Below are positions 1 through 52,933 of a stretch of 52,933 nucleotides of DNA, piece by piece; position 1 is the first letter of the stretch, and each line of letters opens with the position of its first letter. The notes under the pieces were generated by a model. That model did no database searches. It saw only the letters and a program-made list of their open reading frames with translations, and was not told the DNA's origin. Origin of the DNA: Deltaproteobacteria bacterium (GTDB lineage: Bacteria; Myxococcota; XYA12-FULL-58-9); assembly GCA_016218825.1 (NCBI GenBank), contig JACRCV010000075.1, positions 230,358 to 283,290 on the forward strand, in the 5' to 3' direction. Made by a program: the position numbers and the translations under genes.

Positions 1-1482
1 CCTGCGGACCAGGCGATCTGCTCGACCGACGCCGGCCTCGGCACGACCCCGGGCGCTGCGACCTACGACGGCCTCTATCTGGGCCGGGCCGCCGCGAAGA
101 TCCTGGCGCTCGGGGAGGTGCCCAAGGCGGCGCAGGATGCCGGGACGCTGCCCGGGGAGCCCTGGCTCAACAACGGCTGCCAGCCCCCCGGGGATCCCGA
201 GGCGGAGCCGCCGCCCCCTCAAGAACAGCAGTTCTCACAGTACGCGGTGGTGGCGACATTGGACGGCGCGGTCCTGTTCGTGGCGCTGCGGGCCGACACC
301 ACGGCGCCGGCCGCGCCGACCCTGGTCACCGACAGGTGGTGCCGCCCGCCCTCGGTGTCGTCCAAGTCCGAAGACCGGGCGCTGTACGACGAGGACAAGC
401 AATGGTCGGTGGTGCCTGACGCGAACCATCCGGAGATCAGACACCTGCTCCTCGCGAGCTTGCTCGCGCCCTGTCCGGCGACGCCGGCCGGTCGCCAACG
501 CACGCTGTGCGCCTCCGACGGTCGGGCGACGACCGCGGCGGACGGTACCGCGATCCCGGCCGGGGGAGTGGTGCTCTTCCCGGGAAATCACCCACCGTCC
601 ATCACGTTCCAGTGGGAGGGGTTGCTCACCAACATCAACCAGGCGCCGGACGCCGGGATGGTGGACGACGAGGGCGCCTTCGTGGACCGGGTGGGGGACC
701 TGGACAGCGTCGACATCCGCGGCCGCGAGCTCGCGGCCGGGTTCGACGATCCAACCGACTGCGAGGTCGACCCGAGCGCGATCACTTACTACGGCGACGT
801 GTTGCAGATCCTCTCGAAGCCGCTCGGCGACAGCGCCTGTCGCACCGCGCTCGGCAACGACACCCGCAAGTGTCGGTTGGAGCGTCGCATCGTCAAGGTG
901 GACAGCACCGCCGAGGGGCACCGGCGGCTGTTCGTCTGCCCGAGCCTGCTGCCGGTGAAGAGCTGCTTCGACAACCGCGGCACCATCCAGTACCACCTGC
1001 GCGCCGGTGACGAGTTCGTCGTGGGCTTCGGCGCCAACACCCCGGAGCGGCTGGGCCCGGGCGAGGTGCTGTTGCCGCGCGCCGGGATCGACTCCCGCAA
1101 CCTGATGTTCCAGGTGCGCGCCCTCGACGCGCACCCCGGCCTCGACGCCTGCGAGCGCTACGACGACGCCGGCATGGCGCAGGCGCCGATGGAGCAGGTG
1201 TTGTCGCGAGGCCTGAAGCCGGAGAACACGACGTGGACGCTCGACGCGGTCGACGAGCTCGTGCCGCTCGAGACCGGCGGCAAGGGCTTCGACGTCAATG
1301 CCGGCCAGCCGCGGATCCCTGGGGCGATGATCTTGTCACCGGTGGGCGAGGACGAGCCGGTCGCGTTCCTGACCTACTCGGCGACCAACGGCTTGTTGGG
1401 CTTCGTGCCCTCGGACGCCACCGCCAATCGGCGAAGCCACCGCTACCTCGTCTGCGACAACAGCGGCACCTGTGGAAACTAG
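1..1482 (+). CDS. C-terminal part of a secreted cysteine-rich hypothetical protein (5' truncated)
   Basis: The frame is open from the first base of the window to the TAG at 1480-1482, so only about 493 C-terminal codons are present and the true start lies upstream. The GTG at 118 is not a convincing start. The protein has many cysteines spread along its length, which fits disulfide bonding outside the cytoplasm. A Pro/Glu-rich hinge sits near bases 200-225, followed by hydrophobic beta-like runs (YAVVATLDG, VLFVALRAD). A beta-propeller-like fold is possible, but I recognise no family. The next gene, rpsP, has its own promoter, so the two need not be linked in function. Confidence 0.7.
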   Translation, partial: PADQAICSTDAGLGTTPGAATYDGLYLGRAAAKILALGEVPKAAQDAGTLPGEPWLNNGCQPPGDPEAEPPPPQEQQFSQYAVVATLDGAVLFVALRADTTAPAAPTLVTDRWCRPPSVSSKSEDRALYDEDKQWSVVPDANHPEIRHLLLASLLAPCPATPAGRQRTLCASDGRATTAADGTAIPAGGVVLFPGNHPPSITFQWEGLLTNINQAPDAGMVDDEGAFVDRVGDLDSVDIRGRELAAGFDDPTDCEVDPSAITYYGDVLQILSKPLGDSACRTALGNDTRKCRLERRIVKVDSTAEGHRRLFVCPSLLPVKSCFDNRGTIQYHLRAGDEFVVGFGANTPERLGPGEVLLPRAGIDSRNLMFQVRALDAHPGLDACERYDDAGMAQAPMEQVLSRGLKPENTTWTLDAVDELVPLETGGKGFDVNAGQPRIPGAMILSPVGEDEPVAFLTYSATNGLLGFVPSDATANRRSHRYLVCDNSGTCGN

Positions 1483-1492
1483 GCGTCTCTGC

Positions 1493-1522
1493 TTGACAAA
1501 CACCCCACGGCGGGTGTTATAG
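1493..1522 (+). promoter_or_regulatory. Probable sigma70 promoter of the rpsP operon
   Basis: TTGACA at 1493-1498 and TTATAG at 1517-1522 are separated by 18 bp. They lie between the upstream gene's stop (1482) and rpsP (1609). The -35 box is perfect and the -10 box is weaker. Confidence 0.55.
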
Positions 1523-1608
1523 GCCCCGCCTCACGTGTCCGATGAGGTGGGCCGGCGCGAGACCGCGGCGGCTGCACTCAGGCACTGCTCGGCAAGGAAG
1601 GTCTGAAG

Positions 1609-1869
1609 ATGGCAGCAACTCTGCGATTGGCGCGCCGCGGCACCCACCGGCGGCCGTTCTACCACATCGTCGCGACCGACTCGCGCTTCAAGCGTGACGG
1701 GCGCTACCTGGAGCAGATCGGCTTCTACGACCCGCTCGGCAAGACCCAGCTGGCCGTCGACCAGGACAAGGCGCTCAAGTGGCTGAAGACCGGCGCCACG
1801 ACCTCGGCGACCGTCAAGAAGCTGTTGCGTCGGGCCGGCGTCGCCGCGACCGCCAAGACCGCTCCCTAG
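1609..1869 (+). CDS. rpsP: 30S ribosomal protein bS16
   Basis: This encodes an 86-residue small-subunit ribosomal protein that binds 16S rRNA during 30S assembly. The N-terminal MAATLRLARRG followed by RRPFYHIVATDSR is the bS16 signature, as is the YLEQIGFYDPL segment near residue 40. Length is normal for the family. The ATG at 1609 follows a strong purine ribosome-binding site (AAGGAAGG). It is the first gene of the classic rpsP-khpA-rimM-trmD-rplS block. Confidence 0.97.
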   Translation: MAATLRLARRGTHRRPFYHIVATDSRFKRDGRYLEQIGFYDPLGKTQLAVDQDKALKWLKTGATTSATVKKLLRRAGVAATAKTAP

Positions 1870-1955
1870 CAAATCATGAGGAGGGCCCTCCCGGCCCCTT
1901 TTCGCGCGGGCGTGCGTGGGCCTCTGGTCCACCCGCCTCGTTGACATGGACACCC

Positions 1956-2186
1956 ATGGAAAAACTGGTGGAGTACGTCGCGAAGGCGCTGGTGGACCAT
2001 CCGGAGAACGTCGTGGTGGAGGTGACCCACGACTCGGAGAACGAGATGGAGATCGCGCTCCGCGTGGATCCGGAGGACCGCGGCCGGGTGATCGGCAAGA
2101 ACGGCCGGACCGCGCACGCGATCCGGACCTTGCTGGCGGCGGCGGCCCCGCAGGGGCGCGCGGTGATGCTCGAGATCGTGGACTGA
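1956..2186 (+). CDS. khpA: KH-domain RNA-binding protein KhpA (YlqC family)
   Basis: A 76-residue single KH-domain protein. The nucleic-acid-binding GxxG loop is visible in RGRVIGKNGRTA near residue 50, preceded by VEVTHDSE and VDPEDRG. KhpA proteins bind RNA, often with KhpB, and affect cell-envelope growth; that role is from the family. Position between rpsP and rimM is the conserved context. The start chosen is the ATG at 1956 because family members begin MEKLVEYVAKALVDHPE. No clear Shine-Dalgarno precedes it. An ATG at 1946 is in a different frame (that of rimM). Confidence 0.92.
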   Translation: MEKLVEYVAKALVDHPENVVVEVTHDSENEMEIALRVDPEDRGRVIGKNGRTAHAIRTLLAAAAPQGRAVMLEIVD

Positions 2187-2710
2187 AGACCCATCTCGAT
2201 CCCTGGATCCCGTACGGCCGGGTGAGCAGACCCCACGGCGTTCGTGGTGAGCTGCGCCTGGTGCCGTTCAACTCCGACGACGAGTTTCCGGACGCGGTGC
2301 CGCGCGTCCGCCTGACGTCAGCGCGCCTGGGCGCGCGAGTCCTGGCCGTCGAGGCCTGGCGGCCCACGAACGACGCCATCTTGTTGAGGCTCGAAGGAGT
2401 CGCGGATCGCGACGTCGCGGCGACGTGGACCGGCGCCGTCCTCGCGCTGCACATGGACGATCTGCCGCCGCTCGCGGACGGCGAGCTCTACCTGCACGAG
2501 CTCGAGGGCGCCCGCGTCGTCGACGAGCACGGCGCCGAGCTCGGGGTCTGCAACGGCGTTCGTTGCAGCGCCGGCCAGGAGCTCTTGACCGTCGCCACCG
2601 CGCGCGGCGAGCGCTTGTTGAACGCCGCCGGCGAGACCCTGCAGCGCTACGACCGCGCCACCCGGACCTTGACGGTGCGCGTGTTCCCGGGGCTGTGGGA
2701 CGAGGCGTGA
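2183..2710 (+). CDS. rimM: Ribosome maturation factor RimM
   Basis: RimM binds uS19 and helps process 16S rRNA and mature the 30S head. The N-terminal domain starts with YGRVSRPHGVRGELRL and the C-terminal PRC-barrel contains DGELYLHELEGARVV and GQELLTV. The start is unclear: no ATG, GTG or TTG in this frame lies between the khpA stop and the conserved GRV motif. The CTG at 2183, overlapping the khpA stop as CTGA, gives a normal 175 residues. The in-frame ATGs at 1946 or 1916 would need an overlap across all of khpA and a nonsense N-terminus. Translational coupling to khpA is likely. Confidence 0.85.
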   Translation: MKTHLDPWIPYGRVSRPHGVRGELRLVPFNSDDEFPDAVPRVRLTSARLGARVLAVEAWRPTNDAILLRLEGVADRDVAATWTGAVLALHMDDLPPLADGELYLHELEGARVVDEHGAELGVCNGVRCSAGQELLTVATARGERLLNAAGETLQRYDRATRTLTVRVFPGLWDEA

Positions 2711-2714
2711 GGCG

Positions 2715-3440
2715 ATGCCCCGGCGACCGCACCCGGAACCCACGGCGCCGTTCGCGGTCGAGGTCATCACCTTGGTGCCGGATCTGTGGCCGGTGCTGCT
2801 CGGCAGCGGCGCCGGGCTCGTGGGCGCGGCGTTCGCCGAGGGCAAGACGCGCCTGACCTTGAACCCGCTGCGCCACTTCGGCAAAGGCAAACACCACGCG
2901 GTCGACGACGCGCCATTTGGCGGTGGCGCGGGGATGGTGCTCGCGGCGCCGCCGTTGTGCGCCGCCATCGCGCTCGCGAAGAGCCGCACGCCCGGGCCGG
3001 TGCTTCTCTTGACGCCGCGCGGCGCGCGCTTCACCCAGAAAGACGCGCAAGCGCTCGCCGCCGGGCCGGGGATGACGCTGGTGTGCGGGCGCTACGAGGG
3101 CCTGGACGAGCGCGTCCGCCGCTACGTCGACCGCGAGCTGTCGGTGGGCGACGTCGTGCTCTCCGGCGGCGACCCGGCCGCCTGGTGCATGATCGACGCC
3201 GTGGTGCGCCTCCGGCCCGGGGTGCTCGGCAACAGCGCCTCGCTCGAGGAGGAGTCGTTCGCGGCGGGGCTGCTCGAGTATCCGCAGTACACCCGGCCGG
3301 CGCTCTTCGACGGCGTCGCGGTGCCCGAGGTGTTGCGCTCCGGCGACCACGCCGCGGTGAGCCGCTGGCGGCGCGCCCAGGCGTTGGAGCTGACGCGGCG
3401 CCTGCGGCCCGACTTGCTGCCCAAAGACGACAAAAGCTGA
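2715..3440 (+). CDS. trmD: tRNA (guanine-N1)-methyltransferase TrmD
   Basis: TrmD methylates G37 of tRNAs with G36, using SAM, and so prevents +1 frameshifting. It belongs to the SPOUT superfamily with a C-terminal knot. Visible signatures are the N-terminal [25 protein letters not shown] near residue 60, [13 protein letters not shown], and the knot segment [16 protein letters not shown]. The tail [24 protein letters not shown] is also typical. At 241 residues the length is normal, with about 13 extra N-terminal residues. It starts 4 bp after rimM. Confidence 0.97.
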
Positions 3441-3450
3441 CGCCCACTGC

Positions 3451-3480
3451 TTGCCACGCCGAGCCGCGTTGTGGTACAGG
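3451..3480 (+). promoter_or_regulatory. Possible promoter before rplS
   Basis: TTGCCA (3451-3456) and TACAGG (3475-3480) are separated by 18 bp in the 89-bp trmD-rplS gap. Both boxes are imperfect, so rplS may simply be co-transcribed with trmD. Confidence 0.3.
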
Positions 3481-3529
3481 CTCGCCTTCCAAAAGTCTCA
3501 CGAGCGTGGGCCTGGCGGGAGAAGGTGTC

Positions 3530-3949
3530 ATGAACATTCTCGAAAAAGTCGAAAAAGAGCAGACCCGCCACGGGCTGAGCTTCCGCGCCGGCGACCAGGT
3601 GCGGGTGCACGTCAAGATCGTCGAAGGCGACAAAGAGCGCATCCAGGTGTTCGAGGGCGTCGTGATCGCCTTGCACCGCGGCGGCAATCGCGCCTCGTTC
3701 ACGGTGCGCAAGGTGAGCTACGGCGTCGGCGTCGAGCGCATCTTCCCGGTGCATTCGCCGAGCGTCGACAAGGTCGAGGTGGTGAGCTCGGGTCGCGTGC
3801 GGCGCGGCCGGCTGTACTACCTGCGGGATCGGGCCGGCAAGGCGGCACGGCTGAAGGAGCGCGAGGGCACGGTCGCCGAGACCGCTGCTGCCGCGCCGGC
3901 GGCGATGGCCGATGCGGCCGCGGTGTCCCCCCCGATCGCCGAGGCGTAG
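3530..3949 (+). CDS. rplS: 50S ribosomal protein bL19
   Basis: A 139-residue large-subunit protein at the 30S-50S interface. Family signatures are [47 protein letters not shown] and the ending [12 protein letters not shown]. The core fills about 115 residues; the last 25 are an Ala/Pro-rich tail that is not part of the conserved fold. The ATG at 3530 follows GGAGAAGG. It closes the conserved ribosomal/tRNA-modification block. Confidence 0.97.
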
Positions 3950-3976
3950 GGACCGGGCCGGCTCGGTGACTGAGCC

Positions 3977-5788
3977 GTGATTCTTCTCGATCTGGCGCTG
4001 CAGGGCTACCGCGATCTGTCCGGATCGATCCGGGTTCGTTTGCAGTCGGGCTACAACGCCCTGGTGACCCCGGGCGCCGCGCCGGAGACCGTGGTCGCCG
4101 GTCTGCTCGCGGTCTTGTTCGGCAGGCGCGACAAGAGCCCGCTCGCCGGGAAGAAGAGCGGCGGCGGCGTGAGCTTGATGGGCGCCGACGGCCTCACGCT
4201 GCGGGCGGTGCGGGACTTCGGCGCCGGCACCGGGCAGCTCTTCGAGTTCATGCGCGACACCCGCGCCTTCTCGCCCCTCGCTGCCGACGCCGCCCAGATC
4301 GAGGCGGCGCTGCGCGGCCGCATGCACCTGCCGAGCCGCGAGGTGTTCGAGGCGGTCTACGTGGTTCGCGCCCAGGATCTGCCGTCGGCGGCCCGGGCGG
4401 CCGCGGCCAAACCCGAGTCGGAAGACGACGGCCCGCCGCCGGATCCCGAGGTCTTGAAGGCCAAGCTCGCCGAGCTCGACCGGACCCTGGCCGAGCTCAA
4501 GCGGGTCGAGGCTCTGGAGTTCGAGCTCGACGGGCTGCAGAAGCAGCGCTTCGACCTCGAAGACAAGATGAAGGCCCTGGCCTTCGACGACAGTGAGCTG
4601 TTGGCGGCCCAGGCAGAGCTGAAGCGGCTCGCCTACCTGGAGGCGTTGCCCCCCGACTTCGGCGCCCGCGACGACCTGTACCGCAAGCTCGTCCTGCGTC
4701 GCGATCAAGATCTCAAACGCTGGCAGGCCGAGCGCACCGCGATGGAGCGCGCCGGCGTGCATACCGAGGTCGCGCCGCTCGCCAAAGATTGGCGCCTGTG
4801 GGTCGGCCTCGCGGTCGGCGTCGTCGCGGTCGTGGTGGCGGGGTTTCAACACGGGATGCTGCGCTACGTGGCGCTCGCCGACATCCCGGCGTTCGGGCTC
4901 GCGACCCTGGTGGTGTTTCGGCATCTCTCACAGCGCGAGGCCCAGGACCGGTTGCGCTTCAGGCGCAAGCTCTCGGACGAGCGGCAAACGAAGATCGTGG
5001 CGCGCGACGCGGCCGAGATCAACGCCGTCGAAGAGTTGTTGAAGACCGCGGGCCTGACGAGCGGCAAGGAGGTCCAGCAGGCGTTGGCGATGCGCGCCGC
5101 GGTGCAGGCCAGGGTCCAGGGGCTCGCCGCCGAGGCCGAGCGCGCGCGGCAGAACCCCGAGGTCGCCGCGCTCAAGGACGAGCGCGACCGGCTGATGACC
5201 GCGATCGCCCAAATCGAGGAGACCCTCGCCGGCCTGAGCGCGCTGCCGGTGGATCGACCGCACGTGCAGGCCGAGGCCGAGGCGATGCGGCAGCGGCTCG
5301 CGAGGCTGTTGCCGAAGGTCGCGGCGGCGCCGGCCGAGGAGCGAGCGCCGCTGTCGGCGTGGTTCAAGGCCGCGCTCGAGCTGATGATGTCCGACCCGGA
5401 CACCACGGCGCGGATCCTGTCGGAGCGCGCCTCGCTCATCATCCGGGCGCTGTCGGCGAACCGCGTGGTCGCGATCGTGTACGACGCCGGCGGCGACGTG
5501 GTGATGCGCACCGCGCAGGGCGGCGCCGCCAAGTGGGCGACGATGCCGGACTCGGTCCGCGATCTGGTCTACCTGGCGCTGCGCGGCGCCTTGATCCTGG
5601 CGCTCGACCCGAAGACCCGGGGCCCGGTTTTGGCCTACGGTCTCGCCGCGGCGCTCCCGGGCGGCCAGGAGGTCGAGTCGCAGTTCTTGAGCACGATGGC
5701 GCAGGCCGGGCAGCTGGTGCACGTCGTGCGGCGCGCCGACGAGGCGCCCAAAGCCAAGCACCTCGCGACCGCCGAGGTGTCGGCGTGA
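3977..5788 (+). CDS. YhaN/RecN-like coiled-coil protein with degenerate ATPase head, membrane-anchored
   Basis: A 603-residue protein starting at GTG 3977. The N-terminal region aligns by eye with the SMC/YhaN head: GYNALVTPG leads into GLLAVLFGRR where YhaN has a P-loop. The Walker A GxxGxGKS is replaced by a segment without Gly-Lys-Ser (PGAAPETV). A long charged coiled coil runs from about residues 150 to 245, then two hydrophobic segments (about 275-290 and 300-318), then a second coiled coil to about 430. The C-terminus keeps an LVYLALRGALILAL stretch like the YhaN signature helix but has no recognisable Walker B. It overlaps yraN (GTGA). An ATP-independent scaffold role is inference. Confidence 0.6.
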   Translation: MILLDLALQGYRDLSGSIRVRLQSGYNALVTPGAAPETVVAGLLAVLFGRRDKSPLAGKKSGGGVSLMGADGLTLRAVRDFGAGTGQLFEFMRDTRAFSPLAADAAQIEAALRGRMHLPSREVFEAVYVVRAQDLPSAARAAAAKPESEDDGPPPDPEVLKAKLAELDRTLAELKRVEALEFELDGLQKQRFDLEDKMKALAFDDSELLAAQAELKRLAYLEALPPDFGARDDLYRKLVLRRDQDLKRWQAERTAMERAGVHTEVAPLAKDWRLWVGLAVGVVAVVVAGFQHGMLRYVALADIPAFGLATLVVFRHLSQREAQDRLRFRRKLSDERQTKIVARDAAEINAVEELLKTAGLTSGKEVQQALAMRAAVQARVQGLAAEAERARQNPEVAALKDERDRLMTAIAQIEETLAGLSALPVDRPHVQAEAEAMRQRLARLLPKVAAAPAEERAPLSAWFKAALELMMSDPDTTARILSERASLIIRALSANRVVAIVYDAGGDVVMRTAQGGAAKWATMPDSVRDLVYLALRGALILALDPKTRGPVLAYGLAAALPGGQEVESQFLSTMAQAGQLVHVVRRADEAPKAKHLATAEVSA

Positions 5789-6282
5789 CGCGGAAGGACG
5801 AAGCGATCGTCGTCCCCGCCCCACCCGGAGGCGGGGAAAGAGGGGTGGAGGTGGGGAGCGCGGACGCCTCGTCCGCGCGGGAATCAGCTGCAGACGAAAG
5901 TGATCGCGGGGAAACGCGGCCAGAGAGCCGGCGCGCCCGCGGCAGCGCCGCCGAGGAGCTGGCGGCGTCCTACCTGGAGGATCGCGGCTATCGCTTGATC
6001 GCCCGCAACTTCCGCACCGCGAGCGGCGAGGTCGATCTGATCGCGTTCGACGGCGAGGTGCTCTGCTTCATCGAGGTGCGGTCGCGCCACGACGAGCTTC
6101 GGGGTCACCCGCTCGAGACCATCGATCGCAAGAAGATCCGCCGCGTGGTCCGCGCCGCCGAGGAGTACCTGAAGAAGGTCCCGCATCCGTGGCCGGAGAT
6201 GCGCTTCGACGCGGTCGGCATCGTGATGTCGGCGCCGCCGCAGATCACCCTGGTGCGAGACGCGTTCGAGGCCCTGCCGTGA
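5785..6282 (+). CDS. yraN: YraN-family (UPF0102) predicted endonuclease with repeat-encoded N-terminus
   Basis: The conserved domain (about residues 50-165) belongs to the restriction-endonuclease-like YraN family: AAEELAASYLEDRGYRLIAR, SGEVDLIAFDG and LCFIEVRSR supply the GEVD...EVR nuclease-like motif. The biological role of the family is not firmly known. The start is GTG 5785, overlapping the previous stop. No canonical start lies between bases 5853 and the conserved domain, so the first 50 or so residues are needed. They are largely encoded by a copy of the dispersed repeat (5803-5900), making this protein longer than the usual 115-130 residues. It overlaps rsmI by GTGA. Confidence 0.85.
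   Translation: MTRKDEAIVVPAPPGGGERGVEVGSADASSARESAADESDRGETRPESRRARGSAAEELAASYLEDRGYRLIARNFRTASGEVDLIAFDGEVLCFIEVRSRHDELRGHPLETIDRKKIRRVVRAAEEYLKKVPHPWPEMRFDAVGIVMSAPPQITLVRDAFEALP
5803..5900 (+). repeat. Dispersed two-hairpin repeat, copy A (inside yraN)
   Basis: Hairpin 1 has arms CCCCGCC and GGCGGGG (about 5813-5835). Hairpin 2 has arms GCGCGGAC (5858-5865) and GTCCGCGC (5871-5878). The invariant core GTGGGGAGCGC lies between them and the tail GGGAATCA ends at 5886, with CGAAAG at 5895-5900. The left GCGATCGTCG matches copy B. Unlike the other copies it lies inside a reading frame. Confidence 0.8.
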
Positions 6283-7181
6283 CCGAGCCCGGGACGCTGT
6301 TCCTGGTGGCGACGCCGCTCGGCAACCTCGACGACCTGTCGCTCCGAGCGCAGCGGACCCTGGCGGCGGTGGCGGTGGTGTACGCCGAGGACACCCGCCG
6401 CACCCGCGGCCTCTTCGAGCACTTCGGGATCCACAAGCCGCTCAAGAGCCTGCACGAGCACAACGAGCGCCACCGCGCCGACGAGGTGTTGGCGCTGCTG
6501 CAGGAGGGACAAAGCGTCGCCGTGGTCAGCGACGCCGGCACCCCGGGGGTCAGCGATCCGGGGGCGCTGTTGGTCGCGATGGTTTCGGGGGCCGGAGTGC
6601 CGATCTCGCCGATCCCGGGGCCGTCGGCTTTGGCCGCGGCGCTCTCGGTGTCCGGCTTCACCGCGACCTCGAGCGACGTCTGGTTCGTCGGTTTTCTGCC
6701 GGCCAAAGGCGAGGCGCGGCACGAGCTGGTGCGGCGGATCGGCGGGCACGCGGGCGTCGTCGTGCTCTACGAGGCGCCGCATCGTCTACAGGCGACGCTC
6801 GCCGAGCTGGCGGCGGTCGACGGCGATCGCCGCGCCTGTCTGTGCCGCGAGCTGACCAAGCTCCACGAGGAGGTGCGGCACGCCTCGGTGGCGACGCTTG
6901 CCATCTGGGCGGCGGGCGAGGTACGTGGCGAAATCACGGTCGTCCTGGGGCCGCGCGCCGAGGAGCCGGAGGTCGCGAGCGACCTGGCGGTGGACCAAGC
7001 GCTCACGCGCTGCCTCGGGGCGGGGCTCTCGGCCCGTGACGCCAGCACCGCGGTCGCGGCGGTGATGGAGGTTTCGCGGCGCCAGGTGTATGCGAGGTGC
7101 CAGAAGCTGCGGCAGACGCGACCCGGCGCCGCGGCGGGGGCGGAAGGGGAAGAGGTCGAGCATGACGGCGATGACGTTTGA
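6279..7181 (+). CDS. rsmI: 16S rRNA (cytidine-2'-O)-methyltransferase RsmI
   Basis: RsmI 2'-O-methylates C1402 of 16S rRNA in the decoding centre. The tetrapyrrole-methylase fold is shown by TLFLVATPLGNLDDLSLRA, YAEDTRRTRGL, VSDAGTPGVSDPG (SAM-binding region) and PIPGPSALAAALSVSGF. GTG 6279 overlaps the yraN stop and gives 300 residues, a normal length. The last 25 residues are low-complexity and overlap the next gene. yraN beside rsmI is a common arrangement. Confidence 0.95.
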   Translation: MTEPGTLFLVATPLGNLDDLSLRAQRTLAAVAVVYAEDTRRTRGLFEHFGIHKPLKSLHEHNERHRADEVLALLQEGQSVAVVSDAGTPGVSDPGALLVAMVSGAGVPISPIPGPSALAAALSVSGFTATSSDVWFVGFLPAKGEARHELVRRIGGHAGVVVLYEAPHRLQATLAELAAVDGDRRACLCRELTKLHEEVRHASVATLAIWAAGEVRGEITVVLGPRAEEPEVASDLAVDQALTRCLGAGLSARDASTAVAAVMEVSRRQVYARCQKLRQTRPGAAAGAEGEEVEHDGDDV

Positions 7182-7953
7182 GACCCTCAAGGTGGACGTG
7201 GCCGAGCGCGTCGCCGAGATCACCATCGTGCGGCCGAAGGCGCTCAACGCCTTGAATCGCCAGGTGGTCGCGGAGCTCGAGGCGGCGCTCGAGAAGCTGC
7301 GCGCCCTGCCGGCGCTCGCCTGCGTGATCCTCACCGGCCAGGGCGAGAAGGCCTTCATCGCCGGCGCCGACATCGCGGAGATGAGCGGCATGGCCCCGAG
7401 CGCGGCGCTGGAGTTCGCGCGCGCCGGGCATCGGGTCTTGGGGCTGTTGGAGTCGTTCCCGGTGCCGGTCTTGGCGGCGGTGAACGGCTTCGCGCTCGGT
7501 GGCGGCTGCGAGGTGGCGCTGGCCTGCGACGTGGTCTACGCCTCGGACAACGCCAAGTTCGGCCAGCCCGAGGTCAAGCTCGGGCTCATCCCCGGGTTCG
7601 GCGGCTGCGTGCGCCTGCCGCGCAAGATCGGCCTGGGGGCGGCGGCCGAGTGGATCTTCACCGGCGAGATCTACAACGCGGTCGCGGCCAAGGAGGTCGG
7701 CCTGGTGCGCGAGGTGGTGCCGCAGGCGGAGCTGCTCCCGAAGGTGCGCGGCATCGCCAAGCTCATCGCGATGCGGGCGCCGCTCGCGGTGCGGGCGGCG
7801 AAGAAGGCGATGGTGGCCGGGCTGTCGACCAACCCCGAGGCGGCGGCGACCATCGAGCAGCTCAGCTTCGGGCAAATGTTCAACTCCAAAGACGCGCGCG
7901 AGGGGACCAAGGCCTTCCTCGACAAGCGCGATCCCCAATTCACCGGAGACTAG
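7162..7953 (+). CDS. Enoyl-CoA hydratase (crotonase family)
   Basis: Catalyses reversible hydration of 2-enoyl-CoA; the neighbours suggest short-chain (crotonyl/methacrylyl) substrates. The oxyanion-hole and catalytic segments are present: AFIAGADIAEM, NGFALGGGCEVALACD (first catalytic Glu) and FGQPEVKLGLIPGFGG (second catalytic Glu). Length is 263 residues, typical. ATG 7162 overlaps the end of rsmI; an ATG at 7171 is an alternative. It heads a tight operon with two acyl-CoA dehydrogenases and a B12 mutase. Confidence 0.93.
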   Translation: MTAMTFETLKVDVAERVAEITIVRPKALNALNRQVVAELEAALEKLRALPALACVILTGQGEKAFIAGADIAEMSGMAPSAALEFARAGHRVLGLLESFPVPVLAAVNGFALGGGCEVALACDVVYASDNAKFGQPEVKLGLIPGFGGCVRLPRKIGLGAAAEWIFTGEIYNAVAAKEVGLVREVVPQAELLPKVRGIAKLIAMRAPLAVRAAKKAMVAGLSTNPEAAATIEQLSFGQMFNSKDAREGTKAFLDKRDPQFTGD

Positions 7954-7955
7954 CG

Positions 7956-9101
<1,146 letters not shown>

Positions 9102-9106
9102 ACCTG

Positions 9107-10254
9107 ATGCAGCTCGAGCTCAGCGGCGCACAGCAGACCATCGTCGAGTCGACGCGGCGCCTCGCGGCGACGACCTTGGCGCCGACGACCGCGGCGCGGG
9201 CGCGGGCGCACGAGATCCCGCGGGAGGTGATGCTGGCGATCGCCAGGGCCGGCCTCATCGGCGTGAACCTCGACAAGAAGTGGGGCGGCGCCCAGGCCGG
9301 GGTCGTGGCCTACGCCGCCGCGGTGCGGGAACTCGCGTACGCCGATCCCGCGGTCGCGGTGACGATGGCGGTCACCAACATGGTCGCCGAGGTGATCGCG
9401 GCGTTCGGCAGCGAGGAGCAAAAAATCTCGTACTTGCCGAAGCTTGCGCGTGGCGACTTCTTCGCCGGCGCCTTCGCGCTCTCGGAGCCGGGGGCCGGCT
9501 CGGACGCCGCGTCCTTGACCACGCGGGCGGTGCCCGACCGGGACGGCTTCGTGCTCTCCGGCGAGAAGCTCTGGATCAGCCACGGCGATCAGTCCGACGT
9601 GGTCATCGTCTGGGCCCGCACCGGTGGCCCCGGGGCCAAGGGGATCACCTGCTTCATCGTCGAGAAGGGGGCCCAGGGCTTGAGCGCCGGCAAGCCCGAG
9701 GAGAAGATGGGCATCGTGGCGTCGCACACCGTGCCGCTGTCGCTCGACCAGGTCCGGGTGCCGAAGGCGGCGCGGCTCGGCGCCGAGGGCGACGGCTTCA
9801 AGCTGGCGATGGTGGCGCTCGACGGCGGCCGCATCGGGGTCGCGGCGCAGGCGCTCGGCATCGGCTGTCGCGCCCTCGATCTGGCCAAGGCTCGGCTGCA
9901 GGCGCTCGAGCGGGCCGGGGCCGGGGCCGGGGCCGGACAGGCGGCGCAGTTCGCGCTCGCCGACATGGCGGTGGAGCTCGACGCCGCGTGGCTGTTGGTG
10001 CTGCGCGCCGCGTGGCTCAAAGAGCGCAAGCGGCCGTTCTCCCGTGAGGCGGCGATGGCCAAGGTCTTCGCCTCCGAGGCCGCGAACCGGGCGGTGCGCG
10101 CCGCGATCGACCTCTGCGGCACCGGCGCCCTCGTCGGCGACAGCGAGGCCTCTCGGCTCTTGCGGGACTGCCGCGTCACCCAGATCTACGAGGGCACGAG
10201 CGAGGTCCAGCGCCTGGTGATCGCCCGGGACGTGCTGCGGCAAGGAGTCTTGTC

Positions 10255-10258
<4 letters not shown>
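9107..10258 (+). CDS. Second acyl-CoA dehydrogenase
   Basis: A 383-residue paralogue of the upstream enzyme but clearly divergent. It has [55 protein letters not shown] and the catalytic [15 protein letters not shown] short Gly/Ala run (near 9910) replaces part of the usual helix before AQFALADMA. It overlaps the mutase gene by ATGA at 10255. Two dehydrogenases beside an isobutyryl-CoA-type mutase could serve the straight and branched C4 thioesters separately; this is inference. Confidence 0.9.
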
Positions 10259-11886
<1,628 letters not shown>

Positions 11887-11889
11887 GCC

Positions 11890-12294
11890 ATGAGCGAAGG
11901 TAAGCTGCGTATCCTCGTCGCGAAGCCCGGCCTCGACGGTCACGACCGCGGCGCCAAGGTCGTGGCGCGCGGCCTGCGCGACGCCGGCTTCGAGGTCATC
12001 TACACCGGGCTGCACCAGACCCCGGAGATGATCGCCCGCGCCGCCCTCGACGAGGACGTGGACGCGGTCGGCATGTCGATCATGAGCGGTGCCCACATGA
12101 CCTTGATGCCGCGGGTGGTCGAGCTGCTCTGCGCCCAGGGGCAGAACGACGTCACGGTGTTCGGAGGCGGCATCATCCCCGACGAAGATCTGGCGCCGCT
12201 CGCCGCCGCCGGCATCAAGAAGATCTTCACTCCCGGCTCGCCCATCAGTGAAATCGTGACCTGGGTGCGCGAGAATATTCGCCCGCGCGTCTAG
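11890..12294 (+). CDS. icmB: B12-binding small subunit of the acyl-CoA mutase
   Basis: A 134-residue cobalamin-binding Rossmann-like subunit. It has [17 protein letters not shown], with the DxHxxG base-off histidine motif, then [10 protein letters not shown] and TVFGGGIIP for the nucleotide tail, and an ending typical of mutase B subunits. It starts 3 bp after the large subunit with GGAGG upstream, so the two are co-translated partners. Its TAG stop forms a CTAG shared with the convergent protease gene. Confidence 0.9.
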
Positions 12295-13055
12295 CGCTCC
12301 CCCCCCGAGGACCGCAGTGGCGGTGCCAGGCCCGTGGCGCCGATGAAGCTCGAGAAAGCGTCGGCGCGGGTGTCGACGCCGAAGCTCGTGCAGCCCAGGT
12401 CGCCGAACGACGTCGTGCCCGCGACGAGGAAGGTGCCCTGCGGGTCCTGGAAGAAGGCCGGGCCCCCCGAGTCGCCGTTGCAGGTGTTCTTGCCGGGATC
12501 GTCATACAGGAACTGGGTGGAGCCGACTTGACTGATGGTCATCCACACCGCTCGCTTCCTGCCGGCGCCCGTCTGGGTGATGCCGTTCTCGACGCCGTAG
12601 CCCACGAACAGGAGCGCGGTGCCGATCCACGAGTCGTCCATGCTGGGGTTGACTCCGAGCGGCGCGACCGGCGCATCCGCGGCGAGCGTCACGATGCCGA
12701 TGTCGTTCGTGATCTGGCGCAGGTCGAAGCCCGGATGCGGTTCGATGCCGGCGACGTCGCGGGTGTCATCGGGCAGGGCGGCGTCGGCGCCGAAGACGAA
12801 CTGCATCTGAGCGGCGAGCACGCCGACGAGGCAGTGCGCGGCGGTCAGGACCTTGCGCGGTCCGATCAACGTGCCGCTGCAGTACATGCTCCCACCGACG
12901 GTGAGGGCACCCACCGCGGGCAGCCCTGCGAAGCTCACGCCGCCGACGATTTCGTCCGTGCCTTCGGACCGCGGCACGTCGACCTCGATCAAGGCATCGC
13001 CGCAACCAGCCACCATTCCCGAGACGCTCAGAACGACGGACAGCCAAAGGCGCAT
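12291..13055 (-). CDS. Trypsin-like serine protease, probable lipoprotein
   Basis: A 254-residue S1-family protease. It has a signal peptide ending in the lipobox VAGC (Cys18), so it is probably lipid-anchored. The mature chain has IVGG (36-39) and catalytic His74 (TAAHC), Asp118 (NDIGIV) and Ser196 (GDSGGP). At least two disulfide cysteine pairs are plausible. ATG 13055 is preceded by GGAGGAAG; the longer upstream frame has no signal-like sequence. It is convergent with the mutase operon, overlapping it by 4 bp. Substrate is unknown; myxobacterial secreted proteases often serve predation. Confidence 0.9.
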
Positions 13056-13398
13056 GACTTCCTCCAACGGGCAACGGCCCCGCGGGTCGCCGCGGCTCAA
13101 AGCATGGATGGGGTCGTGATCAACCTTTCTCGGCCGGGCGCGGCAACTCCTGCACTTAGATCGCAAGGTCAGCACGCGGGGTCGCGGTGTCAACGAAGCC
13201 GCGGCCAAGGCGTCTAGCTTCTCGATCCCGACCGCATACGTGTCTCACAGCCCCAGCCAACGGATCGATGTTGAACGGGTTCTACGGATGTACGGTCAGC
13301 CCTGTTCGTTCTTGACAGCAAACATTACGTTACGTAAGGTACGCCTCCCACGCGCGAACGAGGTCGCGCCCGGCTGTCGGTGAGGGTTTGAGAGTCCA
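13056..13398. other. Intergenic region between the protease gene and iscS
   Basis: This 343-bp divergent gap holds the protease ribosome-binding site at its left end and the iscS promoter and palindrome at 13312-13340. I see no further gene or RNA in it. No convincing promoter for the protease could be picked out. Confidence 0.6.
13312..13340 (+). promoter_or_regulatory. Strong sigma70 promoter of the isc operon with an embedded palindromic operator
   Basis: TTGACA (13312-13317), 17-bp spacer, TAAGGT (13335-13340). The palindrome TTACGT-T-ACGTAA at 13325-13337 is perfect and covers the spacer and the start of the -10 box, a typical repressor position. It does not resemble the E. coli IscR type 1 site. 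Confidence 0.7.
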
Positions 13399-14613
13399 GT
13401 GAAGTTACCTATTTACATGGACAATCACTCCACGACCCCGGTCGACCCGCGCGTCTTGGCGCGCATGCTGCCGTTCTTCTCCGAAGACTTCGGAAACGCC
13501 GCGAGCCGGAGCCACGCGTTCGGCTGGAAGGCCGAGGCCGCGGTGGAGGCGGCGCGCGAAGAGATCGCGAAGCTCATCGGCGCCACCGGCCGCGAGATCG
13601 TGCTCACGAGCGGCGCCACCGAGAGCGACAACCTCGCGCTCACCGGGGTCACCGACTTCCTGGCGAGCAAGGGCAACCACGTCATCACCCAACAGACCGA
13701 GCACAAGGCGGTGCTCGACACCTGCAAGGCGCTCGAGAAGCGCGGCGTCGCGGTCACCTACCTCGGGGTCGACAAGTACGGCCGGGTGGATCCGCAAGCG
13801 GTCGCCGACGCGATCACCCTGCGCACCGTCCTGGTCTCGGTGATGCTCGCGAACAACGAGGTCGGCACCCTGCAGCCGATCCGAGAGATCGGCGCGCTGT
13901 GCCGCGCCCGCGGCGTCCTGTTCCACACCGACGCGGCGCAAGGCGTCGGCAAGATCCCGTTCGACGTCGAAGCGCACAACGTCGATCTGGCGTCCTTGTC
14001 GGCGCACAAGATGTACGGGCCCAAAGGGGTAGGGGCCCTCTACGTCCGGCGCAAGAACCCCCGCGTGCGCCTCACGCCCATCATCCACGGCGGCGGTCAC
14101 GAGCGCGGCATGCGCTCGGGCACCTTGAACGTCCCGGCGATCGTCGGCTTCGGCGAGGCGGCGAAGATCGCCGGCGCCGAGATGCCGGCCGAGTCGAGCC
14201 GCATCCAGGCGCTGCGCGACAAGCTCGCGCGCCTCATCACCGCCGAGCTCGATCAGGTGCAGCAGAACGGCCACCCGGTCGAGCGCCTCCCCGGCAACCT
14301 CAACCTGTCGTTCGCCTACGTCGAGGGCGAGGCCCTGATGATGGCGATGCGGGACGTCGCGGTCTCGAGCGGCTCGGCGTGCACCAGCGCCTCGCTCGAG
14401 CCGTCGTACGTCCTCCGGGCGATGGGCGTCCCCGACGAGCTGACCCACGCCTCGATTCGCTTCGGCCTCGGCCGCTTCAACGTCGACGAAGAGGTGGATC
14501 ACGTGGCAAGGCTCGTCGTCGCCGGCGTCAAGAAGCTCCGGGCGATGAGCCCGCTCTACGAGATGGCGCAAGAAGGCATCGATCCCGCGAGCGTTGCCTG
14601 GGGCGCGCCCTAG
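13399..14613 (+). CDS. iscS: Cysteine desulfurase IscS
   Basis: A PLP enzyme that takes sulfur from cysteine and passes it as a persulfide to Isc[20 protein letters not shown] is the classic N-terminus. The PLP lysine is in [12 protein letters not shown] (near residue 206) and the persulfide Cys is in [12 protein letters not shown] (near 328), the IscS-type loop. Length is 404 residues, the same as E. coli IscS. It is first in iscS-iscU-iscA-hscB-hscA. No iscR precedes it. Confidence 0.97.
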
Positions 14614-14636
14614 ATTAGGCAGCGAAGGAGAGCACG

Positions 14637-15053
14637 ATGGAATACGGCAGCCGCGTCCTGGAGATTTGTGAAAACCCGAAGAACGTCGGCGCGTTCCCCA
14701 AGAGCGCCGCCGACGTCGGCACCGGGGTCGTGGGCGCCCCGGCGTGCGGCGACGTGATGAAGCTGCAGATCAAGGTCGGCGACGACCACGTGATCGAGGA
14801 CGCCAAGTTCAAGACCTTCGGCTGCGGCTCGGCCATCGCCAGCTCGTCGCTCGTGACCGAGTGGGTCAAGGGCAAGACCATCGACCAGGCGCTCGCCATC
14901 CGCAACGTCGACATCGCCACCGAGCTCGCGCTCCCCCCCATCAAGGTGCACTGCTCGGTGCTCGCCGAGGACGCCATCAAAGCCGCCATCTTCGACCACC
15001 GCCGCAAGCAAGCCGGTGCCGCTCCCACGACCGCCCCCGAGGTCGCGCCATGA
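14637..15053 (+). CDS. iscU: Fe-S cluster scaffold IscU
   Basis: The scaffold on which 2Fe-2S clusters are built. The ligand residues are all present: Cys37 with Asp39 (PACGD), Cys63 (FGCGSA) and His105-Cys106 (KVHCSVLAEDAI). The HscA recognition motif is LPPIK (99-103), a conservative change from LPPVK. At 138 residues it carries a short Ala/Pro tail. ATG 14637 follows GGAG. It overlaps iscA by ATGA. Confidence 0.97.
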   Translation: MEYGSRVLEICENPKNVGAFPKSAADVGTGVVGAPACGDVMKLQIKVGDDHVIEDAKFKTFGCGSAIASSSLVTEWVKGKTIDQALAIRNVDIATELALPPIKVHCSVLAEDAIKAAIFDHRRKQAGAAPTTAPEVAP

Positions 15054-15370
15054 TCACCGTCACCCCGAGAGCCGCCGCCCGGGCGGTGAAATTGGCGGAA
15101 AACAAAGGCGTTCCCAAGGTCATGCGGGTGGGCGTCAAAGGCGGCGGCTGCTCCGGCTTTTCGTATTACCTCGAGTTCGACGACGTCCCGCGCGACGGCG
15201 ACCAGAGCCTCGAGGTCGACGGCCTGAAGGTGGTCGTCGATCCGAAGAGCCTCTTGTACCTGGACGGCACCGAGGTCGACTTCGTGCCCAGCCTCTTGAA
15301 GGGCGGCTTCACGTTCAACAACCCCAAGGCCAAACACTCCTGCTCGTGCGGCGAGTCCTTCAGCGCCTGA
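15050..15370 (+). CDS. iscA: A-type Fe-S carrier IscA
   Basis: A 106-residue HesB/IscA-family carrier that delivers clusters to apo-proteins. The three conserved cysteines are Cys34 (GGGCSGF) and Cys98/Cys100 in the C-terminal SCSCGESF. ATG 15050 overlaps the iscU stop, indicating translational coupling. Confidence 0.95.
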   Translation: MITVTPRAAARAVKLAENKGVPKVMRVGVKGGGCSGFSYYLEFDDVPRDGDQSLEVDGLKVVVDPKSLLYLDGTEVDFVPSLLKGGFTFNNPKAKHSCSCGESFSA

Positions 15371-15406
15371 TCCTCGGCGCTGCCGTCACGACGGACTGGC
15401 GTGCTC

Positions 15407-15982
15407 ATGGCCCCCGGCCTCGACTGCTTCCAGGTGTTGGGTCTCGAGCGTCACTGGCAGGTGACCGACGAGGCCCTCGCCGAAGCGTTCCGGCGCGAGA
15501 GCCGCAAGTGCCATCCGGACCGCTTCTTCAACGCCACGCCGGAGGAAAAGCGGCGGGCGATGAGCCGCACCACCGACGTCACCGAGGCCTATCGGACGCT
15601 CAAAGATCTCCTCGGCCGCGCGATCTACCTCATCGAATCTGCCGGCAAAAGCATCGAAGACCGCGACGCAAGAGCGGGCGCCGAAGGGTGGCTCCTCGAG
15701 GTCGTGGAGGTCCGAGAACAGGTGGCGGAGCTCCGGGCTCGAGGGCCGGGTGCCGCGGGAGAATTCGATCGTCTTTTCAGCGTTATGCAGGAAAAGGTCG
15801 CAGCCGTCGAACAGGAGATCAAGGGCCTTTTTGCGGCCGTCGACGACCACGAGTCGCCTGCGGCGGCGGCCGGAGCGCTCGCGGTGGTGGCCGAAGCCCT
15901 CGCGACGCTCGTGGGCAAACACCGCTACTATTCCAGAACCATAGATGAAATAAGAAGAGCGCGGGCCGCGCTCGGGGCGTAG
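15407..15982 (+). CDS. hscB: Fe-S assembly co-chaperone HscB
   Basis: The J-domain partner of HscA. The HPD tripeptide (residues 36-38, KCHPDRFF) and the downstream helix of the J domain are clear. The C-terminal half is the three-helix IscU-binding domain typical of HscB. The ATG at 15407 is used here; a GTG two codons earlier (15401) is equally possible. Length is about 191 residues, slightly over the E. coli protein. Confidence 0.92.
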   Translation: MAPGLDCFQVLGLERHWQVTDEALAEAFRRESRKCHPDRFFNATPEEKRRAMSRTTDVTEAYRTLKDLLGRAIYLIESAGKSIEDRDARAGAEGWLLEVVEVREQVAELRARGPGAAGEFDRLFSVMQEKVAAVEQEIKGLFAAVDDHESPAAAAGALAVVAEALATLVGKHRYYSRTIDEIRRARAALGA

Positions 15983-15985
15983 ATC

Positions 15986-17812
15986 GTGGCCACGCCGATC
16001 CCGCTCGACCTCGACGAAGGCGTCGCCGAGCCGATCTTCGGCATCGACTTGGGCACCACCAACAGCCTCATCGCGTGGGTCCCGCCGGGCGGCAACGACC
16101 CTGTGGTCTTCTGTGACGAAAGGGGCGAGGGGCGCCTACGCTCGGTCGTCGAGCTCACGACGCTCGGGACCGGTGCCGTGGGCGACGAAGCGGTGCGACT
16201 CCAACCCGCGGCTCCCGATCGGGTGGTCTCGAGCGTCAAGCGCCTGATGGGGATGAGCCCATCAGACGTGCAACGAGATCTGGCGAAGAGCCCGCTGTGC
16301 ATCGACGCCGACGCCGCGGTGGTGCGCATCCGGGTAGGGGAAAAAACATATACTCCGCCTGAAGTTAGCGCCGCGATTCTGAAGAAGCTGCGCGCCCGGG
16401 CCGAGGCCGCGGCGATGCTGCAGGTCTCGAAGGTCGTCGTCACGGTGCCGGCGTACTTCAACGACGCAGAGCGCCAGGCGACCAAGGACGCGGCGCGGAT
16501 GGCGGGGCTGCAGGTGGTCCGTCTCGTCAACGAGCCGACGGCGGCCGCGCTCGCCTACGGTCTGCACCGCCTGGTGGACGGCCGGGTCGCGGTGTACGAC
16601 CTCGGCGGCGGCACCTTCGACGTGTCGATCTTGCGGGTGAAGGACGGGGTCTTCGAAGTGCTCGCGACCTGCGGCGACACCCACCTCGGCGGCGACGACT
16701 TCGACCGGGCGCTCGCGACGCACCTGGCTCCCGATCTCGGCGTCGATCCGACGGACGTGCGCGCGTTCGCGGCGCTCGTGACCCTGTGCGAGGGCGCCAA
16801 GCGCGCGCTGTCGGCCGTGGACGAGACCACCCTCGAGGTGAATGGCAAAGCCAGGCGGCTGTCGCGGGCCGAGCTCCAGGGCGTGCTCACGCCGCTCCTC
16901 GCGCTGACCGCCGGCGCCTGCACCCAAGCCCTCGAAGACGCGAAGCTTTCTGCTTCAGACGTGGACGCAGTCGTGCTCGTCGGCGGCTCCACCCGGACGC
17001 CGTTCGTGGCGAGCTTTGTCGCAACGCTGTTCGGCCGCACGCCCTTGTGCGACCTGAACCCGGACGAGGTCGTGGCGCAGGGCGCCGCGGTGCAGGGCCA
17101 GATCTTGATGACCGGCGCCACCGACAAGCTGCTCCTCGACGTCTGCCCGTTGTCGCTCGGCATCGAGACCATGGGCGGCGGCGTCGCGCGCATCATCCAT
17201 CGCAACTCGGCGATCCCCACGAAGGCCAAGGACGCGTTCACCACCTACGCCGACGGCCAGACCGCGTTCCTGCTGCACGTGGTTCAGGGCGAGCGGGAGA
17301 TGTCTAGTGATTGCCGGTCGCTCGCGAGGTTCAAGCTCTCGGGGCTGCCGCCTTTGGCGGCCGGCCTCGCGACGCTGGAGGTCACCTTTCTCATCGATCC
17401 GGACGGCATCTTGAGGGTCGAGGCGCGCGAGCTCATGACCGGCATCGAGGCCGCGGTGGAGGTGAAGCCGACCTACGGCCTCTCCGACACCGAGGTCGAG
17501 GCGATGCTCGCCGCGGGGCTCGCGCACGCCGAACGAGACTTCCAGACCCGCCTGCAGGTCGAGGCGCGCCTCGAGGCGGAGAGGGTGCTGCAGGCGACGC
17601 GCGGCGCCTTCGAGGCCGACGCCGACTTGCTGCAGGCCGGGGAGGCCGAGGCGTTGATCACCGCCACCCTTCAGCTCGAGGCCGCGACCGCGGCCGGGGA
17701 CGGCGCCCTGATCCGCGACCGCATCCTCGAGCTGGACCGCGTCGCCACGCCCTTCGCAGAGCGCCGCATGAACCGCGCGATCGCCAAGGCGCTGAAGGGC
17801 AAGCGCGTCTGA
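15986..17812 (+). CDS. hscA: Hsp70-type Fe-S chaperone HscA
   Basis: A 608-residue specialised Hsp70 that releases clusters from IscU using ATP. The nucleotide-binding domain shows [55 protein letters not shown] and [13 protein letters not shown]. The substrate domain follows, without the acidic EEVD-like tail of cytosolic forms. The start is GTG 15986, 3 bp after hscB. No ferredoxin gene (fdx) follows; the next gene is an unrelated MoxR ATPase. Confidence 0.96.
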
Positions 17813-17929
17813 GCCCCGCCGGCGGCGCCCCCCGAGAGGTCGAGCGCCGCGGGACCGTCCAGAATAGGCGCCGGCCGCCGATGGTTGTTGCTCAGAGTGC
17901 TTTGCGACCGCAGCCGCGAAAGGTAGGCT

Positions 17930-17953
17930 GTGGTACGCTGCAGAGCGTGCCAC
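17930..17953. repeat. 24-bp imperfect inverted repeat before the MoxR gene
   Basis: Arms GTGGTACGCT and AGCGTGCCAC pair with one mismatch around a 4-base loop. It lies 19 bp upstream of the ATG, close to a weak TTGCGA-N16-TAGGCT promoter-like pair (17902-17929). It could be an operator or a leader hairpin. There is no T tract, so it is a poor intrinsic terminator for hscA. Confidence 0.5.
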
Positions 17954-17972
17954 AGAGAGAAAAGGACGACCG

Positions 17973-18968
<996 letters not shown>

Positions 18969-18979
18969 CGAGGCGAAGG

Positions 18980-20137
18980 GTGGCCGCAGAAGACTCGGGA
19001 CCGAGCCGGGCAGCGCCGGAGAGGTCGCGCCCGCAGCCGTTCGCCGGCGGCCTCTGGACCCGGTTCTGGGAGCGCGCGCCCCGGCAGCTGACGATCACCA
19101 CCGAGGGCAAGGTCGTGATCGGCGTGGCGCTGGCGGTCGGCCTCGCGGCGATGAACACCGGCAATAATCTTCTGTTTTTGGGGTGGGGCCTGGTGCTCTC
19201 AGCGATCGTGCTCTCGGGGCTGTTGTCCGAGGCGACGCTGAAGCCGTTGTCGCTCGAGGCGGGATCACCGGGGGAGGCGCGGGTCGCCGAGGTCGCGCTC
19301 GTCCCGATCATCGCCTGCAACACGGCAAAGCGCTTGCCCGCCTTTGGGGTCGAGACCGTGGCGCACGTGGCCCGCGTCGGCAGGTCGCCGGAGCAGGGCG
19401 GCTTCATGGTGCCGGCGGGCTTCGAGCTGCGGATGAGCCCGGGCGTCGTCTGCGAGGCCCACGCGCGCTTTGTCCCCGCGCGCCGCGGCCTGCACCGCCT
19501 CGTGGCGATGGTCGCGAAGACCAGCTATCCGTTCGGGTTCTTCACCAAGAGCCGGCGCATGACCGGGGCGCGGCCGACCGAGTTCTGGGTCTTTCCAGAG
19601 GCGGTCGACGTGCGCTTCATCGCGCCGTCGCTGTTGTCGCGGTTGGGCGAGGCTGCGGTGCCGGTGTCGGGGATGGGTGACGACTTCTTCGCGCTGCGGC
19701 CCTACCGCGTCGGCGACGACGTCCGGCGGGTGTACTGGCGGCGGGTGGCGCGCACCGGTCGGTGGGTCGTGGTCGAGAACGAGGCGCGCTCGGGGGTCGC
19801 GGTGATCTTGGAGCTCTACCTCGGGGACCTGCAGCGACAGGACGACGACGAGGTGGAGCACGCCATCGCCACGCTCGGCTCGCTCGCCGAGGCGCTGCTC
19901 GCGCACGGCATGCAGGTCGGCGTCCGGGCGCCGGGGCTGTCGATGCTGCCGGAGGGCGGCGCCGGCCAGCGGCGCGCCATCTTGTGGGCGTTGGCGCGGC
20001 TCGACGGCGCGGCGGCGATGCCCAACCGGTCGCGCTTTGCCGAGGCGCACTACGTGGCGCTCATCGCCCGCGCCGGGGTCGCCCACGAAGCAGCCACCGC
20101 GGTGATCGACCTCGACGCGCACCGAGGCGTGCCATGA
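18980..20137 (+). CDS. DUF58 domain membrane protein
   Basis: A 385-residue protein starting at GTG 18980. Two hydrophobic segments near residues 40-75 (VVIGVALAVGLAAM and FLGWGLVLSAIVLSGLL) anchor it. The DUF58 core motif is ALRPYRVGDDVRRVYWRRVARTG near residues 236-258, followed by VENE. The C-terminal part has a degenerate vWA-like fold in family models. It overlaps the transglutaminase gene by ATGA. The likely role is as MoxR partner; the target is unknown. Confidence 0.88.
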   Translation: MAAEDSGPSRAAPERSRPQPFAGGLWTRFWERAPRQLTITTEGKVVIGVALAVGLAAMNTGNNLLFLGWGLVLSAIVLSGLLSEATLKPLSLEAGSPGEARVAEVALVPIIACNTAKRLPAFGVETVAHVARVGRSPEQGGFMVPAGFELRMSPGVVCEAHARFVPARRGLHRLVAMVAKTSYPFGFFTKSRRMTGARPTEFWVFPEAVDVRFIAPSLLSRLGEAAVPVSGMGDDFFALRPYRVGDDVRRVYWRRVARTGRWVVVENEARSGVAVILELYLGDLQRQDDDEVEHAIATLGSLAEALLAHGMQVGVRAPGLSMLPEGGAGQRRAILWALARLDGAAAMPNRSRFAEAHYVALIARAGVAHEAATAVIDLDAHRGVP

Positions 20138-22209
20138 CCTTGGGGCGCACCTACGAGCTCGCGCTGCTCACGACCACGCTCCTCGGGCTCGGGAGCGTGC
20201 TGTTGGGCGGCGAGATGCCCTGGGCGAGCTTTCTCGCGCTCGCGGCGCCGCTCTTCTCCTACGCGCGCGGCCGGGAGCGGCCGCTGCCGCTCGCGCTCGG
20301 CACCGGGCTCGGCGCCGTCGGGGGGCTCGCGGCGGTGGCGATCGTCTGGCGGCAGGGGGTCGAGGCCCTGGTGATGGCGGTGGCGCTGTTTCTCGTAGGG
20401 CTGTTGTGCGGCCGCCTGCTCACCCGTCGCACCTTCGACCATGATCTGCAGGCCATCCTGCTGTCGCTCCTGCTCGTGTTCGCCGGCACCATCGTCCACA
20501 CCCAGATAACCTATGGAGTTGTTTTTGCACTGTTTTCTGTCGCGGCGGTGATCGCCCTCGTGTCCCGGCAGCTCGTGATCCTCGCGGCCGAAGACGCCCG
20601 CCTCAAAGGGTATGGGACGACCGGGCTCGCGCGCCGCGACGTCGTGACCCCGACGTTCCTGGCGGTCACGAGCGGCCTCGCGCTCGTGCTCCTCGTCGGC
20701 ACCGCGTTACTGTTCATGTTGTTCCCGCGCTTCGGGCTCGGGGCGCTGGGGCTCGTGCGCCGCGGGCCACGGGCGCTGCCCGCGAACGTGTCGCTCGTCG
20801 GCCTGGCGCGGGCCGGGGCGGGGAGCGGCGAGGTGCTGGCGCGGGTGCGGGGCGTGCCGTACGCCGAGCTCGAGCGCGGTCTGTACCTGCGCGGTCCGGT
20901 CTACGAAGACTTCGTCGGCGACGGCTTCGTCGAGTCTGGGCGTCTCGAGGCCGTGGCGCGCCTCCCCACCGGCGCGCTCGTCGGCGGCCGCGAGCTCAGC
21001 TACGAGGTCTTCATGCAGCCAATCTCGGCGGTCGCGCTCCTGACCTTGGGGCCGGTCAAGGATGCCCGGATCATCGCCGGCGGCACCGCGAACCCCTCGG
21101 CCCAGAGCTTCGTCAGTCGCCTGGGGTTCGAGGACGGGCTCCGGGCCGCGAGGCCGCTCCTCGGTCCGGTGCGCTACGCGGTCACCGGGCCGGTCGCCCG
21201 CCCGGGCAGCGCGAAGGTCACGCCCGCACCCGTCCTTTCTGCCGGCGAAACCGCCCGGTTGCAGCGAGGCCTGGAGCCGTTCTTGCGGCTGCCCGAGGGC
21301 CTCGATCCGAGGGTGCGCCGCCTCGCCGCAGAGGTGGTGGGAACGGCCCAGTCGCCAAGAGAGAAAGCGTTTAGATTACGGGAGTATCTCGGCAGTAACT
21401 TCACCTATTCTCTCGATCTGCCGAACGCCGGCAAGGCCGATCCGCTGGCGGGGTTTCTCTTCGAAGATCGGCGTGGCCACTGCGAGTATTTCGCGACCGC
21501 GTTCGCGGTGTTGCTGCGCGCGGTCTCGGTGCCGGCGCGGGTCGTCGGTGGCTTCCAGGGGGGCTACTGGGACGAGAACGGCGAGGTGGTCGTCTTTACG
21601 TCGGAGAACGCGCACGCCTGGGTGGAGTGGCACGACGACGGGGTGGGCTTCGTGGTCGACGACGCGACCCCGGCGAGCGAGGCCGCCCTCAGGCGCTTGT
21701 CGGGCCTTGCCGCCTTCGTCGAGCGCTGGCGACGCCTTTGGGACGACTACGTCGTCGAGTACAACCTGCAGCAGCAAGTGGCGATGTTCGACCGGGTCGA
21801 GAGGGTGATGCGGGGCAAGAGCGTCGATCTGAGCTCGAGCCTCAACCTCAAGAAGCTCGGCCTCGGCGCCGGGTGCCTGCTCGTGGTGCTCGCGGCCGCC
21901 TTCTTCCTCTGGCAGCGACGCGGCCCCGGCAGGGGGGCGAGAGGGCGGCGGGCCTCGGCGTTGGCGCGCCAGCTGGCGCTGTCGTTGGGCAAGCTGCGCG
22001 GGCTCCCGGTCCGGGACGGCGAGACCTTCCGCGAGGCAGCCGCGAGCCTTCCGGGCGGCAGAGCGGCGGCGTTGATCTGGGAAGCGATCCGGCTGTACGA
22101 GGCCGAGCGGTTCAACGACGTCCACTTGCAGGCGGCGCGAAGCCGCGCGCTCGTCAAGGCGCTCAAGGCCGAGCGGCGCCGGGCGCCCGCGCCCGTCGAG
22201 CGGTCGTAG
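20134..22209 (+). CDS. Membrane-bound transglutaminase-like protein (DUF3488/TgpA type)
   Basis: A 691-residue protein with about six N-terminal membrane segments (first 210 residues), a periplasmic transglutaminase-core domain and a C-terminal membrane helix near residues 575-592. The cysteine-peptidase-like triad is visible: Cys450 (GHCEYFATAF), His494 (ENAHAWVEW) and Asp509/510 (VVDDATP). This architecture matches TgpA of Pseudomonas. It is the last gene of the MoxR-DUF58-transglutaminase operon. A copy of the dispersed repeat follows 10 bp after its stop. Confidence 0.9.
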   Translation: MTLGRTYELALLTTTLLGLGSVLLGGEMPWASFLALAAPLFSYARGRERPLPLALGTGLGAVGGLAAVAIVWRQGVEALVMAVALFLVGLLCGRLLTRRTFDHDLQAILLSLLLVFAGTIVHTQITYGVVFALFSVAAVIALVSRQLVILAAEDARLKGYGTTGLARRDVVTPTFLAVTSGLALVLLVGTALLFMLFPRFGLGALGLVRRGPRALPANVSLVGLARAGAGSGEVLARVRGVPYAELERGLYLRGPVYEDFVGDGFVESGRLEAVARLPTGALVGGRELSYEVFMQPISAVALLTLGPVKDARIIAGGTANPSAQSFVSRLGFEDGLRAARPLLGPVRYAVTGPVARPGSAKVTPAPVLSAGETARLQRGLEPFLRLPEGLDPRVRRLAAEVVGTAQSPREKAFRLREYLGSNFTYSLDLPNAGKADPLAGFLFEDRRGHCEYFATAFAVLLRAVSVPARVVGGFQGGYWDENGEVVVFTSENAHAWVEWHDDGVGFVVDDATPASEAALRRLSGLAAFVERWRRLWDDYVVEYNLQQQVAMFDRVERVMRGKSVDLSSSLNLKKLGLGAGCLLVVLAAAFFLWQRRGPGRGARGRRASALARQLALSLGKLRGLPVRDGETFREAAASLPGGRAAALIWEAIRLYEAERFNDVHLQAARSRALVKALKAERRRAPAPVERS

Positions 22210-22219
22210 CCGCGCTCGA

Positions 22220-22358
22220 CCGCTTTCGCGCCGTAGCGATCGTCGCCCCCGCCCACCCGGGGCGGGGGAATTTGGCCGACGCTGAGATAGCGGACGGGGG
22301 GTGGGGTGGGGAGCGCGGACGCATCGTCCGCGCGGGAATCAGATGAAAACGAAAGCGG
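22220..22358 (+). repeat. Dispersed two-hairpin repeat, copy B (most complete, with terminal inverted repeats)
   Basis: Terminal inverted repeats CCGCTTTCG (22220-22228) and CGAAAGCGG (22350-22358). Hairpin 1 arms are CCCCCGCCC (22246-22254) and GGGCGGGGG (22260-22268). Hairpin 2 arms are GCGCGGAC (22313-22320) and GTCCGCGC (22326-22333), followed by GGGAATCA. It fills the gap between two convergent genes and abuts the stop of the minus-strand gene. Confidence 0.85.
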
Positions 22359-22359
22359 C

Positions 22360-22938
22360 CTAATTGCGGCACTCGACGAAGACAGCCTCGGGCTTCGCCG
22401 CGGCGACGAGCTTCTGAAACTTGTCGGAACCACTCACGATTCCGGGGTTCTTCTCGGTCAGATAGGTGGTCAGATCGACAGGCTTGCCGCGCCGCGAGAA
22501 GTACTGCGGTGCACCGACGACCTTGCCGGCGTCGAAGGTCGCGACGACGTCCTCCTTGCCGTTCGGCAGGTAGCGGACGAAGCGACCGTGCGCCTCCCCG
22601 GCGCGGCAGACGCCTTCCATCTCTTTGCCGCCGCTCTCGAAGAAGCGGGTCATCAGGCCGTCGGCCTTGTCGTCCGCGTAGGTCGCGCTGGCCATCGGCG
22701 CGCCGCTCTGGAACCAGAAACGCCAGGCGCCGGTCCGCTTGCCGTCGGCGTACTCGCCCTCGAACCAAGGCTTGCCGTTCTGGTGCCAGGCGTGCCGCGG
22801 CCCGTGGCGGGTGCCGTCGGGCTTTGCGCACCACGTCTCGCGCGCCGCCGCGGTCTTCTGTTCCTTGCGGGCGGCTCCGGTCGGGCAGGCGAGGGCCTCT
22901 GCGGCGGCGATGGAAAAGGTCAGCAAAACGCAGCACAT
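22360..22938 (-). CDS. Secreted MORN-type repeat protein (YwqK-like)
   Basis: A 192-residue protein with a short signal peptide ending near AEALA. The middle has at least four MORN-variant repeats of the form NGKPWFEGEY-DGKRTGAW, SGAPMASATY-DDKADGLM, SGGKEMEGVC-GEAHGRF and NGKEDVVATF. Such repeats occur in YwqK-family proteins, sometimes named antitoxin-like without proof. The ATG at 22938 gives the signal peptide; a longer frame upstream overlaps the divergent gene's control region. Function unknown. Confidence 0.75.
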   Translation of the reverse strand: MCCVLLTFSIAAAEALACPTGAARKEQKTAAARETWCAKPDGTRHGPRHAWHQNGKPWFEGEYADGKRTGAWRFWFQSGAPMASATYADDKADGLMTRFFESGGKEMEGVCRAGEAHGRFVRYLPNGKEDVVATFDAGKVVGAPQYFSRRGKPVDLTTYLTEKNPGIVSGSDKFQKLVAAAKPEAVFVECRN

Positions 22939-23052
22939 ACGTGAACCATAACAGCAGGGCGGTCGCGCGCCAATGCTCGGTTCTCCCACGTAATGCTCCC
23001 GCGCCGGTTCTGCGCGTTGACCTCGCTTCGGTCGATCTCTAGTGTGGCGGGG

Positions 23053-24105
23053 ATGTGGCGGTTGCGGCGCGCGCCTCGGTTGCGAGTCATCGTCAGCCTG
23101 AGCGTGGTGCTCCTGGTGCCGCTCTTCCTCGCCACCTGGCTGATCCCGCCGCACAACGGCCGCATCACGTACACGCGCTTCGAGCTCTTCGTTGTCCTGC
23201 TGCTCATCGCCACGCTGACGACCTTCTTCGTGGCCGGCGTGCGGGAGGGAGCGCGCCTCCTCGTCGGTGCGCTGCGCCCGGCGCGACGCCTCGACGCTGC
23301 AGGGCGCGGCCGCGCCTGGGCCAACGTGGCCGCCGCCGGGTGCATCGGTCTGGCCGGCATCTACGCTCGCTTCGTCGAGCCGCGGTGGATCGAAGTGGTG
23401 CACCACGAGATCGCCGTCGACGGGGTGAAGAACAGGGTGCGGCTCGCGGTGTTCTCCGATCTGCACAGCGACGCCCGCTTCGATCTCGATCGCGACGTCG
23501 TCGATCCGATCAACGCCGCCGATCCCGATCTGGTGCTGTTTCTCGGCGACGCGCTGAACGATGCGTCGCGCGCCGAGGCGTTTCGCGCCGCGCTCGGCGA
23601 GATGCAAGCCAAGGTCGCCAAGCTCGCCATTCGGGGCAATTGGGACGTCTGGTACTGGAGCGGCATCGACCTGTTTCGGGGCACGGGCTTCCGAGAGCTC
23701 GTGGCCGACACGGTGCGGCTCGAAGTGAACGGCACGCCGATGACCATCGTCGGCCACGGCTGGGAAGACGCGTGGGTCCCGAACGCGGTCGTGCCGCGCG
23801 CGATGCCCGACGGCGTCACGCTGATGCTCTACCACGGGCACGACTACGCCGAGGTCGCCGCGAAGCGGGGCGTCGAGCTCTACCTCTGCGGCGACACCCA
23901 CGGCGGCCAGGTCGCGCTGCCGTTCTTGGGGCCGCTGTTCGCCATCGGCCGCTTCGGCCTGCGCTACGCCCGCGGCCACTACCGCGTCGGCCCGATGGAG
24001 ATGTACGTCACGCGTGGGATCGGGGTAGAGGCGGGCTTTCCGTTTCGCTTCGCGGCCCGACCCGAGATCTCGATCATCGATCTGGTCCCGCCGGCGAAGC
24101 CCTGA
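23053..24105 (+). CDS. Membrane-anchored metallophosphoesterase (YkuE-like) with altered motifs
   Basis: A 350-residue protein with three hydrophobic segments (about 11-30, 44-62, 90-104) and a calcineurin-like phosphoesterase domain. Metal-site motifs are FSDLHSD (Asp136, His138), FLGDALND (Asp166), RGNWD (Asn196, Trp197 in place of the usual His), YHGHDY and CGDTHGGQV, where Asp replaces the first His of GHTH. The family includes UDP-diacylglucosamine pyrophosphatase-like enzymes. The two substitutions could alter metal use or activity. ATG 23053 was preferred over 22993 because it directly precedes a basic and membrane segment. Confidence 0.8.
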   Translation: MWRLRRAPRLRVIVSLSVVLLVPLFLATWLIPPHNGRITYTRFELFVVLLLIATLTTFFVAGVREGARLLVGALRPARRLDAAGRGRAWANVAAAGCIGLAGIYARFVEPRWIEVVHHEIAVDGVKNRVRLAVFSDLHSDARFDLDRDVVDPINAADPDLVLFLGDALNDASRAEAFRAALGEMQAKVAKLAIRGNWDVWYWSGIDLFRGTGFRELVADTVRLEVNGTPMTIVGHGWEDAWVPNAVVPRAMPDGVTLMLYHGHDYAEVAAKRGVELYLCGDTHGGQVALPFLGPLFAIGRFGLRYARGHYRVGPMEMYVTRGIGVEAGFPFRFAARPEISIIDLVPPAKP

Positions 24106-24167
24106 CGCCAACCCAGAACAGCCGGAAACGACGCCGAGCGCCAGGCAAACGACCCACGCGCCGCACA

Positions 24168-24195
24168 GCGACAAAGTTTACATAATATATATTAT
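24168..24195 (+). promoter_or_regulatory. AT-rich promoter region with a perfect 14-bp palindrome
   Basis: ATAATATATATTAT at 24182-24195 is a perfect palindrome in an otherwise GC-rich region. A possible promoter is GCGACA (24168-24173), 16-bp spacer and TATTAT (24190-24195). It stands about 100 bp upstream of the FAD enzyme gene. Confidence 0.5.
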
Positions 24196-24296
24196 CAGAC
24201 ATCCACGGCTGGGGCGGGCGGGGTTTGGCGCATGCTGCCGTTGCCGTTGCGCTCCAGGGCCGGCCCCGGCATCATGAGGCGCGCAAAGGAGTCGGA

Positions 24297-26489
24297 ATGG
24301 TCGGGCCCGAGGCCGTCAAGGACTTGCTCGCTCCGGGTGTCGGGCTGCCCCGGTCCGCCGAGGCGGCCTTCTCGGGCCACGCCGCCGTCCGATCGTGCGA
24401 GCCGTCCGACCCGCGGGACGTCGGTGTCGCGGTCTCGATCCTGCGCCGGAACAACCGCTGGCGCGCCGCCGGTCTCGCCAAACCGCCCGACCAGGACGCC
24501 CTCCAAACCGCCGTCGACGTGCTCTGGCCAGGCCCAGTGGCGCGCTCGGCGAGCCTCCGCGTGAGCCTTGCCTTCGATTGTCGGCCCAAACTACCGCACC
24601 TCGTCGCCGCGTTCGTCGACTACGGCCTCGCAGACCCGGACGACCGGACCCGGTGCGCAACCGCGTTCTTCGTCGACCTCCGACCCGCAGCCCTCGAGCT
24701 CGCGGACGACATCTTCCAGAGTTTCGTACAGTTAGCAAGTCTTCGCCGCCTGCACGCACTAGTCGCGCCCAAGCCCGGCGTGCAGCAATGTCCTGATCTA
24801 TCCGATTTCATGGAGAAAAGTCTAAAAGGCGCGCCGCTGTCGCAGGCCGGCCAAGCGTTCGTGCACGCCCGGGTCCCCGCAACCGACACTCGGATAGACT
24901 TACGCCCCTCGCCCCAGTGCCCCACCAGACTCTCCGTCTCAGAAGCTGACCGTCGACAGCTCCAGGCGTTCGGCAAGGGCGGCTGGCCGGCCACCCCGAC
25001 GCGACACGTAGGCCTCAACGCCGACACCGAAATCATCATCAACAACCCGGCAATCGCCCACAGACACTTGATCCAAGGCTTGGGCCCGCTGCGGCGATCC
25101 GCGTTCCCCGAGGCCGGCCCCCCCGAAACCGTCGATGTCCTGATCGTCGGCGCCGGAGTCTCGGGCCTGGCGGCGGCCTTTCGCTTGAAACCCAGGAAAT
25201 GCACGGTGTTGGAGCGTGCATCGCAGATCGGCGGCACCGGCGCCGCCGCCGTCTCCCTGAGCGGCCAGCAGTTCGCGCTCGCGGCCCACTACGAGTGCAA
25301 CCTGAGTCTCGACTTTGGCAAGGAAGTCCTAGATATTTATCGAGATCTTGGCATCGTCGAGCCTCGGCCCGGCACGAACAGCCTGGGCTTCGTGGACCGG
25401 CATCACCACGTAGACCCGGCGCGGAGCGAACAGGCGATCCTCACCGACGGCACTCTCCGCACGCGGGGTTGGCGGATGTTCGCCTCCGACCCGGTCGCGA
25501 CCCGCTTCAAGGACCGGCTGCTGCAGCAAGCGGGCGACTTCTGCCTCCCGACCCGGCTGTCCCCGGAGCGCGCCAAGGATGCCCAGCGCCGGACGTTTCG
25601 CGCCTGGCTCACCGCCGAGGGCTTCGAGAGCGGCACCGAGCTCGAGCGCAGCATGAACATCCTGTTGAAGTCGGACTACGGCGCCGACGCCGCCCTTGTC
25701 AACGCCTACGCCGGGCTGCACTACTTCCTCTGCCGGCCCTATTTCACCACCGGCACCGAGACCTTCTCGCCGCCGCAAGGCCTGCAGTACTTCGCCGACA
25801 AGCTCCTCGCCGCGACCCCCGGATTGGACCTGCGCCTCGAGACGCTGGTCGTCCGCCTGGTGCCACACGCCGACCACGTCGAGGTCGTCGCGCTGGACGT
25901 GGGCGCCAAGCGTACCCGTCGCTTCCGCGCCCGCGCCGTGGTGTTCGCGGCGCCGAAGAAGGTCTTGAAGTACGTTTACCCGCCGGATCGGGCGCTGTTT
26001 GCGGCCAACCGCTACGCCGCCTGGATAACCGTCACCTTCGAGCTGAAGGAGACCTTTCCCGAGACTGAGCTGCTGGCGTGGGCGAACCACGTGCCGGAGC
26101 GCTCCGGCGTCCACGTCGGCTTCTCGTGGGCGAACCACCACACCCCGGACCAGCCGCCCATCATCACCCACTACCTCGCGCTGCCACCCGGCAAGCTCAG
26201 CCACTTCGAGGTGTTGCTGGCGCGACCCGGGCCGGTGGTGAAGCGCTGCCTGGAGCTGATGGCGGTGCTCTTCGGCCGGGATCTGGGCGCCATCACCCGC
26301 CGGGTCACGCTGCAGAAGCTCGGGCACTCGATGCCGACCCCGGTGGTCGGCAGCCTGTTCACCGATCCCAACCGCCATCGGGCCTGTCCGCGCATCGCCT
26401 ACGCCGGCGTCGACACCGGACGCCTGCCGGTGCTCGCCGAAGCGTTCGACTCGGCGTTGGATGCGGTGGCGGCGATTCGAGAGGTCTGA
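24297..26489 (+). CDS. FAD-dependent amine-oxidase-like enzyme with an unknown N-terminal domain
   Basis: A 730-residue protein. ATG 24297 follows an ideal AAAGGAG with 5-6 bases of spacing. Residues 1 to about 270 match no family I know; they contain LRVSLAFDCRPKLPHL and LNADTEIIINNPAIAH. From about 280 the FAD domain begins: DVLIVGAGVSGLAAAF, then VLERASQIGGTG, and ends YAGVDTGRLPVLAEAF, as in flavin amine oxidoreductases and desaturases. Codon use in the first third is more relaxed than in neighbouring genes. Substrate unknown; a secondary-metabolism role or acquisition by transfer are guesses. Confidence 0.72.
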   Translation: MVGPEAVKDLLAPGVGLPRSAEAAFSGHAAVRSCEPSDPRDVGVAVSILRRNNRWRAAGLAKPPDQDALQTAVDVLWPGPVARSASLRVSLAFDCRPKLPHLVAAFVDYGLADPDDRTRCATAFFVDLRPAALELADDIFQSFVQLASLRRLHALVAPKPGVQQCPDLSDFMEKSLKGAPLSQAGQAFVHARVPATDTRIDLRPSPQCPTRLSVSEADRRQLQAFGKGGWPATPTRHVGLNADTEIIINNPAIAHRHLIQGLGPLRRSAFPEAGPPETVDVLIVGAGVSGLAAAFRLKPRKCTVLERASQIGGTGAAAVSLSGQQFALAAHYECNLSLDFGKEVLDIYRDLGIVEPRPGTNSLGFVDRHHHVDPARSEQAILTDGTLRTRGWRMFASDPVATRFKDRLLQQAGDFCLPTRLSPERAKDAQRRTFRAWLTAEGFESGTELERSMNILLKSDYGADAALVNAYAGLHYFLCRPYFTTGTETFSPPQGLQYFADKLLAATPGLDLRLETLVVRLVPHADHVEVVALDVGAKRTRRFRARAVVFAAPKKVLKYVYPPDRALFAANRYAAWITVTFELKETFPETELLAWANHVPERSGVHVGFSWANHHTPDQPPIITHYLALPPGKLSHFEVLLARPGPVVKRCLELMAVLFGRDLGAITRRVTLQKLGHSMPTPVVGSLFTDPNRHRACPRIAYAGVDTGRLPVLAEAFDSALDAVAAIREV

Positions 26490-26528
26490 GGCGGGCGTGG
26501 CTACGGCCGGCGCGGCGCCGGCGCCGGA

Positions 26529-26894
26529 TTACACCTGAGTTTCGGTATGGTCGGCGTGGCTCGTCGACTCGACGTAGCTCTTGATGAGCTCGCGGTCGTG
26601 CTCGGCGATGCGAACGAAGCGGACCGCGACGCCGTCGGCCCACGCCGAGTCGTCCTGGCGCACGACCTCGCCCACCGCCCAGATCACGTCGTCGCTGTTC
26701 GGCAGCTTGATCTCGAGGCCGATCTGGCCGGTCGGCACTTCGGGCTCGAGGAGCTTGTAGAGGTAGACGCCGCCCATCGAGATGTCGCGCACCCGTGCCA
26801 GGTGCGGCTCGTCGCCGATGATCTTGTTGACGTACAGATCGAGGTGGGCTCGCTCGTACCGACGAATCGCAGGGGGGCTGAAACCGACCGTCAT
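26529..26894 (-). CDS. PilZ-domain protein
   Basis: A 121-residue stand-alone PilZ domain, a c-di-GMP receptor. The RxxxR motif is present in RRYERAH (residues 11-15), and the second motif D-x-S-x-x-G is VRDISMGGVYL. FVRIAEHDRELIKSYV closes the fold. Both ligand motifs are intact, so binding is likely. Motility, adhesion or transcription are possible targets. An FHA-GGDEF gene about 11 kb away could be a source of the ligand. Confidence 0.88.
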   Translation of the reverse strand: MTVGFSPPAIRRYERAHLDLYVNKIIGDEPHLARVRDISMGGVYLYKLLEPEVPTGQIGLEIKLPNSDDVIWAVGEVVRQDDSAWADGVAVRFVRIAEHDRELIKSYVESTSHADHTETQV

Positions 26895-27056
26895 GATGTC
26901 CTCCGTGGTGGGCCCGGGTGATGACGCCCCCGCGCAAGGGACGTCGTGGCCTACGAGAGAAGACTAGGACGGAGCCGCGATCCGGTCAAAATTCCGGCGC
27001 CCCCTCGGGCCGATCGAATCCCGGGGAGCGGCGGCCGCGACGCTCGACCTCCCGCC

Positions 27057-27752
27057 CTACCCTGCGGCGCTGTCGTTGGTCGCCGGCGGCCGCTGGCCGC
27101 CGTCGGCGCGGTAGCTGTCGAGCTCGGCGAAGATCTTCGCCGGGTCGACGTGCTTGTAGCGCTCCGAGCGGTTGGTCAGGTACGCGACCCGGTGCACGAG
27201 CTCGACCTTCGGCGGCGGCACCACCGCCTTGCGGTAGACCTTGCACGCCCGCTTGATGGCCTTGCGCGCCTCGCGCGGGTGGAAGGTGAAGCTCTCGGTC
27301 ATCAGCACCTGGTCGTCGTAGGGGAACAGCCGGGCCTCGAAGACGTCCCCGGGCTCGAGGCCGACCGGCTTGCGGCGCTCGAACACCGCGAGCTTGGTGT
27401 TGTCCATCAGATCGACGAGCAGCAGGTGGTCGCCTTTGGCGCGCTTGAACTCGTAGAGCGACAACAGGGTGCGGGTCAGGCCGCGCAGGCGGTTGAGCTC
27501 CGGCGTCGTCAGCCCGGCGGCGACCGACTCGATGTAGAGCAGCGTCGGGGTCTTGTTGGGCGCGAACGACAGCGGCCGATCGAGCACGTACCACTCGAGG
27601 AACGAGCCGATGCGGCGCTCGAAGCTCAGGTCGGTCTCGAAGAGCTCGCCGGTCAGCACCTCGAACTCGCGCCGGGCGCGCTTCAGCTCTTCCTCGAACG
27701 CCGGGCCGCTCGAGGCGAACTGGGTCATGCGCTCGTAGGTCTCGTGGAACAT
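27057..27752 (-). CDS. Conserved-looking hypothetical protein
   Basis: A 231-residue soluble protein with no signal peptide or membrane segment. It contains RRIGSFLEWYVLDRPLSF, LSLYEFKRAKGDHLLLVDL, PGDVFEARLFPYDDQVLM and a basic region (ARKAIKRACKVYRKA). The codon pattern matches the neighbours, and its Trp and Tyr residues and strand-like blocks suggest a real folded protein. The C-terminal 20 residues are low-complexity. I do not recognise a family. It lies 60 bp downstream of lepB on the same strand and may be co-transcribed with it. Confidence 0.6.
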   Translation of the reverse strand: MFHETYERMTQFASSGPAFEEELKRARREFEVLTGELFETDLSFERRIGSFLEWYVLDRPLSFAPNKTPTLLYIESVAAGLTTPELNRLRGLTRTLLSLYEFKRAKGDHLLLVDLMDNTKLAVFERRKPVGLEPGDVFEARLFPYDDQVLMTESFTFHPREARKAIKRACKVYRKAVVPPPKVELVHRVAYLTNRSERYKHVDPAKIFAELDSYRADGGQRPPATNDSAAG

Positions 27753-27812
27753 CTAAGGAATCCTCGTCGTCGCCGCCCAGGGCGGGCTGTGGACCTCGGC
27801 TCAGGCGCGGCC

Positions 27813-28739
27813 CTACTCTATCCAGGTGCCGAGGCGGTGCCAACTCAGGCCGTCTTGACCGAGCGAGAACCACACGAACAGCGAGCGCCCGAGGATGTTC
27901 GACAGCGGCACCGGCCCCCAGGAGCGGCTGTCGTACGAGTGATCGCGGTTGTCACCCATCATGAACACGTGACCCTCCGGCACCACCACCGGGCCGAAGT
28001 CCGGCGACGCCTGCGTCAGGTCGGCGTCGTGGATCACGACGTGCTTCTTGCCCTCGATGCTCTCCTCGTAGCCGAAGGCGTCGAACGGATACCAGCGGCC
28101 GCTCGCCGTCTCCCGGTCCCAGTAGCGCGAGCGGCCGAGGAACTCGCGGCCGAGCGCCTTGCCGTTCACCGCCACCGCGCCGTCCTTGACCGCGATCTCG
28201 TCGCCCGGCAGGCCGATGACCCGCTTGATGTAGTCCTCGTGCGGCTCGACCGGGCAGATGAACACGATCACCTCGCCGCGCTTCGGCATCGCGAAGTCGA
28301 CGATGCGAATCGGGGTGAACGGCACCCGCACCCCGTAGATGAACTTGTTGACGAAGATCTGGTCGCCGATGGCGAGCGTCGGGATCATCGAGCCCGACGG
28401 GATCTTGAAGGCCTCGACGACGAAGGAGCGCAACAGCAGCGCGACGATGATCGCGACCGCGATCGACTCCAACGACTCGCGCCACGCAGGCTTGCGGTAG
28501 CTGTCGAGGTGCTGATCGAGCAAGGCCGCGAGCCGATCGGCGGCGCGGTGGATCAGCGCCGGGTTGTCCCCCGAGGTCACGGCGACGACGTCGGCGAGCT
28601 CGTCGACCACCTCGGCCACCGTCGCCCGCGGCGCCACCTTGGCGGCGCGCTTGATGAGCTTCTTCGCCTCTTTGACCCGCACCCTGGCGATCCGACGGGC
28701 GTTGCGCAGCTCGGGCGCCACCAAGAACGGCAAATCCAT
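27813..28739 (-). CDS. lepB: Signal peptidase I
   Basis: The membrane serine peptidase that removes signal peptides. A hydrophobic anchor (about 91-105) is followed by FKIPSGSMIPTL with catalytic Ser117, DYIKRVIGLPGD with catalytic Lys172, and GDNRDHSYDSRSWGPV (box E). The first 80 residues are an extra, cytoplasmic, Lys/Arg-rich helical region not found in E. coli LepB. ATG 28739 has AGGGAG 8 bases upstream; GTGs at 28742 and 28748 are alternatives. It lies directly downstream of lepA. Confidence 0.95.
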   Translation of the reverse strand: MDLPFLVAPELRNARRIARVRVKEAKKLIKRAAKVAPRATVAEVVDELADVVAVTSGDNPALIHRAADRLAALLDQHLDSYRKPAWRESLESIAVAIIVALLLRSFVVEAFKIPSGSMIPTLAIGDQIFVNKFIYGVRVPFTPIRIVDFAMPKRGEVIVFICPVEPHEDYIKRVIGLPGDEIAVKDGAVAVNGKALGREFLGRSRYWDRETASGRWYPFDAFGYEESIEGKKHVVIHDADLTQASPDFGPVVVPEGHVFMMGDNRDHSYDSRSWGPVPLSNILGRSLFVWFSLGQDGLSWHRLGTWIE

Positions 28740-28800
28740 CACACCCACTCCCTATCGCATCGCCCCGGTCCTGGGAACCCGCCCGCCGGCGCGGGCACCA

Positions 28801-30600
<1,800 letters not shown>

Positions 30601-30636
30601 GATCGATCGTGACGCGCCGGAGCTACGAGGCCGCGC

Positions 30637-30813
30637 CTACTCCACCAGCGTCAACTGTCCGGGGAGCTTGTCGGCGTGCGCCTTGAGCACCAGATCGATG
30701 CCTTCGCGGATGTACTCGGCGATCGGGACCTTGGTCCGGGCGTGCAGCTGCTTCAGTCTCTCCGCCTGGGCCTTGGTGATGTAGACGGTGGTGGAAACCT
30801 TCTTCTCTGCCAA
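30637..30813 (-). CDS. Small ribbon-helix-helix protein
   Basis: A 58-residue gene, short enough to be missed. The N-terminal strand is KKVSTTVYITKAQ, followed by two helices with ERLKQLHARTKVPIAEYIREGIDLVL, the MetJ/Arc layout. The start is TTG 30813, with AAGGAG six bases upstream. The strand residues face DNA in RHH dimers. A good promoter precedes it, and lepA follows after 36 bp. It may autoregulate the operon; that is inference. Confidence 0.85.
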   Translation of the reverse strand: MAEKKVSTTVYITKAQAERLKQLHARTKVPIAEYIREGIDLVLKAHADKLPGQLTLVE

Positions 30814-30845
30814 GGCCCGCTCCTTGATGCCGGCAAACGGTGCCC

Positions 30846-30874
30846 TACATATGGTGCGACGTGGGGTATGTCAA
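30846..30874 (-). promoter_or_regulatory. Promoter of the RHH-lepA-lepB operon
   Basis: On the minus strand, TTGACA (30874-30869), 17-bp spacer and TATGTA (30851-30846). The transcript would start about 25-30 bases before the RHH start codon. Confidence 0.65.
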
Positions 30875-30971
30875 CGCGATACCCGGGACGCCGTGCAGCA
30901 GGCTTGACTTCCGCCTTCGTGTCGCCGAAAAGCAGGACGTGCCGAGTGCGGCACAGGACACGTACACCCCT

Positions 30972-31688
30972 ATGATCCGACCTCTCCTGTTGTTCGTGTG
31001 CGCCTCCCTGATCGCGGCTTGTGGTCCGGATCGGAAGGCCGCGCCGCCGCCCGCGCCCACCGTGCAGCCGCCCGCCACCGGCGCCAACGAGGATCGCGAG
31101 GCCTACGCCAAGAAAGAGGGCCTGGTCCTGAAGCAGTTCGATCTGAACCGCGACGGCCAGCCGGACGTGTTCAAGTACTACCGCGAGGTCGAGGATCCGA
31201 AGAACCCGGGCAACAAGCTCGAGCAGCTCTCGCGCAAGGATCTGGACATCAACCACGACGGCAAGATCGACATCGTCCGGTTCTACGACGCCAAGGGCGA
31301 GCTCACCGAAGAGCGCGTCGACCTCGACTTCGACGGCCGCTTCGACAGCGTCACCTTCCTCGCGAACGGCGTCCCGGCGCGGCAAGAGATCGATCTGAGC
31401 TACGACGGCAAACCCGAGGTCACCAAGTACTTCGACGACGGCAAGCTCACGCGCATCGAGGCGGACCGCAACAGCGACGGCCAGATCGACACCTGGGAGT
31501 ACTACGTGAACGGCGAGCTCGACCGCATCGGCACCGACGCCGATCTCGACGGCCAGGCCGACAGCTGGGAGCGCAAGAAGGCGCCGGACGCGAGCACCGC
31601 CCCGCCTGCCGCTGCTCCGGCTCCCGCTCCGGGCAAGGCCGCCGAGCCCAGCGCCGCGGCGCCCTCGGCGCCGGCCAAGACTCCCTGA
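30972..31688 (+). CDS. Lipoprotein with six EF-hand-like Asp/Gly repeats
   Basis: A 238-residue protein with a lipobox signal peptide (LIAAC, Cys16). Six calcium-loop-like motifs follow at about 20-residue spacing: DLNRDGQPD, DINHDGKID, DLDFDGRFD, DLSYDGKPE, DRNSDGQID and DADLDGQAD. The repeats alternate with aromatic strand segments such as VFKYYRE and TWEYYVNG, like dockerin or thrombospondin-3-type loops. The tail is Ala/Pro-rich. Probably an outer-membrane, calcium-binding structural protein. ATG 30972 is the only start giving the signal peptide. Confidence 0.85.
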   Translation: MIRPLLLFVCASLIAACGPDRKAAPPPAPTVQPPATGANEDREAYAKKEGLVLKQFDLNRDGQPDVFKYYREVEDPKNPGNKLEQLSRKDLDINHDGKIDIVRFYDAKGELTEERVDLDFDGRFDSVTFLANGVPARQEIDLSYDGKPEVTKYFDDGKLTRIEADRNSDGQIDTWEYYVNGELDRIGTDADLDGQADSWERKKAPDASTAPPAAAPAPAPGKAAEPSAAAPSAPAKTP

Positions 31689-31737
31689 TTCGTCGATGCC
31701 TGCGGCCGCTCGGCGGCGCGCGGCGTCGAGCGGCGAT

Positions 31738-32379
31738 CTACTCGGTCTTCAACACCCACGCGGCGATGTCGGCGGCCGCGAGGATCTGCTTGGCGCGGCC
31801 GGCCTCCGCCTCGGTGCGGAAGCGGCCGAGCCGAACTCGGTACCACGTCCCCTTGCCCTGGATCTCGGCCTTGACGACGAAGGGCGTGAAGCCCTTGCGC
31901 TTCAGCGCCGCCATGTAGGCCGAGGCCTCGACCATCGATTGATACGCCGAGACCTGCACCGTGTAGTCGCCGCTCGCGGCCGGGCCCGCCGCCAGCGCCG
32001 CGCGGACCTCGGCGTCGGCGTCGGGCACGGCGGCGGCCTTGGGCTCGGCCGCGGCTGCCGGCGGTGGCGCGGCCGGCGCCATCTTTGGTGGCGTCGGCGC
32101 GGCGGCGGGAGCCGGAGCCGCGGTCCCCGGAGCCGCGGGCTTCGATGGAGCCGCGGGCTTCGCGGGGGGCGGTTGCTTCGCGGTCGCGGTGAGCTTGTCG
32201 TAGAAGGTCAGACGGTCGTGCATCTCGCCGGCGGCGTCGGCGCGCGCCACCGGATCCTCCCCTGCGGTCGGGTCGTGAAACATCGCCGCCCGCCGGCCGA
32301 CCACGACCCCGAGCGCGAACGCCAGGCCCAGGGCCATCAGGGCGCCGAGGGTCAGCCAGACGACATGGGCACGCTCCAC
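31738..32379 (-). CDS. SPOR-domain membrane protein
   Basis: A 213-residue protein with one N-terminal membrane segment (about residues 6-26), a Pro/Ala linker (about 65-130) and a C-terminal SPOR domain (YTVQVSAYQSMVEASAYM ... GTWYRVRLGRFRTEAEA). SPOR domains bind denuded peptidoglycan at division sites, as in FtsN. The start is GTG 32379, with GGAGG upstream, 20 bp after argS on the same strand. argS next to a SPOR gene is a common layout. Confidence 0.9.
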   Translation of the reverse strand: MERAHVVWLTLGALMALGLAFALGVVVGRRAAMFHDPTAGEDPVARADAAGEMHDRLTFYDKLTATAKQPPPAKPAAPSKPAAPGTAAPAPAAAPTPPKMAPAAPPPAAAAEPKAAAVPDADAEVRAALAAGPAASGDYTVQVSAYQSMVEASAYMAALKRKGFTPFVVKAEIQGKGTWYRVRLGRFRTEAEAGRAKQILAAADIAAWVLKTE

Positions 32380-32399
32380 TTCAGACCTCCGGCGCGCGA

Positions 32400-34121
32400 T
32401 CAGGCGTCGGCCGCATCGGCGTCGGCCGCGGCCATCTGCTCCGGCGCCTCGACGCCGAGGATGCCGAGCAGCGCCGCGAGCGCCAGGCGCAGCGCCTGGC
32501 ACAACAACAGCCGGGCGCGCGTCTTCTGCGGATCGTCGCTGATGACCTTCTCGCTGTTCTTGTACAGGGTGTAGTAGCTGTGGAACTGGCCGATCAGATC
32601 CTGGACGTAGTGGACGATCAGGTGCGGCTCGCACAAGTCGGCGGCCGCGGCGACGACCTCCGGGGCCCGCACCAGGGTCTTCACCATCTGCAGCTCTTCC
32701 GGCAGCGCCAGCGCGTCGAGGGCCCCGGGTGCCAAGGTCGGCGCCGGAATGCCCTGGGCCGCGGCGCGCCTGGCGATCGAGCACATCCGCGCGTGCCCCA
32801 TCTGCGCGTAGTACACCGGGTTGTCGAGCGACTTCTTGGTGGCGAGCTCGATGTCGAAGTCGAGCTGCGCGTCGGAGCGCCGCATCACGAAGAAATAGCG
32901 GGTCGCGTCGCGCCCGGCCTCCCGCACCACCTCGTCGAGCCAGACCGCGGTCCCGAGGCGCTTGCCCATGCGGACGCTCTCGCCGCCGCGCGACAGGCTG
33001 ACCATCTGCACCAGCACGACCTTGAGCGCCGCCGGATCGTGGCCGAGCGCCTGCATCCCGGCCCTGACGCGCGCCACGTAGCCGCCGTGGTCGGCGCCCC
33101 AGACGTTCACCAGGCGCTTGAAGCCGCGCCGCATCTTGTCGTCGTGGTAGGCGATGTCGGTCGCGAAGTAGGTCGGCCGCGAGTCTTCGCGCACCACGAC
33201 GCGGTCCTTGTCGTCGCCGAACGCGGTGCTCCGAAACCACTTCTTGCCGTCCTCGGTGAACACGTGGCCCCCGGCCTCGAGGCGCTCAACGAGGCCGTCC
33301 AAGCCGACGCGCGCCACCAGCTCCTTCTCGCTGGTCCACCGATCGAAGCGGACTCCGAAGGCGTCGAGATCGGCGCGGATCCGTCGCAACATCGCGTCGA
33401 TGCCGCGGTCGCGAAACAGCGTCAGCCAGGCGGCCTCGGGCTGGTCGAGGAAACGGTCGCCGTGCTCGGTCTTGAGCTCGCGGGCGACGTCGATGATGTA
33501 GTCGCCGGGGTAGAAGTCCTCCGGCGGCGCGAAGGCGCGGCCGAAGAGCTCGGCGTAGCGCAGGTGAATCGAGCGCGCCATGATGTCGGTCTGGTTGCCG
33601 AGGTCGTTGATGTAGTACTCGCGGCTGACGTCGTAGCCGGCGGCGTCCAACAGGCCGGCGATCACGTCTCCGGTGACCGCGCCGCGCCCGTGAGCGATGT
33701 GCAGCGGCCCGGTGGGATTGGCGCTGACGAACTCGACCAGGACCCGCTCCCTCTTGCCGTGGTCGCTGCGGACGAAGGTCTCTCCGGCCTGCAGCACGTG
33801 GGCGAGCGCCTCGAGCCACGCCGCCTTGGCGACGAACAGGTTCAAGAACCCCGGCCCGGCGACCTCGATCTTCTCGAGCAGGCCACCGGCGTCGCCGAGT
33901 GCTCGCTTCAGGGCCTCGGCGATGTCGCGTGGCTTCTTCTTCGCACTCTTCGCCAGCGCCAGCGCGATCGGGGTGGCGTAGTCGCCGTGCGCCGCGCTCT
34001 TCGGCGGCACCAGCTCTACGGCCGGGAGCGCGCCGGTCACGAGCCCGTCTTTGGCCAAGGCCGCGAGCGCCCGCTCGACGTGCGCCGTCACGCGCTCTCG
34101 AATACTGGTTTGGCTTGCCAT
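32400..34121 (-). CDS. argS: Arginyl-tRNA synthetase
   Basis: A class I synthetase of 573 residues. The N-terminal tRNA-binding domain precedes VSANPTGPLHIAHGRGA, where HIAH is the HIGH motif. KMSK is replaced by RMGKRLG, a form seen in many ArgRS. The C-terminal anticodon-binding helical domain contains VHYVQDLIGQFHSYYTLY. ATG 34121 was chosen because the longer frame runs into the tRNA gene. The tRNA-Val gene lies 43 bp upstream on the same strand. Confidence 0.97.
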   Translation of the reverse strand: MASQTSIRERVTAHVERALAALAKDGLVTGALPAVELVPPKSAAHGDYATPIALALAKSAKKKPRDIAEALKRALGDAGGLLEKIEVAGPGFLNLFVAKAAWLEALAHVLQAGETFVRSDHGKRERVLVEFVSANPTGPLHIAHGRGAVTGDVIAGLLDAAGYDVSREYYINDLGNQTDIMARSIHLRYAELFGRAFAPPEDFYPGDYIIDVARELKTEHGDRFLDQPEAAWLTLFRDRGIDAMLRRIRADLDAFGVRFDRWTSEKELVARVGLDGLVERLEAGGHVFTEDGKKWFRSTAFGDDKDRVVVREDSRPTYFATDIAYHDDKMRRGFKRLVNVWGADHGGYVARVRAGMQALGHDPAALKVVLVQMVSLSRGGESVRMGKRLGTAVWLDEVVREAGRDATRYFFVMRRSDAQLDFDIELATKKSLDNPVYYAQMGHARMCSIARRAAAQGIPAPTLAPGALDALALPEELQMVKTLVRAPEVVAAAADLCEPHLIVHYVQDLIGQFHSYYTLYKNSEKVISDDPQKTRARLLLCQALRLALAALLGILGVEAPEQMAAADADAADA

Positions 34122-34164
34122 CTGAGTTGCCGGGGCGCCGGCTGCACCCCAATCGAAGGACTGA

Positions 34165-34239
34165 TGGTGGGCGCTACTGGGTTCGAACCAGTGACTTCCA
34201 CCGTGTGAGGATGGCACTCTGCCGCTGAGTTAAGCGCCC
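34165..34239 (-). tRNA. tRNA-Val (anticodon CAC), CCA encoded
   Basis: On the minus strand the 75 bases fold as a cloverleaf. The acceptor stem is GGGCGCT/AGCGCCC and the D stem ACTC/GAGT. The anticodon stem is CCATC/GGTGG with loop CTCACAC, giving anticodon CAC. The T stem is ACTGG/CCAGT with TTCGAAC, and CCA is encoded. CAC decodes GUG. Confidence 0.95.
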
Positions 34240-34253
34240 AAGCAGCCGCCTTT

Positions 34254-34279
34254 TCTATACAAACGGCCGGAACAGTCAA
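34254..34279 (-). promoter_or_regulatory. Weak candidate promoter for tRNA-Val
   Basis: On the minus strand, TTGACT (34279-34274) and TATAGA (34259-34254) are good boxes but only 14 bp apart. An alternative -10, TAGAAA, gives 16 bp. The region is AT-richer than its surroundings. Confidence 0.35.
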
Positions 34280-34297
34280 GGGCCTCGAGCAACTACC

Positions 34298-34319
34298 CCA
34301 GGGCAATCGACCGCCCTGG
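34298..34319 (-). terminator. Hairpin after the coiled-coil lipoprotein gene, possible terminator
   Basis: CCAGGGC (34298-34304) and GCCCTGG (34313-34319) form a perfect 7-bp stem 15 bp downstream of the lipoprotein stop codon. No T tract follows on the minus strand. Confidence 0.35.
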
Positions 34320-34333
34320 CAACTACCTGGCAG

Positions 34334-34999
34334 CTATCTGGCCTTCCCGCCTCGCCCCTTCTTGCCGCCCTTGGCGGCGCGCGGGCTGTCGCTGCCGGAG
34401 CCGATCCCCATCTGCCCCATCGTCGCCTGCACCCGATCGACCGCGACCTCGATCTGGCGTGACACCTGCGCCAGGCTCGTCAACAGATCGGCCTGCTCGA
34501 GCGCCGTCCCCTCTTTGCCGGCGACGGCGCGCTCCTTCAAGGCCACGACCGCCTCCCGCTGCGCCATCGCGTCCTCTTCGTCCACCGCGTCCAACGTTGC
34601 GATCACCGCCTTGGTCTGGCTCTCGATCTTCTGGCGCTCGGCGTCCAGGGCTTGGCGTCGTTCGGCGATCTGGACCTGCTCCTGCCGCAGGCGCTCCTGC
34701 TCCCGCTGGATCGCGGCGCGCTGTGCCGCCACCGCCTCGGCGCTGCCGCCGCTGCCGGTCTCGAGCTCTTGTCGTTGGCGCTCGAGCGCCGTTTGCGCCA
34801 GCGTCAGCTTCTCCTTGCGCTTGTTGACCTCGGCCTCGGCGGCCGAGAGCTGCTCGCTGCCGGCGCTGACCGCGACCTTCAGGACCGCGTCGTCGGCCGC
34901 GGCGCCGCGCTCCTTGCAGGCGGAGCCGGCGAACGCCAGCGTTGCCGCCACGACCCACCGCGAACGCCTCGACGCCTGACCGTGATGTGGTGTCGACAA
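34334..34999 (-). CDS. Coiled-coil lipoprotein
   Basis: A 221-residue protein. TTG 34999 is 6-7 bases after GGAGG and gives a signal peptide with lipobox FAGSAC. The mature part is a long coiled coil rich in Glu, Gln, Arg and Ala (about 50-150), then helices ending in a Gly/Lys-rich tail (KGGKKGRGGK). It is the last gene of a four-gene minus-strand envelope cluster (LPP20, FlgT-like, FecR, this). No enzyme motif is visible. Function unknown. Confidence 0.75.
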   Translation of the reverse strand: MSTPHHGQASRRSRWVVAATLAFAGSACKERGAAADDAVLKVAVSAGSEQLSAAEAEVNKRKEKLTLAQTALERQRQELETGSGGSAEAVAAQRAAIQREQERLRQEQVQIAERRQALDAERQKIESQTKAVIATLDAVDEEDAMAQREAVVALKERAVAGKEGTALEQADLLTSLAQVSRQIEVAVDRVQATMGQMGIGSGSDSPRAAKGGKKGRGGKAR

Positions 35000-35099
35000 C
35001 GAAAGCCTCCGTGCGTAGAACCAGACCAGACGGAGCTTACTGCGACCGCGAGGCGGTCGCCACAAACCGGCAACGGCGACCTTCAGGGAGCGGCGGGCG

Positions 35100-35864
35100 C
35101 TACTCGTTCAACCCGGCGACCTTGTCGCGTTCGCCGTTCCAGGCTTCCCAGTCGTCCTTGCCCGGCTCGGCCATCGCGAAGCTCGCGGGCGGCTGCATGT
35201 CGCCGTTCGCCGCCACCGTGACCATCTGCATCGCCCCGGCGACCAGCTCCTCCCACTGGTTCTTGCTCACCTCTTGCGGCCCGGCGACCTCGACCCGATT
35301 CGCCTTGGTGTGGCCTTTGACCGCGTAGATCGGCTGGTTGGAGACCAACACCTGCCCCGAGTAGACCTTGACGGTCGTCTGGCCGCCGGCCTCCTTCGCC
35401 GCGGTGAACCGGGTGCCGCGCACGCCGGCGACCGCGTTGCCGGTGTTGACCTCGAACTTCGACTCGGTGCTGAGCAGCTTGGTCACCGAGGCCCACAGCC
35501 GGCCGATCACCAGCTTCGCCTTCACGGTCTTCGTGGCCTTCTTCTTCGAGAAGTCCATCTTCTCGAGGTTCAGCTCCGAGTTGGCCGCGAGCCTGAGCTT
35601 GCTGCCGTCGGCGAGCGTCGCCTCGAGCCGGGCGTCGTCGCCGGTCTTCAGCCGGTCGCCCTGGAACACCGAGGCCTTCTCCTGCAGCTGCGACCACTTG
35701 TCGACGCTGCCCCGGGCGCGCTGCGCCGGGCCCTGGAGGTAGCTCACCGTGCCGATGGTCTGATCGGCGGCTTCGGCATCGCCACGGGCGATCCACAGCG
35801 CGGCCGCGGCGGCGGCAGACGCGAGCACGAACACTGCCGCATAGCGGCTGGAATAGTTGCGCAC
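35100..35864 (-). CDS. FecR-domain exported protein
   Basis: A 254-residue protein with an N-terminal hydrophobic segment (VFVLASAAAAAALWIA) and a FecR domain. This includes WSQLQEKASVFQGDRLKTGDDA, LADGSKLRLAANSEL, VNTGNAVAGVRGTRF and TTVKVYSGQVLV. The classic FecR is a transmembrane anti-sigma regulator, but here no sigma-factor gene is nearby and the domain faces outward, so a structural or peptidoglycan/ligand-binding role is more likely. It begins 11 bp after the FlgT-like gene. Confidence 0.85.
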   Translation of the reverse strand: MRNYSSRYAAVFVLASAAAAAALWIARGDAEAADQTIGTVSYLQGPAQRARGSVDKWSQLQEKASVFQGDRLKTGDDARLEATLADGSKLRLAANSELNLEKMDFSKKKATKTVKAKLVIGRLWASVTKLLSTESKFEVNTGNAVAGVRGTRFTAAKEAGGQTTVKVYSGQVLVSNQPIYAVKGHTKANRVEVAGPQEVSKNQWEELVAGAMQMVTVAANGDMQPPASFAMAEPGKDDWEAWNGERDKVAGLNE

Positions 35865-35875
35865 GGCGCCCTCCT

Positions 35876-37063
35876 CTACTTCATCGACGCTTTGACGGTG
35901 TCGGCGGTGAACTCGTCGATCTCGAGCTTGAAGCCCGGGAACTTCTTGCCCTCGAGCTCGTCCGCCAGATCCTGGGCGGTGCCCTTGATGTCGACCTCGA
36001 ACTCCGCCACCTTGGCCTTGTAGGACCGCTGCCGCACCGACTCCACGCCGCGCACCTGCTCCTTGATCACGTTCGCCAGCGCCTTCAGGTCACGGGACTG
36101 CCGCACGTTGGTGACCGTCAGGTTGATGCTCGCGGCGCCGTGCACGTCCTGCTGCCACTGCGCCAGCATCTTCGCCAAGAGGTCGGTCCCGGCCTTCTTC
36201 GCCGCCTCCTGCAGGGCCTTCATACCGCCGGTCTGGGCGTTGATGTGCCCGGTGGTCGCGGACTGCGTCGAGGTCGCGATGACGCGCGCGGTGTCGAGGT
36301 TCAAGACCCGCAGCGAGACGTCGGCGCGGATCGACAACATCGGGGTGCCGAAGGTCGCGCCCTGGTTCGTCGCCACCGCCTTGCCGAAGATCACGACGTC
36401 GGCGCCGGTGCCGACCGCGGCTTCCTTGACCGCGTCGGCCGACGGCTCGCCGGTCGAGAACGCCGGGCCGACCTTGATCTTGCCGGCCAAGGCCTGCCGA
36501 TCGACGAAGCGGAAGCCCTTGGCGAGCCAGGCCTCCATGAAGGCGTTCTCGAACGAGTCGAGGTTCGACTGCCAGCGGATCTCGGCGTTCGGATCGCCGA
36601 CGTTCTGCTCGGCCACCATCACCAGGAGGCGCGGCAGACCCTTCGCCGACAACAGCGACTTGATGCCCTCGACGTCCTTGGCGACGTCGCCGGCGGCCAC
36701 CTTGGCCTCGACCTTCACCTCGTAGATCGGGTTCTTGTCGTCCCCCTTCTTCTCCGAGACAATCTTGTAGCTCTTGATGTAGCCGACCGCCTTGCTGAGG
36801 ATCTTGTCGCTCACCAGCTCGTAGTTGACGGTCAGCGACTCGGCCGAGATCATCGTGCCGACGGCCTGCTCCACCGCCTTGCGCTGCGCGTCGGCGATCG
36901 CCTTGTCACGGGCCGACACCTGGTCGCCGTTCAGGATCGCCGCCTGGCCGACCGCGGTGACGTCCTTCTCGCCGTCCGCGGCCCTGAGCACCGCCGGCGC
37001 GCCGAGAACCACGGCGCCGATCGCGGCCGCCTGCAACCATTCCCCAATCACCTTGCGCTTCAT
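35876..37063 (-). CDS. Exported FlgT/LPP20-like protein
   Basis: A 395-residue exported protein (signal peptide ending APAVLRAADG). The N-terminal region has the flagellar-assembly-T-like motif AVGQAAILNGDQVSARDKAI followed by AQRKAVEQAVGTMI. A middle domain (about 140-270) resembles the periplasmic TolB-like segment (ADVVIFGKAVA). ATG 37063 has GGGAGG before it. FlgT makes the H ring of the Vibrio flagellar motor, but no flagellar gene is in view, so an envelope role independent of flagella is possible. Confidence 0.75.
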   Translation of the reverse strand: MKRKVIGEWLQAAAIGAVVLGAPAVLRAADGEKDVTAVGQAAILNGDQVSARDKAIADAQRKAVEQAVGTMISAESLTVNYELVSDKILSKAVGYIKSYKIVSEKKGDDKNPIYEVKVEAKVAAGDVAKDVEGIKSLLSAKGLPRLLVMVAEQNVGDPNAEIRWQSNLDSFENAFMEAWLAKGFRFVDRQALAGKIKVGPAFSTGEPSADAVKEAAVGTGADVVIFGKAVATNQGATFGTPMLSIRADVSLRVLNLDTARVIATSTQSATTGHINAQTGGMKALQEAAKKAGTDLLAKMLAQWQQDVHGAASINLTVTNVRQSRDLKALANVIKEQVRGVESVRQRSYKAKVAEFEVDIKGTAQDLADELEGKKFPGFKLEIDEFTADTVKASMK

Positions 37064-37131
37064 GGAAACCTCCCAAAGAGCGCGCCCGCGAGCTGTGCTG
37101 CGGATCACGCGCTCCTGCTCCTCGCGTGCAA

Positions 37132-37929
37132 TCAGTCGGTAACGATGATCAACTTCGCGTCCGCCAGCACCCCGGCGAGCTTCGCGATCTTGGCCGCGTC
37201 GTCGGCCGAGAGCACGAGGTCCGATCCGCCGGCCTGTGCCAGCTTCGCGGCCCGCACGATCAAGGGCTTGTCGGTGACCCGGTTGTCCTTCATCGCGCCG
37301 TCGAGGCTGCCGGTGTAGCCGGCGATGCCGTGCTTGTTCACCGCGTCCTTGGTGACGATGGCCGCCGAGTAGATCTCCTTGCCGGCGTCGTCCAGCAGGC
37401 GCGGCGCCAGGGCCGGCATCACCCCCAGGCCCTTGGCGTTGACGATCACCCCGGTGACCCCGCCCGGATCGGGCGCCGGCGTCGCCGCCGCGGTGGAGCT
37501 CTGCGGCAAGAGCGCCGCGGTGAGCACGCCGTCCAACGGCACCTGGACGATGACGTCGACGCCGCCGTCGGAGTAGTACTTGGTGTCGAGCACCTTGAAG
37601 TCCTTGACGATCCCTTCGACCCGCGCCTTGACCTCGGGCTGCTCCTCCATCGCCTTGCCCGCGGTCTTGTTGCTGCTGACGCGGACGCCCTTGACCGCCT
37701 CGAGGATGTTGCGCAGCGCGTCCATCTTGGCCGCCCGCTCGGCGCCGAGCCGGGCCACGGCGACGTTGCCGGCCTTCAGGTTCGGAGCGCCGCTGCCGGT
37801 CGCGGTGACCGTCTTCGCGGTGTAGTCGATCTTGCCGTGCCCCACCGCGGCCGCGCCGTCCCCGGCGAGCGCCGAGCCCGCCCAAAGCGCGACAACTCCG
37901 CTGATCCCAATCCTTGCCCTGTTTCTCAT
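37132..37929 (-). CDS. LPP20-family exported protein
   Basis: A 265-residue protein with signal peptide (VVALWAGSALAGDG); there is no lipobox Cys, so it is secreted rather than lipidated. The family core is TVTATGSGAPNLKAGNVAVARLGAERAAKMDALRNIL..., with VDVIVQVPLDG at the end of the domain. AAAGGAGG precedes ATG 37929. LPP20 proteins include FlgP of Vibrio. As first gene of the LPP20-FlgT-FecR cluster it probably shares one transcript with them. Confidence 0.85.
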   Translation of the reverse strand: MRNRARIGISGVVALWAGSALAGDGAAAVGHGKIDYTAKTVTATGSGAPNLKAGNVAVARLGAERAAKMDALRNILEAVKGVRVSSNKTAGKAMEEQPEVKARVEGIVKDFKVLDTKYYSDGGVDVIVQVPLDGVLTAALLPQSSTAAATPAPDPGGVTGVIVNAKGLGVMPALAPRLLDDAGKEIYSAAIVTKDAVNKHGIAGYTGSLDGAMKDNRVTDKPLIVRAAKLAQAGGSDLVLSADDAAKIAKLAGVLADAKLIIVTD

Positions 37930-38016
37930 GTTCCCGATTCCTCCTTTACTCGCGTGCGTGCAATCGCTTGGACGTTCCAGTGAACGGCGAAATTCTAGCG
38001 TCGACGGCGAATTCCC

Positions 38017-39006
38017 CTAGGTGGGGGGTGCGGTGGGTGCAACGACCACCCGGTTCCGACCCTCCTGCTTGGCGGTATACATGGCGCGGTCCGCCGCTGC
38101 CAAGAGGTCAGAGGCCTCTGAAAAACCGGGCGGATGGGTGAGGGTCGCGACGCCGATGGAGACCGTCATCGGGACCGGGGTGCCGACGTGCGCCAGCCGG
38201 GTCTCTTCGATCATGGTGCGAATGGCGTTGGCCAGCGCCAGCGCGCCCTCGGTGGTGATGCGCTGCAGCACGATGCCGAACTCCTCGCCGCCGAGCCGCG
38301 CCAGGATGTCTTCCTTGCGCAGGCGTCCTTTGATCAGCGTCGCGACGGCCTTCAGGATTTGATCCCCGGCCAGCTGGCCGTGGGCGTCGTTGACCTCTTT
38401 GATCCGGTCGAGCTCGAGGATCACGACGCTGAGCGCCTCCCTGTGCCGGATCGCCAGACGAAAGTCGCCCTCGAGGTGCTGGTCGAAGTAACGGCGGTTG
38501 AAGACCTCGGTCGTCGGATCGCGGGTCCCGGCCTCGTAGAGCTGCGCGCCGATCTCCTCGCCGGTCGTCGACTGGAAGTCGAGCTTGAAGATCGTGGCCT
38601 TGCCGAGCTGAATGCGGTCGCCGACCACCAGCCGAACGTCCTGAACCCGCTTGCCGTTCACGAAGGTGCCGTTGGTCGAGCCGAGGTCACGGATGCAGGC
38701 GTCGCCGGTGTCGTTGCGGTACAACAGCGCGTGGTAGCGGGAGATCGAGGCGTCGCGGACGCAGAAGTCGGCGTCGTCCGCTCGGCCGATGCGGTACTCG
38801 TTGAGGCGCATCGGGAAGATCTGCCCCATCTGCTGGCCGGAGACGATCACCAGGCACGGCATCGCGTCGTCGGGACGGATGGCCGGCGGCGCCTCGGGAA
38901 CCACGGTGTAGGGTTGGGTCTCGGCGACCTCGTGCCACGTGGGAGTGCCGGCGGGCGCGCTCGGCGCCGACGGCGGTTGTCCGGGGTTGTTGTTGTCGTC
39001 AGTCAC
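38017..39006 (-). CDS. FHA-GGDEF diguanylate cyclase
   Basis: A 329-residue protein: a disordered Pro-rich N-terminus, an FHA domain (IGRADDADFCV, RDLGSTNGTFVNGKRV) that reads phosphothreonine, and a GGDEF domain with active site RLGGEEFGIVL. The RxxD inhibitory site (RKED) is five residues upstream of GGEEF. Several catalytic-domain positions are unusual: DPTTEVFNRR replaces the DxLTGLxNRR consensus and the first metal Asp is Glu (LELDRIKEVND). GTG 39006 follows guaA by two bases with GGGAG inside its end, so it is translationally coupled. Confidence 0.9.
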   Translation of the reverse strand: MTDDNNNPGQPPSAPSAPAGTPTWHEVAETQPYTVVPEAPPAIRPDDAMPCLVIVSGQQMGQIFPMRLNEYRIGRADDADFCVRDASISRYHALLYRNDTGDACIRDLGSTNGTFVNGKRVQDVRLVVGDRIQLGKATIFKLDFQSTTGEEIGAQLYEAGTRDPTTEVFNRRYFDQHLEGDFRLAIRHREALSVVILELDRIKEVNDAHGQLAGDQILKAVATLIKGRLRKEDILARLGGEEFGIVLQRITTEGALALANAIRTMIEETRLAHVGTPVPMTVSIGVATLTHPPGFSEASDLLAAADRAMYTAKQEGRNRVVVAPTAPPT

Positions 39007-39008
39007 AC

Positions 39009-40574
39009 CTACTCCCACTCGATGGTCGCCGGCGGCTTCGACGAGATGTCATAGACGACCCGATTGACGCCACGGACCTCATTGATAATCCGGTTCGAGA
39101 TTCTGGCCAAGAGGTCATAGGGCAGGCGTGACCAGTCGGCCGTCATGCCGTCCACCGAGTCCACCGAGCGCACCGCGATGGTGTCGGCGTAGGTCCGCTC
39201 GTCCCCCATCACCCCCACCGATCGAACCGGCAGCAGCACCGCGAAGCTCTGCCAGGCCCGCGCTTCGAAGCCGGCGGCGCGGATCTCCTCCTCGACGACC
39301 ACGTCGGCGCGCCGCACCGTCTCCAGGCGCTCGTGGGTGACGGCACCGAGCACCCGCACCGCGAGCCCCGGCCCCGGGAACGGCTGCCGTTGCAGGATGC
39401 TTTGCGGCAGGCCGAGCTCGGCGCCGAGCAGCCGCACCTCGTCCTTGAACAGCTCCCGGAGCGGCTCGATGAGCGCGAGCTTCATGTCGGCGGGCAGGCC
39501 GCCGACGTTGTGGTGCGACTTGATGGTCGCCGACGGCCCCTTGAAGCTCGTCGACTCGATGACGTCGGGATAGAGCGTTCCCTGCGCCAGGAAGCGCGCG
39601 CCGCCGACCCGCTTGGCCTCGGCGTCGAAGACCCGGATGAACTCGGCGCCGATGATCTTGCGCTTGGCCTCGGGGTCGACGACGCCGGCGAGCTCGTTCA
39701 GGAAGCGATCGGTCGCGTCGACGACGACGAGCGGTATGCCGCGGCTGGCCTCGAAGATCTCGCGGACCCGCTCGCGCTCGCCGTGGCGCAAGAGCCCGTT
39801 GTCGACGAAGATGCAGTGCAGCCGATCGCCCAGCGCGCGGTGCAACAGCGCCGCCACCACCGCGGAGTCGACGCCGCCCGACAACGCGCAGATGACCTGG
39901 TCGGTCTTCGCGACCCGGGCGCGGACGTCCTCGAGGGTCCGATCCAGGAACGAGCCCATCGTCCACGACCGCGACAGGTGCGCGACGTCGAACAGAAAGG
40001 CGGCGAGGATCTCGTCGCCGCGCGGCGTGTGCGCGACCTCGGGGTGGAACTGCAGGCCGAAGATCGGCCGCTCTTGGTGGGCGATCGCCGCGAACGGCGT
40101 CGTGTCGGTCGCGCCGATGACCTCGAACCCGGGCGGCAACGCCTCGAGCTGGTCGCCGTGGCTCATCCAGACGTCGAACGGGGCGGCGTCGAAAGCGGCG
40201 AACAGCGCCTGCCCCGGACCGCGAGCCCCGGCCACCTTGCGCACCGCGGCGCGGCCGTACTCGCGCGACGTCGCGGGTCGGACCTTGCCGCCCAGGCGCT
40301 CGGCGAGGAGCTGCAGGCCGTAGCAGATCCCGAGGATCGGGACGTCGAGGTCGAGGATCTCCTGGTCGATGTCGGGGGCGCCGTTCGCGTAGACCGACGC
40401 CGGGCCACCGCTGAGGACAATCGCCGCCGGGGCGAAGGCGCGGACCTTCGCGGCGCTGAGCGTGTGCGGCTGGATCTCGCAATAGACCTTGAGGGCGCGC
40501 ACCCGCCGCGCGATCAGCTGGGTGTACTGCGACCCGAAGTCGAGGATCAGGACGTTCTCGCGTGCCACAGACAT
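39009..40574 (-). CDS. guaA: GMP synthase (glutamine-hydrolysing)
   Basis: Converts XMP to GMP. The class I amidotransferase domain has Cys in [11 protein letters not shown] and HPE in [12 protein letters not shown]. The ATP-pyrophosphatase domain has [15 protein letters not shown]. The C-terminal dimerisation domain ends in KPPATIEWE, as in all GuaA. ATG 40574 gives 521 residues; an in-frame ATG at 40595 is an alternative that would place the GGAGAG/CTCTCC hairpin inside the gene. Confidence 0.96.
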
Positions 40575-40634
40575 GGAGAGGTGTATCTCTCCCATAGTCC
40601 GGCGTCAGACGCCATCGCCAGTCGGCGGCGATGG
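40575..40634 (-). promoter_or_regulatory. Two hairpins in the guaA leader
   Basis: Hairpin one: GGAGAG (40575-40580) with CTCTCC (40587-40592), abutting the guaA ATG. Hairpin two: CCATCGCC (40612-40619) with GGCGATGG (40627-40634), perfect 8-bp stem. They fill most of the guaA/TPR divergent gap. They could limit ribosome access to guaA; no known riboswitch is recognisable. Confidence 0.35.
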
Positions 40635-40672
40635 GTCGCGTCGCGCACCTTCTTGCGCTAAGGTGAACAGCG

Positions 40673-42013
40673 ATGAGTGGACGGCGGAGGCGACAGCCGG
40701 TGAGGCCCGAGGTTGCGGCGCTGCTCTTGGCCGCCGGCGCCGCCTGCGCCTCCGAGGCCAGCTACATCGAGCAAGGGCAGAAGCTCGCGCTGCAGAAGAA
40801 CTACGACGCGGCCATCGAGCAGTTCATGCTGGCGATCGGCGAGAACCCCGACTCGCAGGGCGCGAACCTCAACCTCGGCCTGGTGTACCTCGAGATCGGC
40901 CGGGTCGAGGACGCCGAGAAGGCGATCGAGCAGTCCCGCAAGAAGGGCGACAGCGAAGAGGCGCTGGTGGCGCTGGCGATGATCGCCCATGGCAAGAAGG
41001 ACTACCGCCAGGCGGCGAGCCTGATGGAGAGCGCGCTGAAGCTCGCGCCCAACAAGGCGCTGAACCACCTCCGCCTGGGCCTGATCCGCAAACAGGGCGG
41101 CGATCTGGAGCGCGCCGCCGAGTCGTTCCGGATGGCGATGGCGCAAGACCCGGAGATGGTCGACGCGCGCGTCAACCTCGGCCTGACGTTGAAACAGCTG
41201 CAGCGCCACGACGAGGCCCTCGAGGTGCTCAAAGACGCGGTCAAGGATCTGCGGGGCGCCGGCAGCTCGGTTACCGCGGTGCAGGCGGCGCTCGGCGAGG
41301 TCTACGAGTCCCAGCAGATGCTCGACTACGCCATCCATTCGTACAAGCTGGCGCTGCGCACCGATCCGAAGAACGTCACCGCGCTCGCCGGCATCGGCCG
41401 CGTCCTGCGCGCCCAACTGAAGTACGAGGAGGCGATCGAGGTGCTCGGCGGCGCGGTGGTGACGCTCCCCAAAGAGCCGCGGATCTTCTTGCAGCTCGGG
41501 CTCGCGTACCGCGACTTTCACCTCGAGCCGCAGGCGATCGAGGCCTTGACCAAGGCCATCGAGCTCGACCCGCCGCAGGACGAGGCCTACGTGCCGCTCC
41601 TCGGTCTGATGGAGCGCAGCAAGGCGCCCGCCGACAAGGTCGCCAAGGTGCTGGCGGCTGCGTCCGCGGCGCTACCGAACGACCTCGCTTTGCAGTTGCG
41701 CGCCGGCGAGATCTGCCTCGACCGCGGCGACTTCCCCAAGGCCATCGAGGCCTTCAAGCGGGCGCTGGAGATCGAGCCGGCGAACATCGACGCCAACCAC
41801 AAGCTCGGCCTGGCCTACGCCCGCGCCGCCAACTTCGAGGCGGCGACCCAGACCTACGACATCCTCAAGTACCTCGACGCCGCCAAGGCCGAAGACCTGA
41901 AGCAGACGATCGAGAAGGAGACCGCGAAGGCGGCGGCCGCGGCCAGCGACGACGACAAGAAGAGCGGCAAGAAGAAGCGCCCGCCGAAGGGCAAGCGCGG
42001 CAAGAAACGCTGA
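40673..42013 (+). CDS. TPR-repeat protein, probable lipoprotein
   Basis: A 446-residue protein. A basic N-terminus and hydrophobic run end in AAGAAC, a marginal lipobox (Cys25). About nine or ten TPR units follow, e.g. YDAAIEQFMLAIGENPDSQGA, LNLGLVYLEIGRVEDAEKAI and FPKAIEAFKRALEIEPANI. The C-terminal 40 residues are Lys-rich (KKSGKKKRPPKGK). Probably a scaffold on the envelope. It converges on guaB with a 37-bp gap. Confidence 0.88.
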   Translation: MSGRRRRQPVRPEVAALLLAAGAACASEASYIEQGQKLALQKNYDAAIEQFMLAIGENPDSQGANLNLGLVYLEIGRVEDAEKAIEQSRKKGDSEEALVALAMIAHGKKDYRQAASLMESALKLAPNKALNHLRLGLIRKQGGDLERAAESFRMAMAQDPEMVDARVNLGLTLKQLQRHDEALEVLKDAVKDLRGAGSSVTAVQAALGEVYESQQMLDYAIHSYKLALRTDPKNVTALAGIGRVLRAQLKYEEAIEVLGGAVVTLPKEPRIFLQLGLAYRDFHLEPQAIEALTKAIELDPPQDEAYVPLLGLMERSKAPADKVAKVLAAASAALPNDLALQLRAGEICLDRGDFPKAIEAFKRALEIEPANIDANHKLGLAYARAANFEAATQTYDILKYLDAAKAEDLKQTIEKETAKAAAAASDDDKKSGKKKRPPKGKRGKKR

Positions 42014-42050
42014 CGCCGGCCGGCGCGGGCCTGGGCGACGGCCGCCGAGC

Positions 42051-43187
42051 TCAGGAGCGGCCGCTGTAGTTGGGCGCCGCGTCGATGCTCGCGAGATCGT
42101 GCGCGTGGCCCTCGCGCACCCCGGCGTCGGTGACCCGCACGAAGCGCGCTCGGCGCCGCAGCTCGGCGAAGGACGACGCGCCGACGTACCCCATGCCGGA
42201 GCGGACGCCGCCCACCAGCTGGAACAGGACGCCGGCGACGTCGCCGACGAGCGGCACCAGGCCCTCGACCCCTTCGGCGACGAGCTTCTGCGCCCCGGCC
42301 TGGAAGTAGCGATCCGCGCTCCCCGCCTGCATCGCCGCGACCGAGCCCATGCCGCGGTAGCGCTTCATCGGCGCCCCACCCTGGTCCACGACCTCGCCCG
42401 GCGCCTCCGCGGTCGCCGCCAACAGACTGCCGACCATCACGGTGTGCGCGCCCGCGGCCAGCGCCTTGACGACGTCCCCGGAGTAGCGCACGCCGCCGTC
42501 GGCGACCAGCGGGATGCCGAGCCGGGTGGCCTCGGCGGCGCAGTCGAAGATGGCGGTCAGCTGCGGCACGCCGACGCCGGCCACCACCCGCGTGGTGCAG
42601 ATCGATCCCGGTCCGATCCCGACCTTGACGCCGGAGGCGCCGGCCTCGACGAGCGCCCGCGTCGCCTCGGCGGTGGCGACGTTGCCGGCGATGATCGGCA
42701 GCCTCGGGTGTGCGTGGCGGGTCGCGGCGACCGCGGTGAGCACGCTGCGGGAATGCCCGTGGGCGGTGTCGACGACGATCAGATCGACGCCGGCCTCGAC
42801 CAACTGAGCGACCCTTGCTTCGCGATCGTGGCCGACCCCGACCGCGGCGCCGACCCGCAACCGACCGGCGGCGTCGACGGTGGCGAGCTGCGCCGGCGCC
42901 CCCCCGGCGGGGGCGGCGAGCTCCTTCGCCCGGCGGACCTCGGCGGCCTGGGCGGCGCCGTCCATGTTCTTGTGGAGGATGCCGAGGCCACCGGCGCGCG
43001 CCATCGCGATCGCGAGGCCGGCCTCGGTGACCGTGTCCATCGCCGAGCTCAGGATCGGGATCTTGAGGCCGATGCCTTCGACGACCTCGGTGCTGGTGTC
43101 GACCTCGCTCGGAACGACCTCCGAGTACTGTGGCACCAGCAGGACGTCGTCGTAGGTCAGGCCCAGCGGAACATCGGGGAGGCTCAT
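42051..43187 (-). CDS. guaB: IMP dehydrogenase lacking CBS domains
   Basis: Oxidises IMP to XMP, the step before GuaA. The catalytic barrel is complete: LTYDDVLLVPQYS, GGLGILHKNM, GVKVGIGPGSICTTRVVAGVG (catalytic Cys), the flap KRYRGMGSVAAM, and VREGHAHD at the end. It has 378 residues instead of about 490. After HKNMDGAAQAAEVRRAKE a linker of about 25 residues joins directly to GRLRVGAAVGVG, so both CBS (Bateman) domains that sense ATP/GTP are missing. Frame and motifs are otherwise intact. Confidence 0.94.
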   Translation of the reverse strand: MSLPDVPLGLTYDDVLLVPQYSEVVPSEVDTSTEVVEGIGLKIPILSSAMDTVTEAGLAIAMARAGGLGILHKNMDGAAQAAEVRRAKELAAPAGGAPAQLATVDAAGRLRVGAAVGVGHDREARVAQLVEAGVDLIVVDTAHGHSRSVLTAVAATRHAHPRLPIIAGNVATAEATRALVEAGASGVKVGIGPGSICTTRVVAGVGVPQLTAIFDCAAEATRLGIPLVADGGVRYSGDVVKALAAGAHTVMVGSLLAATAEAPGEVVDQGGAPMKRYRGMGSVAAMQAGSADRYFQAGAQKLVAEGVEGLVPLVGDVAGVLFQLVGGVRSGMGYVGASSFAELRRRARFVRVTDAGVREGHAHDLASIDAAPNYSGRS

Positions 43188-43242
43188 GCCACCCTACGTA
43201 TTACATTCGGCGCGGTCTTTGGAACCCCTGTTCGCGAACGCC

Positions 43243-44424
43243 TCAAGCGCCGCCGGCCCCGAGGATGCGGAGCGCGGTCTCCGCTTCCTTCAGGAGCATC
43301 TCGACGTCGTGGAGGTCGTCGTACAGATCGGCGGCGTCGCCGTTGTCGGCGTAGGCCAAGAACCGGGTGACGTCGGCGTCGGTCGCCGCCGCCACCAGCG
43401 CCGTCGGCGCCGGCGGGATGCCGAACGCCCGGGTGATCTCGTCGCCGCGGGGATCGGCGCTCGCGGCGCCGTAGGTGATGCGACACAACCCCATCGCCGC
43501 GGCGGTGGTCGGCAGGGCCGACAGCAGCGCGCTCTCGGCCGGCGGCGCGACGCCGGCAAACCCGATCACCGCGAGGCGCTTGTCGACCGGCTCGAGGATC
43601 AACACCCGTCCGAAGTAGTTGAGCAGCGCCCGGCCGACGCACTTGCCGACCTCGACGGAGCTCGTCGCGAGGTAAAGCTGCTCGACGGCGTCGTAGAACG
43701 CGGTGCGATCGAGGGCGAGCTTGGCGGCCGCGGCACGCCGCGCCGACGCCGCGCCGCCGGCCGGGGGCGGCGGACCTCGCGTCGGGGCGCGAGGCGGGGC
43801 GCTGCGAAAGATCGTGCCGATCGGCGTCTTGCCGCCCGCCGCCGCCGTGGCCCCCTCTTCGATGCCGAGCGCCGCGCCGAAGTCACGCGTCGGCACCTCG
43901 ACGAGCGGTGCGATCCGGGCCGGGCGAGCGCGTTCGGCCGCGGCGCTGGCTTCGGCGACCACCGGCACCGGCACCTGCGCCGCCTCGGGGTAGAGGGCGC
44001 GGAGCACGGCCTCGATCTCCATCTCCAAGGCGACATAGGCGCCCACCGTCGACTGCGAGTGGTACGCGACCTCGTGCAGCTGGTTCAGGGCGCGGCCGTC
44101 GGCGAAGGCGACGCCGAGGATCTCACCGTCCCAACAATACGGGACGATGCGCAGCCGCACCGCCACCTCGCCCGGGACCCGCGCCACCGCCTCGCGCGCC
44201 GCCCGGCTCAAGGTGCCCGGCGGCAACGCCGGGATCGAGAGCTGCCGCGACAAGAAGTCGAGGAGCGTCTGCGGCTGCACGTAGCCGAGCGCCAGCAAGC
44301 AGGTGCCGAGCAGGCGGTTGTTCTGCCGCTGCAGGCGCAGCGCGTCGTAGAGCTGCGGGCGGGTGATGATCCCGTCCCGCACCAACAACAAGCCGAGGGT
44401 TTCGTGCGACGACACGCCGCGCAT
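43243..44424 (-). CDS. MshEN-domain protein (c-di-GMP receptor-like)
   Basis: A 393-residue protein. The N-terminal 60 residues hold the tandem MshEN motif: TLGLLLVRDGIITRPQLYDAL then RLLGTCLLALGYVQPQTLLDFL, as in GspE/PilB N-termini. There is no Walker A ATPase. A Pro/Ala linker (about 165-225) leads to a C-terminal domain with LILEPVDKRLAVIGFAG, possibly GAF-like. It may link c-di-GMP to another process. The start (ATG 44424) has no clear Shine-Dalgarno; GTG 44415 is an alternative. Confidence 0.75.
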   Translation of the reverse strand: MRGVSSHETLGLLLVRDGIITRPQLYDALRLQRQNNRLLGTCLLALGYVQPQTLLDFLSRQLSIPALPPGTLSRAAREAVARVPGEVAVRLRIVPYCWDGEILGVAFADGRALNQLHEVAYHSQSTVGAYVALEMEIEAVLRALYPEAAQVPVPVVAEASAAAERARPARIAPLVEVPTRDFGAALGIEEGATAAAGGKTPIGTIFRSAPPRAPTRGPPPPAGGAASARRAAAAKLALDRTAFYDAVEQLYLATSSVEVGKCVGRALLNYFGRVLILEPVDKRLAVIGFAGVAPPAESALLSALPTTAAAMGLCRITYGAASADPRGDEITRAFGIPPAPTALVAAATDADVTRFLAYADNGDAADLYDDLHDVEMLLKEAETALRILGAGGA

Positions 44425-44593
44425 ATACCATCACCGCGGCCGGATACAAAAACCGCAAAGCGCGCGTCGGGGCTCCGGACCCGAGTCCTTGGTTGTGGCC
44501 GCCGTGGGGTGTGTGATAGACGCCGCCCCTGCTGATGCGGTGCACCCCCCCGGCAATCTCACCTATCTGAGACGCGGGATGAAGGAGATGAGC

Positions 44594-45115
44594 ATGCGAA
44601 CGGCGCTGTGGATGATCCCGGTCCTCCTGACGACCAGCACGGGCTTGGCGGCCGCCCAGGACATGAAGGTCGCGTACGTCGACATGGCGCAGGCGCTCAA
44701 CGACGTCGAAGACGGCAAGTCCGCCAAGGGCAAGCTGAAGGCGGACTTCGACGTCAAGCAGAAGAAGCTCGACGAGCTGCAGACCCAGTTCAAGGCCAAG
44801 CAGGAAGACTTCGAGAAGAAGAAGGCGATGATGAAGGAGGACGTCCGCCAGGCCAAGCGCGACGAGCTCGAGAAGGACTTCATGCAGCTGCAGCAGACCT
44901 ACTCGCAGCTGCAACGCGAGCTGATCGACGCCGAGGGCAAGGTCACGCAGGAGATCTCGACCCGGCTCAAGGCGGTCATCGAGAAGATCGGCGACCGTGA
45001 CAGCTACACGCTGATCATCAACATCGGCGACACGGTGCTGTACTACAAGCGCCACCAGGACATCACCGCCGAGGTCGTCAAAGAGTACAATCGCCAGTAC
45101 GGCAAGCAGAAGTAA
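44594..45115 (+). CDS. OmpH/Skp periplasmic chaperone
   Basis: A 173-residue Skp-family protein that keeps outer-membrane proteins soluble in the periplasm. Signal peptide ends GLAAAQD; the body is two long helices forming tentacles (KAKQEDFEKKKAMMKEDV), and the strand MKVAYVDMAQALNDVEDGK is the family signature. Of three ATGs (44579, 44588, 44594) the last is best placed, six bases after AAGGAG. It begins the skp-lpxD-lpxA envelope operon; bamA is not seen. Confidence 0.92.
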   Translation: MRTALWMIPVLLTTSTGLAAAQDMKVAYVDMAQALNDVEDGKSAKGKLKADFDVKQKKLDELQTQFKAKQEDFEKKKAMMKEDVRQAKRDELEKDFMQLQQTYSQLQRELIDAEGKVTQEISTRLKAVIEKIGDRDSYTLIINIGDTVLYYKRHQDITAEVVKEYNRQYGKQK

Positions 45116-45121
45116 CGCGGT

Positions 45122-46159
45122 ATGCCGACGGTCGGTGACATCGCCGCCTTGGTCGGCGGACGGGTCATCGGCGACCCCGGGCGTCAGGTGTCCGGGGTCG
45201 CGGAGCTGACCACGGCGACCGCCGCGCAGCTGAGCTTCCTCGCCAACCCGAAGTATCGCGAGCAGTTCGAAAAGACCGCCGCCGGCGCCGTCATCGTGCC
45301 CGAGAGCGTGCAGGGGCCGCACGCCGCGGTCCTGATTCAGTGCCAGAACCCCTACCTGGCGATGGCGCGGATCTCGCAGCAGCTCCACCCCGCGCCCACC
45401 TACCCTGCCGGCGTCGAGCCCGGGGCGATCGTGGACGCCAGCGCGCGCTGCGATCCGAGCGCGACCATCCGGGCCGGGGCGGTGATCGACGCTGACGCCA
45501 GCATCGGACCGCGCACCGTCATCGGGCCGGGCTGCGTTGTCGGCGCCTCGGCCGCGGTCGGCGCCGACGTGCTCATGCACCCCGGCGCGAAGCTGCTCTC
45601 TGGTTGCCGCCTCGGGGATCGCGTCATCCTCCAGGCCGGCGCGGTGATCGGCAGCGACGGCTTCGGCTACGCCGTCGACGAGCGCGGCCGCCGGGAGAAG
45701 ATCCCGCAGATCGGCATCGTCGTCGTCGAGGACGACGTCGAGATCGGCGCCAACGCCACGATTGACCGAGCCGCGTTCGGCGTCACCCGGATCGGCGCCG
45801 GGACCAAGATCGACAACTTGGTGCAGATCGCCCACAACGTGGTCATGGGCCGCGACTGCGTGATCGTCAGCCAGACCGGGATTGCCGGCAGCGCCACGTT
45901 GGGCGATCGCGTGGTGGTCGGCGCCCAGGCGGGGATTGTGGGGCACATCAAGATCGCCGATGATGTGATGCTCGGCGCGCGCTCCGGGGTCCCGAACGAC
46001 GTCTCCGAGTCGGGGGTCTACTCGGGCACGCCGATTCTGCCCCACCGCCAGTGGCTCAAGGTGGCGATGGCGCAGCAGCACGTGCCGGAGCTCCGGCGCC
46101 GGGTGCGGCAGCTGGAGGAGCGTCTGGCCGCCATCGAGCGCGGCGCCGCGCCACAGTGA
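45122..46159 (+). CDS. lpxD: UDP-3-O-acyl-glucosamine N-acyltransferase LpxD
   Basis: Third step of lipid A synthesis. The N-terminal uridine-binding domain ([15 protein letters not shown]) is followed by a left-handed beta-helix of hexapeptide repeats and a C-terminal helix. The catalytic His is in [14 protein letters not shown], and AGSDGFGY-like [13 protein letters not shown] is the family hallmark. Length 345 residues is normal. It starts 6 bp after skp. Confidence 0.96.
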
Positions 46160-46175
46160 AGGAGAGCTTGAGGTC

Positions 46176-46997
46176 ATGGCGATTCACAACACGGCCATCA
46201 TCGACAAGAGCGCCGAGATCGACGCCACCGCCGAGGTGGGTCCTTACTGCGTCATCGGCCCGTCGGTGCGTCTCGGCCCCCGCACCCGGCTGATCTCCCA
46301 CGTCCACATCGCCGAGCACACCACGCTCGGCGCCGACAACGTCATCCACCCGTTCGCGATCCTCGGCGGGCCGCCGCAGGATCTCAAGTTCAAGGGCGAG
46401 CCGTCGAAGCTCGTCATCGGCGACGCCAACGTCATCCGCGAGTGCGTGACGATGAATCGCGGCACCGCCCACGGCCACATGGAGTCGCGGATCGGCAGCC
46501 GCTGTCTGATCATGGCCTACGCCCACATCGCCCACGACTGCACGCTCGGCAACAACGTCATCCTCGCCAACTCGGTCGGCCTCGCCGGGCACGTGACGAT
46601 CGGCGACAACGTCAACTTCGCGGGCCTCGCCGGTATCCACCAGTTCTGCGAGGTCGGGCGCAACGTCTTCGTCGGCGGCGGCGCGATGGTGGCCCAGAGC
46701 ATCCCGCCCTTCTGTATCGCGGTCGGCGACCGCGCCGAGCTCGCCGGCCTCAACGTGATCGGTCTGAAGCGCGCCGGCTGGCCGCGTGAGAAGCTGCACA
46801 TGTTGCGTGACGCGTTCCGCCGCATCTTCCTCTCCGACGAGCCCCGCAAGGCGGCGCTGGAGAAGGTCGAGGCCGAGCTCGCGCCGCAGGTGCCCGAGAT
46901 CGCCGAGTTCTGCAGCTTCATCCGCCGGGCCGGCAAGCGCGGCGTCTGCTCCGGCCGGCGGGCACCGCGGCTCGCCGACTTGCCGCCGGACGAATAG
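46176..46997 (+). CDS. lpxA: UDP-N-acetylglucosamine acyltransferase LpxA (or GlcNAc3N-type variant)
   Basis: First acylation of lipid A. Hexapeptide repeats begin IHNTAIIDKSAEIDATAEVG; the catalytic His is in MAYAHIAHDCTLGNN, with HQFCEVG and VGGGAMVAQSIPPF following. The C-terminal helical domain is present, with a short extension after position 255. lpxD-lpxA lacks the usual fabZ between them. A GnnA-like dehydrogenase gene follows, so the acceptor could be the 3-amino analogue UDP-GlcNAc3N. Confidence 0.95.
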   Translation: MAIHNTAIIDKSAEIDATAEVGPYCVIGPSVRLGPRTRLISHVHIAEHTTLGADNVIHPFAILGGPPQDLKFKGEPSKLVIGDANVIRECVTMNRGTAHGHMESRIGSRCLIMAYAHIAHDCTLGNNVILANSVGLAGHVTIGDNVNFAGLAGIHQFCEVGRNVFVGGGAMVAQSIPPFCIAVGDRAELAGLNVIGLKRAGWPREKLHMLRDAFRRIFLSDEPRKAALEKVEAELAPQVPEIAEFCSFIRRAGKRGVCSGRRAPRLADLPPDE

Positions 46998-47050
46998 CCT
47001 CGGCGTGACTCGGTAGAGGCCATGGTGCGCATCGAGGAGAGCGGCTGGCG

Positions 47051-48013
47051 ATGAAGCGCGTACGCATCGCAGTGGTGGGCGCGGGACGCCTGGGGACCTA
47101 TCACCTCCAGAAGCTCTCGGCCGATCCCAAGGCCGAGCTCGTCGGCGCGGTCGACATCGACGCCGGCAAGCGCGAGCAGGCGGCGGCGACCTTCAAGATC
47201 CGCACCGTCCGTGAGCTCGGAGAGCTGACCGGGCTGTTGGACGCGGTGATCATCGCGACGCCGACGATGCATCACATCCGGGTCGCCGAAGAAGCCCTGG
47301 CGATGGGCTGTCATCTGCTGGTCGAGAAGCCGCTGGCGCCGCGCAGCGCCGAGGCACGGGCATTGATCGCGCTCGCCGCCGCCCGGCACCGGGTGTTGCA
47401 GGTGGGGCACAGCGAGCGCTTCAACCCCGCGGTCGCCGCGGCGCTCAAGGTGGCCGATCGACCGCGCTACATCGTCACCGAGCGGCTCGGACCGTTCTCC
47501 GGCCGATCGACCGACGTCGACGTCATCCTCGACCTGATGATCCACGACCTCGACATCGTCGCGTCGCTCATCCCCTGCGGCCTCTCGGAGGTGCGCGCGG
47601 TCGGCGTGCCGATCATCACCACCGCGATCGACATGGCCTCGGCGCGCCTGCAGTTCGAGGACGGCGCCGTCGCCCAGCTGTCCGCCGGGCGGGCGTCGTT
47701 GGAGCCGTCGCGCAAGATCCGGCTGTTCACGGTCGAGCGCTACGTGTCGATCGACTGCGCGAAGCGCGAGGTGAAGAGCGTCCGCCGCCTGCCCCCCGAT
47801 CCGTCGAGCCCGTGGCCGCAGATCGCCGGCGAGCCGGTGGAGGTCCCGGCCGGCGACCCGCTGGCGCTGCAAGATCACGACTTCTTGGAGTGCATCCTCG
47901 AGGGTCGCAAGCCGCGCGTCGACGGCGCCGCGGGCCTGCGGGCCCTCGAGCTCGCCGAGGCGGTCGAGAAGGCGTTGGTGGTGCCGCTGCCCGGCACCGG
48001 CCCTCGTGCTTAA
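47051..48013 (+). CDS. Gfo/Idh/MocA oxidoreductase, GnnA-like
   Basis: A 320-residue NAD(P)-dependent sugar dehydrogenase. The Rossmann motif is VVGAGRLGTYHL and the catalytic-domain motif is LLVEKPLAPRS. DLMIHDLDIVASLI and QLSAGRASLE are typical of the family. Its place just after lpxA matches GnnA in Acidithiobacillus and Leptospira, where GnnA oxidises UDP-GlcNAc at C3 before a transaminase (GnnB) adds an amine. No gnnB is in view, so GnnA is a context-based proposal. Confidence 0.8.
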   Translation: MKRVRIAVVGAGRLGTYHLQKLSADPKAELVGAVDIDAGKREQAAATFKIRTVRELGELTGLLDAVIIATPTMHHIRVAEEALAMGCHLLVEKPLAPRSAEARALIALAAARHRVLQVGHSERFNPAVAAALKVADRPRYIVTERLGPFSGRSTDVDVILDLMIHDLDIVASLIPCGLSEVRAVGVPIITTAIDMASARLQFEDGAVAQLSAGRASLEPSRKIRLFTVERYVSIDCAKREVKSVRRLPPDPSSPWPQIAGEPVEVPAGDPLALQDHDFLECILEGRKPRVDGAAGLRALELAEAVEKALVVPLPGTGPRA

Positions 48014-48045
48014 GCCATGGCACCGTGCCCGTGCGTGGAGCGGCG

Positions 48046-48122
48046 CCCCTCGCCCCACTCGGGGGCGAGGGGTTGGGGGAGTGGGGGTGGGGAGCGCGGC
48101 AGCAGCGGCCGCGCGGGAATCA
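48046..48122 (+). repeat. Dispersed two-hairpin repeat, copy C
   Basis: Hairpin 1 arms CCCCTCGCCCC (48046-48056) and GGGGCGAGGGG (48062-48072), 11 bp. Core GTGGGGAGCGC, then hairpin 2 arms GCGCGGC and GCCGCGC, and GGGAATCA ending at 48122. The terminal inverted repeats seen in copy B are not clear here. It lies between convergent genes. Confidence 0.8.
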
Positions 48123-48141
48123 AAGCAAATGCCGGAATGCC

Positions 48142-50064
48142 TTAGACCGGCGGGCTCACCGCCGGCGCGCGGTTCTTGAGCTCGGTGATCTCCGCCTGCG
48201 CTAGCGCCAGGCGGCTCTCCCACTCCTTGGCGTCGCGCTCGAGCTCGGCGATGCGCTCCTTTTGAGCACGGGCCTCGGCGCGGGCATCGGCGAGGCCTTG
48301 CCCGAGCTCCTCGGAGAGCTTGCCGGCCGCTTCGCGGTGGCGGGCAAACTCCGCCGCCAGCTGATCGAACTCGGCCCGCGCGCTCTTGACCTCGCCCTCG
48401 AGCCCCTGGGCCCGCTCGTCCTTCTCCTGGATCGCCCGCTTGAGCTCGGTGACCCGCTCCTGGTGCTCGAGCCCCTCGCGGCCCATCTGCTCGGTCATCA
48501 CCGACAGGGTCTTCTCGCGCTCGCTGACCCGCTCCTGGATCTTCTGGCGCGAGTCCTTGACCGCGAGGACCTCGGCTTCGGCGCGGCCGACCTTCGTCTC
48601 GAGGTCGGCCTTGGCGGCCGTCACCTGCTGGTTGGCGCTCGCCAGCGCCGCCTCGGTCGTCGCCAGGGCGGCGCGGCTCCGTTCGAGGTCGGCCTTGGTG
48701 GCGTCGAGCTCGGCGGACAGCGCCGCCAGACGTTGGTTGAGCTCCGCCTCGGTGGTCGCCGCGGCGGCGGTGAGCTCCTGGGTGCGACGCTCCAAGTCCG
48801 CCCGGGCGCCGGCGAGCTCGTCGCCGAGGCCGGTGATGCTCTGGGCGTGCTCGGCGAGGCTGCGGCTCTGCTCCTCGACGATCTGATCGCGCGCCACCAC
48901 CGCCGCCTGCGTCGTGGCCAGCTCCGCTTCGGTGGTCGCGAGCTTCTCGTCGCGCGCCGCGAGCCGGCTCTCGAGGTCGGTGATGGTGCGCGCCGAGCCG
49001 TCACGCAGCTGGGTGAACGCGGTCTGGGCCGCCTCCATCTTGGCGCGGAACTCGCCGATGAGCGCGGCCTTCTCCTGCTCTTCTTTGACGAGGCGGGCGT
49101 TCAAGGCCGCGATGCTCTGCTCCGACTCCTTGCGCAGGCGGTTCAGCTGCCCCTCGAGGCCGTTGCGGGTGGCCTCGAGATCGTTGATGGTGTTGCGCAG
49201 CGCCTCGGCCTCGCCGCGGTGTTGGGCGGCGGCGCGCGTCCCCTGGTCTTTGACCTGGGTGTAGCGCTGCACCGAGGTGCTGCGCTCGGCTTCCTTGGCG
49301 GCGATGATCTGATCGAAGGCGTCGAACTGCGCCTGCTTGATGCGCCAGATGTGACCGACCCGCGCCAGATCGCGCTCCATCTCCCGGACCTTGTCGCGCA
49401 AGAACTGCATCTTCTTGTCGAGGCCGGCCAGGGCCTTGCGGGGCGGGGGGGGCGGCGGCGAGCGGAAGTCGACGTCCTTCACCTGGACGAACACCCGCTG
49501 GATGAACTCGAGATCCTCGGGCGAGACCTCGCCGAGGTTGGGCGCGAGCTGCCGCGCTTGCAGCGGCGGCGGTGCCCCGGACGGCGTCGCGGCGACCGGG
49601 GGGCTCTCGACGAGGTCGGGCTCGACGCTCGACAACGCCTCCGCGTCGACCATCTCCGGCTCGGCGGTCTCGGCAGCGGCGGCCGGCGGCGGCGGCGTGC
49701 CGGCGACCGGGGGCGCGGCCGGTGGCGACGCCTTGGCGCGTTCGGCCTCGACCGCGGTCAGGAGCTGCTGGATGAACATCACCGCGGTTTCAGCGTCGGC
49801 CCAGTGGCGGACGACGACGGCCTGCCCGCCGCCCTCGGGCGGTCGGTCGACGGCGCCGGTGCAGAGCACGAAGACCCGAAGGACGTTGTCGGCCTTCAGC
49901 GCCTGGCCTCGCCCCCACGGGTCATCCGCCACCACGGCGACCACCACGCAGGGCGCCGGCGTCGGCGCGACGGTCACCGGGATGCTCTCCGCCTCGAGCG
50001 CAGCCTTGAGGGCGGCACCGTGCTCGGCGTCGTGACTCACAAGATGGATCGCTATGCCCGCCAT
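48142..50064 (-). CDS. Pseudoreceiver plus long coiled-coil protein (AglZ/FrzS-like layout)
   Basis: A 640-residue protein. Residues 1-105 resemble a response-regulator receiver by strand/helix pattern (IAIHLVSHDAEHGAALK, VVVAVVADD, VLRVFVLCTG, VVVRHW) but lack a clear phospho-acceptor Asp and the conserved Lys. A Pro/Ala linker (110-195) leads to a coiled coil from about 210 to 630. The same order, pseudoreceiver then coiled coil, is known in AglZ and FrzS, which mark the poles in Myxococcus motility. Homology is not established here. The stop codon is 20 bp from repeat copy C. Confidence 0.65.
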   Translation of the reverse strand: MAGIAIHLVSHDAEHGAALKAALEAESIPVTVAPTPAPCVVVAVVADDPWGRGQALKADNVLRVFVLCTGAVDRPPEGGGQAVVVRHWADAETAVMFIQQLLTAVEAERAKASPPAAPPVAGTPPPPAAAAETAEPEMVDAEALSSVEPDLVESPPVAATPSGAPPPLQARQLAPNLGEVSPEDLEFIQRVFVQVKDVDFRSPPPPPPRKALAGLDKKMQFLRDKVREMERDLARVGHIWRIKQAQFDAFDQIIAAKEAERSTSVQRYTQVKDQGTRAAAQHRGEAEALRNTINDLEATRNGLEGQLNRLRKESEQSIAALNARLVKEEQEKAALIGEFRAKMEAAQTAFTQLRDGSARTITDLESRLAARDEKLATTEAELATTQAAVVARDQIVEEQSRSLAEHAQSITGLGDELAGARADLERRTQELTAAAATTEAELNQRLAALSAELDATKADLERSRAALATTEAALASANQQVTAAKADLETKVGRAEAEVLAVKDSRQKIQERVSEREKTLSVMTEQMGREGLEHQERVTELKRAIQEKDERAQGLEGEVKSARAEFDQLAAEFARHREAAGKLSEELGQGLADARAEARAQKERIAELERDAKEWESRLALAQAEITELKNRAPAVSPPV

Positions 50065-50252
50065 TATTGCGCCCGCTCTTTGCCCTGCTCACGGCCAGCG
50101 CTCGCGGTGCCGGCGCCCGGACGCAAGCACGTTGACACGCGTTCGGGGATGAGGGTCGATCACCAGGATCGGTGTGTATCTCGACCCTGAAGGGTTGTGT
50201 CAACTGGGTTTTTCGGCGTGGCCGCCGTCGGTCGCGATGCTCGGGAGCAACT

Positions 50253-52793
50253 GTGCTGATCTGGACGCTGGCGGCGACCCTCGGAGCCGCGCCCTGTGAA
50301 CGATTGGATCTCGACGCGGAGATCGGCGCCGACCTCCGCGAGATCCACGGCTCGGTCACCTGCGTCGGGTCGGGCGCCGCCGCGTTCGACGTCGCGCTCT
50401 ACCCCAACCTCCTCCGCTCGCCGGCGGGCCTCGACGACATCAACCGCGCCTGGTTCTATCCCGCGGGCTTCGACGCCGCCCTGATCCGGGTGGCGCAGGA
50501 CGGCCGGGAGCAGCCAACCGAGCGCATCTGGCTCCGCGTCGACAGCGGCGGCAACGATGTCACGCTCGAGTTCGCCACCCGGGTGCCGCGGCGCAACGGC
50601 ACCTTCGGCGTGGCGTCCGGCGTGGCATACCTCTTGGGCGGCTGGCATCCGGTGTTCGCGCGCGATCGACGCCTGCAGGCGCAGCCCATCCGCTACCGGG
50701 TCCGGGTGCCGCCAGGGGTGGTCGGCTTCGTCGGCGCGACGCCCGTCGGTCGCAGCGCGGCGCGTGACGTCGAAGGGACGGCGTTCGGGGAGTTCTTGCC
50801 GGTGCTCTTGGCGCCGGCGGCAAAGATCGTGAGCCGACCGTCCTTCGTGGTGGTGCAGCCGAGGTCCGGGGGCGAGCACCGGCCGTTCGCGGCTGCCGAC
50901 GACCTGCAGGACGTCACCGCGAGCCTCGACGACGGGGCCCTCCTCCGCCTCGAGGAGACGCTCGCCGCCGGTGACGAGTTCGCGATCGAGAGCGGCGTCG
51001 GACCGCGGGCGCGCCTCGTGGTGGTGGTGGCGCCGCTGCGCGAGAGCCTGGTCGAGCCCTTTGACGGCGGCCTCGCGGTCTCCGACCGGGCGTTCCACCT
51101 GCTCGGCTTCGAGCGTCTGCTGCAGTTTCACCGCCTGAGCATCTGGCGGGAGCAGCTCGCGGCCCGGGCCCTGCCCGCGTGCCGGGCCCAGGCCGATCTC
51201 TTCCCCGAGGAGCTGTGCGCCGACGCGGTGGGGGCGGCGCTGCGGGACCGGTTGGGCCGAAGTCGCTACGGCCGCAAGGAGTCGGCGGCCGATCTGCTCG
51301 AGACCTTCGCGGTCATTCCGGAGATCGATGCCTTGATCTTCGCGCCGCAGGTGGCCTTCGCCACCACCTACTTCGACGCCATCGACGAGAGCCCGAAGCG
51401 CCGCTGGCGGCTCGACAACTTCGACACCGAGCTGCCGCGCGGCAAGCTCTTGTACGAGAAGCTCGTCGACCGTCTGGGGGCGGCGGCGGTGGCGACGGCG
51501 GTCGATCGTTTCACCGGCGGCGAGGCGTCGTTGTGGCAGGCGGTCGCGAGCGTCGCGGGCGCCGACCTGAGTGCCTGGCTGTCGACGTGGCTCGGACCCA
51601 CGCCGCGAGTCGACTACAGGCTGGGCGCGATCACACACGCGGCCCACGCCACCCGCGTCGAGGTGGCGGCCACCGGCCCGGACGCGGCGCGCGTCGCCGA
51701 GACCATCGAGGTCGAGGTCGTCGGCGCGGACGGCAAGGCCCAGACGGTCTCTCGGCTCGGCCCCGGCGTGGTCGAGGTGCCGGGCGCGGCGGCGCCGGCG
51801 CGCGTCGAGATCGATCCCCGCGGCCGCCTCGTCGAGCTGGTGCACGCCGACGGCGAGGCGCCGCGCTTCAACAACCGCACCCCACCCCGCTGGCGTTTCC
51901 TGCTCAACAACATCACCTCCCTGATCGCGGTGACCAACCGCGAGCTGACGGCGGCGGCGGACTTCTCGCTGCGCCGCATCTACGATCTCACCTGGCGCTC
52001 GGACTTCTTCGCCCTCTACAGCCCGACCAGCGTCGGCCTCGCCGCGGCGTTGAGCTACAGCTTCGGCCCCGAGGTGACCGCGCTGCATCTGGCGCACCGC
52101 GCGGGCCTGAGCGGCGGCTACGAGCGGCTGCGGAGCGACGCCGGCGGGGGCCTCCCGGGCGACCTGGGCTCGATGCAGCTGTACTACTCCTATGACGACC
52201 GCCTGAGCCCCTACTGGTCCTTCGAAGGCAAGGGCTGGTCGGCCCGTCTCGCCGGCGCCTACGGCGTCGACACCCACGGCGCTCGGCACCGGTTCGTGCA
52301 GGGCGGCGTCTCGGCGTTCTACATCCAGCCGTTGGCGTTCGGCCACGCGCTCCTCGCCCGGCTGCGCGCCGACTTCGTGCAAGGCGATCCGCCGCCGCAG
52401 AACACCTTGCGCCTGGGCGATCGCTACCGCGGCGCGCGCGGCTTCGAGCGCGACGAGGTCAGGGGGACACGGCGGGTCATCGGCAGCGCCGAGTACCGCC
52501 ACCTGCTCGAGGGCGACGGTCGCACCGACTTCGCCGGCGCCGCGACCTGGTCGCGCTTCGAGGGCGCGCTGTTCGGCGACGCCGTCTACCTGCCGGTGTC
52601 CCGCCCCGGGTGCCGACAATCGATGTTCTACGACGTCGGCTACGGCCTGCGCTTCATCGCCGACGTGCTCGGGGTGTCGCCGGCGGAGGTGGCGATCGAT
52701 CTCGGGGTGCCGATCCGGCGCTGCGCGGACGTGGGCTCCCGCCTGCCGTTCTCGGTCTACCTGGCGTTCGAGCAGTCGTTTGCGGTGTTTTAG
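50253..52793 (+). CDS. Outer-membrane barrel protein with a degenerate M1-peptidase-like N-terminus
   Basis: An 846-residue protein starting at GTG 50253, five bases after GGGAG, giving a signal peptide (VLIWTLAATLGAAPC). Residues 20-470 follow the layout of an M1 aminopeptidase: LREIHGSVT, a WHPVFARDR beta domain, and GADLSAWLSTWLGP near the end, but HExxH and the downstream Glu are absent. Residues 540-846 alternate in a pattern like the Omp85/D15 barrel (YYSYDDRLSPYW, GDRYRGARGFERDE, VYLAFEQSFAVF terminal strand with C-terminal Phe). The combination suggests a secretion or surface-display role. Confidence 0.65.
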   Translation: MLIWTLAATLGAAPCERLDLDAEIGADLREIHGSVTCVGSGAAAFDVALYPNLLRSPAGLDDINRAWFYPAGFDAALIRVAQDGREQPTERIWLRVDSGGNDVTLEFATRVPRRNGTFGVASGVAYLLGGWHPVFARDRRLQAQPIRYRVRVPPGVVGFVGATPVGRSAARDVEGTAFGEFLPVLLAPAAKIVSRPSFVVVQPRSGGEHRPFAAADDLQDVTASLDDGALLRLEETLAAGDEFAIESGVGPRARLVVVVAPLRESLVEPFDGGLAVSDRAFHLLGFERLLQFHRLSIWREQLAARALPACRAQADLFPEELCADAVGAALRDRLGRSRYGRKESAADLLETFAVIPEIDALIFAPQVAFATTYFDAIDESPKRRWRLDNFDTELPRGKLLYEKLVDRLGAAAVATAVDRFTGGEASLWQAVASVAGADLSAWLSTWLGPTPRVDYRLGAITHAAHATRVEVAATGPDAARVAETIEVEVVGADGKAQTVSRLGPGVVEVPGAAAPARVEIDPRGRLVELVHADGEAPRFNNRTPPRWRFLLNNITSLIAVTNRELTAAADFSLRRIYDLTWRSDFFALYSPTSVGLAAALSYSFGPEVTALHLAHRAGLSGGYERLRSDAGGGLPGDLGSMQLYYSYDDRLSPYWSFEGKGWSARLAGAYGVDTHGARHRFVQGGVSAFYIQPLAFGHALLARLRADFVQGDPPPQNTLRLGDRYRGARGFERDEVRGTRRVIGSAEYRHLLEGDGRTDFAGAATWSRFEGALFGDAVYLPVSRPGCRQSMFYDVGYGLRFIADVLGVSPAEVAIDLGVPIRRCADVGSRLPFSVYLAFEQSFAVF

Positions 52794-52794
52794 A

Positions 52795-52913
52795 CCGCTT
52801 TCGTGCTGACGCGCTCGTCGTGCCCGCCCCACTCGGGGGCGTGATCCGGCGAGGCTCGGAAGTACTCAGGGGGGGGGGTGGGGAGCGCCCCGGCAGCCGC
52901 GGCGCGGGAATCA
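52795..52913 (+). repeat. Dispersed two-hairpin repeat, copy D
   Basis: Starts with CCGCTTTCG (52795-52803), two bases after the TAG of the barrel gene. Hairpin 1 arms CGCCCC and GGGGCG. The GTGGGGAGCGC core is present, followed by hairpin 2 arms GCGCC and GGCGC and GGGAATCA (52906-52913). A matching right terminal repeat is not found before the window ends; it may lie beyond. Confidence 0.75.
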
Positions 52914-52933
52914 AAAACAGGTGCAGTGCGCTC

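Follow-up and report, generated by a model that had tools for sequence, protein, structure and literature searches.

A dispersed two-hairpin repeat, probably MITE-like and often abutting stop codons, in a Myxococcota genome

A short, non-coding repeat containing two hairpins is dispersed through a 6.54-Mb draft genome of the Myxococcota (the home genome), in which its strict unit, GTGGGGAGCGC-N5-30-GCGCGGGAATCA, occurs 107 times (reversed control, 0) and its core GTGGGGAGCGC has 134 matches against 2 for the reversed pattern. The repeat is probably a non-autonomous, MITE-like element moved in trans, now or formerly, by a transposase of the IS630/Tc1-mariner type that targets TA or CTAG. It represents a new family of a known mini-transposon kind and adds an abundant, lineage-restricted mini-transposon to the Myxococcota. 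A first-pass annotation of the window (the whole stretch of DNA that was analysed, 52,933 nt) had described four copies (A to D) as a dispersed family with no known name, and on re-reading all four are present at the positions given, with the arms attributed to them. The family is far larger than these four, and it still lacks a named counterpart, as Rfam returned only a tRNA above the gathering threshold on the whole window and nothing near gathering on copy B alone. At 22173-22210 of the window, within the end of a coding gene, CRISPR-DR29 of Rfam scores 24.6 bits, below its gathering value of 39; this match is probably due to chance in G+C-rich sequence.

The element measures about 120-145 bp, longer subfamilies also existing, and has the following layout: the left end GACCGCTTTCG and a spacer of about 20 nt lead to hairpin 1, after which come a linker, the heptamer GTGGGGA, hairpin 2, the conserved GGGAATCA and a right end of about 18 nt which finishes in CGAAAGCGGTC or GCAGAGCGCCC. 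Hairpin 1 consists of a C-rich arm, a conserved loop ACYCG and a G-rich arm, and hairpin 2 of GCGC plus five variable pairs around a three-nt loop. The linker is G-rich and contains a small third hairpin in some subfamilies; a G-quadruplex motif precedes the core in 63 of 102 copies and occurs in none of the control stretches. In a longer subfamily (8 copies) the linker is swapped for an extra stretch ending in CCCCGCTAGGTTGGCTGGGG. The features of the four window copies are as follows.

22218-22228, + strand: copy B, left terminal inverted repeat GACCGCTTTCG, read directly; its flank is TC, not TA
22246-22268, + strand: copy B, hairpin 1, CCCCCGCCC / ACCCG loop / GGGCGGGGG
22280-22292, + strand: copy B, optional linker hairpin CGCTGAGATAGCG, present in some subfamilies only
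22293-22305, + strand: copy B, G-rich linker, the G-quadruplex region of the family
22306-22312, + strand: copy B, conserved core GTGGGGA, preceding hairpin 2
22313-22333, + strand: copy B, hairpin 2, GCGCGGACG / CAT / CGTCCGCGC
22334-22341, + strand: copy B, conserved GGGAATCA
22350-22360, + strand: copy B, right terminal inverted repeat CGAAAGCGGCC
5814-5886, + strand: copy A, whole
5814-5836, + strand: copy A, hairpin 1, one mismatch
5851-5861, 5858-5878 and 5879-5886, + strand: copy A, core, hairpin 2 and GGGAATCA
48046-48122, + strand: copy C, whole
48046-48072 and 48087-48097, + strand: copy C, hairpin 1 and core
48094-48114 and 48115-48122, + strand: copy C, hairpin 2 and GGGAATCA
52793-52913, + strand: copy D, whole; the contig ends soon after
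52793-52803, + strand: copy D, left terminal repeat GACCGCTTTCG, immediately after the TA of an upstream TAG stop (52791-52793)
52823-52843, + strand: copy D, hairpin 1, imperfect
52878-52888, 52885-52905 and 52906-52913, + strand: copy D, core, hairpin 2 and GGGAATCA

The terminal repeat of copy B, previously given as 9 bp, is real and two bases longer, with one mismatch (GACCGCTTTCG/CGAAAGCGGCC). The TA that follows this copy (22361-22362) is part of the TAG stop of a minus-strand gene (22360-22926), and the TAA stop of another minus-strand gene lies at 48142, beyond copy C. Inspection of copies A and C revealed no recognisable terminal repeat pair.

The home assembly is a draft of 121 contigs with contig breaks at repeats. 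Copies were gathered with the core as bait, so that the invariance of the core is in part a matter of ascertainment, and the working set comprises about 100 distinct copies (102 in the analysis of ends, including L099, L101 and L103 from a genome of the same genus). Searching with a covariance model, as the annotation had advised, yielded further copies: at least 62 in the home genome and 7 in Myxococcota MAG RA.bin128 (3 by the strict pattern), the sole same-genus genome in the comparison, and none in 56 further Myxococcota relatives, which extend out to the level of the phylum. When 84,980 species were scanned with an exact pattern, only RA.bin128 and MAG ZH-Oct18-46 matched; the latter holds 2-3 copies, and 37 of its relatives that were scanned hold none. 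The copies in these two genomes show identical anatomy with different arms. Plasmids, phages and viral contigs gave no match to the repeat. Dispersal and lineage-specific amplification are observed directly, with copies arranged singly, in direct tandem or as head-to-head pairs.

The ends of the element are imperfect inverted repeats, GACCGCTTTCG on the left and GGGCGCTCTGC, GGGCGCTCTGCACC or GACCGCTTTCG on the right. Terminal repeats occur in copies beyond B, albeit degenerate in many: the left end lies within three mismatches of GACCGCTTTCG in 28 copies and the right end in 29, good pairs are found in about 10 copies, many ends are degenerate or of the GGGCGCTCTGC type, and roughly half of the copies have neither a recognisable terminal repeat nor TA. 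Where ends can be recognised, TA adjoins them (7/18 and 11/35 right ends, 11/28 left ends) 23- to 29-fold more often than the flank background of 1.35%, frequently as CTAG; four copies have TA on both sides. One copy (L051, about 1460-1560) is set apart from all others by a 15-bp direct repeat GCCTAACGCTTCGCG on either side.

Insertion is documented at one exact occupied/empty site. Copy L004, on contig 5 of G000, occupies an in-frame position in the linker that joins two ketosynthase domains, and two relatives, one of the same genus (G001) and one of another family of the same order (G004), align on both sides of it without a net 41 codons, or 123 nt. As counted in the sequence, the element GACCATTCTCG...CGCAAGCGGGC is 121 nt long with TG on each side, and 121 + 2 = 123. 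The duplication at this sole exact empty site is TG instead of TA. At a second locus (L018) the element is missing in G001. Over the family as a whole no general target-site duplication is seen, and a long one does not rise above shuffled flanks.

Genes were called by a simple codon-usage script, so that single gene assignments may be wrong in what follows. The hairpin-2 end of the element faces a stop codon in 79 of 99 copies and the opposite end in 51 of 77. In 41 of the 79 the hairpin-2 side is 14-22 nt from the stop, which means that the end of the element abuts it, and 35 of these 41 abutting copies (85%) have TAG or TAA as the stop, as compared with 15 of the 38 others (P 2.6e-5). Copies are enriched between convergent genes (36/75 against 15/152 element-free gaps, P 4e-10). 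CTAG is rare here, and of its 15 occurrences in the window 7 are at stops and 3 in coding sequence. Several candidate properties were rejected: an orientation preference relative to genes (21:13 in tandem gene pairs, P 0.23); truncation of genes by an element that supplies the stop, since the homologous proteins have the same last residue; a terminator at a constant distance of 18-19 nt from the stop, which is actually the element's own right end; and an intrinsic terminator, given the lack of a U-tract (at copy B no terminator is listed). Other stretches 3' of stop codons (L070, L073, L016, L034) share GATCGTTCCGCGCCC or TCGCGCCCGCCGGTACCG and perhaps belong to related or additional small repeat families.

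These positions can be understood if the transposase, in the manner of IS630/Tc1-mariner enzymes, inserts the element into TA, chiefly in a CTAG context, with duplication of the 2 bp. The IS630-family element ISY100 inserts into TA and duplicates it (PMC2170065), and IS630 is described as preferring TA in CTAG (Tenzen and Ohtsubo 1991, as cited in PMC2170065). In this genome of 70% G+C, CTAG is concentrated at stop codons and insertions would land there; the first base of the element, a G, would follow TA and regenerate TAG, so that insertions at the extreme ends of genes would presumably be harmless and pile up. The remaining positional bias would be due to purifying selection, which removes insertions from genes and promoters. 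A CTAG target combined with an end that starts with G would make this repeat a clear case of an element settling exactly on stop codons and leaving them undamaged.

The outcome of the search for a partner enzyme speaks against this account. The annotation had proposed a search for an enzyme with matching ends, and the draft assembly yielded neither a TA/CTAG-targeting transposase nor a RAYT with such ends. Genes for an IS630-type DDE_3 transposase (PF13358) and an IS110-type Transposase_20 (PF02371) are absent from the home assembly, and a partner of the IS4/IS5 type was rejected because the ends of the single DDE_Tnp_1 (PF01609) gene do not match. As the assembly breaks at repeats, the autonomous partner may be missing from it. 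In addition, a MITE of the DDE type needs no internal two-hairpin structure, and the conservation of this structure here counts against a MITE, as do the many copies with neither terminal repeat nor TA, the lack of a general duplication and the TG at the exact empty site; any role of the hairpins would be conjectural.

That the arms vary between copies and remain complementary was borne out by counts well above shuffles. For both hairpins, in a set of 39 copies drawn from three genomes, paired cells amount to 94.6%, compared with 80.7% after shuffling and no more than 57.7% after sliding; changes on both sides are seen in 12 of 20 pairs, and the covariation score of 0.325, against 0.099, was reached by 0 of 500 shuffles. 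Hairpin 2 examined in 34 distinct stem-loops of one genome gives 161 of 170 cells paired (94.7%; shuffles, mean 71.7% and maximum 82.4%). Compared with shuffled sequence, each of the two strands gives a better fold (z -2.1 to -3.1). The arms change mostly by clean double transversions, G-C becoming C-G, and mismatched intermediates are few. Wobbles in hairpin 2, read on the + strand, comprise 9 G-T and 1 A-C in 54 distinct stem-loops, small numbers which hint at a constraint specific to one strand; in hairpin 1 the asymmetry is lacking.

What the covariation means is a separate matter, for copies are related and template switching preserves palindromes, so that covariation alone is no proof of the selection on structure to which it had been ascribed. 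Template switching is known at quasi-palindromes. If one arm were copied onto the other during replication, pairing would be kept with no function involved and would leave the same trace as selection; a single templated event of this kind produces the clean double changes seen in the arms. The wobble asymmetry of hairpin 2 and the conserved purines beside its stem suggest instead a constraint on one strand, on few data and with hairpin 1 symmetric. A purely mutational origin of the covariation is possible, without being likely, and is compatible with a MITE. The hairpins might also be kept by a + strand that acts single-stranded in mobility, with a new enzyme recognising the two-hairpin fold (GTGGGGA-stem-GGGAATCA) and inserting beside stops; this proposal is rather improbable, and if true it would join REP-like recognition to TA-type ends in a hybrid that has no earlier description. 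An improbable source of the repeat is also a RAYT (Y1 tyrosine transposase) that would recognise hairpin 2 and the adjacent purine motifs as single-stranded DNA in an element of the REP/REPIN type. Such an enzyme would account for the retained pairing and for the wobbles, which mark out the + strand as the one that would function single-stranded; three PF01797 genes occur in the home genome, the single, direct-tandem and head-to-head copies resemble REPs and BIMEs, a location downstream of genes is REP-like (PMC3733652), and insertion sequences target the copies as they target REPs (PMC1525189). Against it, the element is not near any of the three Y1 genes, two of which carry other end repeats; GTAG or GGAG precedes hairpin 1 in 2 of 77 copies and CGTC in only 24 of 77; and RAYTs do not characteristically leave terminal repeats with a TA-type duplication. 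The two Y1 transposases in question (L061 and L062) have inverted ends of their own, GGTCAGGTACC/GGTACCTGACC and GTCAGACCCTGACACTTGACAT/ATGTCAAGTGTCCGGGTCTGAC. The annotation had left the choice between a MITE and a REP-like element moved in trans; the MITE and the movement in trans are retained here and the RAYT is set aside.

A cis-acting element of 3' untranslated regions, selected behind genes as a bidirectional transcription-end or mRNA-stability structure, would explain why both ends so often face stops (79/99 and 51/77), the enrichment in convergent gaps, the covarying arms and the folding of both strands. Followed in the direction of the gene that it abuts, the element would present the stop, about 18 nt, hairpin 2, a C-rich and G-poor linker and hairpin 1, an arrangement that could serve Rho loading or 3'-end protection. 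Such a function is nonetheless unlikely: there is no U-tract, the repeat is nearly absent from relatives, one copy lies within coding sequence, orientation in tandem pairs is not significantly biased, and a CTAG target accounts for the position with no function needed. Kinship with the CcrM-associated intergenic repeats of Caulobacter (CIR), two-armed elements that display a GANTC methylation site, is highly improbable. The two share the layout of two arms and a linker and a length of about 110 bp (PMC2229807), and 95 of 102 copies retain GAATC, which is a GANTC site; this motif, however, belongs to the search bait and stands beside the stem of hairpin 2 and not in or at the terminal loop as in CIR, and neither of the two genomes matched in the scan of 84,980 species is a Caulobacter.

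The repeat also appears to serve as a target for other mobile DNA. At least 17 copies are cut within hairpin 1, near contig ends, by termini of insertion-sequence-like elements. The type A terminus GATGCGATCAAGAGTCAGC, of a multicopy element, is found in hairpin 1 at 7 of 7 known ends (L012, L028, L031, L055, L240, L244, L246); a reading frame before this end closes with MNAIPRPEGRR and a stop. Types B and B' share the terminus AATGGTGAG (7 copies: L003, L267, L286, L037, L044, L056, L261) and use the repeat site-specifically, six of the 7 being at, or one base away from, TGAG|CCAC in the context TGAG|CCACYCGGGG. The type C terminus CACCTCATCCAATCT occurs in 3 copies (L015, L017, L038). In two further copies (L001, about 1464; L008, about 1467) the 13-14-nt piece CACCTCATCCAATCT alone replaces the loop, possibly as a trace of excision or as a variant of the target. 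From the joining of identical termini to different copies, and from the contig breaks, the invading elements are taken to be insertion sequences, their bodies being unassembled, and hairpin 1 would be a landing pad for at least three putative ones. Repeated hits by several insertion sequences make hairpin 1 useful for the study of target recognition, and the covariation of the arms across the many copies in a single genome constitutes a natural experiment on hairpin selection versus template-switch repair.

Among known repeats, the closest in kind to the favoured MITE are the IS630-dependent MITEs, among them RUP (repeat unit of pneumococcus), which are alike in size and copy number and, for the copies with recognisable ends, probably in terminal repeats and TA insertion. 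RUP is a non-autonomous element of about 107 bp that is present in more than 100 copies, carries terminal inverted repeats, inserts at TA and is moved in trans (PMC2229807). It has a partner, IS630-Spn1, whereas the present repeat is without one in the draft assembly; conversely, covarying inner hairpins have not been described for RUP, and here the ends are degenerate in half of the copies and CTAG at stops is a main landing site. CIR are similar in their two hairpin arms plus linker, their length of about 110 bp and a conserved GANTC motif, but no sequence relation was found, and the present repeat differs in having the motif outside the loop, in its terminal repeats and in the one copy that lies within a gene. 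REP, BIME and REPIN elements with their RAYTs are likewise extragenic palindromes behind genes, single and paired, and targets of insertion sequences; the repeat described here lacks the GTAG tag, is longer and has TA-flanked ends, and the RAYTs of this genome carry other repeats. ERIC, Correia/NEMIS and the Rickettsia palindromic elements are MITE-like, of 100-150 bp, with some copies in frame inside proteins (PMC2229807), and they fold end to end into one long hairpin, whereas two separate inner hairpins dominate the present element.
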